From NCBI RefSeq assembly GCF_000737535.1, contig NZ_CP006269.1:1922001-1986000 (forward strand): 64,000 bases of DNA, in the 5' to 3' direction. Made by a program: the position numbers and the translations under genes. Positions 1-64,000 of the stretch are shown here, piece after piece (positions within the stretch are counted from its first letter, which is position 1; each line of letters begins with the position of its first letter). The stretch is from Synechococcus sp. KORDI-100 (GTDB lineage: Bacteria > Cyanobacteriota > Cyanobacteriia > PCC-6307 > Cyanobiaceae). The notes below the pieces were generated by a model. It made no database searches and was not told the origin of the DNA. It worked only from the letters and a program-made list of their open reading frames with translations.

Positions 1-2
1 GT

Positions 3-83
3 CTGCTTGTCAAGCTGCCTTTGACCTGGCTTGTGGTCGGCCTGATGGTCTGGTGGCTGTGGATTGGCTTGAAACGGCACTGA
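3..83 (+). CDS. C-terminal end of an unidentified membrane protein (partial)
   Basis: Only the last 26 codons are inside the window. The frame ends LLVKLPLTWLVV...WIGLKRH and stops at 81-83. The residues are strongly hydrophobic with two clusters of Trp and a basic last few residues, as at the end of a final transmembrane helix. The start and most of the gene lie to the left, so no family can be assigned. The other two frames of this stretch are either stopped early or read into the hairpin downstream, which supports this frame. Confidence 0.5.
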   Translation: MLVKLPLTWLVVGLMVWWLWIGLKRH

Positions 84-495
84 TCCAAAAAAAAGTCCTG
101 CCGAAGGCAGGGCTGAATTCTCACGGGTGTGACCTTGTTTCCACGTCGTGAGATCTCCTCACCATTCAACAGTGCCAAAACCTCACGGAAGATGGAATGT
201 CGACCATGCACCCGGTCCAACTGGCACAGATCTTGACCGCCCAGGCGACAGATTGGCCAAGAGCTGGCCTGGCACGGTCAAATCATCGATTGATGAGTAT
301 CAAGGAGTTGAGTCCAGGCCTGACCGTTCCATGACCAAACTGATCAGGAACCGCTCAATGGTGGCTGAGCAAGGCCCGCAGGAACGTTTCCTTCATTGGT
401 GGAGAGGACTGTTCAAAAAAACCCAAACGGCCGGTGATCGCAAGGACGACAGGACGGAGAGGCCGTTCATGTTCTGGGACCTCAGCGACGGTTGA
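84..495. other. 412-bp stretch with no confident gene
   Basis: Apart from the hairpin at 87-111, this interval lies between a partial gene ending at 83 and the Hli gene ending at 496. One plus-strand frame (start at 331, 54 codons, stop at 493-495) reads ERFLHWWRGLFKK and later PFMFWDLSDG; its stop abuts the Hli stop. It may be a real small protein, but I have no family match. The longer 115-codon version starting at 148 has an atypical composition upstream of 331 and is probably not translated. Confidence 0.3.
87..111 (-). terminator. Rho-independent terminator, leftward
   Basis: Read on the minus strand there is a 6-bp GC stem (CCTGCC / GGCAGG, loop of three) followed directly by eight T residues (A-run at 87-94 on the plus strand). 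It could end leftward transcription from the Hli gene about 390 bp away. It may also act on the plus-strand gene that ends at 83, although it has no T-tract in that direction. Confidence 0.6.
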
Positions 496-699
496 TCAGC
501 CCTGACCGAACAATCCGAAGCTGATCTGACTGGCAATGCCGTGGCCGGTGATCACTTCAGTGAGCAGTCCGATGAGGAAACCGAGCATGGCCACGCGTCC
601 ATTCAGCAGCTCGGCACGATTCATGCGCTCTCCCTGGATCTGGGATTTCGCAGCCTCCTGATACCAGTCTTCGCGCGCTTGGCTGGCGGAATCGGACAT
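496..699 (-). CDS. hli: High-light-inducible protein (Hli/Scp)
   Basis: This 67-aa protein has the one-helix chlorophyll a/b-binding signature: ELLNGRVAMLGFLIGLLTE at about residues 30-48, with the Glu and Asn/Arg of the ExxNxRxAM core that ligate chlorophyll. Hlips are thylakoid proteins that bind chlorophyll and carotenoid. They protect photosystem II assembly intermediates and chlorophyll synthesis from excess light. The N-terminal 25 residues are soluble and charged. Length and motif match the family; which Hli paralogue this is cannot be told from the sequence. Probably transcribed alone, since the next leftward gene is 27 bp upstream of its start but ends in a broken frame. Confidence 0.93.
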   Translation of the reverse strand: MSDSASQAREDWYQEAAKSQIQGERMNRAELLNGRVAMLGFLIGLLTEVITGHGIASQISFGLFGQG

Positions 700-725
700 A
701 TTGCTGCTGCAATTGTGAAATAATA

Positions 726-1362
726 TTACAGGAGCTTGCAGAGGAAATCGTCGACTTTCTCGACAGCGAGTTGCAGATTCGTCGAGACGCTGTGCCCTGA
801 ACGCTGGCGCGGTTTGAAGCTGTGGTCTCCATCGGGGATCCAGGCCAGCTGAACCGCCGGCGCGAGGTCATAGTCCCTCACCTCCTCGAAACGGCCCATG
901 GCGTCGCGTTCACCCTGCAGCGATCAACATTGGGACTGTTGATCGCTGCAGGTGCTCAATCCTGAGACGGTCCGGACGCCCCATGGGATGGAAGGGATAG
1001 CCAAGACAGAGGCAACCCCTGATGCGATCTGCCACGAACAACGGTTCCGCAATCATGCTGGCCACACTGCCTCCCATTGACTTGCCTGCAATGAACAGAG
1101 GGAGAGGCTCTGTGAGTTGATTGACCTCTGCCTGGAAGTGGCCGGTCAGCACCTCAATCCTGTCAGGAGGCCGCTCCTTGCCGAGAAGCCTCTGGCGCTG
1201 CATGTAGGGAAATTCAAATCGAATGACGCGACAGCCAAGGCTCCCAAGCGATCTGGCAGATGTTTCCATGAAGGAGGACTCCATTCCGGATCCAGCTCCA
1301 TGGGCGAAAAGCAGATTCGCCTTGGGAGAACCGCAACAATCAAACAGCCGTGTTTCCTGCAT
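726..1362 (-). pseudogene. Alpha/beta hydrolase of the KANL3/Tex30 type, frameshifted
   Basis: From 1362 the frame reads as an alpha/beta hydrolase: LLFAHGAGSGM (oxyanion region), then a nucleophile elbow GKSMGGSVAS. It then runs off-frame at MLIAAG and stops at 910-912. Shifting by one base at about 944-946 restores a convincing C-terminus, LQGERDAMGRFEEV with the catalytic-His region PDGDHSFKPR, ending at the stop 726-728. So one extra base separates two halves of one gene of about 210 codons. The shift falls inside a perfect inverted repeat at 914-952. The N-terminal product keeps the Ser but loses the catalytic His. It is either a recent pseudogene or a base-calling error in a hairpin. 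Confidence 0.8.
914..952. repeat. Perfect 16-bp inverted repeat at a frameshift site
   Basis: Positions 914-929 are the exact reverse complement of 937-952, separated by a 7-base loop. The repeat lies inside the hydrolase coding sequence. The single extra base that breaks the frame is in one arm, and without it the two arms would mismatch by one bulged base. This is a hallmark of quasipalindrome correction. Confidence 0.9.
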
Positions 1363-1402
1363 CGCCTGGACGGATCAGCGTCCCAGCTTGGAGGGAGAAC
1401 TG

Positions 1403-1903
1403 TCAGCGAGCTGCAGGAACGTCGCTAAGGCTTGGCGTGCGCTTAAGGAGCTGCTCGAGTGAATCTGAGGTGAACTCCAGATCCGGCTCAAGACGGCGGC
1501 TGACGAGTTCATCGATGGAGAAACAACCCGGTCCAACGGCAAGAATGGCCACCGCTGACGCGAAATAGAGACCAAGCAACTCCAGCAGGTAGATGTTGAA
1601 GCCAGCCGTGATGATGGCGTGATAGATCGCTACTGAAATCGTGCCGGCAACAGCCAGGGCACCGAAACGAGTCAGCAAACCTGTGATGAGAAGCCAACTG
1701 CCGACCACCTCTGAAAACGCTGCGACGTAGGAGAGAAGAATCGGGAAGGGGAGATGGAGGGGTCTGACGAAGGCGTCTGCGAAGTTTTCGATATTGGCAA
1801 GCTTTTCGTAGCCGTGGTGAATGAGCAGCGCTCCTGTGAACACGCGCAAAAGCAGCAGACCCAGATCGCCGACGAACGGCTTGGTGAGAATGGCGCGGAC
1901 CAT
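1403..1903 (-). CDS. DoxX family membrane protein
   Basis: This 166-aa protein carries the DoxX pattern: GLLLLRVFTGALLIHHGYEK near the N-terminus, followed by three more hydrophobic segments (about residues 55-78, 82-104 and 106-125) and a charged C-terminal tail. DoxX proteins are four-helix inner-membrane proteins related to quinone-linked oxidoreductases; their role in cyanobacteria is not established. The gene lies 40 bp upstream of the broken hydrolase and is transcribed in the same direction. A second DoxX-like gene lies 1.2 kb further upstream at 3104-3463. The C-terminal 35 residues after the last helix are acidic and probably cytoplasmic. Confidence 0.85.
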   Translation of the reverse strand: MVRAILTKPFVGDLGLLLLRVFTGALLIHHGYEKLANIENFADAFVRPLHLPFPILLSYVAAFSEVVGSWLLITGLLTRFGALAVAGTISVAIYHAIITAGFNIYLLELLGLYFASAVAILAVGPGCFSIDELVSRRLEPDLEFTSDSLEQLLKRTPSLSDVPAAR

Positions 1904-2024
1904 AGACCTGTGATCGTTTACATGAATTTAAGAAGTTTTGTTGACTCGGCGCGCCTCGTCTAGGCACAAATAACCAGGTTGAGTATTTATACGCAGCAGA
2001 GCGGGCTGACGGCGTGCAGGCCGA

Positions 2025-2342
2025 TCAGTCAGCAGCTCCCAGCCGGGCGTTGTGCTGCTTCTGCATCTCCACCATCTCTCCGCAGGTGAGTGCCGGGCTG
2101 TACTCAAACTCAACGCCGAACATCGAACGCCAGACCATGAAATGGCGGAACAAAGCCTTGGCATCCACGGCTTTGCAGATCACACAGATGCGCCCTGACT
2201 CCGGCATGTGCAGGCGGGCAACAAGTTCAAAGCCATTGGCCTTGTCCTCTGCTGCTCCGGCTTCCATGTAGTCGATGAAAGCGGTGTAGCCCTCGTCCTG
2301 GGTTTCCGATGGAACCTGACCGTTGACGACGTAGAACTGCAT
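2025..2342 (-). CDS. DUF3303 family protein
   Basis: From the Met at 2342 the protein is 105 aa and begins MQFYVVNGQVPSE, a start that fits DUF3303 proteins; the frame is open for 22 more codons upstream but that part is basic and does not look conserved. The fold is probably a ferredoxin-like alpha/beta barrel dimer: short hydrophobic strands (LVARLHMPE, RICVICKAV) alternate with helices. Function unknown. It contains three Cys (two in the ICVIC strand, one near the C-terminus) and no recognisable catalytic motif. It is in the leftward gene run between the SDR and DoxX genes, but gaps of about 100 bp on both sides suggest its own transcript. Confidence 0.7.
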   Translation of the reverse strand: MQFYVVNGQVPSETQDEGYTAFIDYMEAGAAEDKANGFELVARLHMPESGRICVICKAVDAKALFRHFMVWRSMFGVEFEYSPALTCGEMVEMQKQHNARLGAAD

Positions 2343-2444
2343 GCCGGATCTGTGAGAGGACGTACGTCTTTTTAGAACTGACCGGAGCCAGGTCAACGTG
2401 CTCTTCAAGACAGCTCAACCAAAGAGGACCTGTGCCTCCCGTCC

Positions 2445-3107
2445 CTAGGTCAGTGCCTCCTGCATGGATCTCTGCGGCAGATCCGGATCACTGGTGACTT
2501 CGATGATGCGACCGATCGAAGCCGGCACGAGCAGTGCCTCGACACAACACCGCGCCACCAAACGTCGCGGGATCGAGTTGCTGTTCTGTTGATCAGCACC
2601 ACTCCAGCGAATCCCCTCAGCGGCCACGTTGTCCTCACGTTCTGAGAGCCCACCCGGCCGGATCACCGTCCAGTCCAGTCCACTGGTTTCAAGAGCGCTC
2701 TCTCCCACCCGTTTCCAGATCAGGATCAGTCCAAACAGGTTGAGTGGATGTCTCCAGCGGCCAGCGCAGAGGGAACTCACCAGGATCACCCGATTCACCC
2801 CAACACGTCTGCAGCTCTCCACCTGGGATGTCACAGACCAGGCATCAACGCGCATTGGCCCTGACAGATCGACTGACGGTCGAGCACCCGTGGCAATCAC
2901 CAGCGCATCAAGACCTTGGAGGGCTCGATCAAGGGCCTGTTGATCGAACAGGCTGAGACGCTGCTGGTCGCAGCTGCTGAGCTGATCGGGCAGCACCGAT
3001 CCAGGCCGAAGCAACAGGCGTGGCTCAAGGCCTTCGTTCAGCAACTCCTCGGCAACGCGGTAGCCCGTCTTGCCTGATGCCCCACTCACGGCAACGCGCC
3101 TGATCAT
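2445..3107 (-). CDS. NAD(P)-binding SDR-type protein
   Basis: This 220-aa protein starts with a Rossmann fingerprint, VAVSGASGKTGYRVAEEL (GxSGxxG), at residues 6-23, and has the downstream DALVIATGA strand at about 68. It keeps VILVSSLCAG in place of the usual catalytic segment and lacks a YxxxK pair, so it is an atypical (NmrA/YwnB-like) short-chain reductase rather than a classical one. The C-terminal VIRPGGL loop is typical of the group. The start overlaps the end of the DoxX-like gene by 4 bp (ATGA), which implies translational coupling. Substrate unknown; related cyanobacterial proteins act on chlorophyll, quinone or as chaperone-like factors. Confidence 0.85.
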   Translation of the reverse strand: MIRRVAVSGASGKTGYRVAEELLNEGLEPRLLLRPGSVLPDQLSSCDQQRLSLFDQQALDRALQGLDALVIATGARPSVDLSGPMRVDAWSVTSQVESCRRVGVNRVILVSSLCAGRWRHPLNLFGLILIWKRVGESALETSGLDWTVIRPGGLSEREDNVAAEGIRWSGADQQNSNSIPRRLVARCCVEALLVPASIGRIIEVTSDPDLPQRSMQEALT

Positions 3108-3463
3108 CGTGTGGACAGTCGAGGCCGGGTGATCGCCAGCAGAAGCGCTCCGCAGAACGTGAGGTTCCGAATCAGTCCTGAGTCCGGCGGGAAGGCATGG
3201 AACAACAGGGTTGTCGGCACCAGGAAAACCAGAAGAAGTGCAGCTCCGATACGGGTGGTGCGACCGAAGACCAGAAGGATCGACCCAAGGACAAGAAAGG
3301 CGATAGCTCCAGCCAGAAGCAGAGCCGCCAGAGGCTCAGGAACACCCTTGGAAGCGATCCCGGCAGCCGTGCCTGAAAAATCGCTGATCTTTCCAGGCAC
3401 GGCTGCGATGAACATCGACGCCAGTGCGAGACGACCAAGACGATCGACCAGCTCAGTCGTCAT
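3104..3463 (-). CDS. DoxX-like small membrane protein
   Basis: This 119-aa protein has four hydrophobic stretches (residues 7-25, 43-65, 70-88 and 97-112) and the short DoxX-type elements FIAAVPGKISDF and LLFHAFP. Such proteins are usually four-helix inner-membrane proteins of unknown function. Its 5' end overlaps the CP12 gene by 11 bp and its 3' end overlaps the SDR gene by 4 bp, so CP12, DoxX-like and SDR genes look like one leftward operon. This context, redox-sensing CP12 with a DoxX and an SDR reductase, hints at a redox role, but that is inference. Confidence 0.75.
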   Translation of the reverse strand: MTTELVDRLGRLALASMFIAAVPGKISDFSGTAAGIASKGVPEPLAALLLAGAIAFLVLGSILLVFGRTTRIGAALLLVFLVPTTLLFHAFPPDSGLIRNLTFCGALLLAITRPRLSTR

Positions 3464-3671
3464 ACACGAGACACTCGGGCTCGTCGGGATTCTGCTCGCA
3501 GAACAACTCGAGTGGAGAGGGATCGTGGGTGTCGTCGGGGAACTGCTTCTTGTGATCCAGAAGCCATTGAAGTTCTTCGGTGAGGTGTCGCACCTTGCCG
3601 TCGTTGTGCTCAGCCAGAGCTTTCAGAAATTCCTCTTGATCTTTCTGGATGTGCTCGTCGATCGTTTTCAT
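3453..3671 (-). CDS. cp12: CP12, Calvin-cycle regulator
   Basis: From the Met at 3671 the protein is 72 aa: a charged helix, then EELQWLLDHKK (the AWDxVEEL-like core) and the C-terminal FCEQNPDEPECLVYDD. This end is diagnostic for CP12, which under dark, oxidising conditions links GAPDH and phosphoribulokinase into an inactive complex and slows carbon fixation. Only the C-terminal Cys pair is present; there are no N-terminal cysteines, so just one regulatory disulphide can form. An upstream extension of 62 codons exists but is not CP12-like. First gene of a probable operon with the DoxX-like and SDR genes. Confidence 0.88.
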   Translation of the reverse strand: MKTIDEHIQKDQEEFLKALAEHNDGKVRHLTEELQWLLDHKKQFPDDTHDPSPLELFCEQNPDEPECLVYDD

Positions 3672-3747
3672 GATGACAAGAGAGCTTCTGATCTGATTCA
3701 GTCGTAGCGGCCGCTTAACGCATTGATCAGCAGGTATTTCTACCTTT

Positions 3748-3978
3748 ATGTCTAAAAGCGGACATGCACTGGTTTCCAGGCACAGTGACAGTGAGGCTGA
3801 TTCTGGATCCACGGAAACCATGCAACCCTCCGAACGAGCGGTGATGACGGGAACCATCCTTTTCGCGATGGGATTGGTGATCGGAATTGCGATCGGGTCC
3901 GCTTCCGCTGTGTCGTCCCTGACCCAGGGAGCACCCGATGTCCTTCAGAGCTGGTCGGGTGTGGTCGCCCTTCCCTGA
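3748..3978 (+). CDS. Small hypothetical membrane protein
   Basis: The frame is 76 codons. The first 24 residues are polar; a likely internal start at 3820 would give a 52-aa protein. The only clear feature is a single transmembrane segment, TILFAMGLVIGIAIGSAS, followed by a short non-conserved tail. It is divergent from CP12 with 76 bp between the starts. I do not recognise a family. Codon use resembles neighbouring genes, and the hydrophobic helix makes it more credible than the other frames here. Confidence 0.45.
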   Translation: MSKSGHALVSRHSDSEADSGSTETMQPSERAVMTGTILFAMGLVIGIAIGSASAVSSLTQGAPDVLQSWSGVVALP

Positions 3979-4233
3979 GTCATCGACCGCTTGACGCGCA
4001 GGCCCTGGGGATCTATCAGACAGCCAAGTCGCGAGACTCAACGGTGGGCAGCAGCGCTGAACGGACCATTTTCCGTCGGGATAAGCGAGGTGTGAGCGGC
4101 TGGCTGAAAGCCTTTAGACAACTTTTTTTCGGATGAGGGCCCTCAGAACCAGCATTCGGTCAGCAGACGAACAAGAAGTGCTGATTTCGGGAGATCACCT
4201 GAGCCATGGTGAAAACGCCATGGCAAAGCTTTC

Positions 4234-4410
4234 ATGAGCGCGCGCAGGCCTTACACCGTTCGCTTCAGAACCCCGGACAACAACACCCTCGAGAACTGCT
4301 TTTATGCGACGGATGCCTTTCAGGCTCGACTTTTAGCGATGGAGTTCAACCGTTACATCAAGGACCACCCCAATCGCATCGACAAAATCTTCAGCGCAGC
4401 CCAACGCTGA
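4234..4410 (+). CDS. Conserved-looking 58-aa protein, unknown function
   Basis: This short gene reads MSARRPYTVRFRT, then NTLENCFYATDAFQAR, and ends RIDKIFSAAQR before the stop at 4408-4410. Its amphipathic pattern (a basic beta-rich start followed by a long helix) and good codon use argue for a real protein, and it resembles small proteins found throughout marine picocyanobacteria. No function known. It has a single Cys. Its last 20 bp overlap, on the opposite strand, the end of another small gene (4391-4561). Confidence 0.7.
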   Translation: MSARRPYTVRFRTPDNNTLENCFYATDAFQARLLAMEFNRYIKDHPNRIDKIFSAAQR

Positions 4411-4561
4411 TCGTGCCGCTGCTGATCAATTGCTCGAGCCGCGCTGACAACTTCAGTTCCGTGCGATCGAAAAGATCCTGATGTCCGGCCAGATACGCCA
4501 ACTCCTCGCTGGTGATGACCTGATGGGTCACAGCATCCAGGTAGATCTGAACCAGAGACAT
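4391..4561 (-). CDS. Small protein, 56 aa, unknown function
   Basis: The minus strand from 4561 reads MSLVQIYLDAVTHQVIT, then AYLAGHQDLFDRTELKLSA, and stops at 4391-4393. The sequence is mostly helical with alternating hydrophobic positions, no Cys and no signal peptide. I do not recognise a family with certainty. The gene converges on the 58-aa gene and shares 20 bp of 3' end with it, so both C-termini are encoded by the same duplex. The next gene, at 4651, runs divergently. Confidence 0.6.
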   Translation of the reverse strand: MSLVQIYLDAVTHQVITSEELAYLAGHQDLFDRTELKLSARLEQLISSGTISVGLR

Positions 4562-4650
4562 TGAGCGGGTGTCGGACCAGGCAATCCTGGCAACCGCACC
4601 TCATGATCGGAGGATCTCCGCGACAACAACAGCCTCGATAGCGACACAAG

Positions 4651-5154
4651 ATGGATCAGCAACGGGTCCAAACTCTCGTTCAGCAGTGCGCCCTGGGCCT
4701 CTTTGACCTTGCCTGTGCCGTCAGCGGGCATCCAAACTGGGATCTCTCCCTTCCTGTGGGAGTCATCGATGCCCGCAGAACAAAACCACGGCTGATGGTG
4801 TCCGCGGTGGGAACGATCAACTCGATGGTCAAGGCATCAGCCACCATCGGACACCCATTGATGCAAAGCTTTTTCCAACGCTTCGACGACATCGGGCTCG
4901 ATGCAGCCCTGGAGGAGACACGCTCAGGCGAGGACGCGGAGGCCTTTGAGGAGATCTGGCAGGCCTACCGCGATGAACGCAGGCAAGCGGAACAACCGAT
5001 GTGGAGCATCGAGGACGCCACGGACTTTGTTCTCAAGTCCCGGGAAGCCCACGCCGATCATGAAGTGGCCTGTCTGGCCATCTTTCCAGGTGATCCCCAC
5101 AAAATCCTGACGTTTTCGATTCCCATCGCCTTTCTCACCAGACCGGACAACTGA
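4651..5154 (+). CDS. Conserved hypothetical protein, 167 aa
   Basis: This soluble protein has no signal peptide or transmembrane helix. The middle has a long acidic helix (about residues 75-110, AEAFEEIWQAYRDERR) and the C-terminus a hydrophobic strand, ILTFSIPIAFLTRPDN. Two cysteines lie near residues 13 and 22 and a third is in VACLAIFPG. Nothing suggests an enzyme motif. Clean codon use and length support a real gene. It is convergent with the small membrane gene at 5156-5407, with stops only 1 bp apart. Confidence 0.65.
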   Translation: MDQQRVQTLVQQCALGLFDLACAVSGHPNWDLSLPVGVIDARRTKPRLMVSAVGTINSMVKASATIGHPLMQSFFQRFDDIGLDAALEETRSGEDAEAFEEIWQAYRDERRQAEQPMWSIEDATDFVLKSREAHADHEVACLAIFPGDPHKILTFSIPIAFLTRPDN

Positions 5155-5155
5155 A

Positions 5156-5407
5156 TCAGTTCGAAGGAGGGCCATCCTGTCCGTCATCGTTTCCATCGTG
5201 ACCGGCAGAGACCAGAAAACGGCTGGAGAACCGAGTTGCCAGAACGATCGTTGCAGCCCCATATGCAATGAAGGTGACCGCTTGTCCGGACGATCCAGTG
5301 ACGTAGACCTCTCCTTCGAGCAGCAACCAATCCATAAGGGAAGCCACAGTCCCCCAGATCACCACCCAGACGGAGACATAAACAACGCCACGGAGGGTCC
5401 CGCCCAT
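5156..5407 (-). CDS. Small two-helix membrane protein, unknown function
   Basis: The 83-aa product has two predicted membrane helices, VVYVSVWVVIWGTVASLMDW at about 8-28 and QAVTFIAYGAATIVLATRF at about 42-60, and a polar Asp/Gly-rich tail of 20 residues. The N-terminus is short, so both ends probably lie on the same side of the membrane. No family recognised. The architecture is common among small cyanobacterial thylakoid or plasma-membrane proteins. Confidence 0.65.
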   Translation of the reverse strand: MGGTLRGVVYVSVWVVIWGTVASLMDWLLLEGEVYVTGSSGQAVTFIAYGAATIVLATRFSSRFLVSAGHDGNDDGQDGPPSN

Positions 5408-5454
5408 CTGTCAGCTAGCAAGGGGCCAAAGGTTTAGCAGCAAACCCAGGGCTG

Positions 5455-5769
5455 ATGAGCCCTCGTCCCGTAATGTCAGCCCCTGACCAGGACGAAGGGA
5501 TGCCAAGAAAGCGGCGCAAACTCAACAAGGACATGGAAGCGGAGATCGCAGCCGCAAAACGCAAGGTTGAGCTTTTCACGGCATTGATCAACGACATTCG
5601 TGACGAGGACATCCAAGGGGAATACCTGGATGCGTTCGCTCAGGTCAGAGCAGCCGTTGTCCACCTTCAGGCGACCTACATCACAGACGGCTTCTGCGAG
5701 GAAACCGAAGGAACGCTGGCGCTGTACCGCGGATTGATCGACCGTTTCGAGGAGGAATACGAGCTCTGA
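5455..5769 (+). CDS. Hypothetical helical protein
   Basis: The frame gives up to 104 aa, with alternative Met starts at 5473 and 5500; the conserved-looking part begins near RKRRKLNKDMEAEIAAAKR, so the last start is possible. The protein is almost wholly helical, with a basic first third and an acidic end (RFEEEYEL). Heptad-like spacing suggests a coiled coil or helical hairpin. One Cys near the C-terminus. Function unknown. It converges on the DUF4278 gene with 15 bp between stops. Confidence 0.6.
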   Translation: MSPRPVMSAPDQDEGMPRKRRKLNKDMEAEIAAAKRKVELFTALINDIRDEDIQGEYLDAFAQVRAAVVHLQATYITDGFCEETEGTLALYRGLIDRFEEEYEL

Positions 5770-5784
5770 GCTGAGCAGCTGGCT

Positions 5785-6000
5785 TCAGCGGCTGTAGGAG
5801 ACGCCGCGATAGCAGAAGTTGCCGACAACAGCAGACGATTCTGCCTGTCCAGCGGTGTAGGTGCAGCCCCGATAAGTGAGGACGGGATGACGGCGGGCAT
5901 CCTTCTGCCGATTACCGTAGACATTGCGGTCGTAGCGCAACTGGGTGGCGGAGAGGGAGCCTTGCTCGTAGCTCTGGCCCCGATAAAGCAGTGTTGTCAT
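5785..6000 (-). CDS. DUF4278 protein with three YRG repeats
   Basis: The 71-aa protein contains the DUF4278 signature YRGxxY three times: LLYRGQSY (5-12), LTYRGCTY (about 42-49) and FCYRGVSY near the C-terminus. DUF4278 proteins are small, nearly cyanobacteria-specific proteins of unknown function. Between the first two repeats is a polar basic linker. The last repeat ends the protein (VSYSR). The presence of three copies in such a short chain suggests a small repeat fold or a peptide that binds the same ligand several times (inference). Confidence 0.8.
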   Translation of the reverse strand: MTTLLYRGQSYEQGSLSATQLRYDRNVYGNRQKDARRHPVLTYRGCTYTAGQAESSAVVGNFCYRGVSYSR

Positions 6001-6260
6001 GGTTCGAGTCCGAAGAAAGACCGACGTCCCCGTTCCATGGCGTCGATCGAACTGCGCTCTGCTGGTAGCAGAGTGAACGTTTTGTAGCCGTTGCTACAGA
6101 ACGGTTATAGACGGTCGTTGGGGCGATGTGCGAACAGACCTCAACACTTCTTTATCCAGCCTCTGATCTGGATCGCCTGACAGAGGCACAGAGCTGTCAC
6201 ATCTGTGACGATCAGGCTGAACAGGCCCGGCGATAAAGGCTCAGCGGCTTTTGCCCTCTC

Positions 6261-6443
6261 ATGCCCGATGGAATTCAGCTGACGGTCTCCCAGCAATTCG
6301 AACAGGAGCGTCTGACCAGGGCGATTGAATCCACCACGGACCCTGTCCAGCTTCAAACCCTGGCCAAACAACTCCTGCAGGCCTGGCAAAGCCAGAGAGC
6401 CGCCACCGACTGGATCATTCGTCAACACGCTCAGGGCATCTAA
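6261..6443 (+). CDS. Small helical protein, 60 aa
   Basis: The product starts MPDGIQLTVSQQFEQERL and ends IIRQHAQGI. It is predicted to form two amphipathic helices (FEQERLTRAIESTTD and PVQLQTLAKQLLQAWQ). No Cys, no signal peptide. The form resembles small proteins conserved in marine Synechococcus and Prochlorococcus, but no function is known. It is preceded by 260 bp with no convincing gene. Confidence 0.65.
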   Translation: MPDGIQLTVSQQFEQERLTRAIESTTDPVQLQTLAKQLLQAWQSQRAATDWIIRQHAQGI

Positions 6444-6541
6444 CTTTGTCCGGCGATTAACGATTGGGGCGTCTAAGCTCTGACGCCCGTCATTCCGCTG
6501 TGGCCCTGAAACAAAGCGAACGCCAGGTGTCTTCTTTGAGA

Positions 6542-6625
6542 ATGAAAATCACCGTTCTGGTGGCAGGCATCGGCCCTCTCGTTGCGATCGGAATCTGGCT
6601 GCAATCCATAGGTTTTTTCAGTTGA
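6542..6625 (+). CDS. Possible 27-aa single-helix membrane protein
   Basis: A short frame encodes MKITVLVAGIGPLVAIGIW followed by a Phe-rich end and stop at 6623-6625. A GTG at 6500 would extend it by 14 codons (VALKQSERQVSSLR). The single hydrophobic helix with an N-terminal Lys is typical of tiny membrane subunits, and the stop is only 4 bp before the next gene. I cannot assign it to a photosystem, NDH or other known small subunit. Treat as provisional. Confidence 0.4.
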   Translation: MKITVLVAGIGPLVAIGIWLQSIGFFS

Positions 6626-6629
6626 TGTT

Positions 6630-7544
6630 TTGATGCTGCCCTCCAAACAACTCGTTCATGCCTTCGTTCTAGGCACCTTCTCCCTGGTCGGATCAACCGC
6701 CGTGATGGCCGAAACGGTGAAATACACCCTCGTGAATGGCGACACCGTCAGTGGTGAGCTTGTTGAGAGCGAAAGCACGGATTCCCTGAAGGTTCTGATC
6801 AGTCCTGTGCTTGGACGACTCGAAATCGATGTGGCCTCCATCAAGGTTCCTGACCCCGAGCCGCTCTGGAAAACCAGCATCAGTGGTGGATTCAGTGGCA
6901 ACGACAGCGATGGTGATGGAACCTTCAGTGGAGATATCAGTGCTGCGACCCGATACAAAGATGCTGACCAGACTTTGAAGTTGTCGGGCAGCATCAACTA
7001 CAACCGCAACAACGACAAAGACAAGGACCCCGAAATAAAAACCAAAAAAGGAAATCTCCAAATCTCCTACGACAAATTCCTTAACCCCGATATAAGCCTT
7101 TATGCATTAACGGATTACAATTACGATTATTTAAAAGACTCAGGAGTCAATAATATTCTTGCTTCAATCGGTGTCGGTTTTCCTCTGATCGACTCTGACA
7201 CGACCACTTTGAGCGTCAAAGCTGGACCTTCCTTGAGCTGGATAGGAGGAGGAGATGATTGTTCGAACGATGAGTACTGCGGAAACAGCTACGGGGGAGC
7301 AGCACTGACCGTTGACTTCGGCTGGAAACCCACAACGTGGTTCCGTTTCGGCGCAGTGAACCAGTTTTCAGCAGCCTTCGCGTCTGAGGTGAAGCCCTAC
7401 AACTCCTTCACCGCAACCTTCAAATTCATCCCATCAACCCAGACCAACCTGTTCACATCTCTGAAATTTCAATCCATCTATCAGAGCATGAGCTCGCCAA
7501 CATCAAACAACACGGTGTCCGGACAAGTGGGCGTTGACTTCTAG
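6630..7544 (+). CDS. DUF481 outer-membrane beta-barrel protein (YdiY-like)
   Basis: The 304-aa product has a signal peptide (cleavage likely after AVMA at about 27), then a short N-terminal domain with VNGDTVSGELVESES and a C-terminal series of amphipathic beta strands ending in VSGQVGVDF, the usual terminal Phe of outer-membrane barrels. DUF481 proteins resemble the salt- or acid-induced barrel YdiY; function is unclear. The middle of the gene (about 7020-7200) is unusually A/T-rich with Lys, Asn and Asp codons compared with its flanks. Confidence 0.85.
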   Translation: MMLPSKQLVHAFVLGTFSLVGSTAVMAETVKYTLVNGDTVSGELVESESTDSLKVLISPVLGRLEIDVASIKVPDPEPLWKTSISGGFSGNDSDGDGTFSGDISAATRYKDADQTLKLSGSINYNRNNDKDKDPEIKTKKGNLQISYDKFLNPDISLYALTDYNYDYLKDSGVNNILASIGVGFPLIDSDTTTLSVKAGPSLSWIGGGDDCSNDEYCGNSYGGAALTVDFGWKPTTWFRFGAVNQFSAAFASEVKPYNSFTATFKFIPSTQTNLFTSLKFQSIYQSMSSPTSNNTVSGQVGVDF

Positions 7545-7584
7545 CCCTCTGAGTCCTTCGGGAGCAACAACCAAGCAGCAAGCC

Positions 7585-7854
7585 ATGACCAAGTGGCCAC
7601 GTCGCTGTCTTTTCGCCCTGGCTGGAACCCTTGCAGGCCTCGGGTGTGGGCTCGGTCTGTCGCTGCTGCGAACACACCAAGATTCTCCGCAGTCAGTGGA
7701 GACGCCAGAGTCCCAGGACGTCGGATCAAGGCCAATACCGAGTGAGCAAACGGTTGAGACGCGTCTACCCACGAAAACAACCAATCTGAGCGAAGGTTGT
7801 GCTTCCCCTCCCCAGGGAGGTCCGCCCGTGAACGAGAACTTCGAACCATGCTGA
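7585..7854 (+). CDS. Hypothetical single-pass or lipoprotein-like protein
   Basis: I use the Met at 7585, which gives 89 aa beginning MTKWPRRCLFALAGTLAGLG. An earlier start at 7534 would overlap the DUF481 gene. After the hydrophobic N-terminal segment (residues 8-25, containing two Cys) comes a polar Ser/Thr/Pro-rich tail with a last Cys. It may be an anchored periplasmic peptide. No family recognised. It overlaps the next gene by 7 bp and probably shares its transcript. Confidence 0.5.
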   Translation: MTKWPRRCLFALAGTLAGLGCGLGLSLLRTHQDSPQSVETPESQDVGSRPIPSEQTVETRLPTKTTNLSEGCASPPQGGPPVNENFEPC

Positions 7855-8282
7855 AACCGCCGCTTGATGCACAAACCATCCGTGCGCTGTTCACGAAGCC
7901 CTATGGAGAGGATGCTCCAACGGCCGAACAATGGAAAGCCGTTTATGCGGATGATGTTGAGTTCGTAGACCCAACACAAAGCTCATCCGGAGTTGAGTCA
8001 TACATCCGAGCGCAGCAGAGTCTGATGCAACGTTGTGATGACGTTTTCCTCGAAACGGAATGTATCGCTTTGAACAATGATGTTGCTTTTATCGAATGGA
8101 GAATGGGTCTCAAGATCAAGGGTGTCGAATTTATCTACCCAGGCACAACACGCCTGGTTTTCGGCAGCGATGGTCGCATTATCAAGCACAGGGATTATTT
8201 CGATTTTGTCGGTCCGACGTTTGAACCAGTGCCTGTGATCGGTGGCTTTGTTCGCTGGATGTACAAGCGTTTCGTTTCCTGA
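7848..8282 (+). CDS. NTF2/SnoaL-like protein
   Basis: From the Met at 7848 the product is 144 aa (an upstream start at 7797 would add 17 unlikely residues). The sequence has the cone-shaped NTF2-like pattern: an N-terminal helix, WKAVYADDVEFVDP, the strand ECIALNNDVAFIEWRM, and the final GRIIKHRDYFDFVG strand. SnoaL-like proteins include isomerases, hydrolases and small-ligand-binding proteins. Related cyanobacterial proteins are annotated only as nuclear transport factor 2 family. No diagnostic catalytic dyad is evident. Confidence 0.8.
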   Translation: MLKPPLDAQTIRALFTKPYGEDAPTAEQWKAVYADDVEFVDPTQSSSGVESYIRAQQSLMQRCDDVFLETECIALNNDVAFIEWRMGLKIKGVEFIYPGTTRLVFGSDGRIIKHRDYFDFVGPTFEPVPVIGGFVRWMYKRFVS

Positions 8283-8558
8283 GGATCAGAACCGTTGCCA
8301 TCATTTTTACAACCATGCTCTGAACATCTCTAATGCTCAGAGCCCTGACGTACAAGGAATGAGCGATTGATTAAAATTGTTGGATGAGATCGAAATCCTT
8401 TCAAATATTCTGTTGATGTTCCGTCTCCAAGTGCTGTTGAGATTCACCCTCGCAACGATCTGATTCGTTGATCAATCCCGATCTGATGACAGCTGCAGCG
8501 GGTTCAAAGGTTCTTCAACGAAAAAGATCACGGAAACAAAGATGCGCCGCAACAGGCT

Positions 8559-8590
8559 GTCATCGCAACAGCCAGTCATCGCAACAGCCA
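8559..8590. repeat. Two tandem copies of a 16-bp unit
   Basis: GTCATCGCAACAGCCA occurs twice, back to back (8559-8574 and 8575-8590). The second copy encodes the last residues of the leftward membrane-protein gene and its stop codon (8576-8578); the first copy is just downstream. A tandem duplication of the 3' end therefore repeats the stop region. The 293 bp between 8283 and 8575 contain no convincing gene. Confidence 0.8.
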
Positions 8591-8944
8591 TTCGGTCGTG
8601 ACAAATTGAAAAAGGTGGTTCGAATTTGAGAGTTTTCCCAGAAACAATGTCCAGGTCAACAGCGCCACGCCCACTGCAAATCCAGACAGAAGGGGTTCTC
8701 TTCCCTGCCGAAGAGACTTCATGCCGATGAGTCCGCTGCTGCTGCAAAACCAGAGCCCCATGACCCAGCAGGGGAGATACACGAGGACCCTCAAAATCAA
8801 AGGCTGCAATGCCATCTCATCCGGCTGCATTGGCAATGCCAGCTCTGTCAACAGCCATGGATAGAGGATCCATAGACCTGCATCGCGCAGGCGCAACAAG
8901 GCAACACGTCCTGGATGCTTGCGATGGAAGCGAAGACTGTCCAT
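8576..8944 (-). CDS. Hypothetical membrane protein
   Basis: I start at the Met at 8944 (MDSLRFHRKHPGRVALLRL), giving 122 aa; the frame is open to 9112 but the extra 56 residues look non-conserved. There are three hydrophobic stretches: LWILYPWLLTELALP, LILRVLVYLPCWVMGLWF and FAVGVALLTWTLFLGKL. The N-terminus is basic, so it probably faces the cytoplasm. No family recognised. Its last codons and stop lie in a 16-bp tandem duplication. Confidence 0.5.
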   Translation of the reverse strand: MDSLRFHRKHPGRVALLRLRDAGLWILYPWLLTELALPMQPDEMALQPLILRVLVYLPCWVMGLWFCSSSGLIGMKSLRQGREPLLSGFAVGVALLTWTLFLGKLSNSNHLFQFVTTEWLLR

Positions 8945-9213
8945 AACAGTCCCATGGCAGCTCAATGCTCCACCAATGGACTGAGTGAGACATGAGATCA
9001 ATCTGAGAGAACTCTCATGCAGCAGAACTCGCGAGGGATTCCTTCCTTCCAAGCTGATTTTTCTCCGCATTGCAGCCATGGTTGCTTGCTGAGCAGATCG
9101 CTTGCCTCTCAACCCCGTCAGTTCAAAATCCTGCTCGGAATCCAGGCTTGCAGGTGTCGTTCACGGACCTGACCGAAAGGCCATGACGATGGCAGGCCAT
9201 AAATGATTGGGCT

Positions 9214-9360
9214 TCATCGAAACGAACGTCGTCGATGACGCCCCCCCTTCACCATCCGTGTTGAACGGCGACGCAGGTTGTCCATCTCCAGCTGATTCCA
9301 ACGCCAGCCAATCAGGGACAGCATCAGAACCACGACGACAAGCACGAACCAAATCGTCAC
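9214..9360 (-). CDS. 48-aa membrane peptide with an Arg-rich tail
   Basis: A GTG start at 9360 gives VTIWFVLVVVVLMLSLIGW, a single membrane helix, then NQLEMDNLRRRS and a strongly basic end (GGRHRRRSFR). The gene follows the CX3C-type protein by 3 bp, so it is probably co-translated with it. The charge pattern predicts the Arg-rich tail stays in the cytoplasm, where it could bind nucleic acid or anionic lipid (inference). Overlapping frames are less convincing. Confidence 0.55.
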   Translation of the reverse strand: MTIWFVLVVVVLMLSLIGWRWNQLEMDNLRRRSTRMVKGGRHRRRSFR

Positions 9361-9363
9361 GGC

Positions 9364-9588
9364 TCACATGCAGAGGCTGCTCTGCCAAAGCTCCTGCTCC
9401 TCACCCAGATGAGTTCGCATGCAACTGGAGATGCAATCGTCACCACCATCAACAGGACATCGGGTGATGCACTCGAACCAGGCATCAACGGCATCCCATT
9501 GCCGGGATTCGGATGACGTGATGCTCTTGTTGTCCTGCGACACAACGGCTCCGGCTCCTTCATCCGTTGTAGTTCCACCAGGGATCAC
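9364..9588 (-). CDS. Small protein with twin CX3C motifs
   Basis: From a GTG at 9588 this is 74 aa. The core is WFECITRCPVDGGDDCISSC followed by MRTHLGE: two CX3C pairs separated by about seven residues, the spacing seen in helical-hairpin proteins held by two disulphides. The first 25 residues are polar and weakly conserved in appearance. There is no signal peptide, so if the cysteines act in the cytoplasm they more likely bind metal or serve redox. Unrecognised family. It precedes the 48-aa membrane peptide by 3 bp. Confidence 0.55.
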   Translation of the reverse strand: MIPGGTTTDEGAGAVVSQDNKSITSSESRQWDAVDAWFECITRCPVDGGDDCISSCMRTHLGEEQELWQSSLCM

Positions 9589-9618
9589 TGTCGGCTTGGA
9601 TGAAGGGCTGTGAAGGGG

Positions 9619-9816
9619 TCAGCGCTCTCCGTCCTGCTCAAACGAACACTCGAGCAGTGCTGCATAAAGCAGGGTCTGCAGCCGGTGGAGATCCTCCTGC
9701 TCCTGAGGATCAGGCCCTCCAGGCCACTTTTCGAGATGAAAGCGAACCGAACGATGGAGCAGCCGGATGGCATCCACATCCAACTCGAAATGAAGGGTAG
9801 GGCGTGAATCTGTCAT
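9619..9816 (-). CDS. Conserved small protein, 65 aa
   Basis: From the Met at 9816 the product starts MTDSRPTLHFELDVDAI, continues RLLHRSVRFHLEKWPGG and ends LLECSFEQDGER. A longer frame to 9984 exists but its N-terminus is unlike a protein. The sequence has a beta strand, then a long amphipathic helix and a second helix, and looks like small proteins kept across marine Synechococcus. Its function is unknown. The start lies 50 bp from the LexA-box-like palindrome at 9866-9879, so it may be DNA-damage regulated (inference). Confidence 0.65.
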   Translation of the reverse strand: MTDSRPTLHFELDVDAIRLLHRSVRFHLEKWPGGPDPQEQEDLHRLQTLLYAALLECSFEQDGER

Positions 9817-9865
9817 CAACCCATCTTCATGGCAGCTGCGCTTGACGCCAACAACGAGACGTCTT

Positions 9866-9879
9866 AGTACATATGTACG
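9866..9879. promoter_or_regulatory. Candidate LexA (SOS) box
   Basis: AGTACATATGTACG fits the cyanobacterial LexA consensus RGTACNNNDGTWCB at every position and contains a perfect 12-bp palindrome (GTACATATGTAC, 9867-9878). It lies between the divergent starts at 9816 and 9971, 50 and 92 bp from them, a plausible operator position for either. The half-site spacing (GTA-N6-TAC) rules out the NtcA pattern GTA-N8-TAC. Confidence 0.5.
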
Positions 9880-9970
9880 CACGCATCTTTGTTTCTTGGC
9901 CTCCAATTCCCATGATCCAGAGCCGTGGCCTCCAATCGACCACGGACATTTGCGTCCCAGCCGTTCTCTG

Positions 9971-10147
9971 ATGGTCTGCATCACCTGTCAGCAGTTCCGC
10001 CACGCACTCACCCCGATCGGAATCACGGTTCCGGCGTGCCATCGCCATGAACGACTTCTGCCCCAGGGGGCCCACCTCAGCCATCGCTGCCACCAGTGGA
10101 CACAACGGCTGGAACGCGAGATGAGCTCCTGCCCGGAAGCGGCCTGA
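9971..10147 (+). CDS. Cys/His-rich 58-aa protein
   Basis: From ATG at 9971 the product starts MVCITCQQF and has a second cluster, CHRHERLLPQGAHLSHRCHQW. The CxxC at the start with the later CHxH and HxCH pairs looks like a small zinc-binding fold. The last Cys is near the end (SSCPEAA). An upstream frame to 9842 exists without a good start. I do not recognise a named family, although similar CxxC...HL.HRC..W proteins occur in marine cyanobacteria. It is divergent from the 65-aa gene, with the LexA-like site between. Confidence 0.6.
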   Translation: MVCITCQQFRHALTPIGITVPACHRHERLLPQGAHLSHRCHQWTQRLEREMSSCPEAA

Positions 10148-10287
10148 GGCTCAGAACCGGCGGGCAGAAAAGCAACAGCACAGCAGCACGCCCTGAAGCA
10201 CGCTAGGGAGTCGGATCCCCCTCCAGAACGCCTGAAAACCCGTGGTGCTTCAGCGGAGACAGGGGGTGAATTCCTGGACAAAAGACC

Positions 10288-10315
10288 AAAAAAATCCCCA
10301 CCTTTCGGTGGGGAC
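10288..10315 (-). terminator. psbA rho-independent terminator
   Basis: On the minus strand an 8-bp perfect stem (TCCCCACC / GGTGGGGA) with a GAAA tetraloop is followed by seven T residues. It sits 22 bp after the psbA stop codon and is a textbook strong intrinsic terminator. Confidence 0.92.
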
Positions 10316-10336
10316 GTGTTGAACGAAGCAGAATCC

Positions 10337-11413
10337 TCAACCGATGGAGGGAGCCTGCAGAGCCACAGGGGTGGACTCAGCAGCAGCCAGGTCGAGGGGG
10401 AAGTTGTGAGCGTTGCGCTCGTGCATCACTTCCATGCCGAGGCCAGCACGGTTCACCATGTCTGCCCAGGTGTTGATGACACGGCCCTGACCATCAAGGA
10501 TGGACTGGTTGAAGTTGAAACCGTTCAGGTTGAAGGCCATGGTGGACACGCCCATGGACGTGAACCAGATGCCCACGACCGGCCAGGCAGCCAGGAAGAA
10601 GTGGAGGCTGCGGCTGTTGTTGAAGGATGCGTATTGGAAGATCAGGCGACCGAAGTAACCGTGGGCAGCCACGATGTTGTAGGTCTCTTCCTCTTGGCCG
10701 AACTTGTAGCCGTAGTTCTGGGACTCGGTCTCGGTGGTTTCACGCACCAGGGAGGAGGTCACCAGGGAGCCGTGCATGGCGGAGAACAGGGATCCACCGA
10801 AGACACCTGCGACGCCCATCATGTGGAAGGGGTGCATCAGGATGTTGTGCTCGGCCTGGAACACCAGCATGAAGTTGAAGGTGCCAGAGATGCCCAGGGG
10901 CATGCCGTCAGAGAAGGAACCCTGACCGAAGGGATACACCAGGAACACGGCGAAGGCCGCTGACAGGGGAGCGCTGTAGGCAACGCAGATCCAGGGGCGC
11001 ATGCCGAGGCGGTAGGAGAGTTCCCATTGACGCCCCATGTAGGCGGAGATACCGATCAGGAAGTGGAAGACAACCAGCTGGTAGGGGCCGCCGTTGTACA
11101 GCCACTCATCGAGGGAAGCAGCTTCCCAGATGGGGTAGAAGTGCAGGCCGATGGCGTTGGAGGACGGAACAACAGCACCGGAGATGATGTTGTTGCCGTA
11201 GATCAGAGAACCAGCGACAGGCTCACGGATGCCGTCGATGTCGACCGGAGGTGCGGCGACGAAGGCAACGATGAAGCAGATGGTGGCTGCCAGGAGGCAG
11301 GGAATCATCAGCACACCGAACCAGCCCACATAAATGCGGTTGTTGGTATCAGTGACCCACTGACAAAAGGCTTCCCAGTTGCTCTGGCGTCCGCTGCGAA
11401 TGGCGGTGGACAT
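10337..11413 (-). CDS. psbA: Photosystem II D1 protein
   Basis: This 358-aa protein matches D1 from end to end: N-terminal [17 protein letters not shown], five membrane helices, and the loop [10 protein letters not shown]. It has [16 protein letters not shown] with Gln at the position equivalent to 130 (D1:1-type), the Mn-cluster C-terminal ligands, and the extension after DLA that is removed by CtpA to leave the mature carboxylate. It binds the P680 chlorophylls, pheophytin, QB, TyrZ and the Mn4CaO5 cluster. The 5' leader before ATG is pyrimidine-rich (CTTCTTTTCTCCT) with no Shine-Dalgarno. A strong terminator follows. Confidence 0.98.
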
Positions 11414-11529
11414 AGGAGAAAAGAAGACAGGAAATAGCCACCCTTATTGCAAGGAAGGCTGAGCAAAGACTATGGAGTGATGCGCTTAAATCACGGCGAT
11501 TAAATATTCCGATGCAGGTCTCAATCATT

Positions 11530-11561
11530 CTTCATGACGACTTCATGAAGCCGTCATGAAG
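11530..11561. repeat. Nested palindrome upstream of psbA
   Basis: CTTCATGACG (11530-11539) and CGTCATGAAG (11552-11561) are perfect inverted arms, and the 12 bases between contain a second palindrome, CTTCATGAAG (11541-11550). The whole is 117 bp upstream of the psbA start and overlaps the stop codon of the DUF697 gene (11554-11556). It could be a terminator-like hairpin, but no T-tract follows; a dimeric regulator site is possible. Confidence 0.75.
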
Positions 11562-12870
11562 TTTCGTGAAGCAACCAGTGCCTTGATTGCTGCAGAAAGC
11601 CTGGCCAGTCGAGTCGTTCCTCCTCTGCGGCCCTGGCAACGAGAAGAGGTGCCTGTTGTTTCAGCAGCTGCAGATCCGGCTCGGCAACCCCCGCATTGAT
11701 CGCCAGCCAATCCGCCATCGAACGACCCACCACACGGGTGAGGTAGGCAGCGCTCAGGGCCTGCATCGCTCCAGCCACCAGCCAGCTGCCGCTGTCGATC
11801 TTGGCGAGTCCCAGAAGCATCTGAGAACTCCACTCGACGACACCCTGGGCCAGAGCCGCCCGAGCCAGCTGGCCCGCTGCTTCCCGCAAAACATCAAGCT
11901 GGAGACGGCACCCCCAGAGATCGGCCATCTCACGCATCATCAACCCGTTGGCCACAGCGATGGCGAGCAGATCGAGGCTGGGAACCGGTGAAGCCAGCAC
12001 GGATGTTGCGACGATCCACTGCGTGCGCTGCTGCAGGGCCTGGAAGCGGCGTCGCCGCAACTGCTCGAGATCGGCCTGCCAGCGACGGTGCAGATCCGCC
12101 AGCAAACGGCGGCGCGTCATCGTCAGGGTGGACTCGGCCGAGCCAAGACTCAATCTCAGCGGTTGCAGCGTGTCGCGCAGTTCGACATCAACGGCACTGA
12201 ACAACAGGCGCTCATGCCAGCGCTGCGGCAGCTGGCTTAGCAGATCCTGCTGCAGCGGGCTGCTGAGTCCGCCCACCACGAGCCAGGCTGGTTGATCCTC
12301 TGGCACCTGATTCAGCCAGAGCAGGTCGGCAGCCATCAATGGGGCACGCAACACGTGCACCACTACATCCTGTTGGCGCAGAGCGTCCGGCCAGCATCTG
12401 GCACCATCTGTCGCAGCCAACGGATAGGCCATGGACAGCGTGAGAGGCGCTGATCCAGCCAGGGCCTGTTGCCACGACTCAACCGGGAACATCTCGGTAC
12501 CCGGCACCGACACAACGGCGACCGTCTGAGGAGCGGATCGGTCCAGAACCTTCTGAAGAGCGGCCTCTCGAGCACGCGCATCGGCGCTCGATCCACCCTC
12601 GAGAGCCTCAAACTGCTCCAGAACCTCCCTGCATCGCTTGGTCCAGCCGTAGAGCGTTTCAGGTTGCTGAAACCTTGGTGGGCCCGAACCACGCCCAAGC
12701 CACCACACCGCCGCACCAATGGTCAGAAGAGAGAAGCCGCCGCCGGGAAGGTGCAGAACATCACCCAGCAGCCATTGACCGACCAGCACACCACTCCCGG
12801 CAAGCGCCACCTTTCCGATCAAGGCCGGAGACACCGGAGCAACCTGTGTCAGAAGGACCGGGAGTTTCAA
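11554..12870 (-). CDS. DUF697 (YcjF/GTPase-associated) membrane protein
   Basis: The frame is 438 codons from a TTG at 12870. N-terminal half: a hydrophobic segment with SPALIGKVALAGSGVLVG, then TVAVVSVPGTEMFPVESW, which sits where related proteins have a GTPase P-loop but lacks the GKS/T. C-terminal half: IVATSVLASPVPSLDLLAIAVANGLMM, the DUF697 core, then further helices. In cyanobacteria this domain usually follows a Ras-like GTPase, so here the GTPase part looks inactive or replaced. No neighbour with a shared function is obvious; psbA follows after 140 bp. Confidence 0.7.
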   Translation of the reverse strand: MKLPVLLTQVAPVSPALIGKVALAGSGVLVGQWLLGDVLHLPGGGFSLLTIGAAVWWLGRGSGPPRFQQPETLYGWTKRCREVLEQFEALEGGSSADARAREAALQKVLDRSAPQTVAVVSVPGTEMFPVESWQQALAGSAPLTLSMAYPLAATDGARCWPDALRQQDVVVHVLRAPLMAADLLWLNQVPEDQPAWLVVGGLSSPLQQDLLSQLPQRWHERLLFSAVDVELRDTLQPLRLSLGSAESTLTMTRRRLLADLHRRWQADLEQLRRRRFQALQQRTQWIVATSVLASPVPSLDLLAIAVANGLMMREMADLWGCRLQLDVLREAAGQLARAALAQGVVEWSSQMLLGLAKIDSGSWLVAGAMQALSAAYLTRVVGRSMADWLAINAGVAEPDLQLLKQQAPLLVARAAEEERLDWPGFLQQSRHWLLHETS

Positions 12871-12986
12871 CGGAAAAGAAAAGGTCCGCAGACGAATCGT
12901 CTTAGCTCACTGTCGCGGATGCGACCAGCGACACAGATCAAACAGCGCAATTTTCCATACTTTGGGAAGCAGATCCGATTCGGTGC

Positions 12987-13931
12987 ATGCAGGGGAAAGT
13001 GGCCCACAACCACGCCGGCGCACCAACAAGCCTGGATCACCGCCAGGAGGTGCGTTCCGTCCTGACGGCGGCGCTGGCCGTCAACGTCAGCATGTCTCTG
13101 CTGAAGCTGATCGTGGGTGTGATCAGTGGTTCATTGGCAGTCATTGCCGATGCCATGCACAGTGCCACCGATGCCCTGTCCAGCCTGACCGGCCTGATCA
13201 CCAACACACTGTCCGATCCCAGACCGGATCGGGACCACCCCTACGGCCATCACAAATATGAAGCGATCGGTGCCCTTGGCATCGCCGGTTTCATCCTGTT
13301 CACCGCACTGGAGATCCTGTTGCGATCCGGGGAGCGCATGGTCGAGGGTCTGCCCGCGATCCGTGTTTCGGCCTCGGAACTGTTGCTGCTGTTCCTGGCG
13401 CTCGGCTTCAATCTGCTGCTGGCCGGCTACGAACACCAGCAGGGGCGTCGCCTGAACAGCACACTGCTGAAGGCGGATGCACAACATGCCGCCAGCGATG
13501 TCTGGACCACCGTCCTCGTCCTGGTCGGCATGGCCGGGACCTTTTGGTTTCAGATCAGCTGGCTTGATGTCGCCTTGGCGATTCCGATGGCCCTGCTGTT
13601 GATCCGCGTCTGCTGGCAGGTGCTGCGCAAGACGCTGCCCTGGCTGGTGGATCACATCGCCATCGCTCCAGAAGCGATCCACGCCCAGGTGATGGATGTG
13701 CCGGGGGTGCTCAACTGCCATGACATCGCCAGTCGGGGAGTTCTCGGTCAGCAGGTGTTCATCGATATGCACATGGTGGTGGAGGCCGACGATCTGACCA
13801 CAGCGCACCGCATCACCGAGCATGTGGAACAGAAGCTGGATCACAGCTTTGGCCCCGTGCGATGCACGATTCACCTCGAGCCGAAGGATTACGTGGAGGA
13901 GGGAATCACCTATTCAGGAACCCATGGCTGA
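12987..13931 (+). CDS. CDF-family cation diffusion facilitator
   Basis: The 314-aa product has six predicted transmembrane helices (first beginning VLTAALAVNVSMSLLK) and a cytoplasmic C-terminal domain. The two transmembrane metal-site pairs are DAMHSATD in helix 2 and DAQHAASD in helix 5 (HxxxD type), and a HPYGHHKYE loop is seen as in other CDF exporters. Proton-coupled export of Zn2+, Co2+ or Fe2+ is the likely function; the exact metal is not predictable. The gene overlaps the next by 8 bp. Confidence 0.92.
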   Translation: MQGKVAHNHAGAPTSLDHRQEVRSVLTAALAVNVSMSLLKLIVGVISGSLAVIADAMHSATDALSSLTGLITNTLSDPRPDRDHPYGHHKYEAIGALGIAGFILFTALEILLRSGERMVEGLPAIRVSASELLLLFLALGFNLLLAGYEHQQGRRLNSTLLKADAQHAASDVWTTVLVLVGMAGTFWFQISWLDVALAIPMALLLIRVCWQVLRKTLPWLVDHIAIAPEAIHAQVMDVPGVLNCHDIASRGVLGQQVFIDMHMVVEADDLTTAHRITEHVEQKLDHSFGPVRCTIHLEPKDYVEEGITYSGTHG

Positions 13932-14451
13932 GCACAAGGGAAGCCCTGATCCTCTGGACGTTCTCACAGCCAGACAACGTCTCGGACTGGCTGAGATCTT
14001 CAATGAAGTGCGACTGGCATCCGGCTGGTCCTGGCAGTTGCCTGTCCTGCTTCAGGAGCGCAGCTGGCTGAGGCTGATGCGGATCAATCTCAGGGATCTC
14101 AGCCGCCATCTGCCGCCTGACGGACGCGAGGACGCTCCTGAGCTCAGCCGCTTTCGGGCGCTGCTGGAGCAGGGGTTTGACCCACTACAGGCCCAGCAGC
14201 GTTGCTGGGCTGAGTTCGGCATGGAGGACTGTCATCGGGCACTTCGTCGCTTCTGGGAAGGGAACGAGAGCATCAGGGACGGATGGACCCTGAGCCGCTA
14301 TCTCGATCTGGTGAGCCACTACCGACACCGGATCGACCATGGCGAGACTGTGCTGCCGCTGCTCGTGCTGGCTCAACAGGGGAGTCGCGAAGGCCACCGC
14401 TTACACTGGGTCACGGACAGCTCACCGACGATGCGCCACACTTGCGCCTGA
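13924..14451 (+). CDS. Conserved hypothetical protein
   Basis: From the Met at 13924 (8 bp inside the CDF gene) the product is 175 aa. It begins with an acidic/polar segment, then LAEIFNEVRLASGWSWQLPVLL, and includes two long helices that carry RFWEGNESIRDGW. There are Cys residues at about 92 and 101 and no membrane helix. The C-terminal part has a short basic region (RHRIDHGE). No enzyme motif was found. It is probably co-transcribed with the CDF exporter. Confidence 0.65.
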   Translation: MAEHKGSPDPLDVLTARQRLGLAEIFNEVRLASGWSWQLPVLLQERSWLRLMRINLRDLSRHLPPDGREDAPELSRFRALLEQGFDPLQAQQRCWAEFGMEDCHRALRRFWEGNESIRDGWTLSRYLDLVSHYRHRIDHGETVLPLLVLAQQGSREGHRLHWVTDSSPTMRHTCA

Positions 14452-14466
14452 TTCGGGCCGCAGGCC

Positions 14467-15033
14467 ATGAGTGATTCCTACAGCAGCGATTCCCAACAGG
14501 GGAATCAGGGTGAAGGTGGCCGAGAGGGCTATCGCGGAGAAGGGGGGCGCGGCGGTCAGCGCGGCGGACGCCCCGGAGGCCGTGAGGGTGGCGGATTCCG
14601 CATTCGCCTGAGCGACAACGAGATGCGCTCCGCACGAGCGCTTCAAGAGGCCTTCCAACTCCGCTCCACAGTCGCCGTTCTCGGGTTTGCTCTGAGAACC
14701 CTCGGCCAGATGCTGGAGGACGGTCAGCTGGATGAGCTGGTGCAGCAGCAGCGATCCCAGGCCCCCAGAGGTGGACGGCGAGACGGCGGCGGCGGGCGGG
14801 GCCGACGTCAAGATAATGAACGTTCCGGCGGCGGCGGGCGTGGATCCAGGCCTGATCCGTTTGCAAGGCCCTCAAAACCACAGCCGGCGGAACCCGAACC
14901 CGAACCGGCGGAATCCGAGATCGCCGATGCTTCTGCGGAGGAGACGCCTGCTTCAGAAGACACAGCGGCAGCCGATCAGATCACTGGTGAAGAGGCACAG
15001 TCAGACGAGGACACCAAGTCAGCTGAGGCCTGA
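14467..15033 (+). CDS. Gly/Arg-rich (RGG) protein with a conserved core
   Basis: The product is 188 aa in four blocks. Residues 1-45 are Gly/Arg/Glu-rich with RGG-like repeats. Residues 46-95 form a folded-looking core, FRIRLSDNEMRSARALQEA ... FALRTLGQMLEDGQLDELV. Residues 96-136 are again RGG-rich. The last 50 are acidic and Pro/Glu/Ala-rich. RGG boxes usually bind RNA or condense with it, so an RNA-binding role is plausible, but no classical RNA-binding domain is visible. The gene ends 3 bp before trpS and is likely in its operon. Confidence 0.7.
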   Translation: MSDSYSSDSQQGNQGEGGREGYRGEGGRGGQRGGRPGGREGGGFRIRLSDNEMRSARALQEAFQLRSTVAVLGFALRTLGQMLEDGQLDELVQQQRSQAPRGGRRDGGGGRGRRQDNERSGGGGRGSRPDPFARPSKPQPAEPEPEPAESEIADASAEETPASEDTAAADQITGEEAQSDEDTKSAEA

Positions 15034-15036
15034 ACC

Positions 15037-16050
15037 ATGACGCGCCCCCGGGTTCTCTCCGGCGTCCAACCCACTGGCGCCCTGCATCTGGGTAACTGGC
15101 TGGGGGCGATCCGCAACTGGGTTGAGTTGCAAAACAGCCACGACACGTTTGTCTGCGTGGTGGATCTGCATGCGATCACCGTTCCCCACGACCCAGCCAG
15201 GCTTGCTGGGGACACACGAACCACCGCAGCGCTTTATCTGGCCTGTGGCATGGATCCCGACCGTTGTTCAGTGTTCGTCCAGAGCGAGGTATCGGCCCAC
15301 AGCGAACTGTGCTGGCTGCTGAATTGCGTCACGCCCCTGAACTGGCTTGAGCGCATGATCCAGTTCAAGGAAAAGGCGATGAAGCAGGGCGACAACGTCT
15401 CGGTCGGCCTGCTCGACTATCCCGTGCTCATGGCGGCAGACATTCTTCTGTACGACGCAGATCTGGTGCCGGTTGGTGAAGACCAGAAACAGCACCTCGA
15501 ACTGGCTCGCGACATCGCACAGCAGCGCATCAATGCTCGTTTCGGCCGTGAGGACCAGCCTGTTCTCAAAGTCCCTGAGCCTCTGATTCTCAAGGAGGGA
15601 GCTCGGGTGATGAGCCTGACCGATGGCCGAAGCAAGATGAGCAAGAGCGATCCCAATGAAGGAAGCCGCATCACCCTTCTGGATCCGCCTGATGTCATCA
15701 ACAAAAAGATCAAGCGGGCGAAGACGGACCCACAGCGGGGTCTGGAGTTCGGGAACCCCGATCGCCCTGAAACAGACAACCTGCTGGGGCTTTACGCCAT
15801 CCTCAGCGGGTGCGGCCGCGACGCCGCCGCTGAGGAATGCTCCGGGATGGGATGGGGTCAGTTCAAGCCGCTGCTGGCTGAAGCGACCGTGGCGGCGCTG
15901 GATCCGATCCAGCAGCGTCACCGTGAACTGATGGCCGATCCAGCGGAGCTCGACCGTGTGCTCGCCAGCGGCCGGGAGCGCGCCGAAACCGTGGCGCAAG
16001 CCACCCTCGAACGCGTGCGTTCCGCGATGGGGTTCGCCCCGCGAACCTGA
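15037..16050 (+). CDS. trpS: Tryptophanyl-tRNA synthetase
   Basis: This 337-aa class I synthetase attaches Trp to tRNA-Trp using ATP. It has the HIGH-like signature TGALHLGNWLGA at about residues 12-23 and the KMSKS loop at SKMSKSDPN (about 204). The length is normal for bacterial TrpRS, and the start MTRPRVLSG is the first in-frame Met, 3 bp after the RGG-protein stop. Soluble and cytoplasmic. Confidence 0.97.
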   Translation: MTRPRVLSGVQPTGALHLGNWLGAIRNWVELQNSHDTFVCVVDLHAITVPHDPARLAGDTRTTAALYLACGMDPDRCSVFVQSEVSAHSELCWLLNCVTPLNWLERMIQFKEKAMKQGDNVSVGLLDYPVLMAADILLYDADLVPVGEDQKQHLELARDIAQQRINARFGREDQPVLKVPEPLILKEGARVMSLTDGRSKMSKSDPNEGSRITLLDPPDVINKKIKRAKTDPQRGLEFGNPDRPETDNLLGLYAILSGCGRDAAAEECSGMGWGQFKPLLAEATVAALDPIQQRHRELMADPAELDRVLASGRERAETVAQATLERVRSAMGFAPRT

Positions 16051-16131
16051 TCAGGACACCAAAGGCACATAAGGCTGCCTAATCAGTCAACCCGACTCAA
16101 TCGCCCGGGATCAGGCGATCGGAAAGGCCGT

Positions 16132-16187
16132 TGAGACTTGTTGCGGCAGGGCGAGTCCCGCGAGTCTCATGGCGAAGACCGCCCTGC
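16132..16187 (+). promoter_or_regulatory. Candidate pseudoknotted RNA leader
   Basis: Two perfect complementary pairs are interleaved: TGAGACT (16132-16138) with AGTCTCA (16163-16169), and GCAGGGCG (16146-16153) with CGCCCTGC (16180-16187). Order 5'A-5'B-3'A-3'B means they can form an H-type pseudoknot, or mutually exclusive hairpins. It lies about 100 bp before the lysozyme gene and 80 bp after trpS. No matching known riboswitch family is recognised. Confidence 0.35.
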
Positions 16188-16285
16188 GTACACATACTCA
16201 GCCTGGAACGTCAACCCCATAGTGACCGCTCTCGCCATTGGTGGTTCCGGTCGATCAGGTTGTCGCTCACTTTTAAAACCACTGC

Positions 16286-16954
16286 GTGCATCTGCTCTCC
16301 AGAGGCCTGAGGACAAAAGCTCTTTCGTGGACATCCCAGCGGCTTGCCGTTGTGGCCTGCCTTGTTCTCTGCGCAGGTGTTGCCCCCCTTGCTGAAGCAA
16401 CTGCCGATAACGATCGTCCCAAGGCACGCAACCTGGTGGACCGCGTCATGCTCGCCAATGTCAGTGAGGAGGGTCGCTATGAACTCACTCCGGAACGTCG
16501 CGCCCTGCTGAACACAATCCGCTACGCGGAAGGCACCTGGAAGGATGGGGAGGACAAGGGATACAAGGTTCTCTACGGCGGTGGTGAGTTCGATGACCTG
16601 TCGCGTCATCCCGAGCGCATTGTCGTGAAGCGCTACGCCAGTGCTGCTGCGGGTGCCTACCAGTTTCTGCCCTCCACCTGGGCCGGAGTGGCCAAGGAAC
16701 TGAAGCTGAAGACGTTCGAACCAAAGCATCAGGATCAGGCAGCGCTTCACCTTGCCGAGCGCAGAGGAGCACTTGAGGAGATTGATCGCAAGGGCCTGAC
16801 GACCGAAGCCATGGCTCGCCTGGCTCCGGAGTGGGCGTCCTTTCCAATGCCTTCAGGAGAAAGCGCCTACGGACAGCCCGTGAAGTCTCACAGCGATCTG
16901 GCGAGTTTCTACAACGACAATCTGGAAAGACTTCGCACTCAGCTCGGAACCTGA
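16286..16954 (+). CDS. Lysozyme-like glycoside hydrolase (GH104-type)
   Basis: From a GTG start the product is 222 aa with a signal peptide (hydrophobic core LAVVACLVLCAGVAPL, cleavage probably after AEA). The mature part contains IRYAEGT (catalytic Glu) and YKVLYGGGEFDDLSRHP, and then SAAAGAYQFLPSTW, a pattern of phage-like muramidases of family GH104/COG4678. It would cut peptidoglycan in the periplasm, either for cell-wall remodelling or defence. No lipoprotein Cys box. It follows a structured leader region. Confidence 0.85.
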   Translation: MHLLSRGLRTKALSWTSQRLAVVACLVLCAGVAPLAEATADNDRPKARNLVDRVMLANVSEEGRYELTPERRALLNTIRYAEGTWKDGEDKGYKVLYGGGEFDDLSRHPERIVVKRYASAAAGAYQFLPSTWAGVAKELKLKTFEPKHQDQAALHLAERRGALEEIDRKGLTTEAMARLAPEWASFPMPSGESAYGQPVKSHSDLASFYNDNLERLRTQLGT

Positions 16955-16958
16955 CGTC

Positions 16959-17291
16959 TCAATGCTCGACCGACCCAAGTCGGGCAGCAAGACTCCACAC
17001 CTCAGTGACGAGGCCGTGCCAGGGCGTCATCGCGTCCATCGACACCGCCATCGGCTGCGATGCGGCTGACACGAGAGCGCGGGTGGCTGCAATGGCCTGC
17101 CTGCCCTCCAGCAGGCGGTCAGCGAGCCTCTGCTGGTCGTCGCTGGCCATCACGCGGGTTGGGCAGCGCGCGAGCAGTTCCTCCCCGCGGTTGAACCAGT
17201 GTTCGAAGTCATCCAGCAGGGAGTCCAGGAGCGACGACATCAGCTCCTCTGCATCCGACGAGGCATTGGGGATGGGCTGTCCGGAGGACAT
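16959..17291 (-). CDS. DUF2605 family protein
   Basis: From the Met at 17291 this is 110 aa: ELMSSLLDSLLDDFEHWFNRG at about 18-38, then ELLARCPTRVMAS. This arrangement, a helix with DDFxxWFxRG and a CP element, is the DUF2605 signature found in cyanobacteria. The rest is helical. Function unknown. A frame upstream to 17375 overlaps the start of thrS. It converges on the lysozyme with a 4-bp gap and is divergent from thrS. Confidence 0.8.
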   Translation of the reverse strand: MSSGQPIPNASSDAEELMSSLLDSLLDDFEHWFNRGEELLARCPTRVMASDDQQRLADRLLEGRQAIAATRALVSAASQPMAVSMDAMTPWHGLVTEVWSLAARLGSVEH

Positions 17292-17320
17292 GAAGAGGCC
17301 GCTGAACTCACGCCCATAGG

Positions 17321-19150
17321 ATGGCGGGCCCCGAGCAGGAACCGGTGAGCAGCGCGGCCGCAACCCCCACAGCACCCGTCGCTCTTCCCAAGACCAGCGA
17401 AAGCGATCAGCTTCTGAAGATCCGTCACTCGATGAGCCACGTGATGGCCATGGCGGTTCAGACGCTCTTCCCCAAGGCCCAGGTGACCATCGGTCCCTGG
17501 ACCGAATCCGGTTTCTACTACGACTTCGACAATCCAGACCCCTTCACCGAAGCCGACCTGAAGGCCATCAAAAAGGAGATGGGCAAGATCATCGGTCGCC
17601 GCCTTCCCCTCGAGCGCATCGAGGTGAGCCGTGAGGAAGCCGCAACGAAGATCAAGGCGCAGAACGAGCCCTACAAGCTTGAAATCCTGGATGGGCTGTC
17701 GGAACCCATCACCCTCTACACCCTCGGGGATCAGTGGTGGGATCTGTGCGCCGGGCCGCATGTGGAAAACACGAAAGAGCTCAATCCGAAGGCCTTCGAA
17801 CTGGAGAGCGTCGCTGGGGCCTACTGGCGCGGTGATGAGAACCGTGCGCAGCTGCAACGGATTTATGGAACCGCCTGGGAGACCCCCGAGCAGCTGGCCG
17901 AACACAAACGCCGCAAGCAGGAAGCCTTACGCCGGGATCACCGACGCATCGGCAAGGATCTCGACCTCTTCTCGATCGAGGATGAAGCCGGCGCTGGCCT
18001 TGTGTTCTGGCATCCGCGCGGGGCGCGTCTGCGTCTCCTCATCGAAGACTTCTGGCGCCAGGCTCACTTCGAGGGCGGTTACGACCTGCTCTACACCCCA
18101 CATGTGGCCGACATCAGCCTGTGGAAAACTTCAGGTCATCTGGACTTCTACCAGGAGTCGATGTTCGGACCGATGCAGGTGGACGAACGTGAATATCAGC
18201 TCAAACCGATGAACTGTCCGTTTCACGTGCTCACTTACGCGAGCAAATTGCGCAGCTACAGAGAGCTGCCGATCCGCTGGGCTGAGCTCGGCACGGTGTA
18301 TCGCTACGAGCGCCCTGGAGTGATGCATGGGCTGATGCGGGTGCGTGGATTCACCCAGGACGATGCCCATGTGTTCTGCCTCCCTCATCAGATCAGTGAT
18401 GAGATTCTCCGCATCCTCGATCTCACAGAACGCATCCTCTCCACCTTCGACTTCAGTACCTACGAAATCAATCTCTCAACCAGGCCTGAGAAATCGATCG
18501 GGGAAGACGCCGTCTGGGATCTGGCCACAAAGGGGTTGGTCGAAGCGCTCGAACGCAAGGGTTGGTCCTACAAGATCGACGAAGGCGGCGGCGCGTTCTA
18601 CGGCCCCAAGATCGACCTGAAGATCGAGGATGCGATCGGACGGATGTGGCAGTGCTCCACAATCCAGCTGGACTTCACCCTCCCCGAACGCTTCGATCTC
18701 GAGTACGTGGCCGTGGACGGGTCGCGGCAGCGTCCGATCATGATCCACAGGGCGATCTTCGGCTCGCTGGAACGATTTTTCGGGATCATGACCGAGAACT
18801 ACGCCGGTGATTTCCCCTTCTGGCTGGCCCCTGAGCAGATTCGGCTTCTGCCGGTCACCGACGAGGTTCAGCCCTACGCAGAGCGTCTCCTGCAGCAACT
18901 CACAGATGTTGGCGTCCGCGCCACGATCGATCGCAGCGGTGAACGCCTCGGCAAATTGATCCGCATCGGTGAACAGATGAAAATTCCGGTGCTTGGCGTG
19001 ATCGGAGCCAAGGAGTCGGAACAGCAGTCGGTCAGTCTTCGCAGCCGCCGGGATGGGGACCTCGGCATGGTCACAGCAAGCCGACTCGTGGAAGCGTCAG
19101 GACGAGCCGGGCGGGAGCGGCTTTCCGGACTGGAGCTGGATCCAGCGTGA
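17321..19150 (+). CDS. thrS: Threonyl-tRNA synthetase
   Basis: This 609-aa class II synthetase charges tRNA-Thr. It shows the editing domain (HSMSHVMAMAVQ, with the CAGPH element at about 145) and catalytic motifs MNCPFH, GTVYRYERPGVMHGL and CSTIQLDF. The zinc-binding Cys and His are in MNCPFH and nearby. The N-terminal TGS domain of the 640-residue bacterial enzyme is missing: after 25 polar residues the sequence starts directly with the editing domain. The stop overlaps the next gene by 4 bp. Confidence 0.96.
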   Translation: MAGPEQEPVSSAAATPTAPVALPKTSESDQLLKIRHSMSHVMAMAVQTLFPKAQVTIGPWTESGFYYDFDNPDPFTEADLKAIKKEMGKIIGRRLPLERIEVSREEAATKIKAQNEPYKLEILDGLSEPITLYTLGDQWWDLCAGPHVENTKELNPKAFELESVAGAYWRGDENRAQLQRIYGTAWETPEQLAEHKRRKQEALRRDHRRIGKDLDLFSIEDEAGAGLVFWHPRGARLRLLIEDFWRQAHFEGGYDLLYTPHVADISLWKTSGHLDFYQESMFGPMQVDEREYQLKPMNCPFHVLTYASKLRSYRELPIRWAELGTVYRYERPGVMHGLMRVRGFTQDDAHVFCLPHQISDEILRILDLTERILSTFDFSTYEINLSTRPEKSIGEDAVWDLATKGLVEALERKGWSYKIDEGGGAFYGPKIDLKIEDAIGRMWQCSTIQLDFTLPERFDLEYVAVDGSRQRPIMIHRAIFGSLERFFGIMTENYAGDFPFWLAPEQIRLLPVTDEVQPYAERLLQQLTDVGVRATIDRSGERLGKLIRIGEQMKIPVLGVIGAKESEQQSVSLRSRRDGDLGMVTASRLVEASGRAGRERLSGLELDPA

Positions 19151-19548
19151 TGCCCAGGCCGAACAACCTCGCTGATCTTGTGCATTGGCGCGAGGCACCA
19201 ACGCTTGAGGACGACCTTGCTGATCGCCTGCGCCGGGAGCTTGCCACCGCCATGGCGGAGGCCGAATGGTTCACCATCGGGGTGATGGCCCCGTCGTCCG
19301 GCGCTGCTCTGGAGGCTCTGAGGCGTCTTGAAACCCAACAGGGGTGGAACCCCATGCAGGTGGTGCAGACCACCGAAGAAGCAGGGCCGGTGTTTCTCAA
19401 AGCCAACCAGATCAATGGTTCGATTCGCATCCGAATCGAGCATGGGCTCGGGCAGGGGATCCTGATCAGCGGTCATCGTCATGAAACACCCGACGATCAG
19501 GCCGGCATGGTCAACACCTGGGGGCCGCTACCGCTTGATTTTTTCTGA
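19147..19548 (+). CDS. DUF1824 family protein
   Basis: The 133-aa product has the DUF1824 pattern AEWFTIGVMAPSSGAALEALR, then GPVFLKANQINGSIRIRIE and GQGILISGH. These soluble proteins are cyanobacterial/plastid-linked with no known function. The start (MMPRP) overlaps the thrS stop by 4 bp, implying translational coupling. The protein has no Cys and no membrane helix. Confidence 0.85.
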   Translation: MMPRPNNLADLVHWREAPTLEDDLADRLRRELATAMAEAEWFTIGVMAPSSGAALEALRRLETQQGWNPMQVVQTTEEAGPVFLKANQINGSIRIRIEHGLGQGILISGHRHETPDDQAGMVNTWGPLPLDFF

Positions 19549-19631
19549 TTCCGATGCCCTGAACAACATCAGCCGTTGCCGAGTTGTGTTGCGAGCCGCA
19601 GCCTGAGGAAAGACGGATTCTCGGAACCCGC

Positions 19632-20666
19632 ATGGCCGGCACCACCCTTCTCGCAGGCGACATGGGAGGAACCAAGACCCTCCTGGCGCTTTACGGGTTG
19701 AACAACGGTCGCCTGACGACCCTCCATCAGGAGAAGTTCAAGTCCAGTGAATGGAGCTCTCTGGAGCCGATGCTTCAGGCCTTCATCAGCCAACGACCTG
19801 CCGAGATCCCGGCCCCTGATCACGGTTGCATCGCAGTGGCAGGCCCCGTCCGGAACAGGACAGCGAAGATCACGAATCTCCCCTGGCAGCTGAAGGAGGA
19901 GGACCTGGCGGCGGCGGCCGGCACGCAGCGGCTTGAACTGGTCAACGATTTCGGCGTGCTGATCTATGGGCTTCCTCATTTCGACGCGGAACAACAGGTG
20001 GTGCTCCAGGACGGACACCGGGATCAGGGGCCGGTGGCGATTCTCGGAGCCGGAACCGGACTGGGCATGGCCCGGGGAATGCACACGGATCGAGGTCTGA
20101 TCTCCCTGTCCTGTGAGGGTGGACACCGTGAATTCGCTGCCCGAACCGAGAAGGAATGGCAGCTGGCCTGTTGGCTGAAGCGTGATCTCGGCCTTGATCG
20201 ACTGTCGGTGGAGCGGATCGTGAGTGGGACAGGCCTGGGGCACGTGGCCCATTGGCTTCTCAATCAACCCCATGCCCAGAACCACCCACTGCGAGAGATG
20301 GCGACCTCATGGCGGAGCAACACAGCCGATGACTTCCCGGCCCAGGTGAGCCGTGCCGCGTCCGACGGTGACGATCTCATGCACCATGCCCAGGAGCTCT
20401 GGCTTTCGGCCTACGGCGCTGCAGCCGGCGATGTGGCCTTGCATGAACTCTGCAGCGGCGGGCTCTGGATCGGAGGGGGCACAGCAGCCAAACAGTTGGC
20501 GGGACTGCGCTCAGACACCTTCCTGACCCCGCTGCGAGAGAAGGGGCGCTTCAAGGAGTTCATGGGCAGCCTGAACGTCACCGCCGTCATCGATCCACTG
20601 GCAGGACTGTTCAGCGCCGGCTGCCGGGCACGGATGCTTGCGGAGCCAGGTGAGACACTGACCTGA
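19632..20666 (+). CDS. glk: Glucokinase
   Basis: From the Met at 19632 the product is 344 aa and begins MAGTTLLAGDMGGTKTLLAL, with the phosphate-1 loop of the sugar kinase/actin fold. The second signature AILGAGTGLGMARG is at about residue 139. It phosphorylates glucose with ATP to glucose-6-phosphate, feeding glycogen and oxidative pentose phosphate pathways. A frame start 48 bp upstream gives a poorly conserved extension. The next gene is thrB, 14 bp downstream. Confidence 0.93.
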   Translation: MAGTTLLAGDMGGTKTLLALYGLNNGRLTTLHQEKFKSSEWSSLEPMLQAFISQRPAEIPAPDHGCIAVAGPVRNRTAKITNLPWQLKEEDLAAAAGTQRLELVNDFGVLIYGLPHFDAEQQVVLQDGHRDQGPVAILGAGTGLGMARGMHTDRGLISLSCEGGHREFAARTEKEWQLACWLKRDLGLDRLSVERIVSGTGLGHVAHWLLNQPHAQNHPLREMATSWRSNTADDFPAQVSRAASDGDDLMHHAQELWLSAYGAAAGDVALHELCSGGLWIGGGTAAKQLAGLRSDTFLTPLREKGRFKEFMGSLNVTAVIDPLAGLFSAGCRARMLAEPGETLT

Positions 20667-20680
20667 ACGGATCGCATGGG

Positions 20681-21628
20681 ATGTCGCAGCCGCGCATCGG
20701 GCAGAAAGTGGTGGTGGATGTTCCCGCGACCACCGCCAATCTGGGGCCCGGTTTCGACTGTCTCGGTGCGGCACTCGATCTGAACAACCGCTTCGCGATG
20801 CGACGGATCGAAGGCAATGGTGAGCGGTTTGAACTCATCATTGAGGGAACGGAGGGAAGTCATCTGCGCGGAGGGCCTGACAACCTCGTGTACAGAGCTG
20901 CCCAGCGGGTCTGGAAAGCAGCAGGACTCGAACCGGTTGCCCTGGAGGCCAGGGTTCGCCTGGCCGTTCCTCCGGCCCGCGGTCTTGGCAGCAGCGCGAC
21001 CGCCATCGTGGCGGGACTGATAGGCGCGAACGCCCTGGTGGGAGACCCTCTCAGCAAAGAAAAGCTTCTTGAGCTGGCGATTGACATCGAGGGACACCCG
21101 GACAACGTGGTCCCCTCGCTGCTGGGAGGCTTGTGCATGACCGCCAAGGCCGCGTCCCAGCGCTGGCGCGTTGTGCGCTGTGAGTGGACGTCAGCGATCA
21201 AGGCTGTCGTTGCGATTCCGTCGATCCGCCTCAGCACGAGTGAAGCGCGCCGTGCCATGCCCAAAGCGATCCCGCTCAGTGATGCCGTGGTGAATCTCGG
21301 AGCCCTGACCCTCTTGCTGCAGGGACTGCGGACAGGCAATGGCGATCTGATCGCTGATGGAATGCACGATCGCCTGCACGAGCCCTATCGCTGGCGACTG
21401 ATCAAGGGAGGTGATCAGGTGAAGTCCTCCGCCCTCGAGGCCGGTGCCTGGGGCTGCGCGATCAGTGGAGCTGGTCCGAGCATCATTGCCCTGTGTTCAG
21501 AGGACAAGGGGAAAGCCGTCAGCGCGGCGATGGTGCGCGCATGGGAAGCTGCTGGTGTGGCCAGTCGGGCGCCGGTTCTGGATCTGCAGACTTCAGGCAG
21601 CCACTGGCAACCTGCCGATGATGGGTAG
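20681..21628 (+). CDS. thrB: Homoserine kinase
   Basis: This 315-aa GHMP kinase phosphorylates homoserine in threonine synthesis. Its N-terminal VDVPATTANLGPGFDCLGAA is the family start, and the ATP-binding PPARGLGSSATAIVAGL is at about residues 91-107. The length is typical. It follows glk closely and ends in a TAG inside a 14-bp palindrome at 21623-21636. Cytoplasmic and soluble. Confidence 0.96.
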   Translation: MSQPRIGQKVVVDVPATTANLGPGFDCLGAALDLNNRFAMRRIEGNGERFELIIEGTEGSHLRGGPDNLVYRAAQRVWKAAGLEPVALEARVRLAVPPARGLGSSATAIVAGLIGANALVGDPLSKEKLLELAIDIEGHPDNVVPSLLGGLCMTAKAASQRWRVVRCEWTSAIKAVVAIPSIRLSTSEARRAMPKAIPLSDAVVNLGALTLLLQGLRTGNGDLIADGMHDRLHEPYRWRLIKGGDQVKSSALEAGAWGCAISGAGPSIIALCSEDKGKAVSAAMVRAWEAAGVASRAPVLDLQTSGSHWQPADDG

Positions 21629-21636
21629 ATCTACCC
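21623..21636. repeat. 14-bp perfect palindrome at the thrB stop
   Basis: GGGTAGATCTACCC is self-complementary and contains the thrB stop codon. It can form a tight hairpin but is followed by AAAA, not T, on the plus strand. It might act as a weak leftward terminator-like signal or a protein site. It is 49 bp before the ndhD start. Confidence 0.6.
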
Positions 21637-21685
21637 AAAAAGGGCCAATGGAGCTGTTAGGTTTGTTCACGATTGAGGTCAGGGA

Positions 21686-23257
21686 ATGGACGCAGAACTG
21701 CCGTTGTTGGCCGCGTCCCAGGCCAGCTTTCCGTGGTTATCCCTGATTGTTCTCCTTCCAGCGGTCGGCGCGATGCTGATGCCGCTTCTGCCGGGAGACG
21801 AAAGCAAACCGTCGCCACTGCCTCGCAACCTCGCCCTCGGCGTGCTGTTGGTCGACCTGCTGCTGATGGTCGCGGTCTTCGCCACACGCTTTGATCCCTC
21901 CCAGTCGGGACTGCAGCTGGTGGAGCGCGTCAGCTGGCTCCCCGTGATTGGTCTTGAGTGGTCCCTGGCCGCTGATGGCCTGTCAGCCCCGCTGGTTGTC
22001 CTCAGCGGCCTCGTCACCCTGCTGTCCGTCGCTGCAAGCTGGTCGGTCACCAGTAAATCCCGCCTGTATTTCGCCCTGCTGCTCGTGCAGGCATCCGCCC
22101 AGGGACTTGTGTTTCTGTCCCAGGACTTTCTGCTGTTCTTCCTGGCCTGGGAACTCGAACTGGTGCCGGTGTACCTGCTGATCGCGATCTGGGGCGGTCA
22201 GAACAGGCAGTACGCCGCCACCAAGTTCATCCTTTACACAGCCCTGGCCTCGCTGCTGATCCTGATCAGTGGCCTGGCCCTTGCTCTCTCCGGCGATCAG
22301 TTCACGCTCAATCTGGGGGAACTCGCGGCTCGCTCGCCAGGGGGCAGTTTTGGACTGCTCTGCTACCTGGGTTTCCTGGTTGGTTTCGGCGTGAAGCTGC
22401 CGATGTTCCCCCTCCACACCTGGCTGCCGGACGCCCATGGTGAAGCCAATGCGCCGGTCTCCATGCTGCTGGCGGGCGTGCTGCTGAAGATGGGCGGTTA
22501 TGCCCTGCTGCGGTTCAACGTCCAGATGCTGCCCGATGCCCACCTTCAGCTGGCACCGGCTCTGGTGATCCTCGGCATCGTCAACATCGTCTATGGAGCA
22601 CTGAATGCCTTTGCCCAGGACAACGTCAAACGTCGCATCGCCTGCAGTTCCGTGAGCCACATGGGCTTTGTCCTGCTTGGGATCGGCGCTGTCGATGCGC
22701 TTGGAGTCAGCGGCGCCATGCTGCAGATGGTGAGTCACGGCCTGATCGCCGCGGCCATGTTCTTCGTCACCGGGGTGTTCTACGAACGCACCAAGACCCT
22801 GTCGATTCCCAACATGGGAGGCCTGGCCAAAGCTCTGCCGATCACCTTCGCTTTCTTTCTGGCCAGCTCCCTCGCCTCCCTGGCACTGCCTGGCATGAGC
22901 GGCTTCATCAGCGAGATCACCGTTTTCCTTGGCATCACAAGCCAGGAAGGGTTCACATCCCTGTTCCGGTCGATCAGCGTTCTTCTCGCAGCGATCGGCC
23001 TGGTGCTGACGCCCATCTACCTATTGTCCATGTGCCGGCGTGTGTTTTTCGGGCCGAGGATCCCAGCTCTTGCCGTCATCGACGACATGCGCCCGCGTGA
23101 ACTGGTGATCGGACTCACCTTGCTGGTCCCCACGCTGGTGATTGGCGTCTGGCCTCGGGTCGCGATGGATCTCTACGAGGCATCCACCGATGCCCTGGCC
23201 ACACGCCTTGGAGAACACAGCCTGATGGCTCTGATCCAACGCCTTCCCCTCGGTTGA
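21686..23257 (+). CDS. ndhD: NAD(P)H-quinone oxidoreductase subunit 4 (NdhD)
   Basis: This 523-aa polytopic membrane protein has about 14 hydrophobic helices and the proton-channel signatures [19 protein letters not shown] (helix with the key Glu) and the [10 protein letters not shown] element, as in antiporter-like complex I subunits. In cyanobacteria NdhD pairs with NdhF in NDH-1 for respiration, cyclic electron flow or CO2 uptake; which NDH-1 form cannot be told here. The stop overlaps the next gene's likely ATG by one base. Confidence 0.95.
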
Positions 23258-25365
23258 TGACGATGACCACCACCTCTGCACTCCTCAAAGGATCTGGGCT
23301 GCCCCGATTCGAGTCCATCACGCCTGACCTGGTCCGCAGCGATATCCCAGTTCTGATCTCCACCCTTGAGGAGGAGTTCAGCGCACTGGAGAGCAGGCTG
23401 AGTGAGGCTCTGGCGAAGGATGAACTCCTCGACTGGCAAGCGGTGATGCCAGCCTTGCAGCGCATTGGAGAACGGCTGCGCTGGAGCTGGGGCGTGGTCT
23501 CCCACCTCAACGGTGTCTGCAACTCACCGGAGTTACGCGATGCCCACGCCAGTCAGCTCGGTGATGTCGTGCGTCTCGGCAATCGCCTTGGCCAGAGCGC
23601 TGTGCTCCACCAGGCTCTCAGCCACCTCCGCGATGCCCCCAACCAACCCCTGGATGAAACCCGCCAACGCATCCTGGCCAGCGAGCTGCTCTCGATGGAT
23701 CAACGGGGCGTCGGTCTGAGTGGCGAAGAACAGCAGGCCTTCAACCGAACCAGTGAACGGCTGGCGGAACTCTCAACGGCCTTCAGCAACCATGTTCTGG
23801 ATGCCACCCAGCGTTGGACGCTGAAGCTGACCGACAAGGCCCAGGTGTCCGGCCTGCCTCAACGCGCTCTCGAGGCCCTTGCCGCCGCAGCCCGAGAGGC
23901 GGGAGACGGCGAAGCCACAGCTGCTGATGGGCCCTGGCTTCTGGGCCTTGACATGCCGCGATACCTGCCCTTTCTCACCCATGCGGAGGATCGCGGTCTG
24001 CGTGAAACCATCTACCGAGCCCATGTCAGCCGTGCCAGCAGCGGCGAGCTGGACAACAGGGACCTGATCGATGAAATTCTGAGGCTGCGCATCGAGCAGG
24101 CCAGGCGTCTCGGCTATGCCCACTGGGCCGAACGCAGCCTCGCCAGCAAGATGGCTGAGGACGTGGACGCTGTTGAGGCACTGCTCGAGGAACTGCGCAT
24201 TGCGGCCTACCCCGCAGCGGAACGCGAACTGGCGGATCTCAGGGACTGTGCAGCACGCCATGGAGCAGCTGAGGCCAATGACCTCGCTCCATGGGACCTG
24301 CCGTTCTGGTCCGAACGCCTCCGCAGGGAACGTTTTGATCTGGATCAGGAGGCTCTGCGGCCCTGGTTCCCGCTTCCCCAGGTGCTCCAGGGCCTGTTCG
24401 GCCTCTGTGAACGCCTCTTCGATGTCGAGATCCAGGCTGCGGACGGGGAGGCACCGATCTGGCACAAGGATGTCCGCTTCTTCCGGGTTCTGAGGCGCAA
24501 CGGGCAGGCCATCGCGGCGTTTTATCTCGATCCCTTCAGTCGACCGGCCAGCAAACGGGGCGGTGCCTGGATGGATTGCTGTCTCGGCCGCAGCATCGGC
24601 AGCGATGGACACCAGGTGCTGCCTGTGGCCTATCTGATCTGCAATCAGACACCACCGGTTGGGGACACCCCCAGCCTGATGAGCTTTGAAGAAGTCGAGA
24701 CCCTGTTCCACGAGTTCGGTCACGGTCTTCAGCACATGCTGACCACCGTTGACGAACCGGAAGCGGCTGGGATCAACAATGTCGAGTGGGACGCCGTCGA
24801 GCTGCCAAGTCAGTTCATGGAGAACTGGTGTCTCGATCGCGCAACCTTGATGGGCATGGCCCGCCACTGGCAGACCGGAGAACCTCTTCCGGAGGAGGAA
24901 TTCAACAAACTGCAACGCAACCGCACCTTCAATGCCGGATTAGCCACCCTGCGGCAGGTGCACTTTGCCCTCACCGATCTGCGCCTCCACAGCCGCTGGA
25001 CACCGGAGCTGGGCCTGACACCGGATCAGTTGCGCCGTGAGGTGGCCTGCAACACCGCGGTGATCGATCCGATCCCGGAGGATCAGTTCCTCTGCGCCTT
25101 CGGCCACATCTTCTCCGGCGGTTACTCAGCCGGGTACTACTCCTACAAATGGGCGGAAGTGCTCAGCGCCGATGCCTTCGCAGCGTTTGAGGAAGCTGGC
25201 CTGGACAACGAGGACCAGGTTCGGGCCACGGGTGCACGGTTCCGGGACACGGTGCTGAGCCTTGGCGGCAGTCGCGCACCGGCTGAGGTGTTCGCTGCCT
25301 TCCGTGGTCGCCAGGCCAGTAGCGAGGCGCTGATCCGCCACTCCGGATTGGTTGCCGCGGCCTAG
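23257..25365 (+). CDS. M3-family oligopeptidase
   Basis: I start at ATG 23257, where the ndhD stop TGA overlaps (TGATG); a TTG at 23254 is less likely. The 702-aa product has the zinc motif HEFGHGLQH with the downstream Glu in the typical M3 region, and the final part GYSAGYYSYKWAEVLSADAF of oligopeptidase A/thimet enzymes. It cleaves short peptides in the cytoplasm. The 3' end overlaps the opposite-strand lipase by 4 bp. Confidence 0.95.
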   Translation: MTMTTTSALLKGSGLPRFESITPDLVRSDIPVLISTLEEEFSALESRLSEALAKDELLDWQAVMPALQRIGERLRWSWGVVSHLNGVCNSPELRDAHASQLGDVVRLGNRLGQSAVLHQALSHLRDAPNQPLDETRQRILASELLSMDQRGVGLSGEEQQAFNRTSERLAELSTAFSNHVLDATQRWTLKLTDKAQVSGLPQRALEALAAAAREAGDGEATAADGPWLLGLDMPRYLPFLTHAEDRGLRETIYRAHVSRASSGELDNRDLIDEILRLRIEQARRLGYAHWAERSLASKMAEDVDAVEALLEELRIAAYPAAERELADLRDCAARHGAAEANDLAPWDLPFWSERLRRERFDLDQEALRPWFPLPQVLQGLFGLCERLFDVEIQAADGEAPIWHKDVRFFRVLRRNGQAIAAFYLDPFSRPASKRGGAWMDCCLGRSIGSDGHQVLPVAYLICNQTPPVGDTPSLMSFEEVETLFHEFGHGLQHMLTTVDEPEAAGINNVEWDAVELPSQFMENWCLDRATLMGMARHWQTGEPLPEEEFNKLQRNRTFNAGLATLRQVHFALTDLRLHSRWTPELGLTPDQLRREVACNTAVIDPIPEDQFLCAFGHIFSGGYSAGYYSYKWAEVLSADAFAAFEEAGLDNEDQVRATGARFRDTVLSLGGSRAPAEVFAAFRGRQASSEALIRHSGLVAAA

Positions 25366-25952
25366 TCCTCGGCGAGGTGCTCCCGAAAGACGCCTAAGGC
25401 CCTGGGGTGGGACATCAGCTGCTGGTGCGTCAAGACGTCAATCACCTGCTGATCCCCACAGGGAAGCATGGCTGTCCAATACGGGCACACCATCAGATCC
25501 CAATGGCAGAAATAACTGCGACAGTCCAGCCGTTCCAGGGTCTGGGAGCTGCGGCTGAGATCCCGCAGCAGGGCACTCCCCACTTTCATGTCCGCTGCAC
25601 CGGCCAGCAACGCCCGTGGAATCGGTTGAGCGGCAAGGGTTCCATGCTGAGGACTTCCAACACTGAAAAATCGGCGCGTGCGCTGGGCCCCGTTCAGTTC
25701 CTGCAACCAGATGCGGCCCACCACGCCACCCATCGAGAATCCAAGCAGATCAATCACCTCATCCGCAGCGAACCGTGCTCGGATCTCGCGATCGAGATCA
25801 CGAGCCAGCTGGCGCAACGGCACGGCTCCCAGGCGATGGGGCAGGTGGGGAGCAAGCAGTGGCCGTTCAGGATCATCCAGGGTCTGGATCAACCGCCGGA
25901 ACAGGCGCGGGGTGTCCCAGAGCCCATGTACTAACACAAGTGCGCGACTCAT
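25362..25952 (-). CDS. Alpha/beta hydrolase, lipase-like
   Basis: The 196-aa product starts MSRALVLVHGLWDTPRLF (HG oxyanion motif) and has the nucleophile elbow LLGFSMGGVVGR at about 69-80. The pattern and PHLPHRLG loop match a lipase/esterase of the RsbQ/PGAP1-like alpha/beta fold. Catalytic Asp and His probably lie at VCPYW...LMSH but are not certain. The start overlaps the folB stop (ATGA) and the 3' end overlaps the M3 gene by 4 bp. Confidence 0.87.
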   Translation of the reverse strand: MSRALVLVHGLWDTPRLFRRLIQTLDDPERPLLAPHLPHRLGAVPLRQLARDLDREIRARFAADEVIDLLGFSMGGVVGRIWLQELNGAQRTRRFFSVGSPQHGTLAAQPIPRALLAGAADMKVGSALLRDLSRSSQTLERLDCRSYFCHWDLMVCPYWTAMLPCGDQQVIDVLTHQQLMSHPRALGVFREHLAED

Positions 25953-26326
25953 GAATCAGCATGGGTTGGAGGCTGATGTCGGAAGCGTTCGACAGACACC
26001 ACGCCGCTGAATCCAGGCACCGGTGCCGCACATTTGCTCAGTTCCACGCGCATCGGAACGGGTCCGTAAAGCGACTCCAGGCGATTCAGAACCTGCTCAC
26101 TGAAGTGCTCGATCGTGAGGCAGCGGATCGACCGCGAAAGCTGCTGCAGATCTCGGATCGCCAGGCTGTAGTCGGCGCTGAAGGCGAGATCATCATCGGC
26201 AGCGGATTGACTGAGATCCAGCCAGAGGCTCAGATCCAGTCGGAACCACTGGCCATCGCGCCGTTCATGGTCCAGGACCCCAACGTGAGCCCAAAGCCGT
26301 AGATCTCGCACATGGATCGCATCCAT
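25949..26326 (-). CDS. folB: Dihydroneopterin aldolase
   Basis: The 125-aa protein begins MDAIHVRDLRLWAHVGVLDHE, the FolB start. TIEHFSEQVLNRL carries the conserved Glu near the active site, and the end has the strand VPMRVELSKCAAPVPGF. It cleaves 7,8-dihydroneopterin to 6-hydroxymethyl-dihydropterin in folate synthesis, acting as an octamer. It sits between proA and the lipase and overlaps the latter by 3 bp. Confidence 0.93.
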   Translation of the reverse strand: MDAIHVRDLRLWAHVGVLDHERRDGQWFRLDLSLWLDLSQSAADDDLAFSADYSLAIRDLQQLSRSIRCLTIEHFSEQVLNRLESLYGPVPMRVELSKCAAPVPGFSGVVSVERFRHQPPTHADS

Positions 26327-26331
26327 GACGG

Positions 26332-27639
26332 TCAGAGCGGCAGATCGCGATGGCTGAACTGGCGCGTTCCAGCGGCGTAATCAGCGGCGATGTGGCCATC
26401 ACCGCGCAGGCGATAGCGGTAGGTGACCAGTCCCTCCAGACCGACGGGACCGCGGGGCGGCAGGGTCTGGGTGCTGATGCCCACCTCCGCTCCGAAGCCG
26501 TAGCGGAAGCCATCGGCAAAACGGGTCGAACAGTTCAGGTACACCCCTGAACTGTCGACGGCGGACGTGAAGCGATCAGCCACCGCCGAATCGCCGGTGA
26601 CGATGGCGTCGGTGTGGCGCGAGCCGTAGCGGCGGATGTGATCAAGGGCGACGTCCAGATCGGAGACCACCCGCACCGCAAGGATCAGATCGAGATATTC
26701 CGTCTGCCAGTCCTCCTCCGTGGCAGCTTCCGCAACACCAATGCTCTGACTGGCCGCATCCCCACGCAGGCTGACTCCGGCCTGCGCAAACGCCGGGATC
26801 GCTGCCGAGAGGAAGGCCTTGGCGACCGACTCGTGCACCAGCAAGGTCTCAATGGCGTTGCAGGCAGCCGGGTACTGGGTCTTGCTGTCGATGGCCACCC
26901 GTACGGCCTGCCCCACATCAGCGGCAGCATCCACGTAGAGATGGCAGATGCCATCGGCATGGCCAAGCACCGGAATGCGGGTGTTGTCCTGAATGAAGCG
27001 CACCAGCTCGTTGCTGCCGCGGGGAATGATCAGATCCACCAGGCCATCCAGCCGCAACAGGGCGAGGCTCTCCTGACGTGTGGTGAGCAATGCCAACGCG
27101 TTAGGGGACACCTCGCTGCGGCTGAGCCCTTGTTGAAGGGCCTGCATCACCGCTTCATTGGTGCAACGGGCCTCACTGCCTCCTTTCAGAATGGCGCCAT
27201 TGCCGGATCGGATCGCCAGGGAAGCGATCTGCATCACCGCATCCGGGCGTGCCTCAAAGATCACCCCCACAACCCCGAGCGGCACCGTGAGCCGCTCCAG
27301 CACCAGGCCCTCATCCAGTTCTCGGTGCAACTGCCGACTGCCCAAGGGGTCTGGCAGAGCAGCCACCTTCCGCACACCTTCGATCGCTCCGGCCAGCTTG
27401 GTTTCGTTGAGCTTCAGCCGAGCCATCAACGCTGGGGCAAGACCCTCAGCAGCTGAGCGATCCAGATCCTCCCGATTGGCTGCAACAATCGCCTCCGCAG
27501 CTTCGGCCAATGCATCGGCCATGGCGTTGAGGGCCTGAGCACGTTGGAGATCCGAGGTCTGCCCGAGGGACACCGCCGCCATGCGGACGGCTCCAGCCCT
27601 CTGCAACAGTTCCGCCGAAGGCTCTGGGACGGACGACAT
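26332..27639 (-). CDS. proA: Glutamate-5-semialdehyde dehydrogenase
   Basis: This 435-aa enzyme reduces glutamyl phosphate to glutamate semialdehyde in proline synthesis. Its N-terminus has polar helices and [19 protein letters not shown], followed by ALKLRGGNG-like ILKGGSEA. The catalytic Cys is in [15 protein letters not shown]. The length fits bacterial ProA. It ends 5 bp before folB and is probably in one leftward run with the ROK kinase. Confidence 0.97.
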
Positions 27640-27653
27640 GGCTGTGATGCGAA

Positions 27654-28556
27654 TCAGTCATGCGTCATCATCCCGCCCAGCCTTTGCAGAGCGAGTTTGG
27701 CCGCTCCCAGCCGACCGGCTCCATTGCCGAGAGCACAGGCCTCGATCCTCAAACCTTCCCGGGAGACCGCCTGCACCCGACGCTCCACCTCACGGCGGAC
27801 CGCAGGCAGGAAATGATGAGCGGCTCCGGCCAGTCCTCCCCCCAGCAAGACCAACTGAGGGGTGAACAGATAAACAAGCGAGCTCACGCCCACGCCCAGC
27901 TGACGGCCGTACTGATCCCAGGTTTGGATCGCTTCGGACTGGCCGGCGTCCGCTGCCTCACTCAGCTCGCGCGGTTCCCGGTCGCAGAGTCGGCGCAGGG
28001 CGGTGATGCTGGCGTATTGCTCGAGAGAGCCTCGATTGCCGCTGTTGCACGGCGGCCCCGCTGGATCCACCCCAATCAGTCCAGGCTCAGCAGCGGCACC
28101 GTTGTGACCGGTGAACAAGGCTCCATTGATCAGAACGCCGCCTCCGACCCCAGTGCCAAGGGTCAGCAGCACCACATCTTCAAATCCCTTGGCCGCTCCA
28201 CGCCAGGCCTCTCCAACCACGGCGCAGTTGCCGTCGTTGGCCAGGGTGACGCGCCGCTGCAGACGGGGTTCGAGCCATTCCGCAAGAGGAACCTCCTCCC
28301 AGCCAGGGAGATTGATGCAGACCCTGGCCACCCTGGCCTGGGCATCCATGGGCCCCGGCAAACCGACACCAACCGACGCGGCCTGTCGGCCAGGATCGAG
28401 CTCCGCGACTGCTTCGCAGAGGGCCATCGTGACGGCCCCCGGCACGGCCGGTTGGGGAGTGGGCCGCTCCAGTTGCGCCAGCAGCTCACCCTCCGCCGTG
28501 AAACGGGCCAACTTGATCGCCGTGCCGCCGAGATCGATCCCGATGACCTGATCCAT
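27654..28556 (-). CDS. ROK-family sugar kinase or regulator
   Basis: This 300-aa protein begins [19 protein letters not shown], the ROK/sugar kinase phosphate loop, and includes [18 protein letters not shown]. The usual ROK zinc signature (GH...CxCGxxGCxE) is degraded to [21 protein letters not shown]: the His is lost and only one Cys survives. It therefore probably lacks structural zinc. Likely a glucose/N-acylsugar kinase, but without a DNA-binding domain. It precedes proA and follows tamB. Confidence 0.87.
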
Positions 28557-28558
28557 GC

Positions 28559-31500
28559 TCAGAAGCGGAAGAAGAGCCGCAGCTGGGTCTGCCAGGTCCC
28601 ATCGGTATCGATCGAACCAGAGAGCGTCGTATTGGGATTCACCTGATATGTCACCGAAGCCTGAGGTGGAACATCGGAATTGTCTGGTGCGGCCAGGACG
28701 GAGAAATCGAATCGGTCGCTAACATCAAGTCCGGCTTCAGTGACGATCGTGAAGGTTGGCGGCACACGGCCGGATTTGCGCTCCTCCTCGGATTTCACCG
28801 ACGGGGTGACGTACGTGGGATACAGAGCGACATGCAGCCGTTCCCCCATCACATCGGAGAGGGTGCCCAGAACCGGTGACAGGAGGGTCTGACCGAGCAC
28901 GGTGGCAAGGGCCGCACCTGCACTGCCTCCAGCGAGACCAGCCAGGGAGTTTCCACCAATTAAGGACAGCAACTGCGACTGGGACATCGGAGGTGAGCTG
29001 CGCAGCTCGAGATTGCCCAGCAGCCGGTTGGCAGGGCCGGAAGCCTGCACCGTCACCTTCACCAGACGCAGCTGTCCACCCGCCAACCCAAGGCTTCCCT
29101 GACCGTTGGTTTCGAAGATGTTGGAGGTGGTGCCACTGGCCGCATTCGCCTGGACCGAATCAGACACCCGCGACTTCATGGCGATGTCGACGTAGGGCAC
29201 GAGGCCGAGCGAGGGGGTGAAGACGGCCACGTTCGGAGCGCTTGGATCCAGACGGAACGTGGTGGAGAACAAGCTGATACGCCCTCGGTTGAGACGGATC
29301 AAACCGCGGGCCTGGAGAGAGTCGTCCAAAGGACCATTCAGCAGCAGCTGACCACCGCCGCGGAAGTTCACAAATGGCGGCATCCGAACCGCCAGATCCG
29401 GTCCCAGCTTGAGGCGCAGGTTCCGGAACTGCACAGCCGGGAGATCCGGCATGAACGCCTTGAGCTGCCGGGAGGGCTTCGGCGTGGTCCCTGGACCGAA
29501 CAGCACAAGAGGCTCCTTGAAATCCCAGTTCTCCTCGATCAATGAATCCAGAGATACGGGTTTGACAGGGGAGCGCACCAAACCGGAGCTCATCGAGCGG
29601 CCAGAGCCCGTATCGGACTGCGATCCGGTGATCGTGCCGCGGACCCGCGTCAGCAGGCTCTGACGCGGGCGGATCACACCATGGTTGAGAGACAGGTCTC
29701 CACTGAGAATAGGCGCCCGCAGCGAGCCATCCACCGTGACCCGGCCCGCCGCCGTCACTTCGACAATCGACTGACGAATGCGTCCGTTGGTCAGCTCGAT
29801 CGAGAGTGGCTTGTCTTCCTGACGGGACTCCAGCAAGCCAATGGCGCCGGAGGCTTTGAGGGTTCCTCCCTCAGCCAGCTCAGCAGCAAGTGTCTGGACC
29901 TCCACTCGATTGAAGTCGAAGAAGATCGACGCATTGAGCTTGCGGATCTCCTGATCGGCGATCACGACATCTCCGTTGCGCATCACGAGGAAGCCGTTGG
30001 CTTCGGGGTCCTCCAGCGTTCCTCGCAGGATCAGGCGCAGATCGATGTCGCCGCGTTTGACGTCAACCGAGTTCCCAGCCAGAGGGGTCAGAACATCGAG
30101 GGCGTCCCCATGGCTTTCAATCTCCAGATCCAGGGAGTCGCTGCCGCCGAGTGGCACGGTGCCAAGGACCGTGATCGGTTCCTTGGTGTTCTTGCCCCGG
30201 AGCGCCAGATCCATGCTGATGCCGTCGGGTCCATAAGTCAAAGCGCGACGGTCAAGGATCAGTGGCGTTCCGCCAAGTGAGGCGTCTTCAAAGGCGAGAG
30301 CCGATTCGATCGATGGCCCCTCAGCATCAAAGCGGTAACGCCCCGTGAGACCGACGGCGCCCTTCAGGGCTGCCGGAACGGGAGCGAACAACGCCATCAA
30401 GGAGAACGGCAGGTGCAGCAGGGTGAATTCACCTTCTCCACCACTGATCGGGCCCCGAAGTACCGCGACAACGGGCTCCATCTGAAGAGCCCGATCCTGA
30501 TCCTCGTCGTTGAGCCAGAGATGACCCTGGGCCTGCAGATCCAGCTCGAGCGCTGAAGGGCGTGGACCGTTGAGGGTCATGACCGCATCGATCCGGCCAT
30601 GCAGATCCTGCGGATCGAAACCCTTCTGAGGATTCTCTTCCGCATACGCCTGCAGGGCCTGTTTCGAGAGGGACAACGCCTTCAGCTGGCCGTCAATGCT
30701 GCCGCCGAAGGTATCGATGACAAAGCTCCCCAGATCCTGAGCGCTGCCTGGATCCTTCCCATCCAGGGGATCCTGGCCCCGCAACTGACGCGCCAGGTTG
30801 ATCAGCCAGGGAACGCTCAATCCTGAGACCTCAGCACGACTGCGGAGTGCGCCCTGGAGGACACCATCGGCTGAAACGTGGACCTCACCATCCGCTGGGT
30901 TGAGCGTCCCCTCAAGCCGGAAACGCTCATCGGCGAGACGCCCCTCCAGCGTTAGCGTGTCGAGGGGGACTCCCATGGTCGCCAGCTCCTCGATGCGGGC
31001 GGCACCGCTGAACGCCAGTGGAGCGAAGGCCACGCGACCCTCACCGCTCAGGTCACCGGATACACCCTGAAAACGCTGCTGCGGGGGAAGGGCCAGCTGG
31101 AGCCCATCCATAACGAAGCGATCCGCCTGCCAGCTGTAGTCGCGGTCGCTGCCAACCATCGAGAGTCGACCCTCACCACGCTGAAGCTTGAGCTGGGTCG
31201 GCCAGAAGTCAGCGGCGAGCTGAGCTCGCAGCTCGCCGCTGACCTGGCCGGGAGCCTTTGAAGCCAGATCAAGCGTCGCTCCCCGTCCGATCACACCACG
31301 CAGATGACCTCGCCAGGTCTCAGGCACCTGAAGCGATCCCACCCTGGGTTCACGCAGCATCAGTGCCAGGTCTGGCCGCAGAGCCTGCAGGGGTCCGCTG
31401 ACACTGCCGCGGGCCGAGAGTGCTCCCGCCATCGGGACCTTCAACAGTGGTGTGAGGCGACTGAGATCGATATCGCGAAGGTTGAGACCGGCCTGCAGGT

Positions 31501-33007
31501 CTCCGACCTGGACACCATCGGGATCAAGGCTGAGCGGCAGCCGACCCTCGGCCTGGAGGGCGAGGCTGTTGAACCGTTCGAGAACGGCAAGACCACTGGC
31601 CCTGGACCAGCTGGCTTTGAGATCCCAGTGATCCAGGAAGGGGTTAGCTGCCTGTGAAAGCTGCAGTTCGAGAGCAGGTTCAGTCAACGTGCCCTGGGAG
31701 AGCAGCATGCCCTCAATCGGACCGTTCATTCCGAGGGCCTGGGGCATTCCGGGAAGCGAGCGCCAACTCAAGGGCTCAGCTCTCAGCTCCGTACTGCGAA
31801 GACGCAACGCCGGAAACACCTCTCCTTGAAGCGCAAGTTGCAGACCCGGAGCCTTCAGCTGCAGGGAATCAACACGGGCAAGCGGTTGCTGACGATCGGT
31901 CCAGGGTGTCGTCAACTGGCCATTCAGGGTGATCGGCCCATTCACAGGACTGTTCTCAGGCAGCTGAACCAAGCCTTCAACACGCCAGCGCGGTTGCCCC
32001 CAGGGACCATCCATCTGCAGGTCCAGCCGATCGTTTCGCCTGGCGTTCCGGACATCAAACCTGAGGTCGAAGGAGCGATTCAGAGCAACGGACCCAGAAG
32101 CCTCAGCGGACCAGTCGCCGTAACGCAGCTGACCGCCCTGCAACGTCAGGATTTCGTCCTTGCAGGACACTCCCAGACGTTTTGAGCGCAACGGTTCGGA
32201 GCGCTTGTCGCGACGGACCTGAACGTTCTGAAACTGAACATTGCCGCGGCAGCCGATCCGTCCCTTCTGGAGTTGCAACCGCAGAGCACCATCCAGACGC
32301 CCCTGAACATCAGCGTTGGCCTGCTGGGAGAGGACCCTGACCAGACGGTTCAGTTTCAGGTCCTTCAAGCTGGTCCGCAGCAGCAGCTGCGGTTGATCCC
32401 AGCGCCCGCTGGCCTGCAGGGCGACGGATCCTCCCTGGTCAAGCCACTGCAGACGGGTTGAAGAACTGAACCAGCTGTCGGCCAGCTCGACTGCACCACG
32501 ACCTGAAAGACGAAAGGCCTCCCCCACGGGGGAGAGATTGATCTGGGCGGGCTGCAGGAGGCGAACATTCAGTCGGATCCGCGGCAGTTTCTGAGATCCC
32601 TTCGCGGCCCCAGGAGTCCAGTAACGCCCCTGGGCATCCCTGCGCAGATCAAGGCGAACGCCGCGCACATCAAGCGCCAGAACCGGCTGCCAGTTGCGCA
32701 GGCTGGCCAGGGGATCCAGGCGAATCTCCAGTTGGTCGAGAGATCCCGTCGATCGATCCTTCGCCGTCGGCAGGATTTTGGAGGGACCGATGGCCAGCCC
32801 CCAGGAACGCAGGCCCTCGTAAGCGCCGATCTGAACTGGATGGCCGAGGGGACCGGACAGGGAACGTTCCAGCTCCGGTCGCAGCCGGTTCACCAGATCC
32901 GAAGCACCCCGATCAACGGCCAGGAAGCCGATCGCTAGACCACCCACCAGAAGAGCGCTGCTGGCGAGGGCGATTCCGGCTCGTGGAATCCGCCGCGTTT
33001 CTCCCAT
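28559..33007 (-). CDS. tamB: TamB-type envelope protein (DUF490)
   Basis: I start at Met 33007 (a TTG at 33040 would add 11 residues), giving about 1,482 aa. A single N-terminal membrane anchor (IALASSALLVGGLAIGFLA) is followed by roughly 1,200 residues of beta-strand repeats and the C-terminal TamB domain, with LLSLIGGNSLAGLAGG and a final barrel-like end, TQLRLFFRF. TamB bridges the inner and outer membranes and helps insert outer-membrane proteins or move lipid. It stands alone here, with no TamA neighbour. Confidence 0.93.
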   Translation of the reverse strand: MGETRRIPRAGIALASSALLVGGLAIGFLAVDRGASDLVNRLRPELERSLSGPLGHPVQIGAYEGLRSWGLAIGPSKILPTAKDRSTGSLDQLEIRLDPLASLRNWQPVLALDVRGVRLDLRRDAQGRYWTPGAAKGSQKLPRIRLNVRLLQPAQINLSPVGEAFRLSGRGAVELADSWFSSSTRLQWLDQGGSVALQASGRWDQPQLLLRTSLKDLKLNRLVRVLSQQANADVQGRLDGALRLQLQKGRIGCRGNVQFQNVQVRRDKRSEPLRSKRLGVSCKDEILTLQGGQLRYGDWSAEASGSVALNRSFDLRFDVRNARRNDRLDLQMDGPWGQPRWRVEGLVQLPENSPVNGPITLNGQLTTPWTDRQQPLARVDSLQLKAPGLQLALQGEVFPALRLRSTELRAEPLSWRSLPGMPQALGMNGPIEGMLLSQGTLTEPALELQLSQAANPFLDHWDLKASWSRASGLAVLERFNSLALQAEGRLPLSLDPDGVQVGDLQAGLNLRDIDLSRLTPLLKVPMAGALSARGSVSGPLQALRPDLALMLREPRVGSLQVPETWRGHLRGVIGRGATLDLASKAPGQVSGELRAQLAADFWPTQLKLQRGEGRLSMVGSDRDYSWQADRFVMDGLQLALPPQQRFQGVSGDLSGEGRVAFAPLAFSGAARIEELATMGVPLDTLTLEGRLADERFRLEGTLNPADGEVHVSADGVLQGALRSRAEVSGLSVPWLINLARQLRGQDPLDGKDPGSAQDLGSFVIDTFGGSIDGQLKALSLSKQALQAYAEENPQKGFDPQDLHGRIDAVMTLNGPRPSALELDLQAQGHLWLNDEDQDRALQMEPVVAVLRGPISGGEGEFTLLHLPFSLMALFAPVPAALKGAVGLTGRYRFDAEGPSIESALAFEDASLGGTPLILDRRALTYGPDGISMDLALRGKNTKEPITVLGTVPLGGSDSLDLEIESHGDALDVLTPLAGNSVDVKRGDIDLRLILRGTLEDPEANGFLVMRNGDVVIADQEIRKLNASIFFDFNRVEVQTLAAELAEGGTLKASGAIGLLESRQEDKPLSIELTNGRIRQSIVEVTAAGRVTVDGSLRAPILSGDLSLNHGVIRPRQSLLTRVRGTITGSQSDTGSGRSMSSGLVRSPVKPVSLDSLIEENWDFKEPLVLFGPGTTPKPSRQLKAFMPDLPAVQFRNLRLKLGPDLAVRMPPFVNFRGGGQLLLNGPLDDSLQARGLIRLNRGRISLFSTTFRLDPSAPNVAVFTPSLGLVPYVDIAMKSRVSDSVQANAASGTTSNIFETNGQGSLGLAGGQLRLVKVTVQASGPANRLLGNLELRSSPPMSQSQLLSLIGGNSLAGLAGGSAGAALATVLGQTLLSPVLGTLSDVMGERLHVALYPTYVTPSVKSEEERKSGRVPPTFTIVTEAGLDVSDRFDFSVLAAPDNSDVPPQASVTYQVNPNTTLSGSIDTDGTWQTQLRLFFRF

Positions 33008-33073
33008 GAACCGCGACGTTGTCCCCCGAAGTGCGCGCAATATAAGGAGATCCCTTCATCACGACCAGCGTCC

Positions 33074-33526
33074 ATGGCCTTCGATCAGCTGCTGCTCACC
33101 ACGGCTCCCTGGCTGGCGTGGGCTGGTGTCGGATTCAGTGTTTTAACCGTGATCGGCTTTCTGGCTGGATGGGGATTGCGCTTCCGGCTGGTGGGAGTCA
33201 GCAGCTTCACCTTTTTGCTGGCCATCAGCTGTTGGGCTTTCGCACTCAGCTACAGCCCACCTGTGGTGGTGGAGGGTGCTGTCCGGGCCCCGATCGTGTT
33301 TGACAACGGCGACGATCTGGTGGTGGCCCAGGCACCGGACGGGCTGAACCAGGCAGACGTGGCGCCGACCCTTGAGCAACTCGCCGCCAACCTCCGCGGA
33401 GCAGGACGAAGCAGCAGCGTGGTTCAGATTCGATTGCGAGCAATTGAATCTACAGGCGACGGAAGCAGCCGTCCTGTGGTTCTCGGCGACACGCTGCGCG
33501 ATTTCCGCTCAGCACCGATTCGATGA
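33074..33526 (+). CDS. ycf51: Ycf51 family protein (DUF2518)
   Basis: This 150-aa protein has two hydrophobic helices at the N-terminus (WLAWAGVGFSVLTVIGFLAGW and FTFLLAISCWAFALSY) and then a soluble, beta-rich half ending in VVLGDTLRDFRSAP. This matches Ycf51/DUF2518, a cyanobacterial and red-algal plastid family of unknown function. It overlaps the DUF4332 gene by 4 bp (ATGA). It is divergent from tamB. Confidence 0.85.
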   Translation: MAFDQLLLTTAPWLAWAGVGFSVLTVIGFLAGWGLRFRLVGVSSFTFLLAISCWAFALSYSPPVVVEGAVRAPIVFDNGDDLVVAQAPDGLNQADVAPTLEQLAANLRGAGRSSSVVQIRLRAIESTGDGSSRPVVLGDTLRDFRSAPIR

Positions 33527-33903
33527 ACGATCTTCCGCAATCCTTTCGTCATGAACAGGCCGATCTGGCAGCGGCTGGTATCGACACCTGGCCGGATCTC
33601 CGTGATCTCAGTGACCTTGAACTGAGCCGCCTGGTCCGCACCGGTCGCTCCTCAGCCCGCAACCTGCATCGCCTTCGCGGCATGGCTGTTCTGGTCTGCG
33701 ACCTGGAGCTGGCCCCACAGGACGCTGCTCTGCTGATGCATGCCGGCATCGCCAGTGCCTCGGCTCTGGCCAAATGCACCCCGGAACGACTGGTGCGTCA
33801 GACCGGACGCCTGGAACGCAGCCTTGGCAGCGGACGACGCGCTGTCGTCGATCTCCGGGTCGCCCAGAACTGGATTCGTCGGGCCAGGCAACTGACGAAC
33901 TGA
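33523..33903 (+). CDS. DUF4332 helical protein
   Basis: The 126-aa protein is all alpha, with two repeats of a helix-hairpin-helix-like unit: LAAAGIDTWPDLRDLSDLEL and DAALLMHAGIASASALAKC. DUF4332 has a SAM/HhH-like fold and occurs in cyanobacteria, sometimes linked to nucleic acid or shell proteins; here no role is evident. The start codon overlaps the ycf51 stop. No signal peptide. Confidence 0.82.
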   Translation: MNDLPQSFRHEQADLAAAGIDTWPDLRDLSDLELSRLVRTGRSSARNLHRLRGMAVLVCDLELAPQDAALLMHAGIASASALAKCTPERLVRQTGRLERSLGSGRRAVVDLRVAQNWIRRARQLTN

Positions 33904-33964
33904 CCCATTCGACCTTCCACTCCAGGAGCGGGCTGGGTAGTTGTGAGAAATACGAACGAATTTT

Positions 33965-34234
33965 GTGCTGAAGCTGCTGACAATTGTTTCAGTGGGCCTG
34001 CTAGCTGCTGTTCCCGTCAGTGGTGCGGAATCCAAGCTGCTGGAAACCGTTAAGCGCAATCCAGCCGAAGCCAAGGCGCTCTGCAAGAAGTTCAAGAAGA
34101 TGAACTCCACGGGGAAATCGGCCTACTCCAAAAAGGCCACAAAACGGGTGGCATCGAGTCGCGACCTCACCATGGTCGATGCCGAAGTGTTTGTGACCTA
34201 CGTGGTGGGCATGTACTGCCCGGATGTCCGCTGA
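33965..34234 (+). CDS. Small secreted hypothetical protein
   Basis: From a GTG start, 89 aa. A signal peptide (LLTIVSVGLLAAVPVSGAES, cleavage after SGA) precedes a basic mature part rich in Lys (CKKFKKMNSTGKSAYSKK) and ending with VVGMYCPDVR. Two Cys may form a disulphide. It probably acts in the periplasm. It overlaps the CocE-type gene by 11 bp. Confidence 0.65.
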   Translation: MLKLLTIVSVGLLAAVPVSGAESKLLETVKRNPAEAKALCKKFKKMNSTGKSAYSKKATKRVASSRDLTMVDAEVFVTYVVGMYCPDVR

Positions 34235-35819
34235 ACCGCAGCAGTCCTGTCTCACCCTGAAGGATGGGACCGACCTGATTGCCGACATCTGGATCCCTGA
34301 GGGGTCGGGCCCCTGGCCGGCGCTGTTGATGCGTCAACCCTACGGACGGCGCATTGCTTCAACGATCACCCTGGCGCATCCCGGCTGGTGGACATCCAAG
34401 GGATATCTGGTAGTGGTGCAGGACGTTCGAGGGCAGGGAGACTCCGGCGGACGCTTCGAGGGATTCGCACAGGAAGCCGCCGATACCGAACAAATCCACA
34501 GCTGGGTGAGGGGGTTGCCGCAATGCAATGGACGACTTGGTTGTTACGGCTTCTCCTATCAGGGACTGACTCAGTTGCTCGCGCCGGAGACCGCGCCCGC
34601 GCCGGACTGCCTTGCGCCAGCCATGACAGGGCTGGACGAGCGCCTTCACTGGAGCTGTGAAGGCGGCGCTCACTGGTGGCATCTGGGCGTGGGCTGGGGA
34701 TTGCAGCTTGCGGCACTGCAGGCCTGCCGCCGTGGCGATCACCAGGCCTGGGAGGCGATAAGACGCAGTCTCGACGATGGAAGCTATCTGCGCGATGGCC
34801 GAACCCTGCTCCAGAACCATGATCCACAGGGGATGGCCCTGCGATGGCTTGAACAGGACCCCTCCAGCGAGCAGGACTGGGTGGTGCACCGTCCCCCAGT
34901 GCATTGGTTGCGGCAGCCGATGCTGCTCCTTGGCGGATGGTGGGACCCCCATTTGCTGGGGATCCTGGATCTATGGAAACGAAGTGTCGATGTCGGCGGG
35001 ACACCCCAGTTGCACATCGGTCCTGCCAGCCATCTGGAGTGGTGGAGCGGAGCGCAAACCCTGCTGTTGGATTTTTTCGACACGCACCTCAAAGAACATC
35101 AGGACAAGAACGCACCGCCAGCGATACAGCTCTGGAATCTCACATCGCAGAGCTGGCAGCAACCGGAGCCCAGCAGCCGAATCAGCTGGCAGCTCTGTGG
35201 TGATGGTCTGACCTGTCTTGATCAGCAGCACGGACACCTGGACCCGGTCAGAGGCGGAGACGGAGAGGTCACCATCGTTCACGATCCCTGGCGGCCGGCC
35301 CCGGCCATCGGCGGCCATCTCAGCCCGGATGCGGGGGCTGCTGACCGGAGACATGTTGATGGGCGCTCCGATGTGGCCACCTTCAGCTCACCCCCTTGTC
35401 TGCAACCACTGACGCTTCAGGGATACCCCCAGCTCTCGCTTGAAGTCCATGCCGATCAACCCGGATTCGATCTGTGCGTGGCTCTCTCAAGACTTCCGGC
35501 CGGATCCGATGCCGTGGAGCAACTCAGTACAGGGGTGCTGCGCCAACGCGGACCCGACGCCCTGAAACCCCGGATCAGACGCGTCGCGATGCAGCCTCTG
35601 CTGGCCAAGCTGAGCGCGGGAGACCGGCTGAGGCTGTCGATCGCAGGAGCAGCCTGGCCCGCGATCGGGGTCAATTCCGGCCACCCCGATATCCCCTGCG
35701 ATGCACCTTCAGCCGGCCATCGCGTCATCGCCATGACACTGCGACTTGCCGGCTCACAACTGACCCTGAACCCCTTGGACTCCGGCAGACTGCAGTCCAA
35801 CTCATCAACCATGACGTGA
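34224..35819 (+). CDS. CocE/NonD-type hydrolase
   Basis: This 531-aa protein has an alpha/beta hydrolase core with ALLMRQPYGRRIA, VVVQDVRGQGDSGG, and the nucleophile elbow CYGFSYQGLTQ (Ser at about residue 114). The C-terminal half is the jelly-roll of X-Pro dipeptidyl peptidase/CocE-like enzymes. Typical substrates are esters or acyl compounds. The frame overlaps the preceding gene by 11 bp and the following by 4 bp, so a three-gene transcript is likely. No signal peptide, so cytoplasmic. Confidence 0.88.
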   Translation: MSAEPQQSCLTLKDGTDLIADIWIPEGSGPWPALLMRQPYGRRIASTITLAHPGWWTSKGYLVVVQDVRGQGDSGGRFEGFAQEAADTEQIHSWVRGLPQCNGRLGCYGFSYQGLTQLLAPETAPAPDCLAPAMTGLDERLHWSCEGGAHWWHLGVGWGLQLAALQACRRGDHQAWEAIRRSLDDGSYLRDGRTLLQNHDPQGMALRWLEQDPSSEQDWVVHRPPVHWLRQPMLLLGGWWDPHLLGILDLWKRSVDVGGTPQLHIGPASHLEWWSGAQTLLLDFFDTHLKEHQDKNAPPAIQLWNLTSQSWQQPEPSSRISWQLCGDGLTCLDQQHGHLDPVRGGDGEVTIVHDPWRPAPAIGGHLSPDAGAADRRHVDGRSDVATFSSPPCLQPLTLQGYPQLSLEVHADQPGFDLCVALSRLPAGSDAVEQLSTGVLRQRGPDALKPRIRRVAMQPLLAKLSAGDRLRLSIAGAAWPAIGVNSGHPDIPCDAPSAGHRVIAMTLRLAGSQLTLNPLDSGRLQSNSSTMT

Positions 35820-36538
35820 AGCTGTCTGCCGCTCTGCTGGCCCTGTCTCTGACGGCTCCCCTCAGCCCGGGACTTCTTTCGATCGCTCCCGTGGCTGCTC
35901 AGGAAGCGGCAGCCACCAGCCTCACCCCTGCCCAGGCGCAAGCCGCAACGGAGCTGCTGCTCAGCGCTCTTGAGAAGAATGATGGAGCCGCGGTCCACAG
36001 CAAACTGGCCGACAGCATCCAGAGCAGCGTCAGCATCGAGTCGGTCCAGAAGCGACTCGATACCGATCTGGCCATCAGTGCCAGCCGTGTGGTGAAGGTG
36101 GGGTCCGGGTACAGCGACACCACCGTTGATGCCCTGGTCACCTCAGACGAGGGGGAAATCCCCGTGCTGCTCATCCTCGATGACGACGGCAAGCTGCTGG
36201 CATGGAAGGTTGGTGGCGATGACATTCCGATTGAAGCCTCGGCCCAGAGCTTCACCGAAGAGTTGGCAGCGGGTCGCTGGGTCCAGGCACGCAGCCGTCT
36301 CCAGATCGACTTTCAGAGAGAGCTGGAGCCTGGGGATCTGGAACGCAAATGGACCAAGCTGACCAAACTTTCAGGCGGTTTTCGGGCCGTGAAAGATGCT
36401 GTGGTCGCCAGCCAGGGTGGAGAACAGCAACTGGTCCTGGTCTGCGTTGAATTCGGCAAAGCCACCACCAATCTGTTCGTGATTTTTGACGACCAGGGCC
36501 GCATCATCAACGTCGACATCTCCCGCGATTTCGTCTGA
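35816..36538 (+). CDS. DUF3887-type secreted protein
   Basis: I use GTG at 35816, which overlaps the CocE stop by 4 bp (GTGA) and starts a clear signal peptide ([19 protein letters not shown], cleavage after VAAQ or so). Two tandem NTF2-like units follow: [16 protein letters not shown] and [17 protein letters not shown], each ending in strands such as [17 protein letters not shown]3887 proteins bind small or peptidic ligands outside the cell; the role here is unknown. Length 240 aa. Confidence 0.75.
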
Positions 36539-36599
36539 CCTCTCCGCCTCAAGGCCTCGGGAATTCGGCTTAAGCTCCCGACCACTTCAACGATGGGTC

Positions 36600-38906
36600 A
36601 TGGGTGGCGCGGCAGTCCTCAACTGGATGGTTCAGGACGGCGAACGTCTGGCGGAATGTCGTCATGACCACCCCTTTTCGGTTCTTGGTCCCCAACCAAT
36701 CGAGAGCGGCTGGGTCGTCCGGGTCTGGATGCCTGAAGCCGATTCGGTGACGCTGCTTGTCGATGGCCGCGAACAGGCCATGGACTGCCCGCACCACCCC
36801 TGGATCTTCGAAACGGAGTTGCCAAACGATCCAGGAAGCAGCTACCGGGTCCGCGTTCTACGTGGCGGCATCACCCACGAGCAACACGACCCCTGGGCCT
36901 TCCGTGAGGACTGGATGGGTGAGATGGATCGCCATCTCTTCGCCGAAGGCAACCATCACCACATCTGGCAGCGCATGGGTGCCCATGTGACGCAGCGTCT
37001 GGGTGTTGCCGGTGTGATGTTCTGCGTCTGGGCTCCCCATGCCCTGAGTGTGTCGGTCCTCGGCGACCTCAACTCCTGGAATGGACGCCATCACCCCATG
37101 CAACAACGCCTCGGTGGCATCTGGGAGTTGTTCATTCCGGGGATGTCGGAGGGCTGTTTCTACAAGTACGAAATCCGCTCTCCGGAGGGACATTGCTACC
37201 AGAAAGCCGATCCTTACGGCTTCCAGCACGAGGTTCGCCCCGCCAACAGTTCCGTGGTCTCCCATCTGGACGGCTTCCAGTGGTCAGACGGCGACTGGAT
37301 GCAGGAGAGAGACAGCCGCAATCCCCTGGATCAGCCGATTTCCGTCTATGAGATGCACCTGGGCAGCTGGATCCATGAATCAGCTGATGCCCCCTGGATC
37401 CAGCCCGATGGAACGCCGCGGGCTCCGGTACCTGCCGCTGACATGAAACCTGGTGCCCGCATGCTCACCTATGCGGAACTGGCCGACCGCCTGATCCCTT
37501 ACGTGAAGCAGAGGGGCTTCACCCACGTCGAACTGATGCCGATCACGGAGCATCCCTTCGATGGGTCCTGGGGCTACCAGGTCACCGGTTGGTATGCACC
37601 GACCAGCCGCTACGGAACACCGGATGAATTCCGCGCATTTGTGGATCGCTGTCATGCCGAGGGGATTGGCGTGATCATCGACTGGGTTCCTGGCCATTTC
37701 CCCAAGGACAGACACGGCCTGGCCTTTTTTGATGGGACCCACCTGTACGAACACGGTGACCCCCGCATTGGAGAACACAAGGAGTGGGGAACTCTGATCT
37801 TCAATTACAGCCGCAATGAGGTGCGTAACTTTCTGGTCGCCAACCTCGTGTTCTGGTTGGAGCAGTTCCATATCGATGGAATTCGTGTCGACGCTGTGGC
37901 ATCGATGCTTTACCGCGATTACCTGCGACCCGATGGTGAATGGCTGGCCAATGAACACGGCGGCCGCGAAAACACCGAGGCAGTGCGCTTCCTTCAGCAG
38001 GCCAACCATGTGATGTTCCAGCACTTCCCCGGCGCTCTCTCCATCGCCGAGGAGTCCACCACCTGGCCGATGGTGACCCAACCCACGGACATGGGCGGAC
38101 TTGGGTTCAACCTCAAATGGAACATGGGCTGGATGCACGACATGCTCGATTACTTCGAGCTTGATCCATGGTTCCGGCAATTCCACCAGAACAACATCAC
38201 ATTTTCAATCTGGTACAACTACACCGAAAACTTCATGTTGGCGCTCAGCCACGATGAAGTTGTGCATGGGAAGAGTCATCTTCTTCACAAGATGCCCGGG
38301 GACGACTGGCAAAAATACGCAAACACCCGTGCACTTCTTGCCTATATGTGGACCCACCCCGGCAAGAAGACTATTTTCATGGGGATGGAATTCGGCCAAC
38401 GTTCTGAGTGGAATGTTTGGGGCGATCTGCAATGGGATCTTCTCAATTACGAACCTCACCAGGGCATTCAGAGACTGGTTGACGATCTCAATGTCCTCTA
38501 CAAAGCAGAGCCAGCTCTCTGGCGAGATGATTTTGATCAATACGGTTTCCAATGGATCGACTGCAACGACAATCGCCACTCCGTGATCAGCTTCATGCGC
38601 CGTGAAACAACCGGCGGCACTTGGCTTGTTGTGGTAGCGAACTTCACGCCATCAAGCCATTCTCATTATCGAGTAGGGGTACCACTCTCCGGCTTCTATG
38701 AAGAGATCTTCAACACGGATGCAGCCCGCTATGGAGGCAGCAATCTCGGCAATATGGGAGGAAAACGCAGCGAGGAATGGAGCATCCACGACTATGAGAA
38801 CTCACTGGAGCTGTGCCTGCCTCCCCTGAGCGTGATGGTGTTCAAACACGACCCCAAGCGAAGCCTCCTGCCGGAAGACACAGCGACCGCAAGCAACACG
38901 ATGTGA
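36600..38906 (+). CDS. glgB: Glycogen branching enzyme
   Basis: From the Met at 36600 ([19 protein letters not shown]) the product is 768 aa. Two N-terminal CBM48-type domains are followed by the GH13 barrel: [15 protein letters not shown] (nucleophile Asp), AEESTTWP (acid/base Glu) and [11 protein letters not shown]. It transfers alpha-1,4 chains to 1,6 positions of glycogen. The last part (from about 38190) is more A/T-rich than the rest. It is 49 bp before hemE. Confidence 0.96.
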
Positions 38907-38955
38907 AGCTCACCCATGAGCTCAGGTAGGTTGCCCGCTTGATCTCGAATTCCGG

Positions 38956-40014
38956 ATGAGCGATTCACTGCCCCTGCTGCTACGAGCCGCGCGCGGTGAA
39001 TCTGTGGAGCGGCCACCCGTCTGGATGATGCGCCAGGCGGGCCGTTACATGAAGGTGTACCGAGATCTTCGCGAGCGCCATCCGAGTTTTCGCGAGCGAT
39101 CTGAAAATCCGGATCTTTCCTACGAGATCTCGATGCAGCCGTTCGAGGCGTTTCAACCCGACGGCGTGATCCTGTTCTCGGACATCCTCACTCCACTGCC
39201 GGGAATGGGCATCGATTTCGACATCGTCGAAAGCAAGGGGCCGCTGATCAACGACCCGATTCGTTCCATCAGTCAGGTGGAAGCGCTTCGCCCTCTGAAT
39301 CCCGCCGACTCCATGCCCTTCGTCGGAGAAGTTCTCGGTCGGCTGCGCGAAAGCGTTGGCAACCAGGCTGCGGTGCTGGGTTTTGTTGGTGCGCCCTGGA
39401 CCCTTGCGGCCTACGTCGTGGAAGGGAAAAGCAGCAAGAATTACGCCGTGATCAAAGCGATGGCGTTCCAGGAGCCTGAACTCCTGCATCGACTGCTTGG
39501 CCACTTCGCCGAATCCATTGCCAGTTATCTCCGATACCAGATCGATTCCGGGGCCCAGGTTGTACAGATGTTCGACTCCTGGGCTGGCCAGCTCAGCCCC
39601 ACCGACTACGACACCTTCGCCGCTCCGTATCAACGTCGGGTGGTTGAACTGGTGAAACAGACCCATCCGGACACACCCTTCATCCTTTACATCTCCGGCA
39701 GCGCCGGTGTGATCGAGCGAATGGCACAGACGGGTGTTGACATTGTGTCCCTGGACTGGACCGTCGACATGGCCGAAGCCTGCAAACGGCTGCCTCAACA
39801 CATCGGCGTTCAGGGGAACGTGGACCCTGGTCTGCTGTTCGGAACACCTGAGGCGATCCGTGACCGAATAGACGACACCGTGCGCAAGGCACGCGGACGT
39901 CGGCACATCCTCAACCTTGGTCATGGCATCCTGCCGGGAACTCCAGAGGAGAACGGTCGTGCCTTCTTCGAGGCAGGCAAAACCGTGATGGATCGCGTCG
40001 GGGCCGCCGCTTGA
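38956..40014 (+). CDS. hemE: Uroporphyrinogen III decarboxylase
   Basis: The 352-aa enzyme converts uroporphyrinogen III to coproporphyrinogen III on the way to heme and chlorophyll. The N-terminus has [18 protein letters not shown] (substrate-binding Arg motif) and the central region has [16 protein letters not shown]. The length is typical. It overlaps the epimerase by 4 bp (TTGA start). Confidence 0.97.
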
Positions 40015-41030
40015 GCCGAATTCTGATCACTGGCGCAAGCGGCTGCGTCGGCCAGTACATCAGCAGCTGGCTTCTGCAGCACTCGGATGCAGAGCTTCTG
40101 CTCTGGCTGCGTGATCCTGAGAAACTCAAGGCCGTCTCAGCTGAGCATCCACGAATCCGTTTGCTGGTGGGCGATCTGCGGGATACCGACCGGTTCGCCC
40201 AAGAGCTGGCATCGGTCCACCGGGTGATTCACACCGCCACAGCCTGGGGAGATCCTGATCGGGCGGAACAGGTGAATGTGGTGGCGGTGAAACGAATGCT
40301 GGAACTCCTCGACCCCAGCGTTGTGGAACAGATCATCTACTTCTCAACCGCCAGCATCCTGGATCGACATCTCCAGCCGCTGCCTGAAGCCCTTGCCTAT
40401 GGAACGGAGTACATCCAGACAAAAGCACGGTGTCTCCAGGATCTCGAGGTGCATCCTCTCGCTGCACGGATCATCGCAGTGTTCCCAACCCTCGTCTTCG
40501 GGGGACGACTGGATGGCTCCAGTCCCTTTCCTACGAGCTACCTCACCGAGGGACTTGGGGAAGCAAGCCGTTGGCTGTGGCTCGCCCGCTGGCTGAGGGC
40601 GGATGCCAGCTTCCACTTCATCCACGCCGAAGACATTGCCCGCATCTGTGGCCAGTTCGCCATCACCCCCCATGCAGCGAACCAGGAACCAGGGCAGGGA
40701 GCGCTGCGCCGGATCGTGATGGGGCAGCCGGCGCTCTACGTGGACGATGCCGTCGCCACGCTCTGCCGTTGGCGAGGTGTCTGGCGCACGCCGGGAATCC
40801 CTTTGATTCCCTGGCTGATTGAAACCCTGATCCGTGTTCTGCCGATCGATGTGACGGCCTGGGACCGTTTCAGCATCCGTCAGCGGCATTTCGTGCATGA
40901 GCCTGCCAGCACGCCGGAGCGCTTTGGGGAGAGCAGCCATGCCCCCGATCTTGAGACAGTTCTTGGCGATTCCGGACTTCCGAGGCGCGAAGGTCTAAGA
41001 AGCCGGCGTAAAGTCACTGCAATGACCTGA
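40011..41030 (+). CDS. NAD-dependent epimerase/dehydratase-type protein
   Basis: From a TTG at 40011 the 339-aa product begins [18 protein letters not shown] (GxxGxxG Rossmann motif). It has [12 protein letters not shown] (Ser of the catalytic triad) and [13 protein letters not shown] (YxxxK). The C-terminal part is the variable substrate domain. It is an extended SDR of sugar or isoprenoid type; substrate unknown. The gene is translationally coupled to hemE, a conserved arrangement in marine Synechococcus (recalled, not checked). Confidence 0.87.
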
Positions 41031-41035
41031 TTCCC

Positions 41036-41395
41036 ATGGGCTCTCTCCTTCGCACCCTGGCAGCTGCCTGCTGCGCACTTTTGATGCTGATCGGCCTCAA
41101 TGTCGGTTCAGCACAGGCTTCCACCGTTGAAGTGAAGCTCGGTACCGACAGCGGCATGCTCGCTTTTGAGCCCGCCACCGTGACCATCAAGGCCGGTGAC
41201 ACCGTCAAGTTCATCAACAACAAGCTGGCTCCCCACAATGCGGTATTTGATGGCCACGACGAATACAGCCATTCCGACCTGGCCTTCGCCCCAGGAGAAT
41301 CCTGGGAAGCGACCTTCGCCAGCGCCGGCACGTTCGACTACTACTGCGAGCCCCACCGCGGAGCTGGCATGGTCGGGAAAGTGATTGTTGAGTGA
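41036..41395 (+). CDS. petE: Plastocyanin
   Basis: This 119-aa precursor has a lumenal signal sequence ([21 protein letters not shown]) and a mature cupredoxin of about 91 aa. The copper ligands are His67 in APHNAV, Cys104 and His107 in YYCEPH, and Met112 in GAGMVGK. It carries electrons from cytochrome b6f to photosystem I in the thylakoid lumen. petJ follows 130 bp downstream. Confidence 0.97.
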
Positions 41396-41438
41396 TCGCT
41401 AGCGAACTGCGGCTCTGAATCGAGTCGTCTATATCAGG

Positions 41439-41471
41439 ACCCTGCCTGTTTGTGTCATTCACAGGTAGGGG
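41439..41471 (+). terminator. Hairpin between petE and petJ
   Basis: CCTGCCTGT (41441-41449) pairs with ACAGGTAGG (41461-41469) over nine bp, with one G-T wobble and an 11-base loop. It is followed by GGTTCTT rather than a run of T. It could end petE transcription or stabilise its 3' end, so petE and petJ may be separate transcripts. Confidence 0.45.
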
Positions 41472-41524
41472 TTCTTACGTTTGAGGGAAGCTCTGGATAC
41501 CTTTAACTGAGAAACAGAGGTTGC

Positions 41525-41878
41525 ATGAGCCGGATCACCGGTCTGCTTGTGTTGGTTCTTGCCTTGATGCTCCCGTTCACGGCAGCCCAGCCAGGGTTCG
41601 CGTTTGATGCGAGTAACGATCGAGGGGAGCAGATTTTCAGCAGCAACTGCGCGGCGTGTCATATGGGAGGTGGCAATGTGATTCGTGCCAGTCGCAGCCT
41701 CAAGATCCGCGATCTGAACGCGCATCTCGAGGAATATCAACAGGATCCGCTGGAAGCCATCGAACACCAGATCGAAGACGGCAAGAATGCGATGCCCTCC
41801 TACGCCGGCAAGTTGAGCGAAGCCGAAATCATTGCGGTTGCCACCTACGTGGAACAGCAGGCGGAACTGGGCTGGTGA
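41525..41878 (+). CDS. petJ: Cytochrome c6
   Basis: The 117-aa precursor has a signal peptide (to AFA at about 27) and the heme motif CAACH at 42-46, with Met90 (KNAMPSYAGKL) as the sixth ligand. It is a lumenal class I cytochrome c which replaces plastocyanin when copper is scarce and can also serve terminal oxidases. Its stop overlaps the start of a Nif11 protein by 4 bp (GTGA). Confidence 0.96.
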   Translation: MSRITGLLVLVLALMLPFTAAQPGFAFDASNDRGEQIFSSNCAACHMGGGNVIRASRSLKIRDLNAHLEEYQQDPLEAIEHQIEDGKNAMPSYAGKLSEAEIIAVATYVEQQAELGW

Positions 41879-42108
41879 GTCGATCCGCCCTCAAACGACT
41901 GGTCAATGCCTGTGAACGAAGCCCTGCTCTTCGTCAGTCTTTGAAGGCCTGCAGCAGCGTTGAGCAATGGATTGCCGTCGCTGGACATCACGGATTCCCG
42001 ATCACGCCAAAGGACCTGAACTCTGATGCCCAGGAATCGCAACTCAGCCGATGGTTTGAACAGAGTCGAATCCGCCGGCCCTTCCGTGCACCTCGTCAAG
42101 GGCACTGA
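41875..42108 (+). CDS. Nif11-domain peptide
   Basis: From GTG 41875 the product is 77 aa. It has the Nif11-type pattern SALKRLVNACERSPALRQSL followed by WIAVAGHHGFPITPKDL. Nif11 domains occur in nitrogen-related proteins and in leader peptides of ribosomally made natural products (nitrile hydratase leader-like and prochlorosin precursors). There is no Gly-Gly site with a Cys/Ser/Thr-rich core after it, and the tail RIRRPFRAPRQGH is basic, so this is probably not a lantipeptide precursor. It is translationally coupled to petJ. Confidence 0.75.
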   Translation: MSRSALKRLVNACERSPALRQSLKACSSVEQWIAVAGHHGFPITPKDLNSDAQESQLSRWFEQSRIRRPFRAPRQGH

Positions 42109-42125
42109 ATCCAGGGATTGAATCC

Positions 42126-42401
42126 GTGCGAAATCGTCAAGCCAACGAAACAAAGCTTTACAGTTTGATGAGTGCGCTGGCTCGTCTCATGAGCATCGAC
42201 AAGTTCTGCCGAGAGCAACGCAACAGCGCTGATCGCCTGTTCATGGACTTCAAGTACACCCGTCCAGGTTCTGATGAACAGATCAAGGCCATCAGCACCT
42301 TTCAGCGCCTGATCAGTGGTTGGGCTCAGTTCCTGGCCATGGAAGCTCAGACCCCTTCGTTGCTTCTGGAGCAGCAAATGTGCCGTTCGGATTCCGAATA
42401 G
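42126..42401 (+). CDS. Helical hypothetical protein
   Basis: The 91-aa product (GTG start) is predicted to be all alpha: LYSLMSALARLMSIDKFC, STFQRLISGWAQFLAMEAQ and SLLLEQQMC. Two Cys, no signal. The gene is 17 bp after the Nif11 peptide gene and might be co-transcribed. I do not recognise a family; similar small proteins are seen in marine Synechococcus. Confidence 0.6.
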   Translation: MRNRQANETKLYSLMSALARLMSIDKFCREQRNSADRLFMDFKYTRPGSDEQIKAISTFQRLISGWAQFLAMEAQTPSLLLEQQMCRSDSE

Positions 42402-42429
42402 AGATCAACAGCTGACGATCCATTGCTGA

Positions 42430-42750
42430 TCAGAGGTCTGACGCGGTTCTGGCCCCTTTCAGGACAGCGAGATACAGCTGTTCGTCGATTTCACGGATGT
42501 CGTACTCCGTGGGTTTCACTCCGTGATGATGCTCATGAACCACCATCCAGCAGCAGCGTTCCAATTCTCCACCGGCCTCACTGGACAGCTGTCGGGCCTT
42601 CGAGGTCAATGCGTCAACGACATCGGCATTCGTCGTTTCCGCATCCATTGCGTTGGCATTCATCTCATCAACATCGAAGAATTGTTCGGCGAACTCTAAA
42701 AAGTGGATCCGGTTCTCCGCCCCGTGGCGTGGGGGCCCTACCGATGCCAT
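42430..42750 (-). CDS. Hypothetical acidic protein
   Basis: From the Met at 42750 the product is 106 aa (longer frames overlap the clpB promoter). It has FLEFAEQFFDVDEMNANAMD, an acidic helical part, and then LERCCWMVVHEHHHGVKP, a Cys pair and His cluster that could bind a metal. No known family. The gene is divergent from clpB with a 64-bp intergenic region. Confidence 0.55.
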   Translation of the reverse strand: MASVGPPRHGAENRIHFLEFAEQFFDVDEMNANAMDAETTNADVVDALTSKARQLSSEAGGELERCCWMVVHEHHHGVKPTEYDIREIDEQLYLAVLKGARTASDL

Positions 42751-42814
42751 CGGCAAACCGCCCCTGTTGATCCGGGATGCCCCATACGGTTGGCTCATTC
42801 CCATGAACGCCTGA

Positions 42815-45418
42815 ATGCAACCAACGGCGGAACAGTTCACTGAAAAAGCCTGGGCCGCGATCGTCGCCGCCCAGCAACTCGCGACGTCCTCCCGTCACCA
42901 GCAGCTGGAAACAGAACATCTGCTGCTGACGCTCATTGAAGAGAAGGGACTGGCAGAGCGCATCCTTGCCAAGGCTGGAGTCGAGCCGAACAATTTCGCG
43001 ACTGCGGTACGGAGCTACCTGCAACGGCAGCCGAGCATGACATCACCACCTGAGTCGGTGTTTCTCGGCCGAGCCTTGAACGCCACGCTGGATCGAGCGG
43101 ATCAAGAACGCAGCAGCTTCGGCGACAGCTACATCTCGATCGAACATCTGTTGCTCGCGCTCAGCGAGGATGATCGCTGTGGCAGGCAGCTGCTCAGCCA
43201 GGTTGGTCTGAACAGCAAGACGCTCAAGGAGACCATCACGACGGTGCGCGGCAATCAAACGGTGACCGATCAGAACCCTGAGGGAACCTACGAGTCGCTC
43301 GAAAAATACGGCAGGGACCTCACAGCCTCAGCGCGTGAGGGAAAGCTGGACCCGGTGATTGGGCGGGACGACGAAATCCGTCGCACCATTCAGATTCTCA
43401 GCAGACGCACAAAAAACAATCCGGTTCTGATTGGTGAACCCGGTGTTGGCAAAACGGCCATCGTTGAGGGCCTCGCCCAGCGCATTGTGAACGGCGATGT
43501 GCCGTCGGCTTTGCAGAACCGTCAGCTCATCGCTCTCGACATGGGAGCCCTGATCGCAGGAGCGAAATACCGTGGCGAATTCGAGGAACGGCTCAAAGCC
43601 GTGCTCAAGGAAGTGACGGCTTCCGAAGGCCAGATCGTTCTCTTCATTGATGAAATCCATACCGTGGTCGGCGCTGGAGCAACCGGTGGTGCCATGGACG
43701 CCAGCAATCTGCTCAAACCGATGCTGGCGCGGGGAGAACTGCGCTGCATCGGCGCCACAACCCTGGATGAACACCGTCAGCACATCGAAAAGGATCCGGC
43801 CCTCGAACGCCGCTTCCAACAGGTGCTCGTTGATCAGCCCACGGTGGAGGACACGATTTCGATCCTGCGCGGTCTGAAAGAACGCTACGAAGTGCATCAC
43901 GGCGTGAGAATCGCCGACAGCGCTCTGGTGGCAGCAGCTGTACTCAGCAGCCGCTACATCGCTGATCGTTTTCTGCCGGACAAGGCCATCGACCTGGTGG
44001 ATGAATCCGCTGCGCGCCTGAAAATGGAGATCACCTCCAAACCGGAGGAGATCGATGAAATCGATCGCAAGATCCTGCAGCTGGAAATGGAGAAACTGTC
44101 ACTCGGACGGGAGTCCGACAGCGCCAGTCAGGAACGGCTGCAACGCCTGGAGCGTGAGCTTGCCGAACTCAGCGAGCAGCAGACCACGCTCAATGCCCAG
44201 TGGCAGCAGGAAAAAGGGGCGATTGATGATCTTTCTTCTCTGAAGGAGGAGATCGAACGCGTCCAACTGCAGGTGGATCAAGCCAAACGCAGTTACGACC
44301 TCAACAAAGCCGCCGAACTCGAATACGGAACCCTCGCCGGTTTGCAGAAGCAGCTGCGTGAACAGGAAGTGCTGCTGTCGGAAAGCGATGGTGGTGACAA
44401 GACGTTGCTGCGCGAGGAGGTCAGCGAGGACGACATTGCCGAGGTGATCGCCAAATGGACGGGCATCCCCGTCGCCAGGCTGGTGCAGGGCGAGATGGAG
44501 AAACTGCTTGCTCTCGAGGACGATCTGCATCAACGGGTGATCGGACAGCACCAGGCCGTCACTGCCGTGGCCGATGCGATTCAGCGCTCCAGGGCAGGCC
44601 TGAGCGACCCGAACCGCCCCATCGCCAGCTTCCTCTTTCTCGGGCCCACCGGTGTTGGCAAGACCGAACTCTCCAAAGCCCTGGCCAACCGGCTGTTCGA
44701 CAGCGATGACGCCATGGTGCGGATCGACATGTCGGAATACATGGAAAAACACAGCGTCAGCCGGTTGATCGGTGCGCCTCCCGGTTACGTGGGTTACGAA
44801 GCCGGCGGACAGCTGACTGAAGCCGTGCGACGGCGGCCTTACTCAGTGATCCTCTTTGACGAAGTGGAGAAGGCCCACCCCGATGTGTTCAATGTGATGC
44901 TGCAGATCCTTGACGACGGGCGCGTCACCGACGGACAGGGACGCACGGTGGACTTCACCAACACGGTGCTGATCCTCACCAGCAACATCGGCAGCCAGTC
45001 GATCCTGGAGCTGGCCGGGAACCCGGACCAGCATGAAGAGATGGAACGGCGGGTGAATGAGGCACTCCGCGGCCACTTCCGGCCTGAGTTCCTCAATCGT
45101 CTGGACGATCAGATCATCTTCCGCAGCCTCGAACGGCAGGAACTCCGAGAGATCGTGAACCTGCAGGTGGAACGCCTGCGACAGCGTCTGGAGGAGCGAA
45201 AACTGGAGTTGCAGCTCAGCGATGGAGCCTCAGACTGGCTTGCCAATGTCGGTTATGACCCTGTGTACGGGGCAAGACCCCTGAAGCGGGCGATCCAGCG
45301 GGAACTGGAGACCCCGATCGCCAAAGCTATACTTAGGGGACTCTTCAGCGAAGGCCAACAGATCTGCGTTGAGGTCGAGGCCGCGGGGGGCGAAACCGAG
45401 CGATTGGTTCTTAGCTGA
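42815..45418 (+). CDS. clpB: ClpB disaggregase
   Basis: This 867-aa AAA+ protein reverses protein aggregation with DnaK. It has the N-domain ([17 protein letters not shown]), a first Walker [14 protein letters not shown], a coiled-coil middle domain (about 400-520), and a second Walker [15 protein letters not shown]. The length is standard for ClpB. Heat- or stress-regulated in other cyanobacteria; no CIRCE or sigma-32 element was identified upstream. Ends 7 bp before the convergent hupE. Confidence 0.96.
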
Positions 45419-45425
45419 TCTGCGT

Positions 45426-46052
45426 TCAGGGGACCAGCAGCGACCAGGTGAAGGCGGCGCCGAGACCGATCCAGATGCCGGCAAGAATCTGGCGGCCGTT
45501 GCTGCCGAACCTCTTCATCAGGCGGGTTGAGGCACTGGTGACGACCACCAGCAGCAGCCCCTGACCGATCAGCAGTCCCAGGCCATAGGCAAGCAACGGC
45601 GCCGGCTCAGCGCCGATCACCGCTCCTCCCAGCAGATATCCGTGCAGGCTGATGGCCGGCAGCAGAAGCCACACCGGCAGACGCCCGAGAATCACCAGAC
45701 CCTCCAGCACGAGGGTGAGTGAGACCAGTGCCTCAGCGGCGGTCTCAAGTGCTGACGGCAGGGGGACGAGCTGAGAAACGAGACTGCCGCCCAGGCCCAG
45801 CGCAAGCAGCGGAAGCACCCAGCGACGTGGCTGTTTCAAACCCACGAGGGCGACGGCCAGCAAAAACAAAAGATGGTCAGGGCCCAGCAGGGGGTGGCCG
45901 ATCCCGCTGATCACGCCCTGCCAAGCGGTGATTCCGGATCCTTCCGGCATTCCGAAGGGGTGATGGGCCAGGGCGGGAGTTGCAGCAATCAATGAAAGCA
46001 GTGACAGGCTCAAGAAAGGCCCTGCCGTCCGGACAATCTGATTGGAATGCAT
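45426..46052 (-). CDS. hupE: HupE/UreJ-type metal transporter
   Basis: From the Met at 46052 the product is 208 aa with a signal sequence followed by AHHPFGMPEGSG and HPLLGPDHLLFLLAVAL, the HX4DH motif of HupE/UreJ nickel/cobalt permeases. Six hydrophobic helices. A cobalamin riboswitch precedes it, so its physiological substrate is probably cobalt for B12 synthesis (inference). An upstream extension of 37 codons lies inside the riboswitch and is not coding. Confidence 0.9.
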   Translation of the reverse strand: MHSNQIVRTAGPFLSLSLLSLIAATPALAHHPFGMPEGSGITAWQGVISGIGHPLLGPDHLLFLLAVALVGLKQPRRWVLPLLALGLGGSLVSQLVPLPSALETAAEALVSLTLVLEGLVILGRLPVWLLLPAISLHGYLLGGAVIGAEPAPLLAYGLGLLIGQGLLLVVVTSASTRLMKRFGSNGRQILAGIWIGLGAAFTWSLLVP

Positions 46053-46075
46053 CGTGGTCGATCCTCGTCGATGAA

Positions 46076-46210
46076 CAAGTCGGCGGGCGTTCTGACTGAC
46101 GACGATCGGGCGGAGTGACCGATGGAATCGCTTCACAGCTGCGGGACAGCGCCGGATTTTCACCGATCTTTCCCCGTTACCTCCAGCAGCTGATCTCCGC
46201 TGGAACCGAA
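46076..46210 (-). promoter_or_regulatory. Cobalamin (B12) riboswitch
   Basis: The minus strand carries GGGAAAGATCGGTGAAAATC, followed by CGGCGCTGTCCCGCAGCTGTGA and downstream GTCAGAACGCCCGCC, the conserved core of the adenosylcobalamin riboswitch (B12 box region). The block ends about 25 bp before the hupE start codon. It lies immediately after the PTPS gene and controls hupE. Boundaries are approximate. Confidence 0.88.
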
Positions 46211-46217
46211 CAGTTCC

Positions 46218-46703
46218 TTATAGCCGAGCGGATTCATTCCCAAACCATTTCGGTACAGAGCTGTAGGTGGCGGCATTGCGCACGTTCTCACGCGCCTCCA
46301 CCGCCCAGCAGCAGGTGCGGCCCTGATCACGCTCCCGGAGCAGCTGATTGGCCCAGCTCCAAACCAGTTCAGCCGTGGTTTCCATCCCCACATTCGTCAT
46401 CACGCGCAGATCGAGGGCACCAAGCTCATGAAGGCGCTCCCATTCCTTCAACAACGGATCATCGGCATTCACCAGAAAGGTGTGATCAAACTGCTCACGT
46501 AGTTGTTGATCGAGTGGTCTCAGGCTGGAGAAATCAACGACAAACCCACAGGCATCGAGCTGAGTTGCTGCGAAATGAAGCACAAAACTGCGGCTGTAAC
46601 CATGCACGAAACGGCAGTGTCCGCTGTGCCTCCATTGCCGATGACAACAGGGATAGCCCTCGAACGATTTGCTGCAGGTGTGCGGAGACGGCGGTGAAAG
46701 CAC
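46218..46703 (-). CDS. queD: 6-pyruvoyl-tetrahydropterin synthase/QueD-like protein
   Basis: The 161-aa product has the T-fold pattern [19 protein letters not shown], then [14 protein letters not shown] and [12 protein letters not shown]. QueD converts dihydroneopterin triphosphate to 6-carboxytetrahydropterin in queuosine synthesis. The canonical zinc element HGH reads HGY here, so one zinc ligand is changed. It could instead be a PTPS-III-like enzyme. It is divergent from hisIE; the riboswitch for hupE follows its stop. Confidence 0.8.
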
Positions 46704-46764
46704 GAGGCAGGAGCGGAAGAACGCTGCGGGAGGATCGGGACAATGGCTCTGCGCAGGAGGACGA

Positions 46765-47433
46765 ATGCACCCCCTCAGCCCCGCTTTTATGGATCAACTC
46801 CGTTTTACCGAAGCGGGGCTCATTCCAGCTGTGGCACAGGATTGGCTCGATGGTGCCGTTCTGATGGTGGCCTGGATGAACCGCGAATCGATTGAGAAGA
46901 CCCTGCAGAGCGGAGAAGTGCATTACTGGAGTCGCTCCAGAGCCGAGCTTTGGCACAAGGGAGCGACAAGCGGCCACACCCAGATCCTGCGTGGAATCCG
47001 CTACGACTGTGATGCGGATGTTCTGCTGCTCACCATCGAGCAGACAGGCGATGTCGCTTGCCACACCGGAGCTCGCAGCTGTTTTTATGAAGACGACGAC
47101 AGGCCGACGGAGGGCGGAGTTAATGCACTGCCACCTCCTGCAGATGCCTGCACTGAATTGTTCCGCGTGATCTTGGATCGAAAAACCCAACCGGAGGAGG
47201 GGAGCTACACCAACAAGCTTCTTCAGGGCGGCGACAACGCCATCCTCAAGAAAATCGGTGAAGAGGGAGCCGAATTCGTGATGGCCTGCAAAGACGACAA
47301 CGCCAACGAGATTGCCGGCGAAGCCGCTGATCTGATCTTCCACATGCAAGTCGCGTTAGCCCACCACGGCGTCGCCTGGAGAGATGTCCAAGCGGTCCTG
47401 GCTGCAAGGCGAGGCGCCCCCCGACGTCACTGA
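46765..47433 (+). CDS. hisIE: HisI/HisE bifunctional enzyme
   Basis: From the Met at 46765 (AGGAGG just upstream) the product is 222 aa. The N-terminal HisI domain (phosphoribosyl-AMP cyclohydrolase) has [17 protein letters not shown] and the zinc-binding [10 protein letters not shown]. The C-terminal HisE domain (phosphoribosyl-ATP pyrophosphohydrolase) has [17 protein letters not shown]. Steps 2 and 3 of histidine synthesis are thus fused. A longer frame to 46669 is non-conserved. Confidence 0.96.
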
Positions 47434-47437
47434 GCAG

Positions 47438-48094
47438 CTACTGATCAGGCTCACTGATGGGGCCAAAGCGATTGCTCAGGCTGCGCACCCATTCAAGAGT
47501 TGTTTGATCGCGTGTGCTGGGACGCAGCACCGGGTTGGCTCCCTGATGCACCGCCAGGGAGTCGAGCGGGTCATTGCTGTGCCCCCACAATCCCAGGGCA
47601 TGACCAAGCTCATGCAAAGCCGTCGCTTCGAGAACCTCTGCCCTCAGCTCGGGCGACACCAAAACATCCACAAGTGGCTCGCGGCGCCTGATCCCAGAAC
47701 GTGTGAGCAGCGCAAGCTGCAGGATGCTGCGGCCGTTGCTGGCTCTCCAACCACCATTCAGCCGGCGTCGTGGAGGGCGCTGACGATAAATTCGAATCTG
47801 GGCGCGGTTGATGTCGACAACCCGCGTGATCGGAACCAGTTCGCTCCAGTGCTGCAGTGCGGACTCAACACCCAGTCGCCAACGGCGGCTCCAACGGTCA
47901 ACGGGCGTTGGGTCCGGATCGATCCAGATACACCACCGGGGCAACGTCGGGAAGCCAAAGGTTGTTGTCGCAAGGCGTTGCCCATACCCCGGTGCCGGTT
48001 CACCCTTTGAGCCTGGCGCTGAAAGGGATTGTCGTTGGAGCTTGTCGTCTAGCGGACGGATCTCAGCAGCCGGGGGGCAGGGATCTGCCTGCAT
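47438..48094 (-). CDS. Metzincin-like protease
   Basis: The 218-aa product carries the zinc motif HELGHALGLWGHS (HExxHxxGxxH) at about 160, the metzincin type. N-terminal sequences are Pro-rich and beta-like (PRWCIWIDPDPTP). No clear signal peptide; a different start could restore one. Related marine cyanobacterial proteins are annotated only as peptidases. Its start overlaps the DUF2214 stop (TGATG). Confidence 0.82.
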   Translation of the reverse strand: MQADPCPPAAEIRPLDDKLQRQSLSAPGSKGEPAPGYGQRLATTTFGFPTLPRWCIWIDPDPTPVDRWSRRWRLGVESALQHWSELVPITRVVDINRAQIRIYRQRPPRRRLNGGWRASNGRSILQLALLTRSGIRRREPLVDVLVSPELRAEVLEATALHELGHALGLWGHSNDPLDSLAVHQGANPVLRPSTRDQTTLEWVRSLSNRFGPISEPDQ

Positions 48095-48585
48095 CAGGCT
48101 GCAGGAAGGCCAACACCACGGGCCATCAACGTCGCAAGCATGGGAATCGAAGCGAATCCCAGCAGTTCAACGTTGATGATCCAACCCAAACGCGTCGCGA
48201 GAACCTCGCTCACCTTGGGCAGCTCACCCTTGCGCAGTGGGATGGCCCAGAGGATGTAGGTGATCGTGGGGTACAGGGACAGTCCACCCACGGAAAGATA
48301 GATGCCGACCTTCCACCAGAACAGGGGATTCTGGGTGTAGAAGTCCGACCCCTGGCCGAAGTGGATCACCCTCAGGATGCCGCTGACCAGTAATGCCAGA
48401 GCAGCGATGCCATAAACGATGTCGGTGATCACCATGGCGGTTGCTTCACCGCGATTCGGATCGGCTTTGATCAGACGACGCTCAAGGACCAGTGCGCCGA
48501 AGCACACCATGAAGCTCAGATAGTGCAGATAGGCGACGCCAGCGCTTTTGGCGATGTCCGTCGTGAGTGCAACCGCCAGATGCAT
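48094..48585 (-). CDS. DUF2214 membrane protein
   Basis: This 163-aa protein has four hydrophobic helices. Elements are LHYLSFMVCFGALVLER, VITDIVYGIAALALLVSG and ISVGGLSLYPTITYIL-like, which match DUF2214. Function is unknown. The gene stop overlaps the metzincin start. It is divergent from the sigma factor, with a 180-bp A/T-rich intergenic region. Confidence 0.82.
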   Translation of the reverse strand: MHLAVALTTDIAKSAGVAYLHYLSFMVCFGALVLERRLIKADPNRGEATAMVITDIVYGIAALALLVSGILRVIHFGQGSDFYTQNPLFWWKVGIYLSVGGLSLYPTITYILWAIPLRKGELPKVSEVLATRLGWIINVELLGFASIPMLATLMARGVGLPAA

Positions 48586-48765
48586 AGCAGCGGATTACGA
48601 AACGACGTGGACCTTAGCGGCAAAGCGACCAACATCTCTGAAGATTGTCTTCAACAGAGAGAAGAAACTGTTTAAACATGCATTAAAAATGAATTCCGCA
48701 GTCTTTATTACACCCACAGAATGAAAACACTTTGGTTCTAGGTTCAATTCATTGCCGAATTTCTG

Positions 48766-49692
48766 ATGGTGAGCTCTCTGAGTGCATTTTTAGGTGAAAT
48801 TGGCCGCCACCAGCTACTCACCCCAGAGCAAGAACTCATGATGGGCAGGAAGGTTCAGGCGATGGTAGCCATCACTGAACGCTGCCACCTTGCAGGAGGG
48901 AGTGGACCATCCTGTGTTTTCAACGATGAAGAAAAAATTGTGATTCGGCGTGGCGAGCGTGCCAAAAATCAGATGATCACGTCGAATCTTCGTCTCGTCG
49001 TCAATCTGGCCAAGCGATACCAAGGCAAAGGGTTGGATCTTCTCGATCTCATTCAGGAGGGAACGTTGGGACTGACGCGTGCAGTCGAAAAATATGACCC
49101 CACCCGAGGCCATCGTTTTTCCACATACGCCTACTGGTGGATCCGTCAGGGGCTCAACCGTGCTCTCTCGACCCAGAGCCGAACCATCCGTATCCCTGTC
49201 AATGTCAACGAGAAACTCACCAAACTGCGCGCAGCCAAAGCTCGTCTGATGCAGCGCAATGGGCTGAGCCCATCCACCGAGCAGCTGTCCGAATACATGG
49301 AGATTCCGATGTCAGACGTGGAGGATCTGCTGGCTTGTGAGCTTCGCAGCGTCACCGTGAGCCTGCAGGGCGTTGTCAAGTCGAAATCTGATCCTTCCGA
49401 ACTCGTTGATGTTCTACCCAGCGATGAACTTCCTCCCATGGAACGGGCGGAAATTGCCGAACGCACAGCATCTGTCTGGACGCTGCTGAACAAGGCCAAC
49501 CTCACCCCGAAAGAGAGAACGGTGGTGACCCTGCGTTTCGGTCTCGATGGGACCCACGAATGGCGCACCCTCGCCGAGGTCGCTCGCCACATGAATTGCT
49601 CGAGAGAATATTGCCGCCAGGTGGTTCAGAGAGCACTGCGCAAACTGCGTAAAACAGGCATCCAAAGTGGACTGGTGGAAACCACCCACTGA
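48766..49692 (+). CDS. RpoD-like sigma factor (group 2 type)
   Basis: This 308-aa protein has a short region 1.2 (SAFLGEIGRHQLLTPEQE), region 2 (NLRLVVNLAKRYQGKGLDLL and GTLGLTRAVEKYDPTRG), region 3 and region 4 (LTPKERTVVTLRFGLDG and a HTH at about 275). It lacks region 1.1, so it is a non-essential group 2-type sigma factor that recruits RNA polymerase to -10/-35 promoters. The group member (SigB-E type) cannot be told here. Confidence 0.93.
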   Translation: MVSSLSAFLGEIGRHQLLTPEQELMMGRKVQAMVAITERCHLAGGSGPSCVFNDEEKIVIRRGERAKNQMITSNLRLVVNLAKRYQGKGLDLLDLIQEGTLGLTRAVEKYDPTRGHRFSTYAYWWIRQGLNRALSTQSRTIRIPVNVNEKLTKLRAAKARLMQRNGLSPSTEQLSEYMEIPMSDVEDLLACELRSVTVSLQGVVKSKSDPSELVDVLPSDELPPMERAEIAERTASVWTLLNKANLTPKERTVVTLRFGLDGTHEWRTLAEVARHMNCSREYCRQVVQRALRKLRKTGIQSGLVETTH

Positions 49693-49760
49693 CTGTTCGG
49701 GCAACCCTCTGGTCAGGTCAGCCAGCTCAGGCGAGAGTGTCTCGAGTGCGGATCAATGCC

Positions 49761-50159
49761 ATGAACGAACGTTCGGCAACACAAGATTCTGCAACGCCCT
49801 TTGAAGCTGGTGGCAGCACCGTCGACGCTGAGCTCATCGACAGCACCGTGGTGGACGAACATTTGCTCAAACGTCTGCTGCGGCGCGCTGGACGAACACT
49901 TGCCGCACCCGCCCTCGAAGCTCTGGAGATGATGCTGGATGCGTCGACCCCGGCCCCGGCTCGTCTCACGATGATGGCCGCACTCAGTTATCTGCTGATG
50001 CCTGCGGATCTGATTCCTGACCTTCTTCCAGTGGCCGGCTTCAGTGACGACCTGGTCGCTCTCACGGCGATGATGGGCATCTGGAATCAGCACATCACTC
50101 CAGAGATTCGCGACAGAGCCAGGCGCAGACTGGACCGTTGGTTCCCCTACGGCCGCTGA
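49761..50159 (+). CDS. DUF1232 membrane protein (YkvA-like)
   Basis: I start at ATG 49761 (a GTG at 49737 is possible), giving 132 aa. The DUF1232 signature YLLMPADLIPDLLPVAGFSDD is at about 79-99 (two short hydrophobic helices around a DxxPD motif). These are small membrane proteins of unknown function. The N-terminal half is polar. It ends 5 bp before the next gene and may be co-transcribed. Confidence 0.85.
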   Translation: MNERSATQDSATPFEAGGSTVDAELIDSTVVDEHLLKRLLRRAGRTLAAPALEALEMMLDASTPAPARLTMMAALSYLLMPADLIPDLLPVAGFSDDLVALTAMMGIWNQHITPEIRDRARRRLDRWFPYGR

Positions 50160-50164
50160 CAGCC

Positions 50165-50494
50165 ATGCCGAACGCCACCTGGACGCCAGATTTCGAGCAG
50201 GAGCTGACGTCCTTGCTCAAGGATTGGCTGAAGCAGCAAGGCAGGACTCAGGCCGACCTGAGGCGAAGCCTGCGAGCCGTCTCCACCAGGATGCCTGCTC
50301 TGCTGGAGGTTCTGGAACGGGACTATCGACTGAACGGTCTTGCTGGCCTGGTTGGACGGCTGTGCAAGGTGGAACAGGAATGGCAAGGCGAAGACGTGGG
50401 TTCGGAGGGCACGTCAACCGAATCAGATGATCCGTTCGGTCAGCTGGACCTTCTTCTGCAGGCAATTCGCGACGACATACCCAGCGAAGACTGA
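50165..50494 (+). CDS. Hypothetical helical protein
   Basis: From the Met at 50165 the product is 109 aa. Predicted helices ELTSLLKDWLKQQGRTQADL and RMPALLEVLERDYRLN are followed by an acidic tail. The first helices resemble a DNA-binding helix-turn-helix only vaguely. There is no signal or Cys pattern. The upstream frame to 50138 overlaps the DUF1232 stop. Family not recognised. Confidence 0.6.
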   Translation: MPNATWTPDFEQELTSLLKDWLKQQGRTQADLRRSLRAVSTRMPALLEVLERDYRLNGLAGLVGRLCKVEQEWQGEDVGSEGTSTESDDPFGQLDLLLQAIRDDIPSED

Positions 50495-50534
50495 TCAACG
50501 GCAAAGTGGTGGTTTCCAAGGTGAGAACACACTC

Positions 50535-50777
50535 GTGCCCAGATTGCTTTCCTCACTGGTTCTGATCCTGGGCCTGCCGGTCCTGGCAGCGGGAGACGGT
50601 TCGGCACAAACGGAGGGTTGGTTGCTTGGACCCAGCAGCGCTGTTGGAGAACAAAGCGAAATCGTGCCGACCAATTGCATCACCTCGCTGGACGGATCGA
50701 TCACCTGCGACACCAAAGTGGTCAATCCAGCAGGAGATACGCCCGCAAGGCCCTATTACAACCCCTTCAAGGACTGA
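50535..50777 (+). CDS. Small secreted hypothetical protein
   Basis: From a GTG at 50535 the product is 80 aa: a signal peptide (RLLSSLVLILGLPVLAAG, cleavage after GSA) and a mature region with NCITSLDGSITCDTK, a probable disulphide loop. It ends PARPYYNPFKD. This is a credible periplasmic peptide. The gene precedes psiE by 8 bp. Confidence 0.6.
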   Translation: MPRLLSSLVLILGLPVLAAGDGSAQTEGWLLGPSSAVGEQSEIVPTNCITSLDGSITCDTKVVNPAGDTPARPYYNPFKD

Positions 50778-50785
50778 ATCGCTCA

Positions 50786-51331
50786 GTGAATCAACGTCGG
50801 CGCCCCGGTACTGGCTTCCTGTCCCTCGTGGACGCAGGGGAGCGAATCGTCGCTCGCATTCTCACGATGATCACCGGCGTGGTCATCGCCGCCGCCCTGA
50901 TTCAGCTGATCCTCCTGCTTGGCAACAAGCTTCTTTTAGGCACGGACGCGAATTGGTTGGGAGATGACCTGATCAACGTTCTGGGAGATCTGTTGACCGT
51001 GCTGATCGCTCTTGAGGTCCTGCAGAACATCACCAGCTATCTGCGCCGCCATGTTGTGCAGATCGAGCTCGTGCTGGTCACGGCGCTCACGGCCGTCGCG
51101 CGCAAGGTGATCGTTCTGCCCTCGGGGGCTGAAGACAAACCCCAGCTTCTGTTCGGCCTGGGGATTGCGACCCTGTCCCTGGCAGCGGCCTATTGGCTGG
51201 TCAGGCGGGCGATCCCTCCCGTGAGGAATCGCTCCAATGCAAAGCGAGCCAGAGAGTTCCAGGATCCGGATCCGTTCTTTCCACACGATGACGTCGATGC
51301 GGCGGAAGATGGAGATGGTCGCCTACACTGA
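50786..51331 (+). CDS. PsiE-like membrane protein
   Basis: From a GTG at 50786 the product is 181 aa with four hydrophobic segments and the PsiE pattern GERIVARILTMITGVVIAAAL and LINVLGDLLTVLIALEVLQN. PsiE (phosphate-starvation-inducible E) is of unknown function. Its last 40 residues are polar, mostly encoded in the stretch that overlaps the cupin gene on the other strand (51201-51331). Confidence 0.8.
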   Translation: MNQRRRPGTGFLSLVDAGERIVARILTMITGVVIAAALIQLILLLGNKLLLGTDANWLGDDLINVLGDLLTVLIALEVLQNITSYLRRHVVQIELVLVTALTAVARKVIVLPSGAEDKPQLLFGLGIATLSLAAAYWLVRRAIPPVRNRSNAKRAREFQDPDPFFPHDDVDAAEDGDGRLH

Positions 51332-51746
51332 GATCGAGGATTCGATCGGGTTCAGAGCAGCGAATCCTGGCGCTCCCCCGGAGCACCATCACCCACTCAT
51401 GGTCCTCCTGATCAAGCCAGGATCCCTCAGGTGACCTGAACCGATTCGAACGGATGATTTTGAGCGACCAGCTGTTCCCCTTCTGAAGCTGCTGTTCAGA
51501 CTCCTCCCCATCCGGCGGCAACTCCTGACCGAACAGATTCTCTGGATTCACTCCTGAAGCTGCTGGCACCTCACCCCAGCGGCGTCCAATCTCATAGCCC
51601 CAGGTCCTGGCCAGCATCACCACGTCGTTGTGGCTGACGCACCGGGCCAATTGATCCCGACGCGCCGGATTGCCGCTGAGACTTTCAACAAGGCTCTGGA
51701 GCTGCGCAACCTTGTCGAGAAAACGAATGAGATCCTCTTCTGGCAT
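51201..51746 (-). CDS. Nif11-cupin fusion protein
   Basis: The 181-aa product has an N-terminal Nif11-type domain (DLIRFLDKVAQLQSLVESL, then VVMLARTWGYEIG) and a C-terminal cupin (HEWVMVLRGSARIRC, GDHLHLPPHRRHRV). Cupins bind metals or small ligands, and Nif11 is often a leader or docking domain. The combination suggests a Nif11 domain used to recruit a partner. The last 131 bp overlap the PsiE-like gene tail to tail. Confidence 0.82.
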   Translation of the reverse strand: MPEEDLIRFLDKVAQLQSLVESLSGNPARRDQLARCVSHNDVVMLARTWGYEIGRRWGEVPAASGVNPENLFGQELPPDGEESEQQLQKGNSWSLKIIRSNRFRSPEGSWLDQEDHEWVMVLRGSARIRCSEPDRILDLSVGDHLHLPPHRRHRVERTDPDPGTLWLALHWSDSSREGSPA

Positions 51747-51838
51747 GGTTCACAACCGGTCTTGCAAAGGCGTGCTCCTGGCAACAGACGAGTGAACGGG
51801 ATTGCGAAGAAAGTCAGGAGATGCTGATCGAACAGACC

Positions 51839-52084
51839 ATGCCGCCCACGACCAAGGTACTCACCATTGGCGATCTCGAGGCCGGATTCCCCAGTTACTG
51901 CCAGGCCCTTCGCCAACTCGTGATCATGGGTCGTGATCTGGAATCGATCCGACGAACCCTGTGCTGGGACTACCTGCAACGGCTCCACCGATCTCTCCCG
52001 CAGAGCTACCGCTCGCCTGAAGAGTTGGTGCAGCGTTACCAACGCTCCCTGGCAACAGCCAACGCTCCCTGCCAACAGGTGTAA
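51839..52084 (+). CDS. Small hypothetical protein with altered C-terminus
   Basis: From the Met at 51839 the product is 81 aa: VLTIGDLEAGFPSYCQALRQ and TLCWDYLQRLHRSLPQSY are the conserved-looking part, as seen in small marine cyanobacterial proteins. The C-terminal RSLATANAPCQQV is encoded within a 20-bp tandem duplication at 52039-52078, which changes the frame of the natural end. Function unknown. A start at 51821 is also possible. Confidence 0.65.
   Translation: MPPTTKVLTIGDLEAGFPSYCQALRQLVIMGRDLESIRRTLCWDYLQRLHRSLPQSYRSPEELVQRYQRSLATANAPCQQV
52039..52078. repeat. 20-bp tandem duplication
   Basis: CCAACGCTCCCTGGCAACAG (52039-52058) is followed directly by the same 20 bases with a single G-to-C change (52059-52078). 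As 20 is not a multiple of three, it changes the C-terminal residues of the gene in which it lies. Confidence 0.85.
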
Positions 52085-52111
52085 CAAACTGATCAAAGCA
52101 GTCCTGCCTGG

Positions 52112-52453
52112 ATGAAAGCGCTCCTTGTCGTTGTCGTTCTCACGATCAACCTGATTGCTTTCACAAGCCCGGCAGCCAGGGCCGAACCAATTCCAACGGA
52201 AGGCTCCGCACTATTTGAGCTTCACTGTGCCGCTTGTCATCCCCATGGGGGAAACATCATCCGCCGAGGCCGCACCCTGAAATTGGCAGCACTGAGGCGA
52301 CGTGATCTTGCATCTCCCGAGGCAATTGCAGAGATCGCACGTCACGGGATTGGCCAGATGGGCGGATACGAGAAAGAGCTTGGAGACTCGGGCGATCGAG
52401 TGGTCGCCGAGTGGATCTGGCAGCAGGCTCAGAACGCCTGGATCCAGGGATAA
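52112..52453 (+). CDS. Cytochrome c6-like protein
   Basis: The 113-aa precursor has a signal peptide (VVVVLTINLIAFTSPAARA) and CAACH at 39-43, with Met83 (GIGQMGGYEK) as the sixth ligand. It differs clearly from the petJ product by its Arg-rich stretch and longer loop, and is probably of the c6B/c6C type of the lumen. Partner unknown. Its 3' end overlaps the YciI gene by 25 bp on the opposite strand. Confidence 0.88.
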   Translation: MKALLVVVVLTINLIAFTSPAARAEPIPTEGSALFELHCAACHPHGGNIIRRGRTLKLAALRRRDLASPEAIAEIARHGIGQMGGYEKELGDSGDRVVAEWIWQQAQNAWIQG

Positions 52454-52698
52454 ACCTCAAAATTCGTCCAGATTCCCTGCTTCCAGTAGACATCTGACTC
52501 GATAAGGTCGCGCACAATTGACAGATTCTGCGCTTCAAAGATCCCAAACACGTGGGTACTTCCCTCCGTTGGCCCGAGTGTGATCAAGGTTCCCTGCTGC
52601 TTGAGAGACTGCAAGCGCGCTAGATGCTCTTCACGAAAGGGAGTTCGCTTCTCAAGCGCATCAGAGCAATATGTCCCCCAGAGAACAAAACGTGCCAT
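52429..52698 (-). CDS. YciI-like protein
   Basis: From the Met at 52698 the product is 89 aa: MARFVLWGTYCSDALEKRTP, EEHLARLQSLKQQGTL and GTHVFGIF-like elements, which are the YciI pattern (ferredoxin-like fold with conserved His). YciI proteins are small putative hydrolases or lactonases. The Cys11 is additional. Convergent with the cytochrome gene. Confidence 0.85.
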   Translation of the reverse strand: MARFVLWGTYCSDALEKRTPFREEHLARLQSLKQQGTLITLGPTEGSTHVFGIFEAQNLSIVRDLIESDVYWKQGIWTNFEVYPWIQAF

Positions 52699-52795
52699 CG
52701 GTAAAGATCCGATCCGCGGAAACAATGTCTGAAAAAGGATGGCATACAGGCGAGGCCTAACGCTATGTTGAGGATGTTGAATCAACTTCAAAACA

Positions 52796-53167
52796 ATGCT
52801 CACAGGGAGCGACCTTCTCAACAAAGTCAAAGAACTGGGCGATGTCAGTAAATCTGATCTCGTACGCGCCTGTGGCTACGTCTCAAACAAGAAAGATGGT
52901 GGCGAGCGTTTAAACTTCACTGCCTTCTACGAGGCACTTCTCGATGCCAAAGGTGTCAACCTTGGAGTCGGTGGGGTTGCAGGAGTCGGCAAAGGTGGAC
53001 GCAAGCTGAGCTATATCGCCACAGTTCAGGGCAACGGAAATCTCCTGATTGGTAAGGCTTACACCGCTTTGTTGGATCTCAAGCCAGGCGACGAGTTTGA
53101 AATCAAGCTTGGTCGTAAGCAAATCCGCCTTGTTCCCGTTGGTGGCTCTGATGAAGACGAAGAATGA
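52796..53167 (+). CDS. cyabrB: Cyanobacterial AbrB-like transcription factor
   Basis: The 123-aa protein has LTGSDLLNKVKELGDVSKSD (N-terminal helices), LNFTAFYEALLDAKG and the C-terminal AbrB-like GDEFEIKLGRKQIRLVPV. cyAbrB proteins regulate nitrogen and carbon metabolism genes, working as dimers. Ends in acidic residues. A good terminator follows at 53214-53243. Confidence 0.92.
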   Translation: MLTGSDLLNKVKELGDVSKSDLVRACGYVSNKKDGGERLNFTAFYEALLDAKGVNLGVGGVAGVGKGGRKLSYIATVQGNGNLLIGKAYTALLDLKPGDEFEIKLGRKQIRLVPVGGSDEDEE

Positions 53168-53213
53168 TCCGAGCATTCTCTCACGTCCGATCGAATCAAC
53201 TCCTCAAACGCAG

Positions 53214-53243
53214 ATGCCCCGGCTGATGTAGGGGCTTTTTTTT
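53214..53243 (+). terminator. Intrinsic terminator after cyabrB
   Basis: GCCCC (53216-53220) pairs with GGGGC (53231-53235) around a 10-base loop, followed by eight T (53236-53243). It is 46 bp after the cyabrB stop. It may also slow the convergent trpA transcript. Confidence 0.85.
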
Positions 53244-53282
53244 AGCTTGATCAAAGCCAATTAACAGCTGGCCTGCACAGGC

Positions 53283-54077
53283 TCAACGACATGCTTCCCA
53301 AAGCTCACGGCAAAACGTTTCTGCCTCTGAAGCGATGTTGCCTGCACCTGCAGCCGCCATTCTCTTTACCAGAGCGCTGCCGACAATGGCACCATCTGCC
53401 CCCCAACGACGCACCTGTCTGACCTGATCAGGTCCTGAGATACCGAATCCCACGGCAACAGGAACTGGGGAACTTTGTTTCAACTGCTGGACCAGCCCCT
53501 GAACTCTGGTTTCCATCTGGGCCCGCTCACCGGTGACACCGGTCACACTGACGAGATAGGTGAAACCTCGACTTCTCTGAGCGATTCTGGCCATCCGAGC
53601 TTCCGGAGTTGTGGGCGCAACAAGCAGCACAAGATCAAGACCCTGCTGTGAAGCGATTGGTGAAAGACGATCTGCTTCCTCAAGAGGCAAATCGGGTATC
53701 ACCAGGCCCGACGCACCGGCCATGGCAGCCTTCTCACAGAAGCGCTGCATTCCAAGGTTCAGCAGAGGATTGCTGTACGTAAAGAGGATCAGGGGAAGGT
53801 CAAAGTCATCCGGAAGCGACGACAACATCTCCATCACGTTGGCTGGCGTTGTTCCAGCCTGAAGTGCTCGACTGGCAGCGGCCTGAATCACAGGACCATC
53901 TGCAAGGGGGTCGCTGTAGGGAATGCCCAGCTCCACCATGTCAGCGCCACCACGCTGAAGGCCGAGCAACACCTCACGGGTGGTCGCCAGATCAGGATCA
54001 CCTGCCATCAGAAACGGCATCAAAGCCATGCGGCCGTCCCGCTTCAGTTGCTCAAAACGCTGATGGATGGCATGCAT
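53283..54077 (-). CDS. trpA: Tryptophan synthase alpha subunit
   Basis: The 264-aa TIM barrel cleaves indole-glycerol phosphate to indole. [12 protein letters not shown] and [20 protein letters not shown] contain the catalytic Glu and Asp, and [14 protein letters not shown] is the phosphate-binding loop. It is the third gene of the leftward ndhL-DUF3007-trpA run, so tryptophan synthesis and NDH-1 genes share a transcript. Confidence 0.97.
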
Positions 54078-54109
54078 GTCCCGGCCGTCGTCGAATCAAC
54101 CCGATGAGC

Positions 54110-54451
54110 CTATGAGTCCGCCCTGACGTCATCCCCATCCAGACCAAGCCGTTGCAACAGAGCCCGCTGCTCATCCTCAGGGAGTGCGTCAAAGCGAGCT
54201 TCAAGATCCGCACGCTCCTTGGCGTCATACACCTCTCGGTAACGACGACGCTGATTCATATAGGTCATCTGCCCGGTGACAACACGGAACAAATAGGACC
54301 CCGTCCAGACCACCACAATCAGCACCAGCAGTGACTGAGCTGCAATCCCGGCTGAGAAACCACGGATACCAAGGGCCTCAAAACCGAGATAACCAACTCC
54401 TCCAAGTGCCAGGACGATCAGCCCGATGAAGAGAACCTTGGCGCGGGTCAA
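54110..54451 (-). CDS. DUF3007 membrane protein
   Basis: This 113-aa protein has two hydrophobic helices (KVLFIGLIVLALGGVGYLGF and GIAAQSLLVLIVVVWTGSYLF) followed by a cytoplasmic helical tail with YMNQRRRYREVYDAKE and acidic ends. DUF3007 is a cyanobacterial family of unknown function. It is 1 bp downstream of ndhL, so probably co-transcribed. Confidence 0.85.
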   Translation of the reverse strand: MTRAKVLFIGLIVLALGGVGYLGFEALGIRGFSAGIAAQSLLVLIVVVWTGSYLFRVVTGQMTYMNQRRRYREVYDAKERADLEARFDALPEDEQRALLQRLGLDGDDVRADS

Positions 54452-54452
54452 T

Positions 54453-54722
54453 TCAGATCTCTCCCTGGCCGTTCATGCGCAGATTCAAAAATGGAGCAAA
54501 CACCACCATGCCCGGGAAAAACAGAAAAACGCATCCATAGACCACGAGCCGCTCGATATTCCCCATCTGATGCCAGCGTTTGTTCATCCAGAAAAACAGC
54601 GCAAGAGGCACCACCAGCAGGTAGAGACCTGCGAGGACCCCATAGGCCGCAATGGCGAGCAGGCTCTGCTGCGGTATCCCGTTCAGCAGGGTCAGGAGAT
54701 CCAAGGCGGTCCTGCGACTCAC
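54453..54722 (-). CDS. ndhL: NDH-1 subunit NdhL
   Basis: The 89-aa protein has two transmembrane helices: [20 protein letters not shown] and [19 protein letters not shown]. The YLLVVPL and FFPG...PFLNLR elements are NdhL-specific. It is a membrane subunit of the cyanobacterial/plastid NDH-1 complex. First of the operon with DUF3007 and trpA. The tRNA-Leu gene is divergent, 22 bp upstream. Confidence 0.92.
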
Positions 54723-54744
54723 TGAAATTTAGAATGGCCACCAA

Positions 54745-54830
54745 GGGGGCGTGGCGGAATCGGTAGACGCACGCGACTTAAAATCGTTTGGGCCGTAAGG
54801 CCTGTGGGGGTTCAAGTCCCCCTGCCCCCA
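54745..54830 (+). tRNA. trnL-UAA: tRNA-Leu (UAA anticodon)
   Basis: An 86-nt class II tRNA with acceptor arm GGGGGCG / TGCCCCC, discriminator A, anticodon loop CTTAAAA with TAA, long variable arm (TTTGGGCCGTAAGGCCTGT) and T-arm GGGGGTTCAAGTCCCCC. The CCA end is not encoded. There is no group I intron in the anticodon loop, unlike many freshwater cyanobacterial copies. Confidence 0.97.
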
Positions 54831-54908
54831 TACGTTTTCTTTATCCCAAGTCTTGCCGGTAGCAGCTTCTGGGCAGCTGACTAACTTGTGAATGTGGCCA
54901 GTTTGGGG

Positions 54909-57563
54909 ATGGCAGAACCGGCTGAAATTCAACGTCGCAGACAACGTGACGCTGGTGAATGCAACTGGGATCTTTGGGGAACCTATCTCGCTGAACGTCA
55001 GTGGGGAACGGTGCGGGAGGACTATTCCCATGACGGCGACGCCTGGAATCATTTCCCCTTTGATCACAGCCACCAAAGGACCTATCGCTGGGGCGAGGAC
55101 GGTCTGCTCGGGCTTTGCGATACACAGGGGCTGATCTGCTTTGCGATGGCCCTCTGGAATGGCGAGGATGCCATCCTCAAGGAGCGACTCTTCGGCCTAA
55201 GCAATCCGGAAGGCAATCACGGCGAAGATCTCAAGGACTACATGTTTCACCTGGCCGGGACGCCCACCGGCAGTTATGCCAAAGCGCTTTACAAATATCC
55301 CCAGCGCCGCTTTCCCTACGAAACGCTTCGCGAGGAAAACAGGCAGAGAGATCGTTCTCAACCGGAATTCGAGCTCGTCGACACAGGCATCTTCAAAGAG
55401 AATCGCTACTTCGACGTCGCCATTGAATACGCCAAAGCCGATCCCGAAGACATCCTGATCAGGGTGACAGCGACCAATCGAGGACCCGAACCGGCAACGC
55501 TCCATCTGCTGCCTCAGCTGTGGCTGCGAAACACCTGGAGCTGGGGCACCGAAGGGGAGTCGAAACGCACCATGCATCACCAGGATGGAGCCGTCGTCAC
55601 ACCACCGATCTCTTCGCTACCTGCCTACGAACTCCGCTGCCGGGACAGCGCTGATCTCTGGTTCACAGACAATGAAACCAATACGCAGTCGCTGTACAAC
55701 CAGGCTCTGCAATCGCCTTACGTCAAAGACGCCTTCCACCGGTATCTCATCGACGGTGACAAGGACGCCATCAATCCTCAACAGATCGGGAGCAAAAGCG
55801 CGTTCCATCTCGAGCAGCTGATTGAAAGCGGCAAGATCTGGACAGTGGACCTGCGACTCCAACGATCAGATCGCGAGAAGCCCACGGAACGCTTTGGCCA
55901 GCGGCACTTCGATCAGATCCTCGAGCAGCGTCAGACCGAGTGGCAGGAGTTCCTTCACTGGGTGGCACCTGGGCTTGGCGAGGATGAACGTCGGATCCAC
56001 GCCGCCGCCGGCGCTGGCCTCTACTGGGGCCGTCAGTTTTACAACTGGTTCGTTCATCGTTGGCTTGTTGGAGACACCACGGGACCAAAGCCACCCGCCG
56101 AACGCTGGCAGACCGAACAGTCCTACTGGCGGAGCATGAAAGCCAGCGACATCATCTCCATGCCGGATGCCTGGGAATATCCCTATTTCTGCCAGTGGGA
56201 TCTGATGTTTCATGCAGTCGCCTTTGCGGAATACGACCCTCACGAAGCAAGGCGCCAGGCAGGCATTCTCAGGACTTACAACTACACGGCAACGAACGGA
56301 CAATCCCCGGCCTATGAATGGTCCCTCTCAGATCCAAACCCTCCAATCGGAGCATGGGCAACACTGAGAATCCATCAGATTGAGAAAAAGAGGGAAACAA
56401 CAGCCTGTCTGGACAATCTGGCGTCTGATTACCGCAAATTGCTGCTTGATTACGGCTGGTGGGCCAATCGAACCGACCTGAATAAAGACAGCATGTTCGA
56501 TGGTGGCTTTCTCGGTCTCGACAACATTGCGATCTTTGACCGATCAAGACCTCTGCAAGACGGCAGCACGATTGAGCAGCCTGATGGCACATCCTGGATG
56601 GGAATGTACAGCCTCAACATGTTGGAAATCGTCGTTGAGATTGGCCGCGAAGAGAGGGGTTACAGCGATTCAATTGGGCGCTTCATCAAGGATTTCTGGA
56701 AACTTGCCTATGCTCTGAATTCCGATGACGGGCGAAATTATGTGTGCTGGGATGAACAAGATGGCTTCTATTATGACGTGCTTTACCGATTGGATGGCAG
56801 TGCTGACTATCTCAGAACGCGATCTCTTGCGGGACTGATCCCCTTACTAGCCGTGGCATCGTTTGATCGAGAAACGGTGCAACAGTTTCCAATGCTCGAC
56901 ATTCAACCACTGCTGAAACAACGGGCGATTGATCGTGGTGAGCCCTTCCCAGAGCTCGACTATCTCGGTGAATGGCATCAAGACCGAATCCTTTACTCTT
57001 TGGTCCCGAAAAGTCGTCTCGTAAGAATTCTCAGGCGTGTCTTTGATGAACAAGAATTCCTGTCCCCCTATGGGATCAGAGGATTATCAAAACACTACGA
57101 AGAGAATCCATACACCTACCGCGAAGGTGACGAAGAAGGAACAATCAATTACAGCCCGGCAGATAGTCCTGTGCCCATGTTTGGAGGCAATTCCAATTGG
57201 CGAGGCCCCGTTTGGCTCCCGATCAATTACCTGATCATTGAAGCCCTGCAGAAATACGCGCACTACTTCGGCGACGACTTGAAAATGGAGTTCCCAACCG
57301 GTTCTGGGCATTGGCTGAATTTATGGGAAATCTCCCTAAGGCTTGAAGAGCGGCTGATCAATCTTTTCAGGCGAAATCAGGCCGATGCGAGACCATTTAA
57401 TGGTTCGATTTCGTATTTCGACGACGATCCTCACTGGAGAGATCTGATTCGCTTCAATGAATATTTTCATGGAGACAATGGCAGAGGTCTGGGCGCCAGC
57501 CATCAAACCGGATGGACGGCCATTGTCTCCAAGATGATTACCCAGCTCAATCGATATTCCTAG
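54909..57563 (+). CDS. MGH1/GH63-like glycosidase
   Basis: From the Met at 54909 the product is 884 aa (a GTG at 54888 would add 7). The N-terminal part carries SHQRTYRWGEDGLLG and LAGTPTGSYAKALYKYPQ; the C-terminal alpha/alpha barrel carries AYEWSLSDPNPPIGAWA and GGNSNWRGPVWLPINY. This arrangement is seen in proteins annotated as MGH1-like glucosidases, related to GH63 and GH37. The substrate could be a glucosylglycerate or related compatible solute. Soluble. Codons become more A/T-rich after about 56,340. Confidence 0.85.
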   Translation: MAEPAEIQRRRQRDAGECNWDLWGTYLAERQWGTVREDYSHDGDAWNHFPFDHSHQRTYRWGEDGLLGLCDTQGLICFAMALWNGEDAILKERLFGLSNPEGNHGEDLKDYMFHLAGTPTGSYAKALYKYPQRRFPYETLREENRQRDRSQPEFELVDTGIFKENRYFDVAIEYAKADPEDILIRVTATNRGPEPATLHLLPQLWLRNTWSWGTEGESKRTMHHQDGAVVTPPISSLPAYELRCRDSADLWFTDNETNTQSLYNQALQSPYVKDAFHRYLIDGDKDAINPQQIGSKSAFHLEQLIESGKIWTVDLRLQRSDREKPTERFGQRHFDQILEQRQTEWQEFLHWVAPGLGEDERRIHAAAGAGLYWGRQFYNWFVHRWLVGDTTGPKPPAERWQTEQSYWRSMKASDIISMPDAWEYPYFCQWDLMFHAVAFAEYDPHEARRQAGILRTYNYTATNGQSPAYEWSLSDPNPPIGAWATLRIHQIEKKRETTACLDNLASDYRKLLLDYGWWANRTDLNKDSMFDGGFLGLDNIAIFDRSRPLQDGSTIEQPDGTSWMGMYSLNMLEIVVEIGREERGYSDSIGRFIKDFWKLAYALNSDDGRNYVCWDEQDGFYYDVLYRLDGSADYLRTRSLAGLIPLLAVASFDRETVQQFPMLDIQPLLKQRAIDRGEPFPELDYLGEWHQDRILYSLVPKSRLVRILRRVFDEQEFLSPYGIRGLSKHYEENPYTYREGDEEGTINYSPADSPVPMFGGNSNWRGPVWLPINYLIIEALQKYAHYFGDDLKMEFPTGSGHWLNLWEISLRLEERLINLFRRNQADARPFNGSISYFDDDPHWRDLIRFNEYFHGDNGRGLGASHQTGWTAIVSKMITQLNRYS

Positions 57564-57865
57564 CTGGCTGGCAGTAGCTCGCTGAGCCGTTCTCGGAACT
57601 CTCCCTTCTGCATCCCCCCCTTCATTTCCCCGTGAATGGCAAAGTCTCCCTCGGGGTCTGTCACCAGCAGATAGGTGGGCCAGCCCATTCCTTCCTTGTT
57701 CGGATACTGGGCCAGAAGAATTTTCCTGTATTTGCGGTAGGCCTCCGTGTCCTGGAGCATGACGGAAACGAAGTCGCAACCCAGTTCTTCAGCCACCTTG
57801 CCGTCGTAGTGACTCATGCGGTGACACGTACCGCAGTCCTCGGAGCTGAACTTGATCAGGTGCAT
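57560..57865 (-). CDS. Thioredoxin-like protein
   Basis: The 101-aa product starts MHLIKFSSEDCGTCHRMS, with active-site CGTC at residues 11-14 (thioredoxin-like CxxC), and has GWPTYLLVTDPEG with the cis-Pro. No signal peptide. Its start overlaps pyrC by 10 bp and its end overlaps the glycosidase by 4 bp. It may be a reductant for an unknown target. Confidence 0.88.
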   Translation of the reverse strand: MHLIKFSSEDCGTCHRMSHYDGKVAEELGCDFVSVMLQDTEAYRKYRKILLAQYPNKEGMGWPTYLLVTDPEGDFAIHGEMKGGMQKGEFRERLSELLPAS

Positions 57866-58887
57866 GGGGACAGTTTCCAGGGAAGGATTTCTCCAGCATG
57901 GAAGGGCACCAGGCCATCCACAAGTTCGGGAATCAATTGATCAACGCGTTCCAGCGTGATCGTCCGGGTGTTCAACGGCAGGCGATAGAACGCGGGCCCG
58001 TAGCGACTGGCGAATCCCTCAAGGTGCGCCAGTGCTCCCTCCTGCTCAAACACTTGCGCATAGCTTTCCAGTGCGTAGGGAGCATTGAAGATCCCGGCGC
58101 AACCGCAGGAGGTCTCCTTCGATTGCCGCGAATGCGGCGCCGAATCAGTCCCCAGAAAAAATCTGGGATCTCCGCTGGTGGCGGCGTGGCGCAGGGCAAG
58201 CCGATGACGTTCCCTCTTGGCCACTGGAAGACAGTAGAAGTCACTTCTCAGGCCGCCAGCGAACATGGCATTCCGATTGATGTGGAGATGGTGGGGCGTG
58301 ATGGTGGCCGCCAGATTGGAGTCCGTTGACATCACAATCTCAACCGCCTCTTCTGTGGTGATGTGTTCAAAAACCACCCGCAGATCAGGAAATCGCTTCA
58401 ACAGTGGCTTGAGATGCTGGTCGATGAAACCCGCCTCTCGGTCAAACACATCTACCGTTGGATCGGTGAGCTCACCATGAATCAGCAGTGGCATGCCGAT
58501 GCGCTGCATGCAGGACAGAACGCCGTTGATCCTCTGCAGGTCGGTGACGCCAGCCGCGGAATTCGTTGTGGCATTGGCGGGATAGAGCTTTGCCGCCGTG
58601 AAGACGCCCCTGCGAAATCCCTGTTCCAGATCAGCAGGATCAGTGGAATCAGTGAGGTACGCCGTCATCAGGGGCTCAAAGTCCAGATCGGCTGGGCAGG
58701 CTGATCGAATCCGCTCCCGGTAAGCCTCTGCCGCAGCTGTGGTGGTCACGGGCGGCTTCAGGTTTGGCATCACAATCGCCCGACGAAAGCTGCGGGCGGT
58801 GTGAGCCACGATCTTTTCCAGCATCGCCCCATCCCTCAGGTGAACGTGCCAGTCGTCGGGAGCGATCAGCGTGAGTCGGTCAGGCAT
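57856..58887 (-). CDS. pyrC: Dihydroorotase
   Basis: From the Met at 58887 the product is 343 aa and begins MPDRLTLIAPDDWHVHLRDG (HxH metal motif), with VMPNLKPP following. LLIHGELTD and TITPHHLHINR carry further zinc ligands. It closes carbamoyl-aspartate to dihydroorotate in pyrimidine synthesis; this is the short, PyrC type I/II size. It overlaps both neighbours (8 and 10 bp). Confidence 0.95.
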   Translation of the reverse strand: MPDRLTLIAPDDWHVHLRDGAMLEKIVAHTARSFRRAIVMPNLKPPVTTTAAAEAYRERIRSACPADLDFEPLMTAYLTDSTDPADLEQGFRRGVFTAAKLYPANATTNSAAGVTDLQRINGVLSCMQRIGMPLLIHGELTDPTVDVFDREAGFIDQHLKPLLKRFPDLRVVFEHITTEEAVEIVMSTDSNLAATITPHHLHINRNAMFAGGLRSDFYCLPVAKRERHRLALRHAATSGDPRFFLGTDSAPHSRQSKETSCGCAGIFNAPYALESYAQVFEQEGALAHLEGFASRYGPAFYRLPLNTRTITLERVDQLIPELVDGLVPFHAGEILPWKLSPCT

Positions 58888-60559
58888 TCCGGGCTGCTGA
58901 CGGCAGGGAACCCACCGCCAGGCTGATGGCCTGCAGGCGATCGGCGGTGATGTTCTCCGCCGGCAGACGATCCAGGAGCTTGAGCTTGCGAAGTCTGTTT
59001 TCGGTGCTTCCCGTCGCTCCCACCATGAACACCTGACGTCCCACCTCAATCGCTTCCTTCACTGCATTCTCCAGGGCGATGGCCGCGGTGACACCAAGGT
59101 GAGACACCTCCGAGAGGTCGAACACCACCGCCTGACAGTTGCCGATGGCGTTGTGTTCACGGGAGATGGCCTTGGCCACCCCGAAAATCATCGGGCCAGC
59201 CAGCTGGAACAGCAACACCCTGCCCGCCGCCTGATCCAGAAGCGACTGCTCTTCTGAACTGAGCTCCACATCATCATCCGTGGTGCTGATCGTCTTGACG
59301 CGCCTCGACTGCAGTGCACTCATCCGATCAATGGTGAGCACGTTGGCCACGAAAACCCCGATTCCCACCGCGGTGATCAGATCCACAAGCACCGTCAGCA
59401 GAATCACGCCATAGGTGATCACCGCTGCTTTGAGAGAGAGGTGATGAGCCCGCTTCAGGAATTCCCAGTCGATGATGTCAATACCAACCTTGAGGGCGAT
59501 CCCTGCCAAAACGGCAAGGGGGATCCGTGAGGCAAACGGCGACGCCAGAAGCACCACCAGCATCAGCACCATGGCCCTCACCACGCCCGAAAGAGCCGTG
59601 CGACCTCCCGCCTGAATATTGACCACCGTTCCCATCGTGGCTCCGGCCCCAGGCAGAGCTCCAAACAGACCGGAAGCGACATTGGCCAGGCCCTGACCGA
59701 TGAGCTCCTTGTTGGAGTCGTGCTCCGTTCGCGTCAGGCTGTCGGCGACAACGGATGTGAGCAGGGCATCAATGCAACCGAGCATGCCCAGCACGGCGGC
59801 GTTCACCACCATCATCCGAATCTGACCTCCCGAGAAATCCGGAAGGCTGGGGGTTGGAAACTCCGCAGAAAATTCAGGAATCGTGCGGAGGCCGGCGCCC
59901 TGAAACGCTGTGACTGCAAGAAGTGTTCCCACCAGAAGGGCCAGCAACTGCGGCGGGCAGAACTTCTTCAGGCTGGAAGGGGTAAACCAGAGGATGGCCA
60001 GGGTGATCACGGCCAGCAGCAGCTCCATCGGCCGCGTGCCCTGGATCAGAGCAGGCAACTGGCTCAGCGTGCCGATCACGCCACCTTTCGGGTCCTGACC
60101 GAGGAACGGGGCCAGCTGCAGCAGGACGAGAATGATGCCGATGCCGGACATGAAGCCCGAGATCACCGTGTACGGCATCATCGTGATGTAGCGGCCCAGT
60201 CGAAACAGGCCGAACAGAATCTGGAAAATGCCGGCCAGCACCCCCACGGTGAAGGCCATGGCAAGGGCTTTTTCCGGACTCTCAGCCGTGCTGGCGAAAC
60301 TGATCACCACCGAGGTGAACACCACCGTCATCGGGCCGGTGGGTTCGGAAATCAAGGTGGGGGTACCTCCGAAAAGGGACGCGACGAGGCCGATGATCAC
60401 GGCCCCCCACAGTCCTGCCGCGGCACCAACTTCCGGAGCCCCTAATGCGTTGCCCACGGCGATGCCGAAGGCAAGAGCCATCGGCAGAGCGATCACTGCC
60501 GCTGTCAGGCCGCCAAAGACGTCACCGCGGATGTTGGTGGCGTTGATGCGGTTCAGCAA
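58880..60559 (-). CDS. bicA: SulP anion transporter, BicA-like
   Basis: The 559-aa product (TTG start) begins NATNIRGDVFGGLTAAVIAL and has about 12-14 membrane helices and a C-terminal STAS domain (LLFQLAGPMIFGVAKAI, then AVVFDLSEVSHLGVTAA). The sequence pattern fits BicA, the low-affinity, high-flux sodium-dependent bicarbonate transporter of marine cyanobacteria; sulfate transport cannot be excluded. It overlaps pyrC by 8 bp. Confidence 0.88.
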   Translation of the reverse strand: MLNRINATNIRGDVFGGLTAAVIALPMALAFGIAVGNALGAPEVGAAAGLWGAVIIGLVASLFGGTPTLISEPTGPMTVVFTSVVISFASTAESPEKALAMAFTVGVLAGIFQILFGLFRLGRYITMMPYTVISGFMSGIGIILVLLQLAPFLGQDPKGGVIGTLSQLPALIQGTRPMELLLAVITLAILWFTPSSLKKFCPPQLLALLVGTLLAVTAFQGAGLRTIPEFSAEFPTPSLPDFSGGQIRMMVVNAAVLGMLGCIDALLTSVVADSLTRTEHDSNKELIGQGLANVASGLFGALPGAGATMGTVVNIQAGGRTALSGVVRAMVLMLVVLLASPFASRIPLAVLAGIALKVGIDIIDWEFLKRAHHLSLKAAVITYGVILLTVLVDLITAVGIGVFVANVLTIDRMSALQSRRVKTISTTDDDVELSSEEQSLLDQAAGRVLLFQLAGPMIFGVAKAISREHNAIGNCQAVVFDLSEVSHLGVTAAIALENAVKEAIEVGRQVFMVGATGSTENRLRKLKLLDRLPAENITADRLQAISLAVGSLPSAARNA

Positions 60560-60644
60560 GAGTGGACCAGTGACTCGGGAGCGTGAACCTTAGGTCGCTT
60601 TCCCGGCAGAGCAGAATCAGGCCAGCTATCCCTCGAGAAACCGG

Positions 60645-61751
60645 ATGCCCGAGGTGCCGCAATTTCTCCAGTACACCATTGAGGTGATTGGAGGCATCCT
60701 GCTGCTGTTCCTCGGAGGAGACCAGTTCGTCAAAGGGGCCGTCACGCTGGCCACGCTCTGCCGAATTCCCCAGCTGGTGATCGGCCTCACGGTTGTGGCC
60801 TTCGGCACCAGCGCTCCGGAGCTGTTCGTGAGCGTCAGCTCGATCCTCCAGAACTCCGATGATCTGGCCGTCAGCAACGTAGTGGGGAGCAACATTTTCA
60901 ACATCCTTGTCGTGCTGGGCTGTTCGGCACTGGTGTTGCCACTTCGCGTCGAGAACCGCCTTGTACGCAGAGACGTACCGGTCCTTCTGGCCATCTCATC
61001 GGCAGCCTGGGGCATGGCCTCGGCGGGACGGATGACCTGGCAGGCCGGTGTGGCCCTTTTGATCGGACTGCTGATCAACACCGTCTGGGAGATCCGTACA
61101 GCCCAGGAAGTCCACCACGATGAGGATCAGGAGGCGGACACGCCGCTGCCAGCGACAACCGGACGAGGACGGGCCCTTGTGATCGCCATGATCCAGTTGG
61201 CAGCTGGCATCACGCTGCTCGTTCTCGGCTCCCGAACACTGGTGAGCGGAGCCAGTGCAGCGGCGGCTTATCTGAACGTTCCCACCGCCGTGATCGGTTT
61301 GACCATCGTGGCGACGGGAACGTCAACGCCCGAACTGATCACATCAGTGGTTGCCACCATGAAGGGGCGGACCGACCTTGCCGTCGGCAACGTGGTCGGC
61401 AGCTGCCTGCTGAATCTGTTGATGGTGCTCGGGGGCTGTGCAGCCATCAGCGGTCAGGCAGGGCTGCAGGTCACCGGTGAGCTGATCACGGAGGACCTGC
61501 CGGTGATGATGATCGCCACTCTGGTCTGCCTGCCGATCTTCTGGTCTCGGCGCAGCATTTCGCGGATTGAGGGCGCGATTCTGCTCACGGGCTACGCCGT
61601 TTATCTCACCGATAACGTTCTGCCCCGAACTTCCCTGGCGTCCTGGCAGGAGGAATTTCGGTTGGCAGCACTTTGTCTTGTGCTTCCCATCTTTCTGGCC
61701 GTGATCATCACCCAGGTGGTGATTCACCTGCGGCTCAAAAAAGCGGGCTGA
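60645..61751 (+). CDS. CaCA-family Na+/Ca2+ antiporter
   Basis: This 368-aa protein has ten predicted helices and the two inverted alpha-repeats GLTVVAFGTSAPELFVS (about 45-61) and GLTIVATGTSTPELITS (about 220-236), which bind the ions. It exports Ca2+ against Na+ or H+ (YrbG/CAX-like). The central loop is acidic (HHDEDQEADT). It is divergent from bicA, with an 85-bp gap. Confidence 0.92.
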   Translation: MPEVPQFLQYTIEVIGGILLLFLGGDQFVKGAVTLATLCRIPQLVIGLTVVAFGTSAPELFVSVSSILQNSDDLAVSNVVGSNIFNILVVLGCSALVLPLRVENRLVRRDVPVLLAISSAAWGMASAGRMTWQAGVALLIGLLINTVWEIRTAQEVHHDEDQEADTPLPATTGRGRALVIAMIQLAAGITLLVLGSRTLVSGASAAAAYLNVPTAVIGLTIVATGTSTPELITSVVATMKGRTDLAVGNVVGSCLLNLLMVLGGCAAISGQAGLQVTGELITEDLPVMMIATLVCLPIFWSRRSISRIEGAILLTGYAVYLTDNVLPRTSLASWQEEFRLAALCLVLPIFLAVIITQVVIHLRLKKAG

Positions 61752-61876
61752 AGCCACACGTAATGCCGATCACCGGCTTGTGTATCGGCCCAAAAAAATC
61801 AAGTTGTATTTACACATGAGGGGCTGACCACTCGATCTTTAATGTCCATGCTTTGAGGGCGTCGCTCGGCTTGCCG

Positions 61877-62377
61877 ATGCTCGAGCTGCTTCCTCCCCTT
61901 AACGACAAGAATCTTCCCTGGCTCGACGTCATTCATCCGATCGTCGTTCACTTTGTGATCTCCATGGCGCTGATCACCGTTGTGTTCGACGTGATCGGAG
62001 TCGTCACGGGAAAGAAGAATCTGTTCGAGGTCAGCTTCTGGAATCTGATCGTTGCCACCGTGGCCATCTTCGTGGCCATCATCTTTGGCCAGGTCGAAGC
62101 CGGCCTCGCCAATCCCTATGGGGCTTCGAGGGACATCCTCAACTACCACAGCACCATCGGCTGGTCCCTGGCCGGCGTCCTGGCGTTGCTGACCGGATGG
62201 CGTTATGTCGCTCGTCAGAAAGATCCAACAATGCTGCCGAAAGGATTTCTGGCGGTCGACTTCGTGCTGGCAGGTCTTGTCTTCGCCCAGGTCTACCTGG
62301 GAGACAAGCTGGTGTGGGTGTACGGCTTGCACACCGTGCCCGTGGTTGATGCGATTCGAGAAGGGGTGCTGTCGTGA
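61877..62377 (+). CDS. DUF2231 membrane protein A
   Basis: From the Met at 61877 the product is 166 aa with four hydrophobic helices; HPIVVHFVISMALITVVFD is the first. DUF2231 proteins often have conserved His in helices, here in VIHPIVVHF and NYHSTIGW, and could bind heme. It forms the start of the oxidase operon and overlaps the next gene by 4 bp. Confidence 0.85.
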   Translation: MLELLPPLNDKNLPWLDVIHPIVVHFVISMALITVVFDVIGVVTGKKNLFEVSFWNLIVATVAIFVAIIFGQVEAGLANPYGASRDILNYHSTIGWSLAGVLALLTGWRYVARQKDPTMLPKGFLAVDFVLAGLVFAQVYLGDKLVWVYGLHTVPVVDAIREGVLS

Positions 62378-62994
62378 GCCTGATCGCCTCAATCAGCTCG
62401 CCGATCAACGAGATCAGCGACTCACTGGGTGCCAACGATCTTCCCTACGCCATCCCTCTGCACCCGAATCTGGTGCATCTGACGATTGGCCTATTCGCGA
62501 TCGGCATCGCCTTTGACTTCGCCGGCGCGTTCTACCCCCTCGAGAAGCGGGTCTTCCGCTTCCTCGCTCTGCCGGTCACCCGAAGCGGCTTCCACGATGT
62601 GGGCTGGTACAACCTGGTGGCCTGCAGCGGCATCACCTTCTTCACCGTGGCCGCCGGTTTCTATGAAATGTTGCTGGCGGTGCCGCTGCCCGGCATCCGC
62701 AGCATCATCGGCCAAACCGCCATCGACACCATGCTCTGGCACGCCATAGGCGGTGTTGCCATTCTGCTGGTGATCGTCGCCATGACCGTCTGGCGCGGCT
62801 ATCAACGGTTTGTCTGGCGGAAGGACCTGGGTCGCCAGGTCACCTGGCTCTATCTCCTGGCAGGAGCCTCGATGCTTGTGTTGATGGGGCTGCACGGCAG
62901 CCTCGGAGCCTGGCTGGCCAGCGATTTCGGCGTCCACATCACCGCTGACCAGCTTCTGGCTGCCGGTGCTGATCTGAATGAGGTGCTGCCATGA
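62374..62994 (+). CDS. DUF2231 membrane protein B
   Basis: From a GTG at 62374 the product is 206 aa: LHPNLVHLTIGLFAIGIAFD, TFFTVAAGFYEMLLAVPL, MLWHAIGGVAILLVIVAMT and others give four helices with several conserved His. It is related to the preceding gene and likely forms a heterodimer. It overlaps subunit II by 4 bp, so it is translationally coupled with the oxidase. Confidence 0.85.
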   Translation: MSLIASISSPINEISDSLGANDLPYAIPLHPNLVHLTIGLFAIGIAFDFAGAFYPLEKRVFRFLALPVTRSGFHDVGWYNLVACSGITFFTVAAGFYEMLLAVPLPGIRSIIGQTAIDTMLWHAIGGVAILLVIVAMTVWRGYQRFVWRKDLGRQVTWLYLLAGASMLVLMGLHGSLGAWLASDFGVHITADQLLAAGADLNEVLP

Positions 62995-63926
62995 CGACGA
63001 CTGCTCCCAAATCAGGACCGAACATCGGTGCCATTGTGATCATCGCGATGGCCGTGGCGATCAACCTGGTGATCGCCAAGTTGATGGCGACCTGGTCCTA
63101 CAGCTGGTTCCCACCTCAAGCCTCCACTGCTGCGCCCTTCGTTGACGATCTGTTCGCTCTGGAGACGGGAATCGGCTCCTTCATTTTCTTCGGCTGCACC
63201 GGCGTGATGGGCTGGGTGCTGTTGTTCAACCGCGCGGACAAATATGACGAAAGCGACGGTGCTCCGATCGAAGGCAACACCAAGCTCGAAATCATCTGGA
63301 CAATCATCCCCCTGGTGACGGTCTTTGTGATCGCCACTTACACGATGAACGTCAATATGAAGCTTCAGAACCTCGGTCCGAAGCACAAATACGTCATCGG
63401 CACCGATCCCACCGCGCTAGTGGAGAGCGATCCCATTGCCGACGTGGGACCGATTGATGTGATTGCACGGCAATGGAGCTGGGAATTCATCTACCCCAAT
63501 GGAGTCCGCAGCTCGGAACTGCATCTCCCCGTCGATCAGCGGGTCAACTTCCGGCTCACATCAGAAGACGTTCTGCACAGTTTCTTCGTACCGGCATTCC
63601 GGCTCAAGCAGGACATCATCCCCGGCAGCGTCATTTCCTACAGCCTCACGCCAACGAAAGAAGGGCGATTTCGGTTGCGGGACGCCATGTTCAGCGGCGC
63701 CTATTTCTCCCAGAACCAGACCGATGTGATCGTTGAATCCGATCAGGCCTACAGCGATTGGCTGAAGACAACCGCAAAGCGACCGCTGCAGCCCGGTCTC
63801 GATCCAGGCAGAGCGCTCTATGACCGCCGCATCGCGAGCGGTGACAAGGGATGGGCCACGGTTCCACCGGCACCAGCCCCGATGGTGAACGACCCCGGCG
63901 ATCCCTCCATCCCCCACGACGCCTGA
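62991..63926 (+). CDS. ctaC2: Heme-copper oxidase subunit II, CuA-less (ARTO-type)
   Basis: This 311-aa protein has two N-terminal helices (VIIAMAVAINLVIAKLMA and SFIFFGCTGVMGWVLLF) and a cupredoxin domain (QWSWEFIYPNG). His196 in DVLHSFFVP is kept, but the CuA loop (230-244) reads RDAMFSGAYFSQNQT: both Cys, the Glu, the second His and the Met are gone. It cannot bind CuA, as in the cyanobacterial alternative respiratory terminal oxidase. It is in an operon with two DUF2231 proteins and subunit I. Confidence 0.9.
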   Translation: MTTTAPKSGPNIGAIVIIAMAVAINLVIAKLMATWSYSWFPPQASTAAPFVDDLFALETGIGSFIFFGCTGVMGWVLLFNRADKYDESDGAPIEGNTKLEIIWTIIPLVTVFVIATYTMNVNMKLQNLGPKHKYVIGTDPTALVESDPIADVGPIDVIARQWSWEFIYPNGVRSSELHLPVDQRVNFRLTSEDVLHSFFVPAFRLKQDIIPGSVISYSLTPTKEGRFRLRDAMFSGAYFSQNQTDVIVESDQAYSDWLKTTAKRPLQPGLDPGRALYDRRIASGDKGWATVPPAPAPMVNDPGDPSIPHDA

Positions 63927-63929
63927 GCC

Positions 63930-64000
63930 ATGACCACCACCAACTACGACCCCCGCGTCCTCAAGGCGCCCCATCCGGTGCCCGGTGCGCCTGACAACTG
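63930..64000 (+). CDS. ctaD2: Heme-copper oxidase subunit I (partial)
   Basis: Only 23 codons are inside: MTTTNYDPRVLKAPHPVPGA. Its position 3 bp after subunit II and this N-terminus fit cytochrome oxidase subunit I, the catalytic heme/CuB subunit. The rest lies beyond the window. Identification depends on context. Confidence 0.7.
   Translation, partial: MTTTNYDPRVLKAPHPVPGAPDN

Follow-up and report, generated by a model that had tools for sequence, protein, structure and literature searches.

A pair of DUF2231 membrane proteins encoded with the CuA-less terminal oxidase of cyanobacteria is a candidate for its electron entrance

The window, a stretch of 64,000 nucleotides from Synechococcus sp. 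KORDI-100 (contig NZ_CP006269.1, positions 1,922,001 to 1,986,000), carries in its last ∼2.1 kb the first part of an oxidase operon. The genes concerned are given below in window positions, which are obtained from positions in the locus sequence L003 by adding 60499.

61877..62377, + strand: DUF2231 protein A, 166 aa from the ATG at 61877; four predicted helices; PF09990 match of 123.8 bits
62374..62994, + strand: DUF2231 protein B, 206 aa from a GTG; four predicted helices; PF09990 match of 125.1 bits
62991..63926, + strand: subunit II (CtaC2) of a heme-copper oxidase without CuA, 311 aa from an ATG; Pfam COX2 and COX2_TM
63930..64000, + strand: start of subunit I (CtaD2), which continues outside the window (L003 3431-5119)

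Both A and B score far above the DUF2231 cut-off of 26.4 bits and belong to this family; a longer form of A, starting with the TTG at 61853, is possible. As an earlier note on this DNA had claimed, the open reading frame coordinates (61877-63926) place 4-bp overlaps between A and B and between B and subunit II. The operon goes on with subunits I and III and a GMC oxidoreductase outside the window (L003 3431-7230), at spacings of 3-4 bp. A promoter scan gave nothing exceeding chance. The closest named relatives of B come from marine Synechococcus, including WH7803 (85% identity) and RCC307 (83%). The source genome, a single contig of 2.79 Mb, contains two COX1-type and two COX2-type genes above the Pfam cut-off. 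Its second oxidase, at C1:873784-876070, has the complete CuA motif CAELCGPYHGGM and a neighbourhood without a DUF2231 gene.

The last gene of the operon, downstream of subunit III at L003:5725-7230, codes for a GMC flavoenzyme; among NCBIfam models it matches the mycofactocin dehydrogenase MftG best (77 bits, under the cut-off of 387). A GMC gene lies inside the fetched stretch at 99 of 141 CuA-less loci and is missing from most of the loci read in family f7.

At the CuA ligand positions of the window's subunit II, only H196 is kept; D231, M233, S235, F239 and N242 replace Cys, Glu, Cys, His and Met, respectively. The earlier description of a subunit II that retains His196 and has lost the CuA cysteines, Glu, second His and Met is thus right for this sequence, but the loss of Met is not family-wide: among 141 CuA-less relatives, 58 have Met at this position and 83 have Asn. 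The other positions are nearly uniform in the same set, in which subunit II proteins of at least 240 aa were counted. The first His is kept and the first and second Cys positions are Asp and Ser in 141/141, while the position of the second His (which we take to be bovine 204) is Phe in 138 and Tyr in three. All six ligands are kept in 22/22 CuA-type sequences. Since Asp and Ser are fixed across the CuA-less relatives, the loss of the CuA ligands is not decay. The assignment to the alternative respiratory terminal oxidase (ARTO) is strongly supported: subunit II is COX2-related and without CuA ligands, it carries D231, S235 and F239, subunits I and III adjoin it, and the heme and CuB histidines of subunit I are conserved.

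We then consider where electrons could enter such an enzyme. In E. coli bo3, R71, D75, H98 and Q101 of CyoB are taken here to be the quinol site, and the low-spin heme, heme-CuB and K-channel residues are likewise assigned as we understand their roles in CyoB. The low-spin heme, heme-CuB and K-channel positions are conserved in subunit I at 37/37 ARTO loci. None of the four quinol-site residues is kept at any of these loci (0/37); the positions lie in two gap-free alignment stretches with a three-residue gap between them. ARTO is thereby ruled out as a plain bo3-type enzyme whose quinol site would lie in subunit I. In CuA oxidases R71, D75 and H98 are absent too (20/20), and Q101 is Gln in 12/20. 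A further change concerns CyoB His 411, presumably the Mg-site His of subunit I, whose position is Asn at 34/37 ARTO loci versus His at 20/20 CuA loci, as if the interface of subunits I and II had been remodelled along with the CuA site. Because the CuA ligands are lost and the bo3 quinol-site residues are absent, ARTO is, judged by residue conservation, an oxidase without either known entrance.

The earlier note had taken the two DUF2231 proteins as probable partners of the oxidase, a proposal that depended on whether their genes adjoin other ARTO loci. In a draw of 146 genomes across the phylum, 77 gave a match to subunit II. We read the neighbourhoods of all 42 places above 140 bits (41 CuA-less and one CuA-bearing) and of 19 lower-scoring places, all CuA-bearing; subunit II was classified by its CuA motif, and the CuA count covers the low-scoring places that were read. 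The A-B pair adjoins 37/41 CuA-less subunit II genes, the window locus included, versus 0/20 CuA-bearing ones (0/22 when two further CuA-bearing loci, read later, are counted). Among the four exceptions, three (L071-L073) come from a single genus; there subunit II is on its own and the A-B pair is present, still paired, elsewhere in the genome. The fourth (L066) counts against a strict association, being an extra ARTO copy without an adjoining pair in a genome that has other pairs.

DUF2231-B was found in 37/146 genomes of the phylum draw, of which 35 have a subunit II read as CuA-less and the remaining two (G036 and G105) have a cbb3-like oxidase. The 40 genomes with a subunit II match of which none was read as CuA-less gave no DUF2231-B. 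At the family level, separate searches with DUF2231-B (E of 1e-5 or better) and CuA-less subunit II (E of 1e-50 or better) matched the identical 65/151 genomes, and 86 matched neither. Both matches lie on the same contig and strand in all 65 genomes, the distance between them being -10 to 204 bp in 64 genomes and 647 bp in the remaining one. The family lists contain six other genomes from the genus of the window, two of which have neither DUF2231-B nor subunit II. Chance adjacency is excluded by these family searches. The family counts and the 37/41 versus 0/20 of the phylum draw were chosen independently of DUF2231; 80 plus 20 further loci were found via DUF2231-B, so that the overall adjacency of 137/141 leans towards the pair. 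We conclude that the partnership of pair and oxidase in one operon, as first suggested from the window, is strongly supported, and that the gene order is conserved at most other ARTO loci.

Genomes with two ARTO operons provide a second view of this partnership. Six of them were examined, G054 and several more lying outside this set. In five of the six, each of the four proteins A, B, subunit II and subunit I from the second operon resembles its counterparts in second operons of other genomes more than the copy in the first operon of its own genome; G095 is the exception, its two operons resembling each other more. Correlations of the distance matrices from 54 loci, uncorrected for shared species history, were 0.91 for A with subunit II, 0.88 for A with subunit I, 0.80 for B with subunit II and 0.76 for B with subunit I. 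On the other side, when the sequences were clustered into two groups, the second operons separated for subunit I only and not for A, B or subunit II. Taken at the level of sequence distances, pair and oxidase look as if they were inherited as one unit.

Several loci were unusual in other ways. At L121:7911-11164 an apparently broken ARTO operon has the A-B pair before a 105-aa fragment of subunit II, and at L267:6487-11967 subunits I and III of another apparently broken operon lie in more than one frame. ARTO subunit I at L264:1892-5825 is split by ∼2.2 kb containing a 474-aa tyrosine-recombinase-like ORF (Pfam match under the cut-off); comparable coxA3 excision elements are already described in heterocyst formers (PMC4874684). 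A picocyanobacterial A-B pair was also found on a contig (L206) assigned to a MAG of Bifidobacterium breve, which is probably a mislabelled or contaminated bin. Relatives in plasmid records were confined to cyanobacterial plasmids (nine records for B and nine for A of G105).

The same pair recurs with an oxidase of another type. In G036 and G105 the gene order is cbb3-like subunit I, a FixO/CcoO-like mono-heme subunit II, A, B and a Pyr_redox_2 flavoprotein that is NDH-2-like by inspection; no CuA-less subunit II was found in either genome. The best NCBIfam matches were ccoN (263 and 204 bits) for subunit I and CcoO-type for subunit II (96 and 84 bits), none of which reached the curated cut-off, and Pfam FixO was above its cut-off in both (89.5 and 81.9 bits). 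G036 (2.7 Mb) is probably S. elongatus, and the S. elongatus control genome matches both DUF2231 and FixO. FixO matches occurred in 20/386 genomes of the phylum, three of them in the window's class: G036, G105 and G038, the last of which counts against a fixed link, as it has the cbb3-like subunit II and the A-B pair was not found there. In three relatives outside the class, genes for a two-CxxCH protein, a Rieske-like protein and a cytochrome b-like protein (identities by inspection) stand at the place of the pair. By analogy with these operons, the A-B pair is situated where electron-donor modules sit.

Assembly genes are often co-encoded with oxidases. The A-B pair could accordingly be an assembly factor that delivers heme or copper or holds subunit II and is absent from the mature enzyme; its occurrence with two oxidase types would suit such a role, and its invariant histidines (see below) could carry copper. 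This explanation is weakened because CuA oxidases, which need the same heme and CuB, do without the pair at all 22 loci, and because DUF2231-B is absent from the genomes whose subunit II matches include none read as CuA-less. The pair tracks the missing entry site, and we regard an assembly role as unlikely. The reading that we prefer, at a little short of an even chance, is that DUF2231 A and B are dedicated membrane subunits of ARTO and form its electron entrance. The lack of bo3 quinol-site residues in subunit I and the presence of the pair with a cbb3-like oxidase make an electron-entry role more likely.

The residues conserved in A and B bear on what such an entrance might consist of. Across 145 sequences of each protein (at least 150 aa), H20, H25, H91, H152, D17, N56, E74 and Q138 of A and H30, H35, H123, H188, D48 and E98 of B are invariant; H174 of B is conserved in 140/145 and is Gln in five. 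The histidines in DUF2231 that the earlier note had pointed to are therefore conserved, with four invariant positions per protein. Comparison with hhalign shows A and B to be paralogues (probability 97.3, E 1.9e-11); the correspondence of A H91 and B H123 is drawn from their position in helix 3, and the hhalign alignment does not pair them. AlphaFold2 gave four long helices for each protein, with a mean pLDDT of 84.2 and a pTM of 0.78 for A and of 75.5 and 0.70 for B; the alignments behind these models had little depth (effective number 1.6 and 2.1) and the model of B is moderate. Lys and Arg are concentrated in loops 1-2 and 3-4 (means of 2.0-2.7) and rarer at the N-terminus (0.2-0.3), in loop 2-3 (0.6-0.8) and at the C-terminus (1.1-1.3). 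Because of this concentration, both termini and loop 2-3 of A and B should face outward. With residue depth taken from the helix limits, the conserved residues are predicted to lie in two layers near the outer face, a deeper one with A H25, H91 and Q138 and B H35, H123 and H174, and a shallower one with A D17, H20, E74 and H152 and B H30, E98 and H188.

A profile of B searched against the PDB for solved relatives gave nothing convincing (best E 0.15), and with Foldseek neither model had a match at E 0.001 or better. In the VIA-align comparisons, A gave Z 14.0 with a designed bundle (2.2 Å over 124 residues), Z ∼12-13 with COX subunit III and Z 11.7 with the designed di-heme protein 4D2 (1.8 Å over 105 residues), and the best value for B was Z 13.2, all within the background of helical bundles. 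Since the matches are generic four-helix bundles, no function was drawn from the fold. A literature search, which left most subscription titles outside and judged papers by their title and the start of the abstract, met no paper on the function of a DUF2231 protein. Solo DUF2231 genes occur in eight genomes (L122-L129), with no oxidase gene found beside them; in six of these sequences helix 1 contains GHPLHP or GHPIHP, and the second helix-1 His of the pair is, by inspection, absent.

We propose the following arrangement for the electron entrance. A and B, as homologous four-helix proteins, would probably associate with each other next to subunits I and II. The inner layer (A H25, H91 and Q138; B H35, H123 and H174) would hold a redox cofactor, most likely heme b, and the outer layer (A D17, H20, E74 and H152; B H30, E98 and H188) would be a site of plastoquinol oxidation on the outer face, which would be periplasmic or lumenal. 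From there, electrons could travel via the CuA-less subunit II to the low-spin heme of subunit I, a route that would replace both CuA and the subunit I quinol site of bo3 oxidases. Heme binding, quinol binding and the donor of ARTO are all inferred here. A passage of a review in which heme b of ARTO takes electrons directly from plastoquinol (PMC6616624) counts against a separate entry module.

Another reading is that the pair is a structural or quinol-channelling subunit, in which A and B carry no redox cofactor and, together with subunits I and II, shape a pocket for quinol, so that quinol reduces the low-spin heme directly as in bo3. A pocket of this kind would account for the conserved polar residues as well as for the missing bo3 site residues, and it fits the label of quinol oxidase in the same review (PMC6616624). 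However, the four or five conserved histidines in each protein, some of which are predicted to lie equally deep on separate helices, seem to be more than a channel needs, and we consider this reading quite improbable. Least probable of all is that the pair serves mainly as an outward ferric reductase arm passing electrons to Fe(III) outside the cell: the histidines on the predicted outer side, the poor iron reduction and uptake of Synechocystis ARTO mutants (Kranzler 2014, as told in PMC7676907 and PMC10119275) and the retention of the pair at two Prochlorococcus-labelled loci and one small-genome picocyanobacterial locus (L162, L166, L268) would agree with it, but the mutant in question lacks ctaD2 and ctaE2 and not the pair (PMC10119275), and the heterocyst oxidase is associated with O2 removal and ATP (PMC6616624).

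Returning to the electron entrance, a broader version of it, which we offer as doubtful, is that A-B is a hitherto unrecognised and exchangeable entry module of heme-copper oxidases. A membrane heme protein would then take electrons from quinol on the outside and pass them either to an oxidase without CuA and without the bo3 site or to a cbb3-like one, and its outward site would explain the ferric reductase phenotype that ARTO shows in iron-poor oceans. ARTO is found in many cyanobacteria and is used in heterocysts, and published work connects it with iron reduction in iron-poor seas. As a candidate answer to how electrons reach it, the comparison names two concrete proteins with invariant residues; if the proposal is true, part of the DUF2231 family would gain a function and heme-copper oxidases a new kind of electron-entry subunit.

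The operon itself is in print for Anabaena and, in the passages concerned, the electron-entry role of the pair is not. The almost complete linkage, the lack of both entry sites, the invariant histidines and the recurrence with a cbb3-like oxidase may be unpublished; in a literature search with most subscription titles outside, no statement that ARTO lacks both entrances was met.

Among known systems, cytochrome b561 and other four-helix heme b proteins of the Ni_hydr_CYTB kind resemble A and B as helical membrane proteins with histidines. Membership in Ni_hydr_CYTB was not supported, A scoring 14.3 bits (cut-off 30.1) and B having no listed match, and the b561 comparison of B (Z 10.5, 3.5 Å over 142 residues) is within chance for helical bundles. 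The cbb3-type genes of S. elongatus are alike in that the cbb3-like operons of G036 and G105, one of them probably from this species, include the A-B pair. They differ from ARTO in the type of oxidase, in a subunit II with heme c and in a B protein that has a C-terminal extension of ∼100 residues and, by inspection, Gln at the H174 position. S. elongatus PCC 7942 has cbb3 genes whose function in cyanobacteria is called unclear in part of a published account (PMC13208690). With cytochrome bo3 (CyoABCD), ARTO shares a subunit II without CuA and the heme and CuB histidines of CyoB. In contrast to ARTO, the E. coli operon has no DUF2231 gene, and ARTO subunit I is without R71, D75, H98 and Q101; the window's subunit I scores 655 bits with CtaD_CoxA versus 412 bits with CyoB.

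The closest likeness in gene order is to the ARTO of Anabaena, also called Cox3 or Qox, whose operon alr2729-alr2730-coxB3-coxA3-coxC3 has, as in the window, two genes followed by a CuA-less subunit II and subunits I and III (PMC6616624). Passages of this review describe ARTO as a bo3-type, three-subunit quinol oxidase, call further subunits not clear and give alr2729 and alr2730 no role (PMC6616624). Elsewhere, in the parts that bear on these genes, alr2729 and alr2730 are given as hypothetical or putative membrane proteins that change with the cox3 genes; the entries are alr2729-alr2732 in one expression study (PMC7065334) and, in another, alr2730 and alr2731 in one table and alr2729 and alr2730 in a second (PMC4390870). 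By their place in the operon, alr2729 and alr2730 are putative DUF2231 counterparts of A and B.
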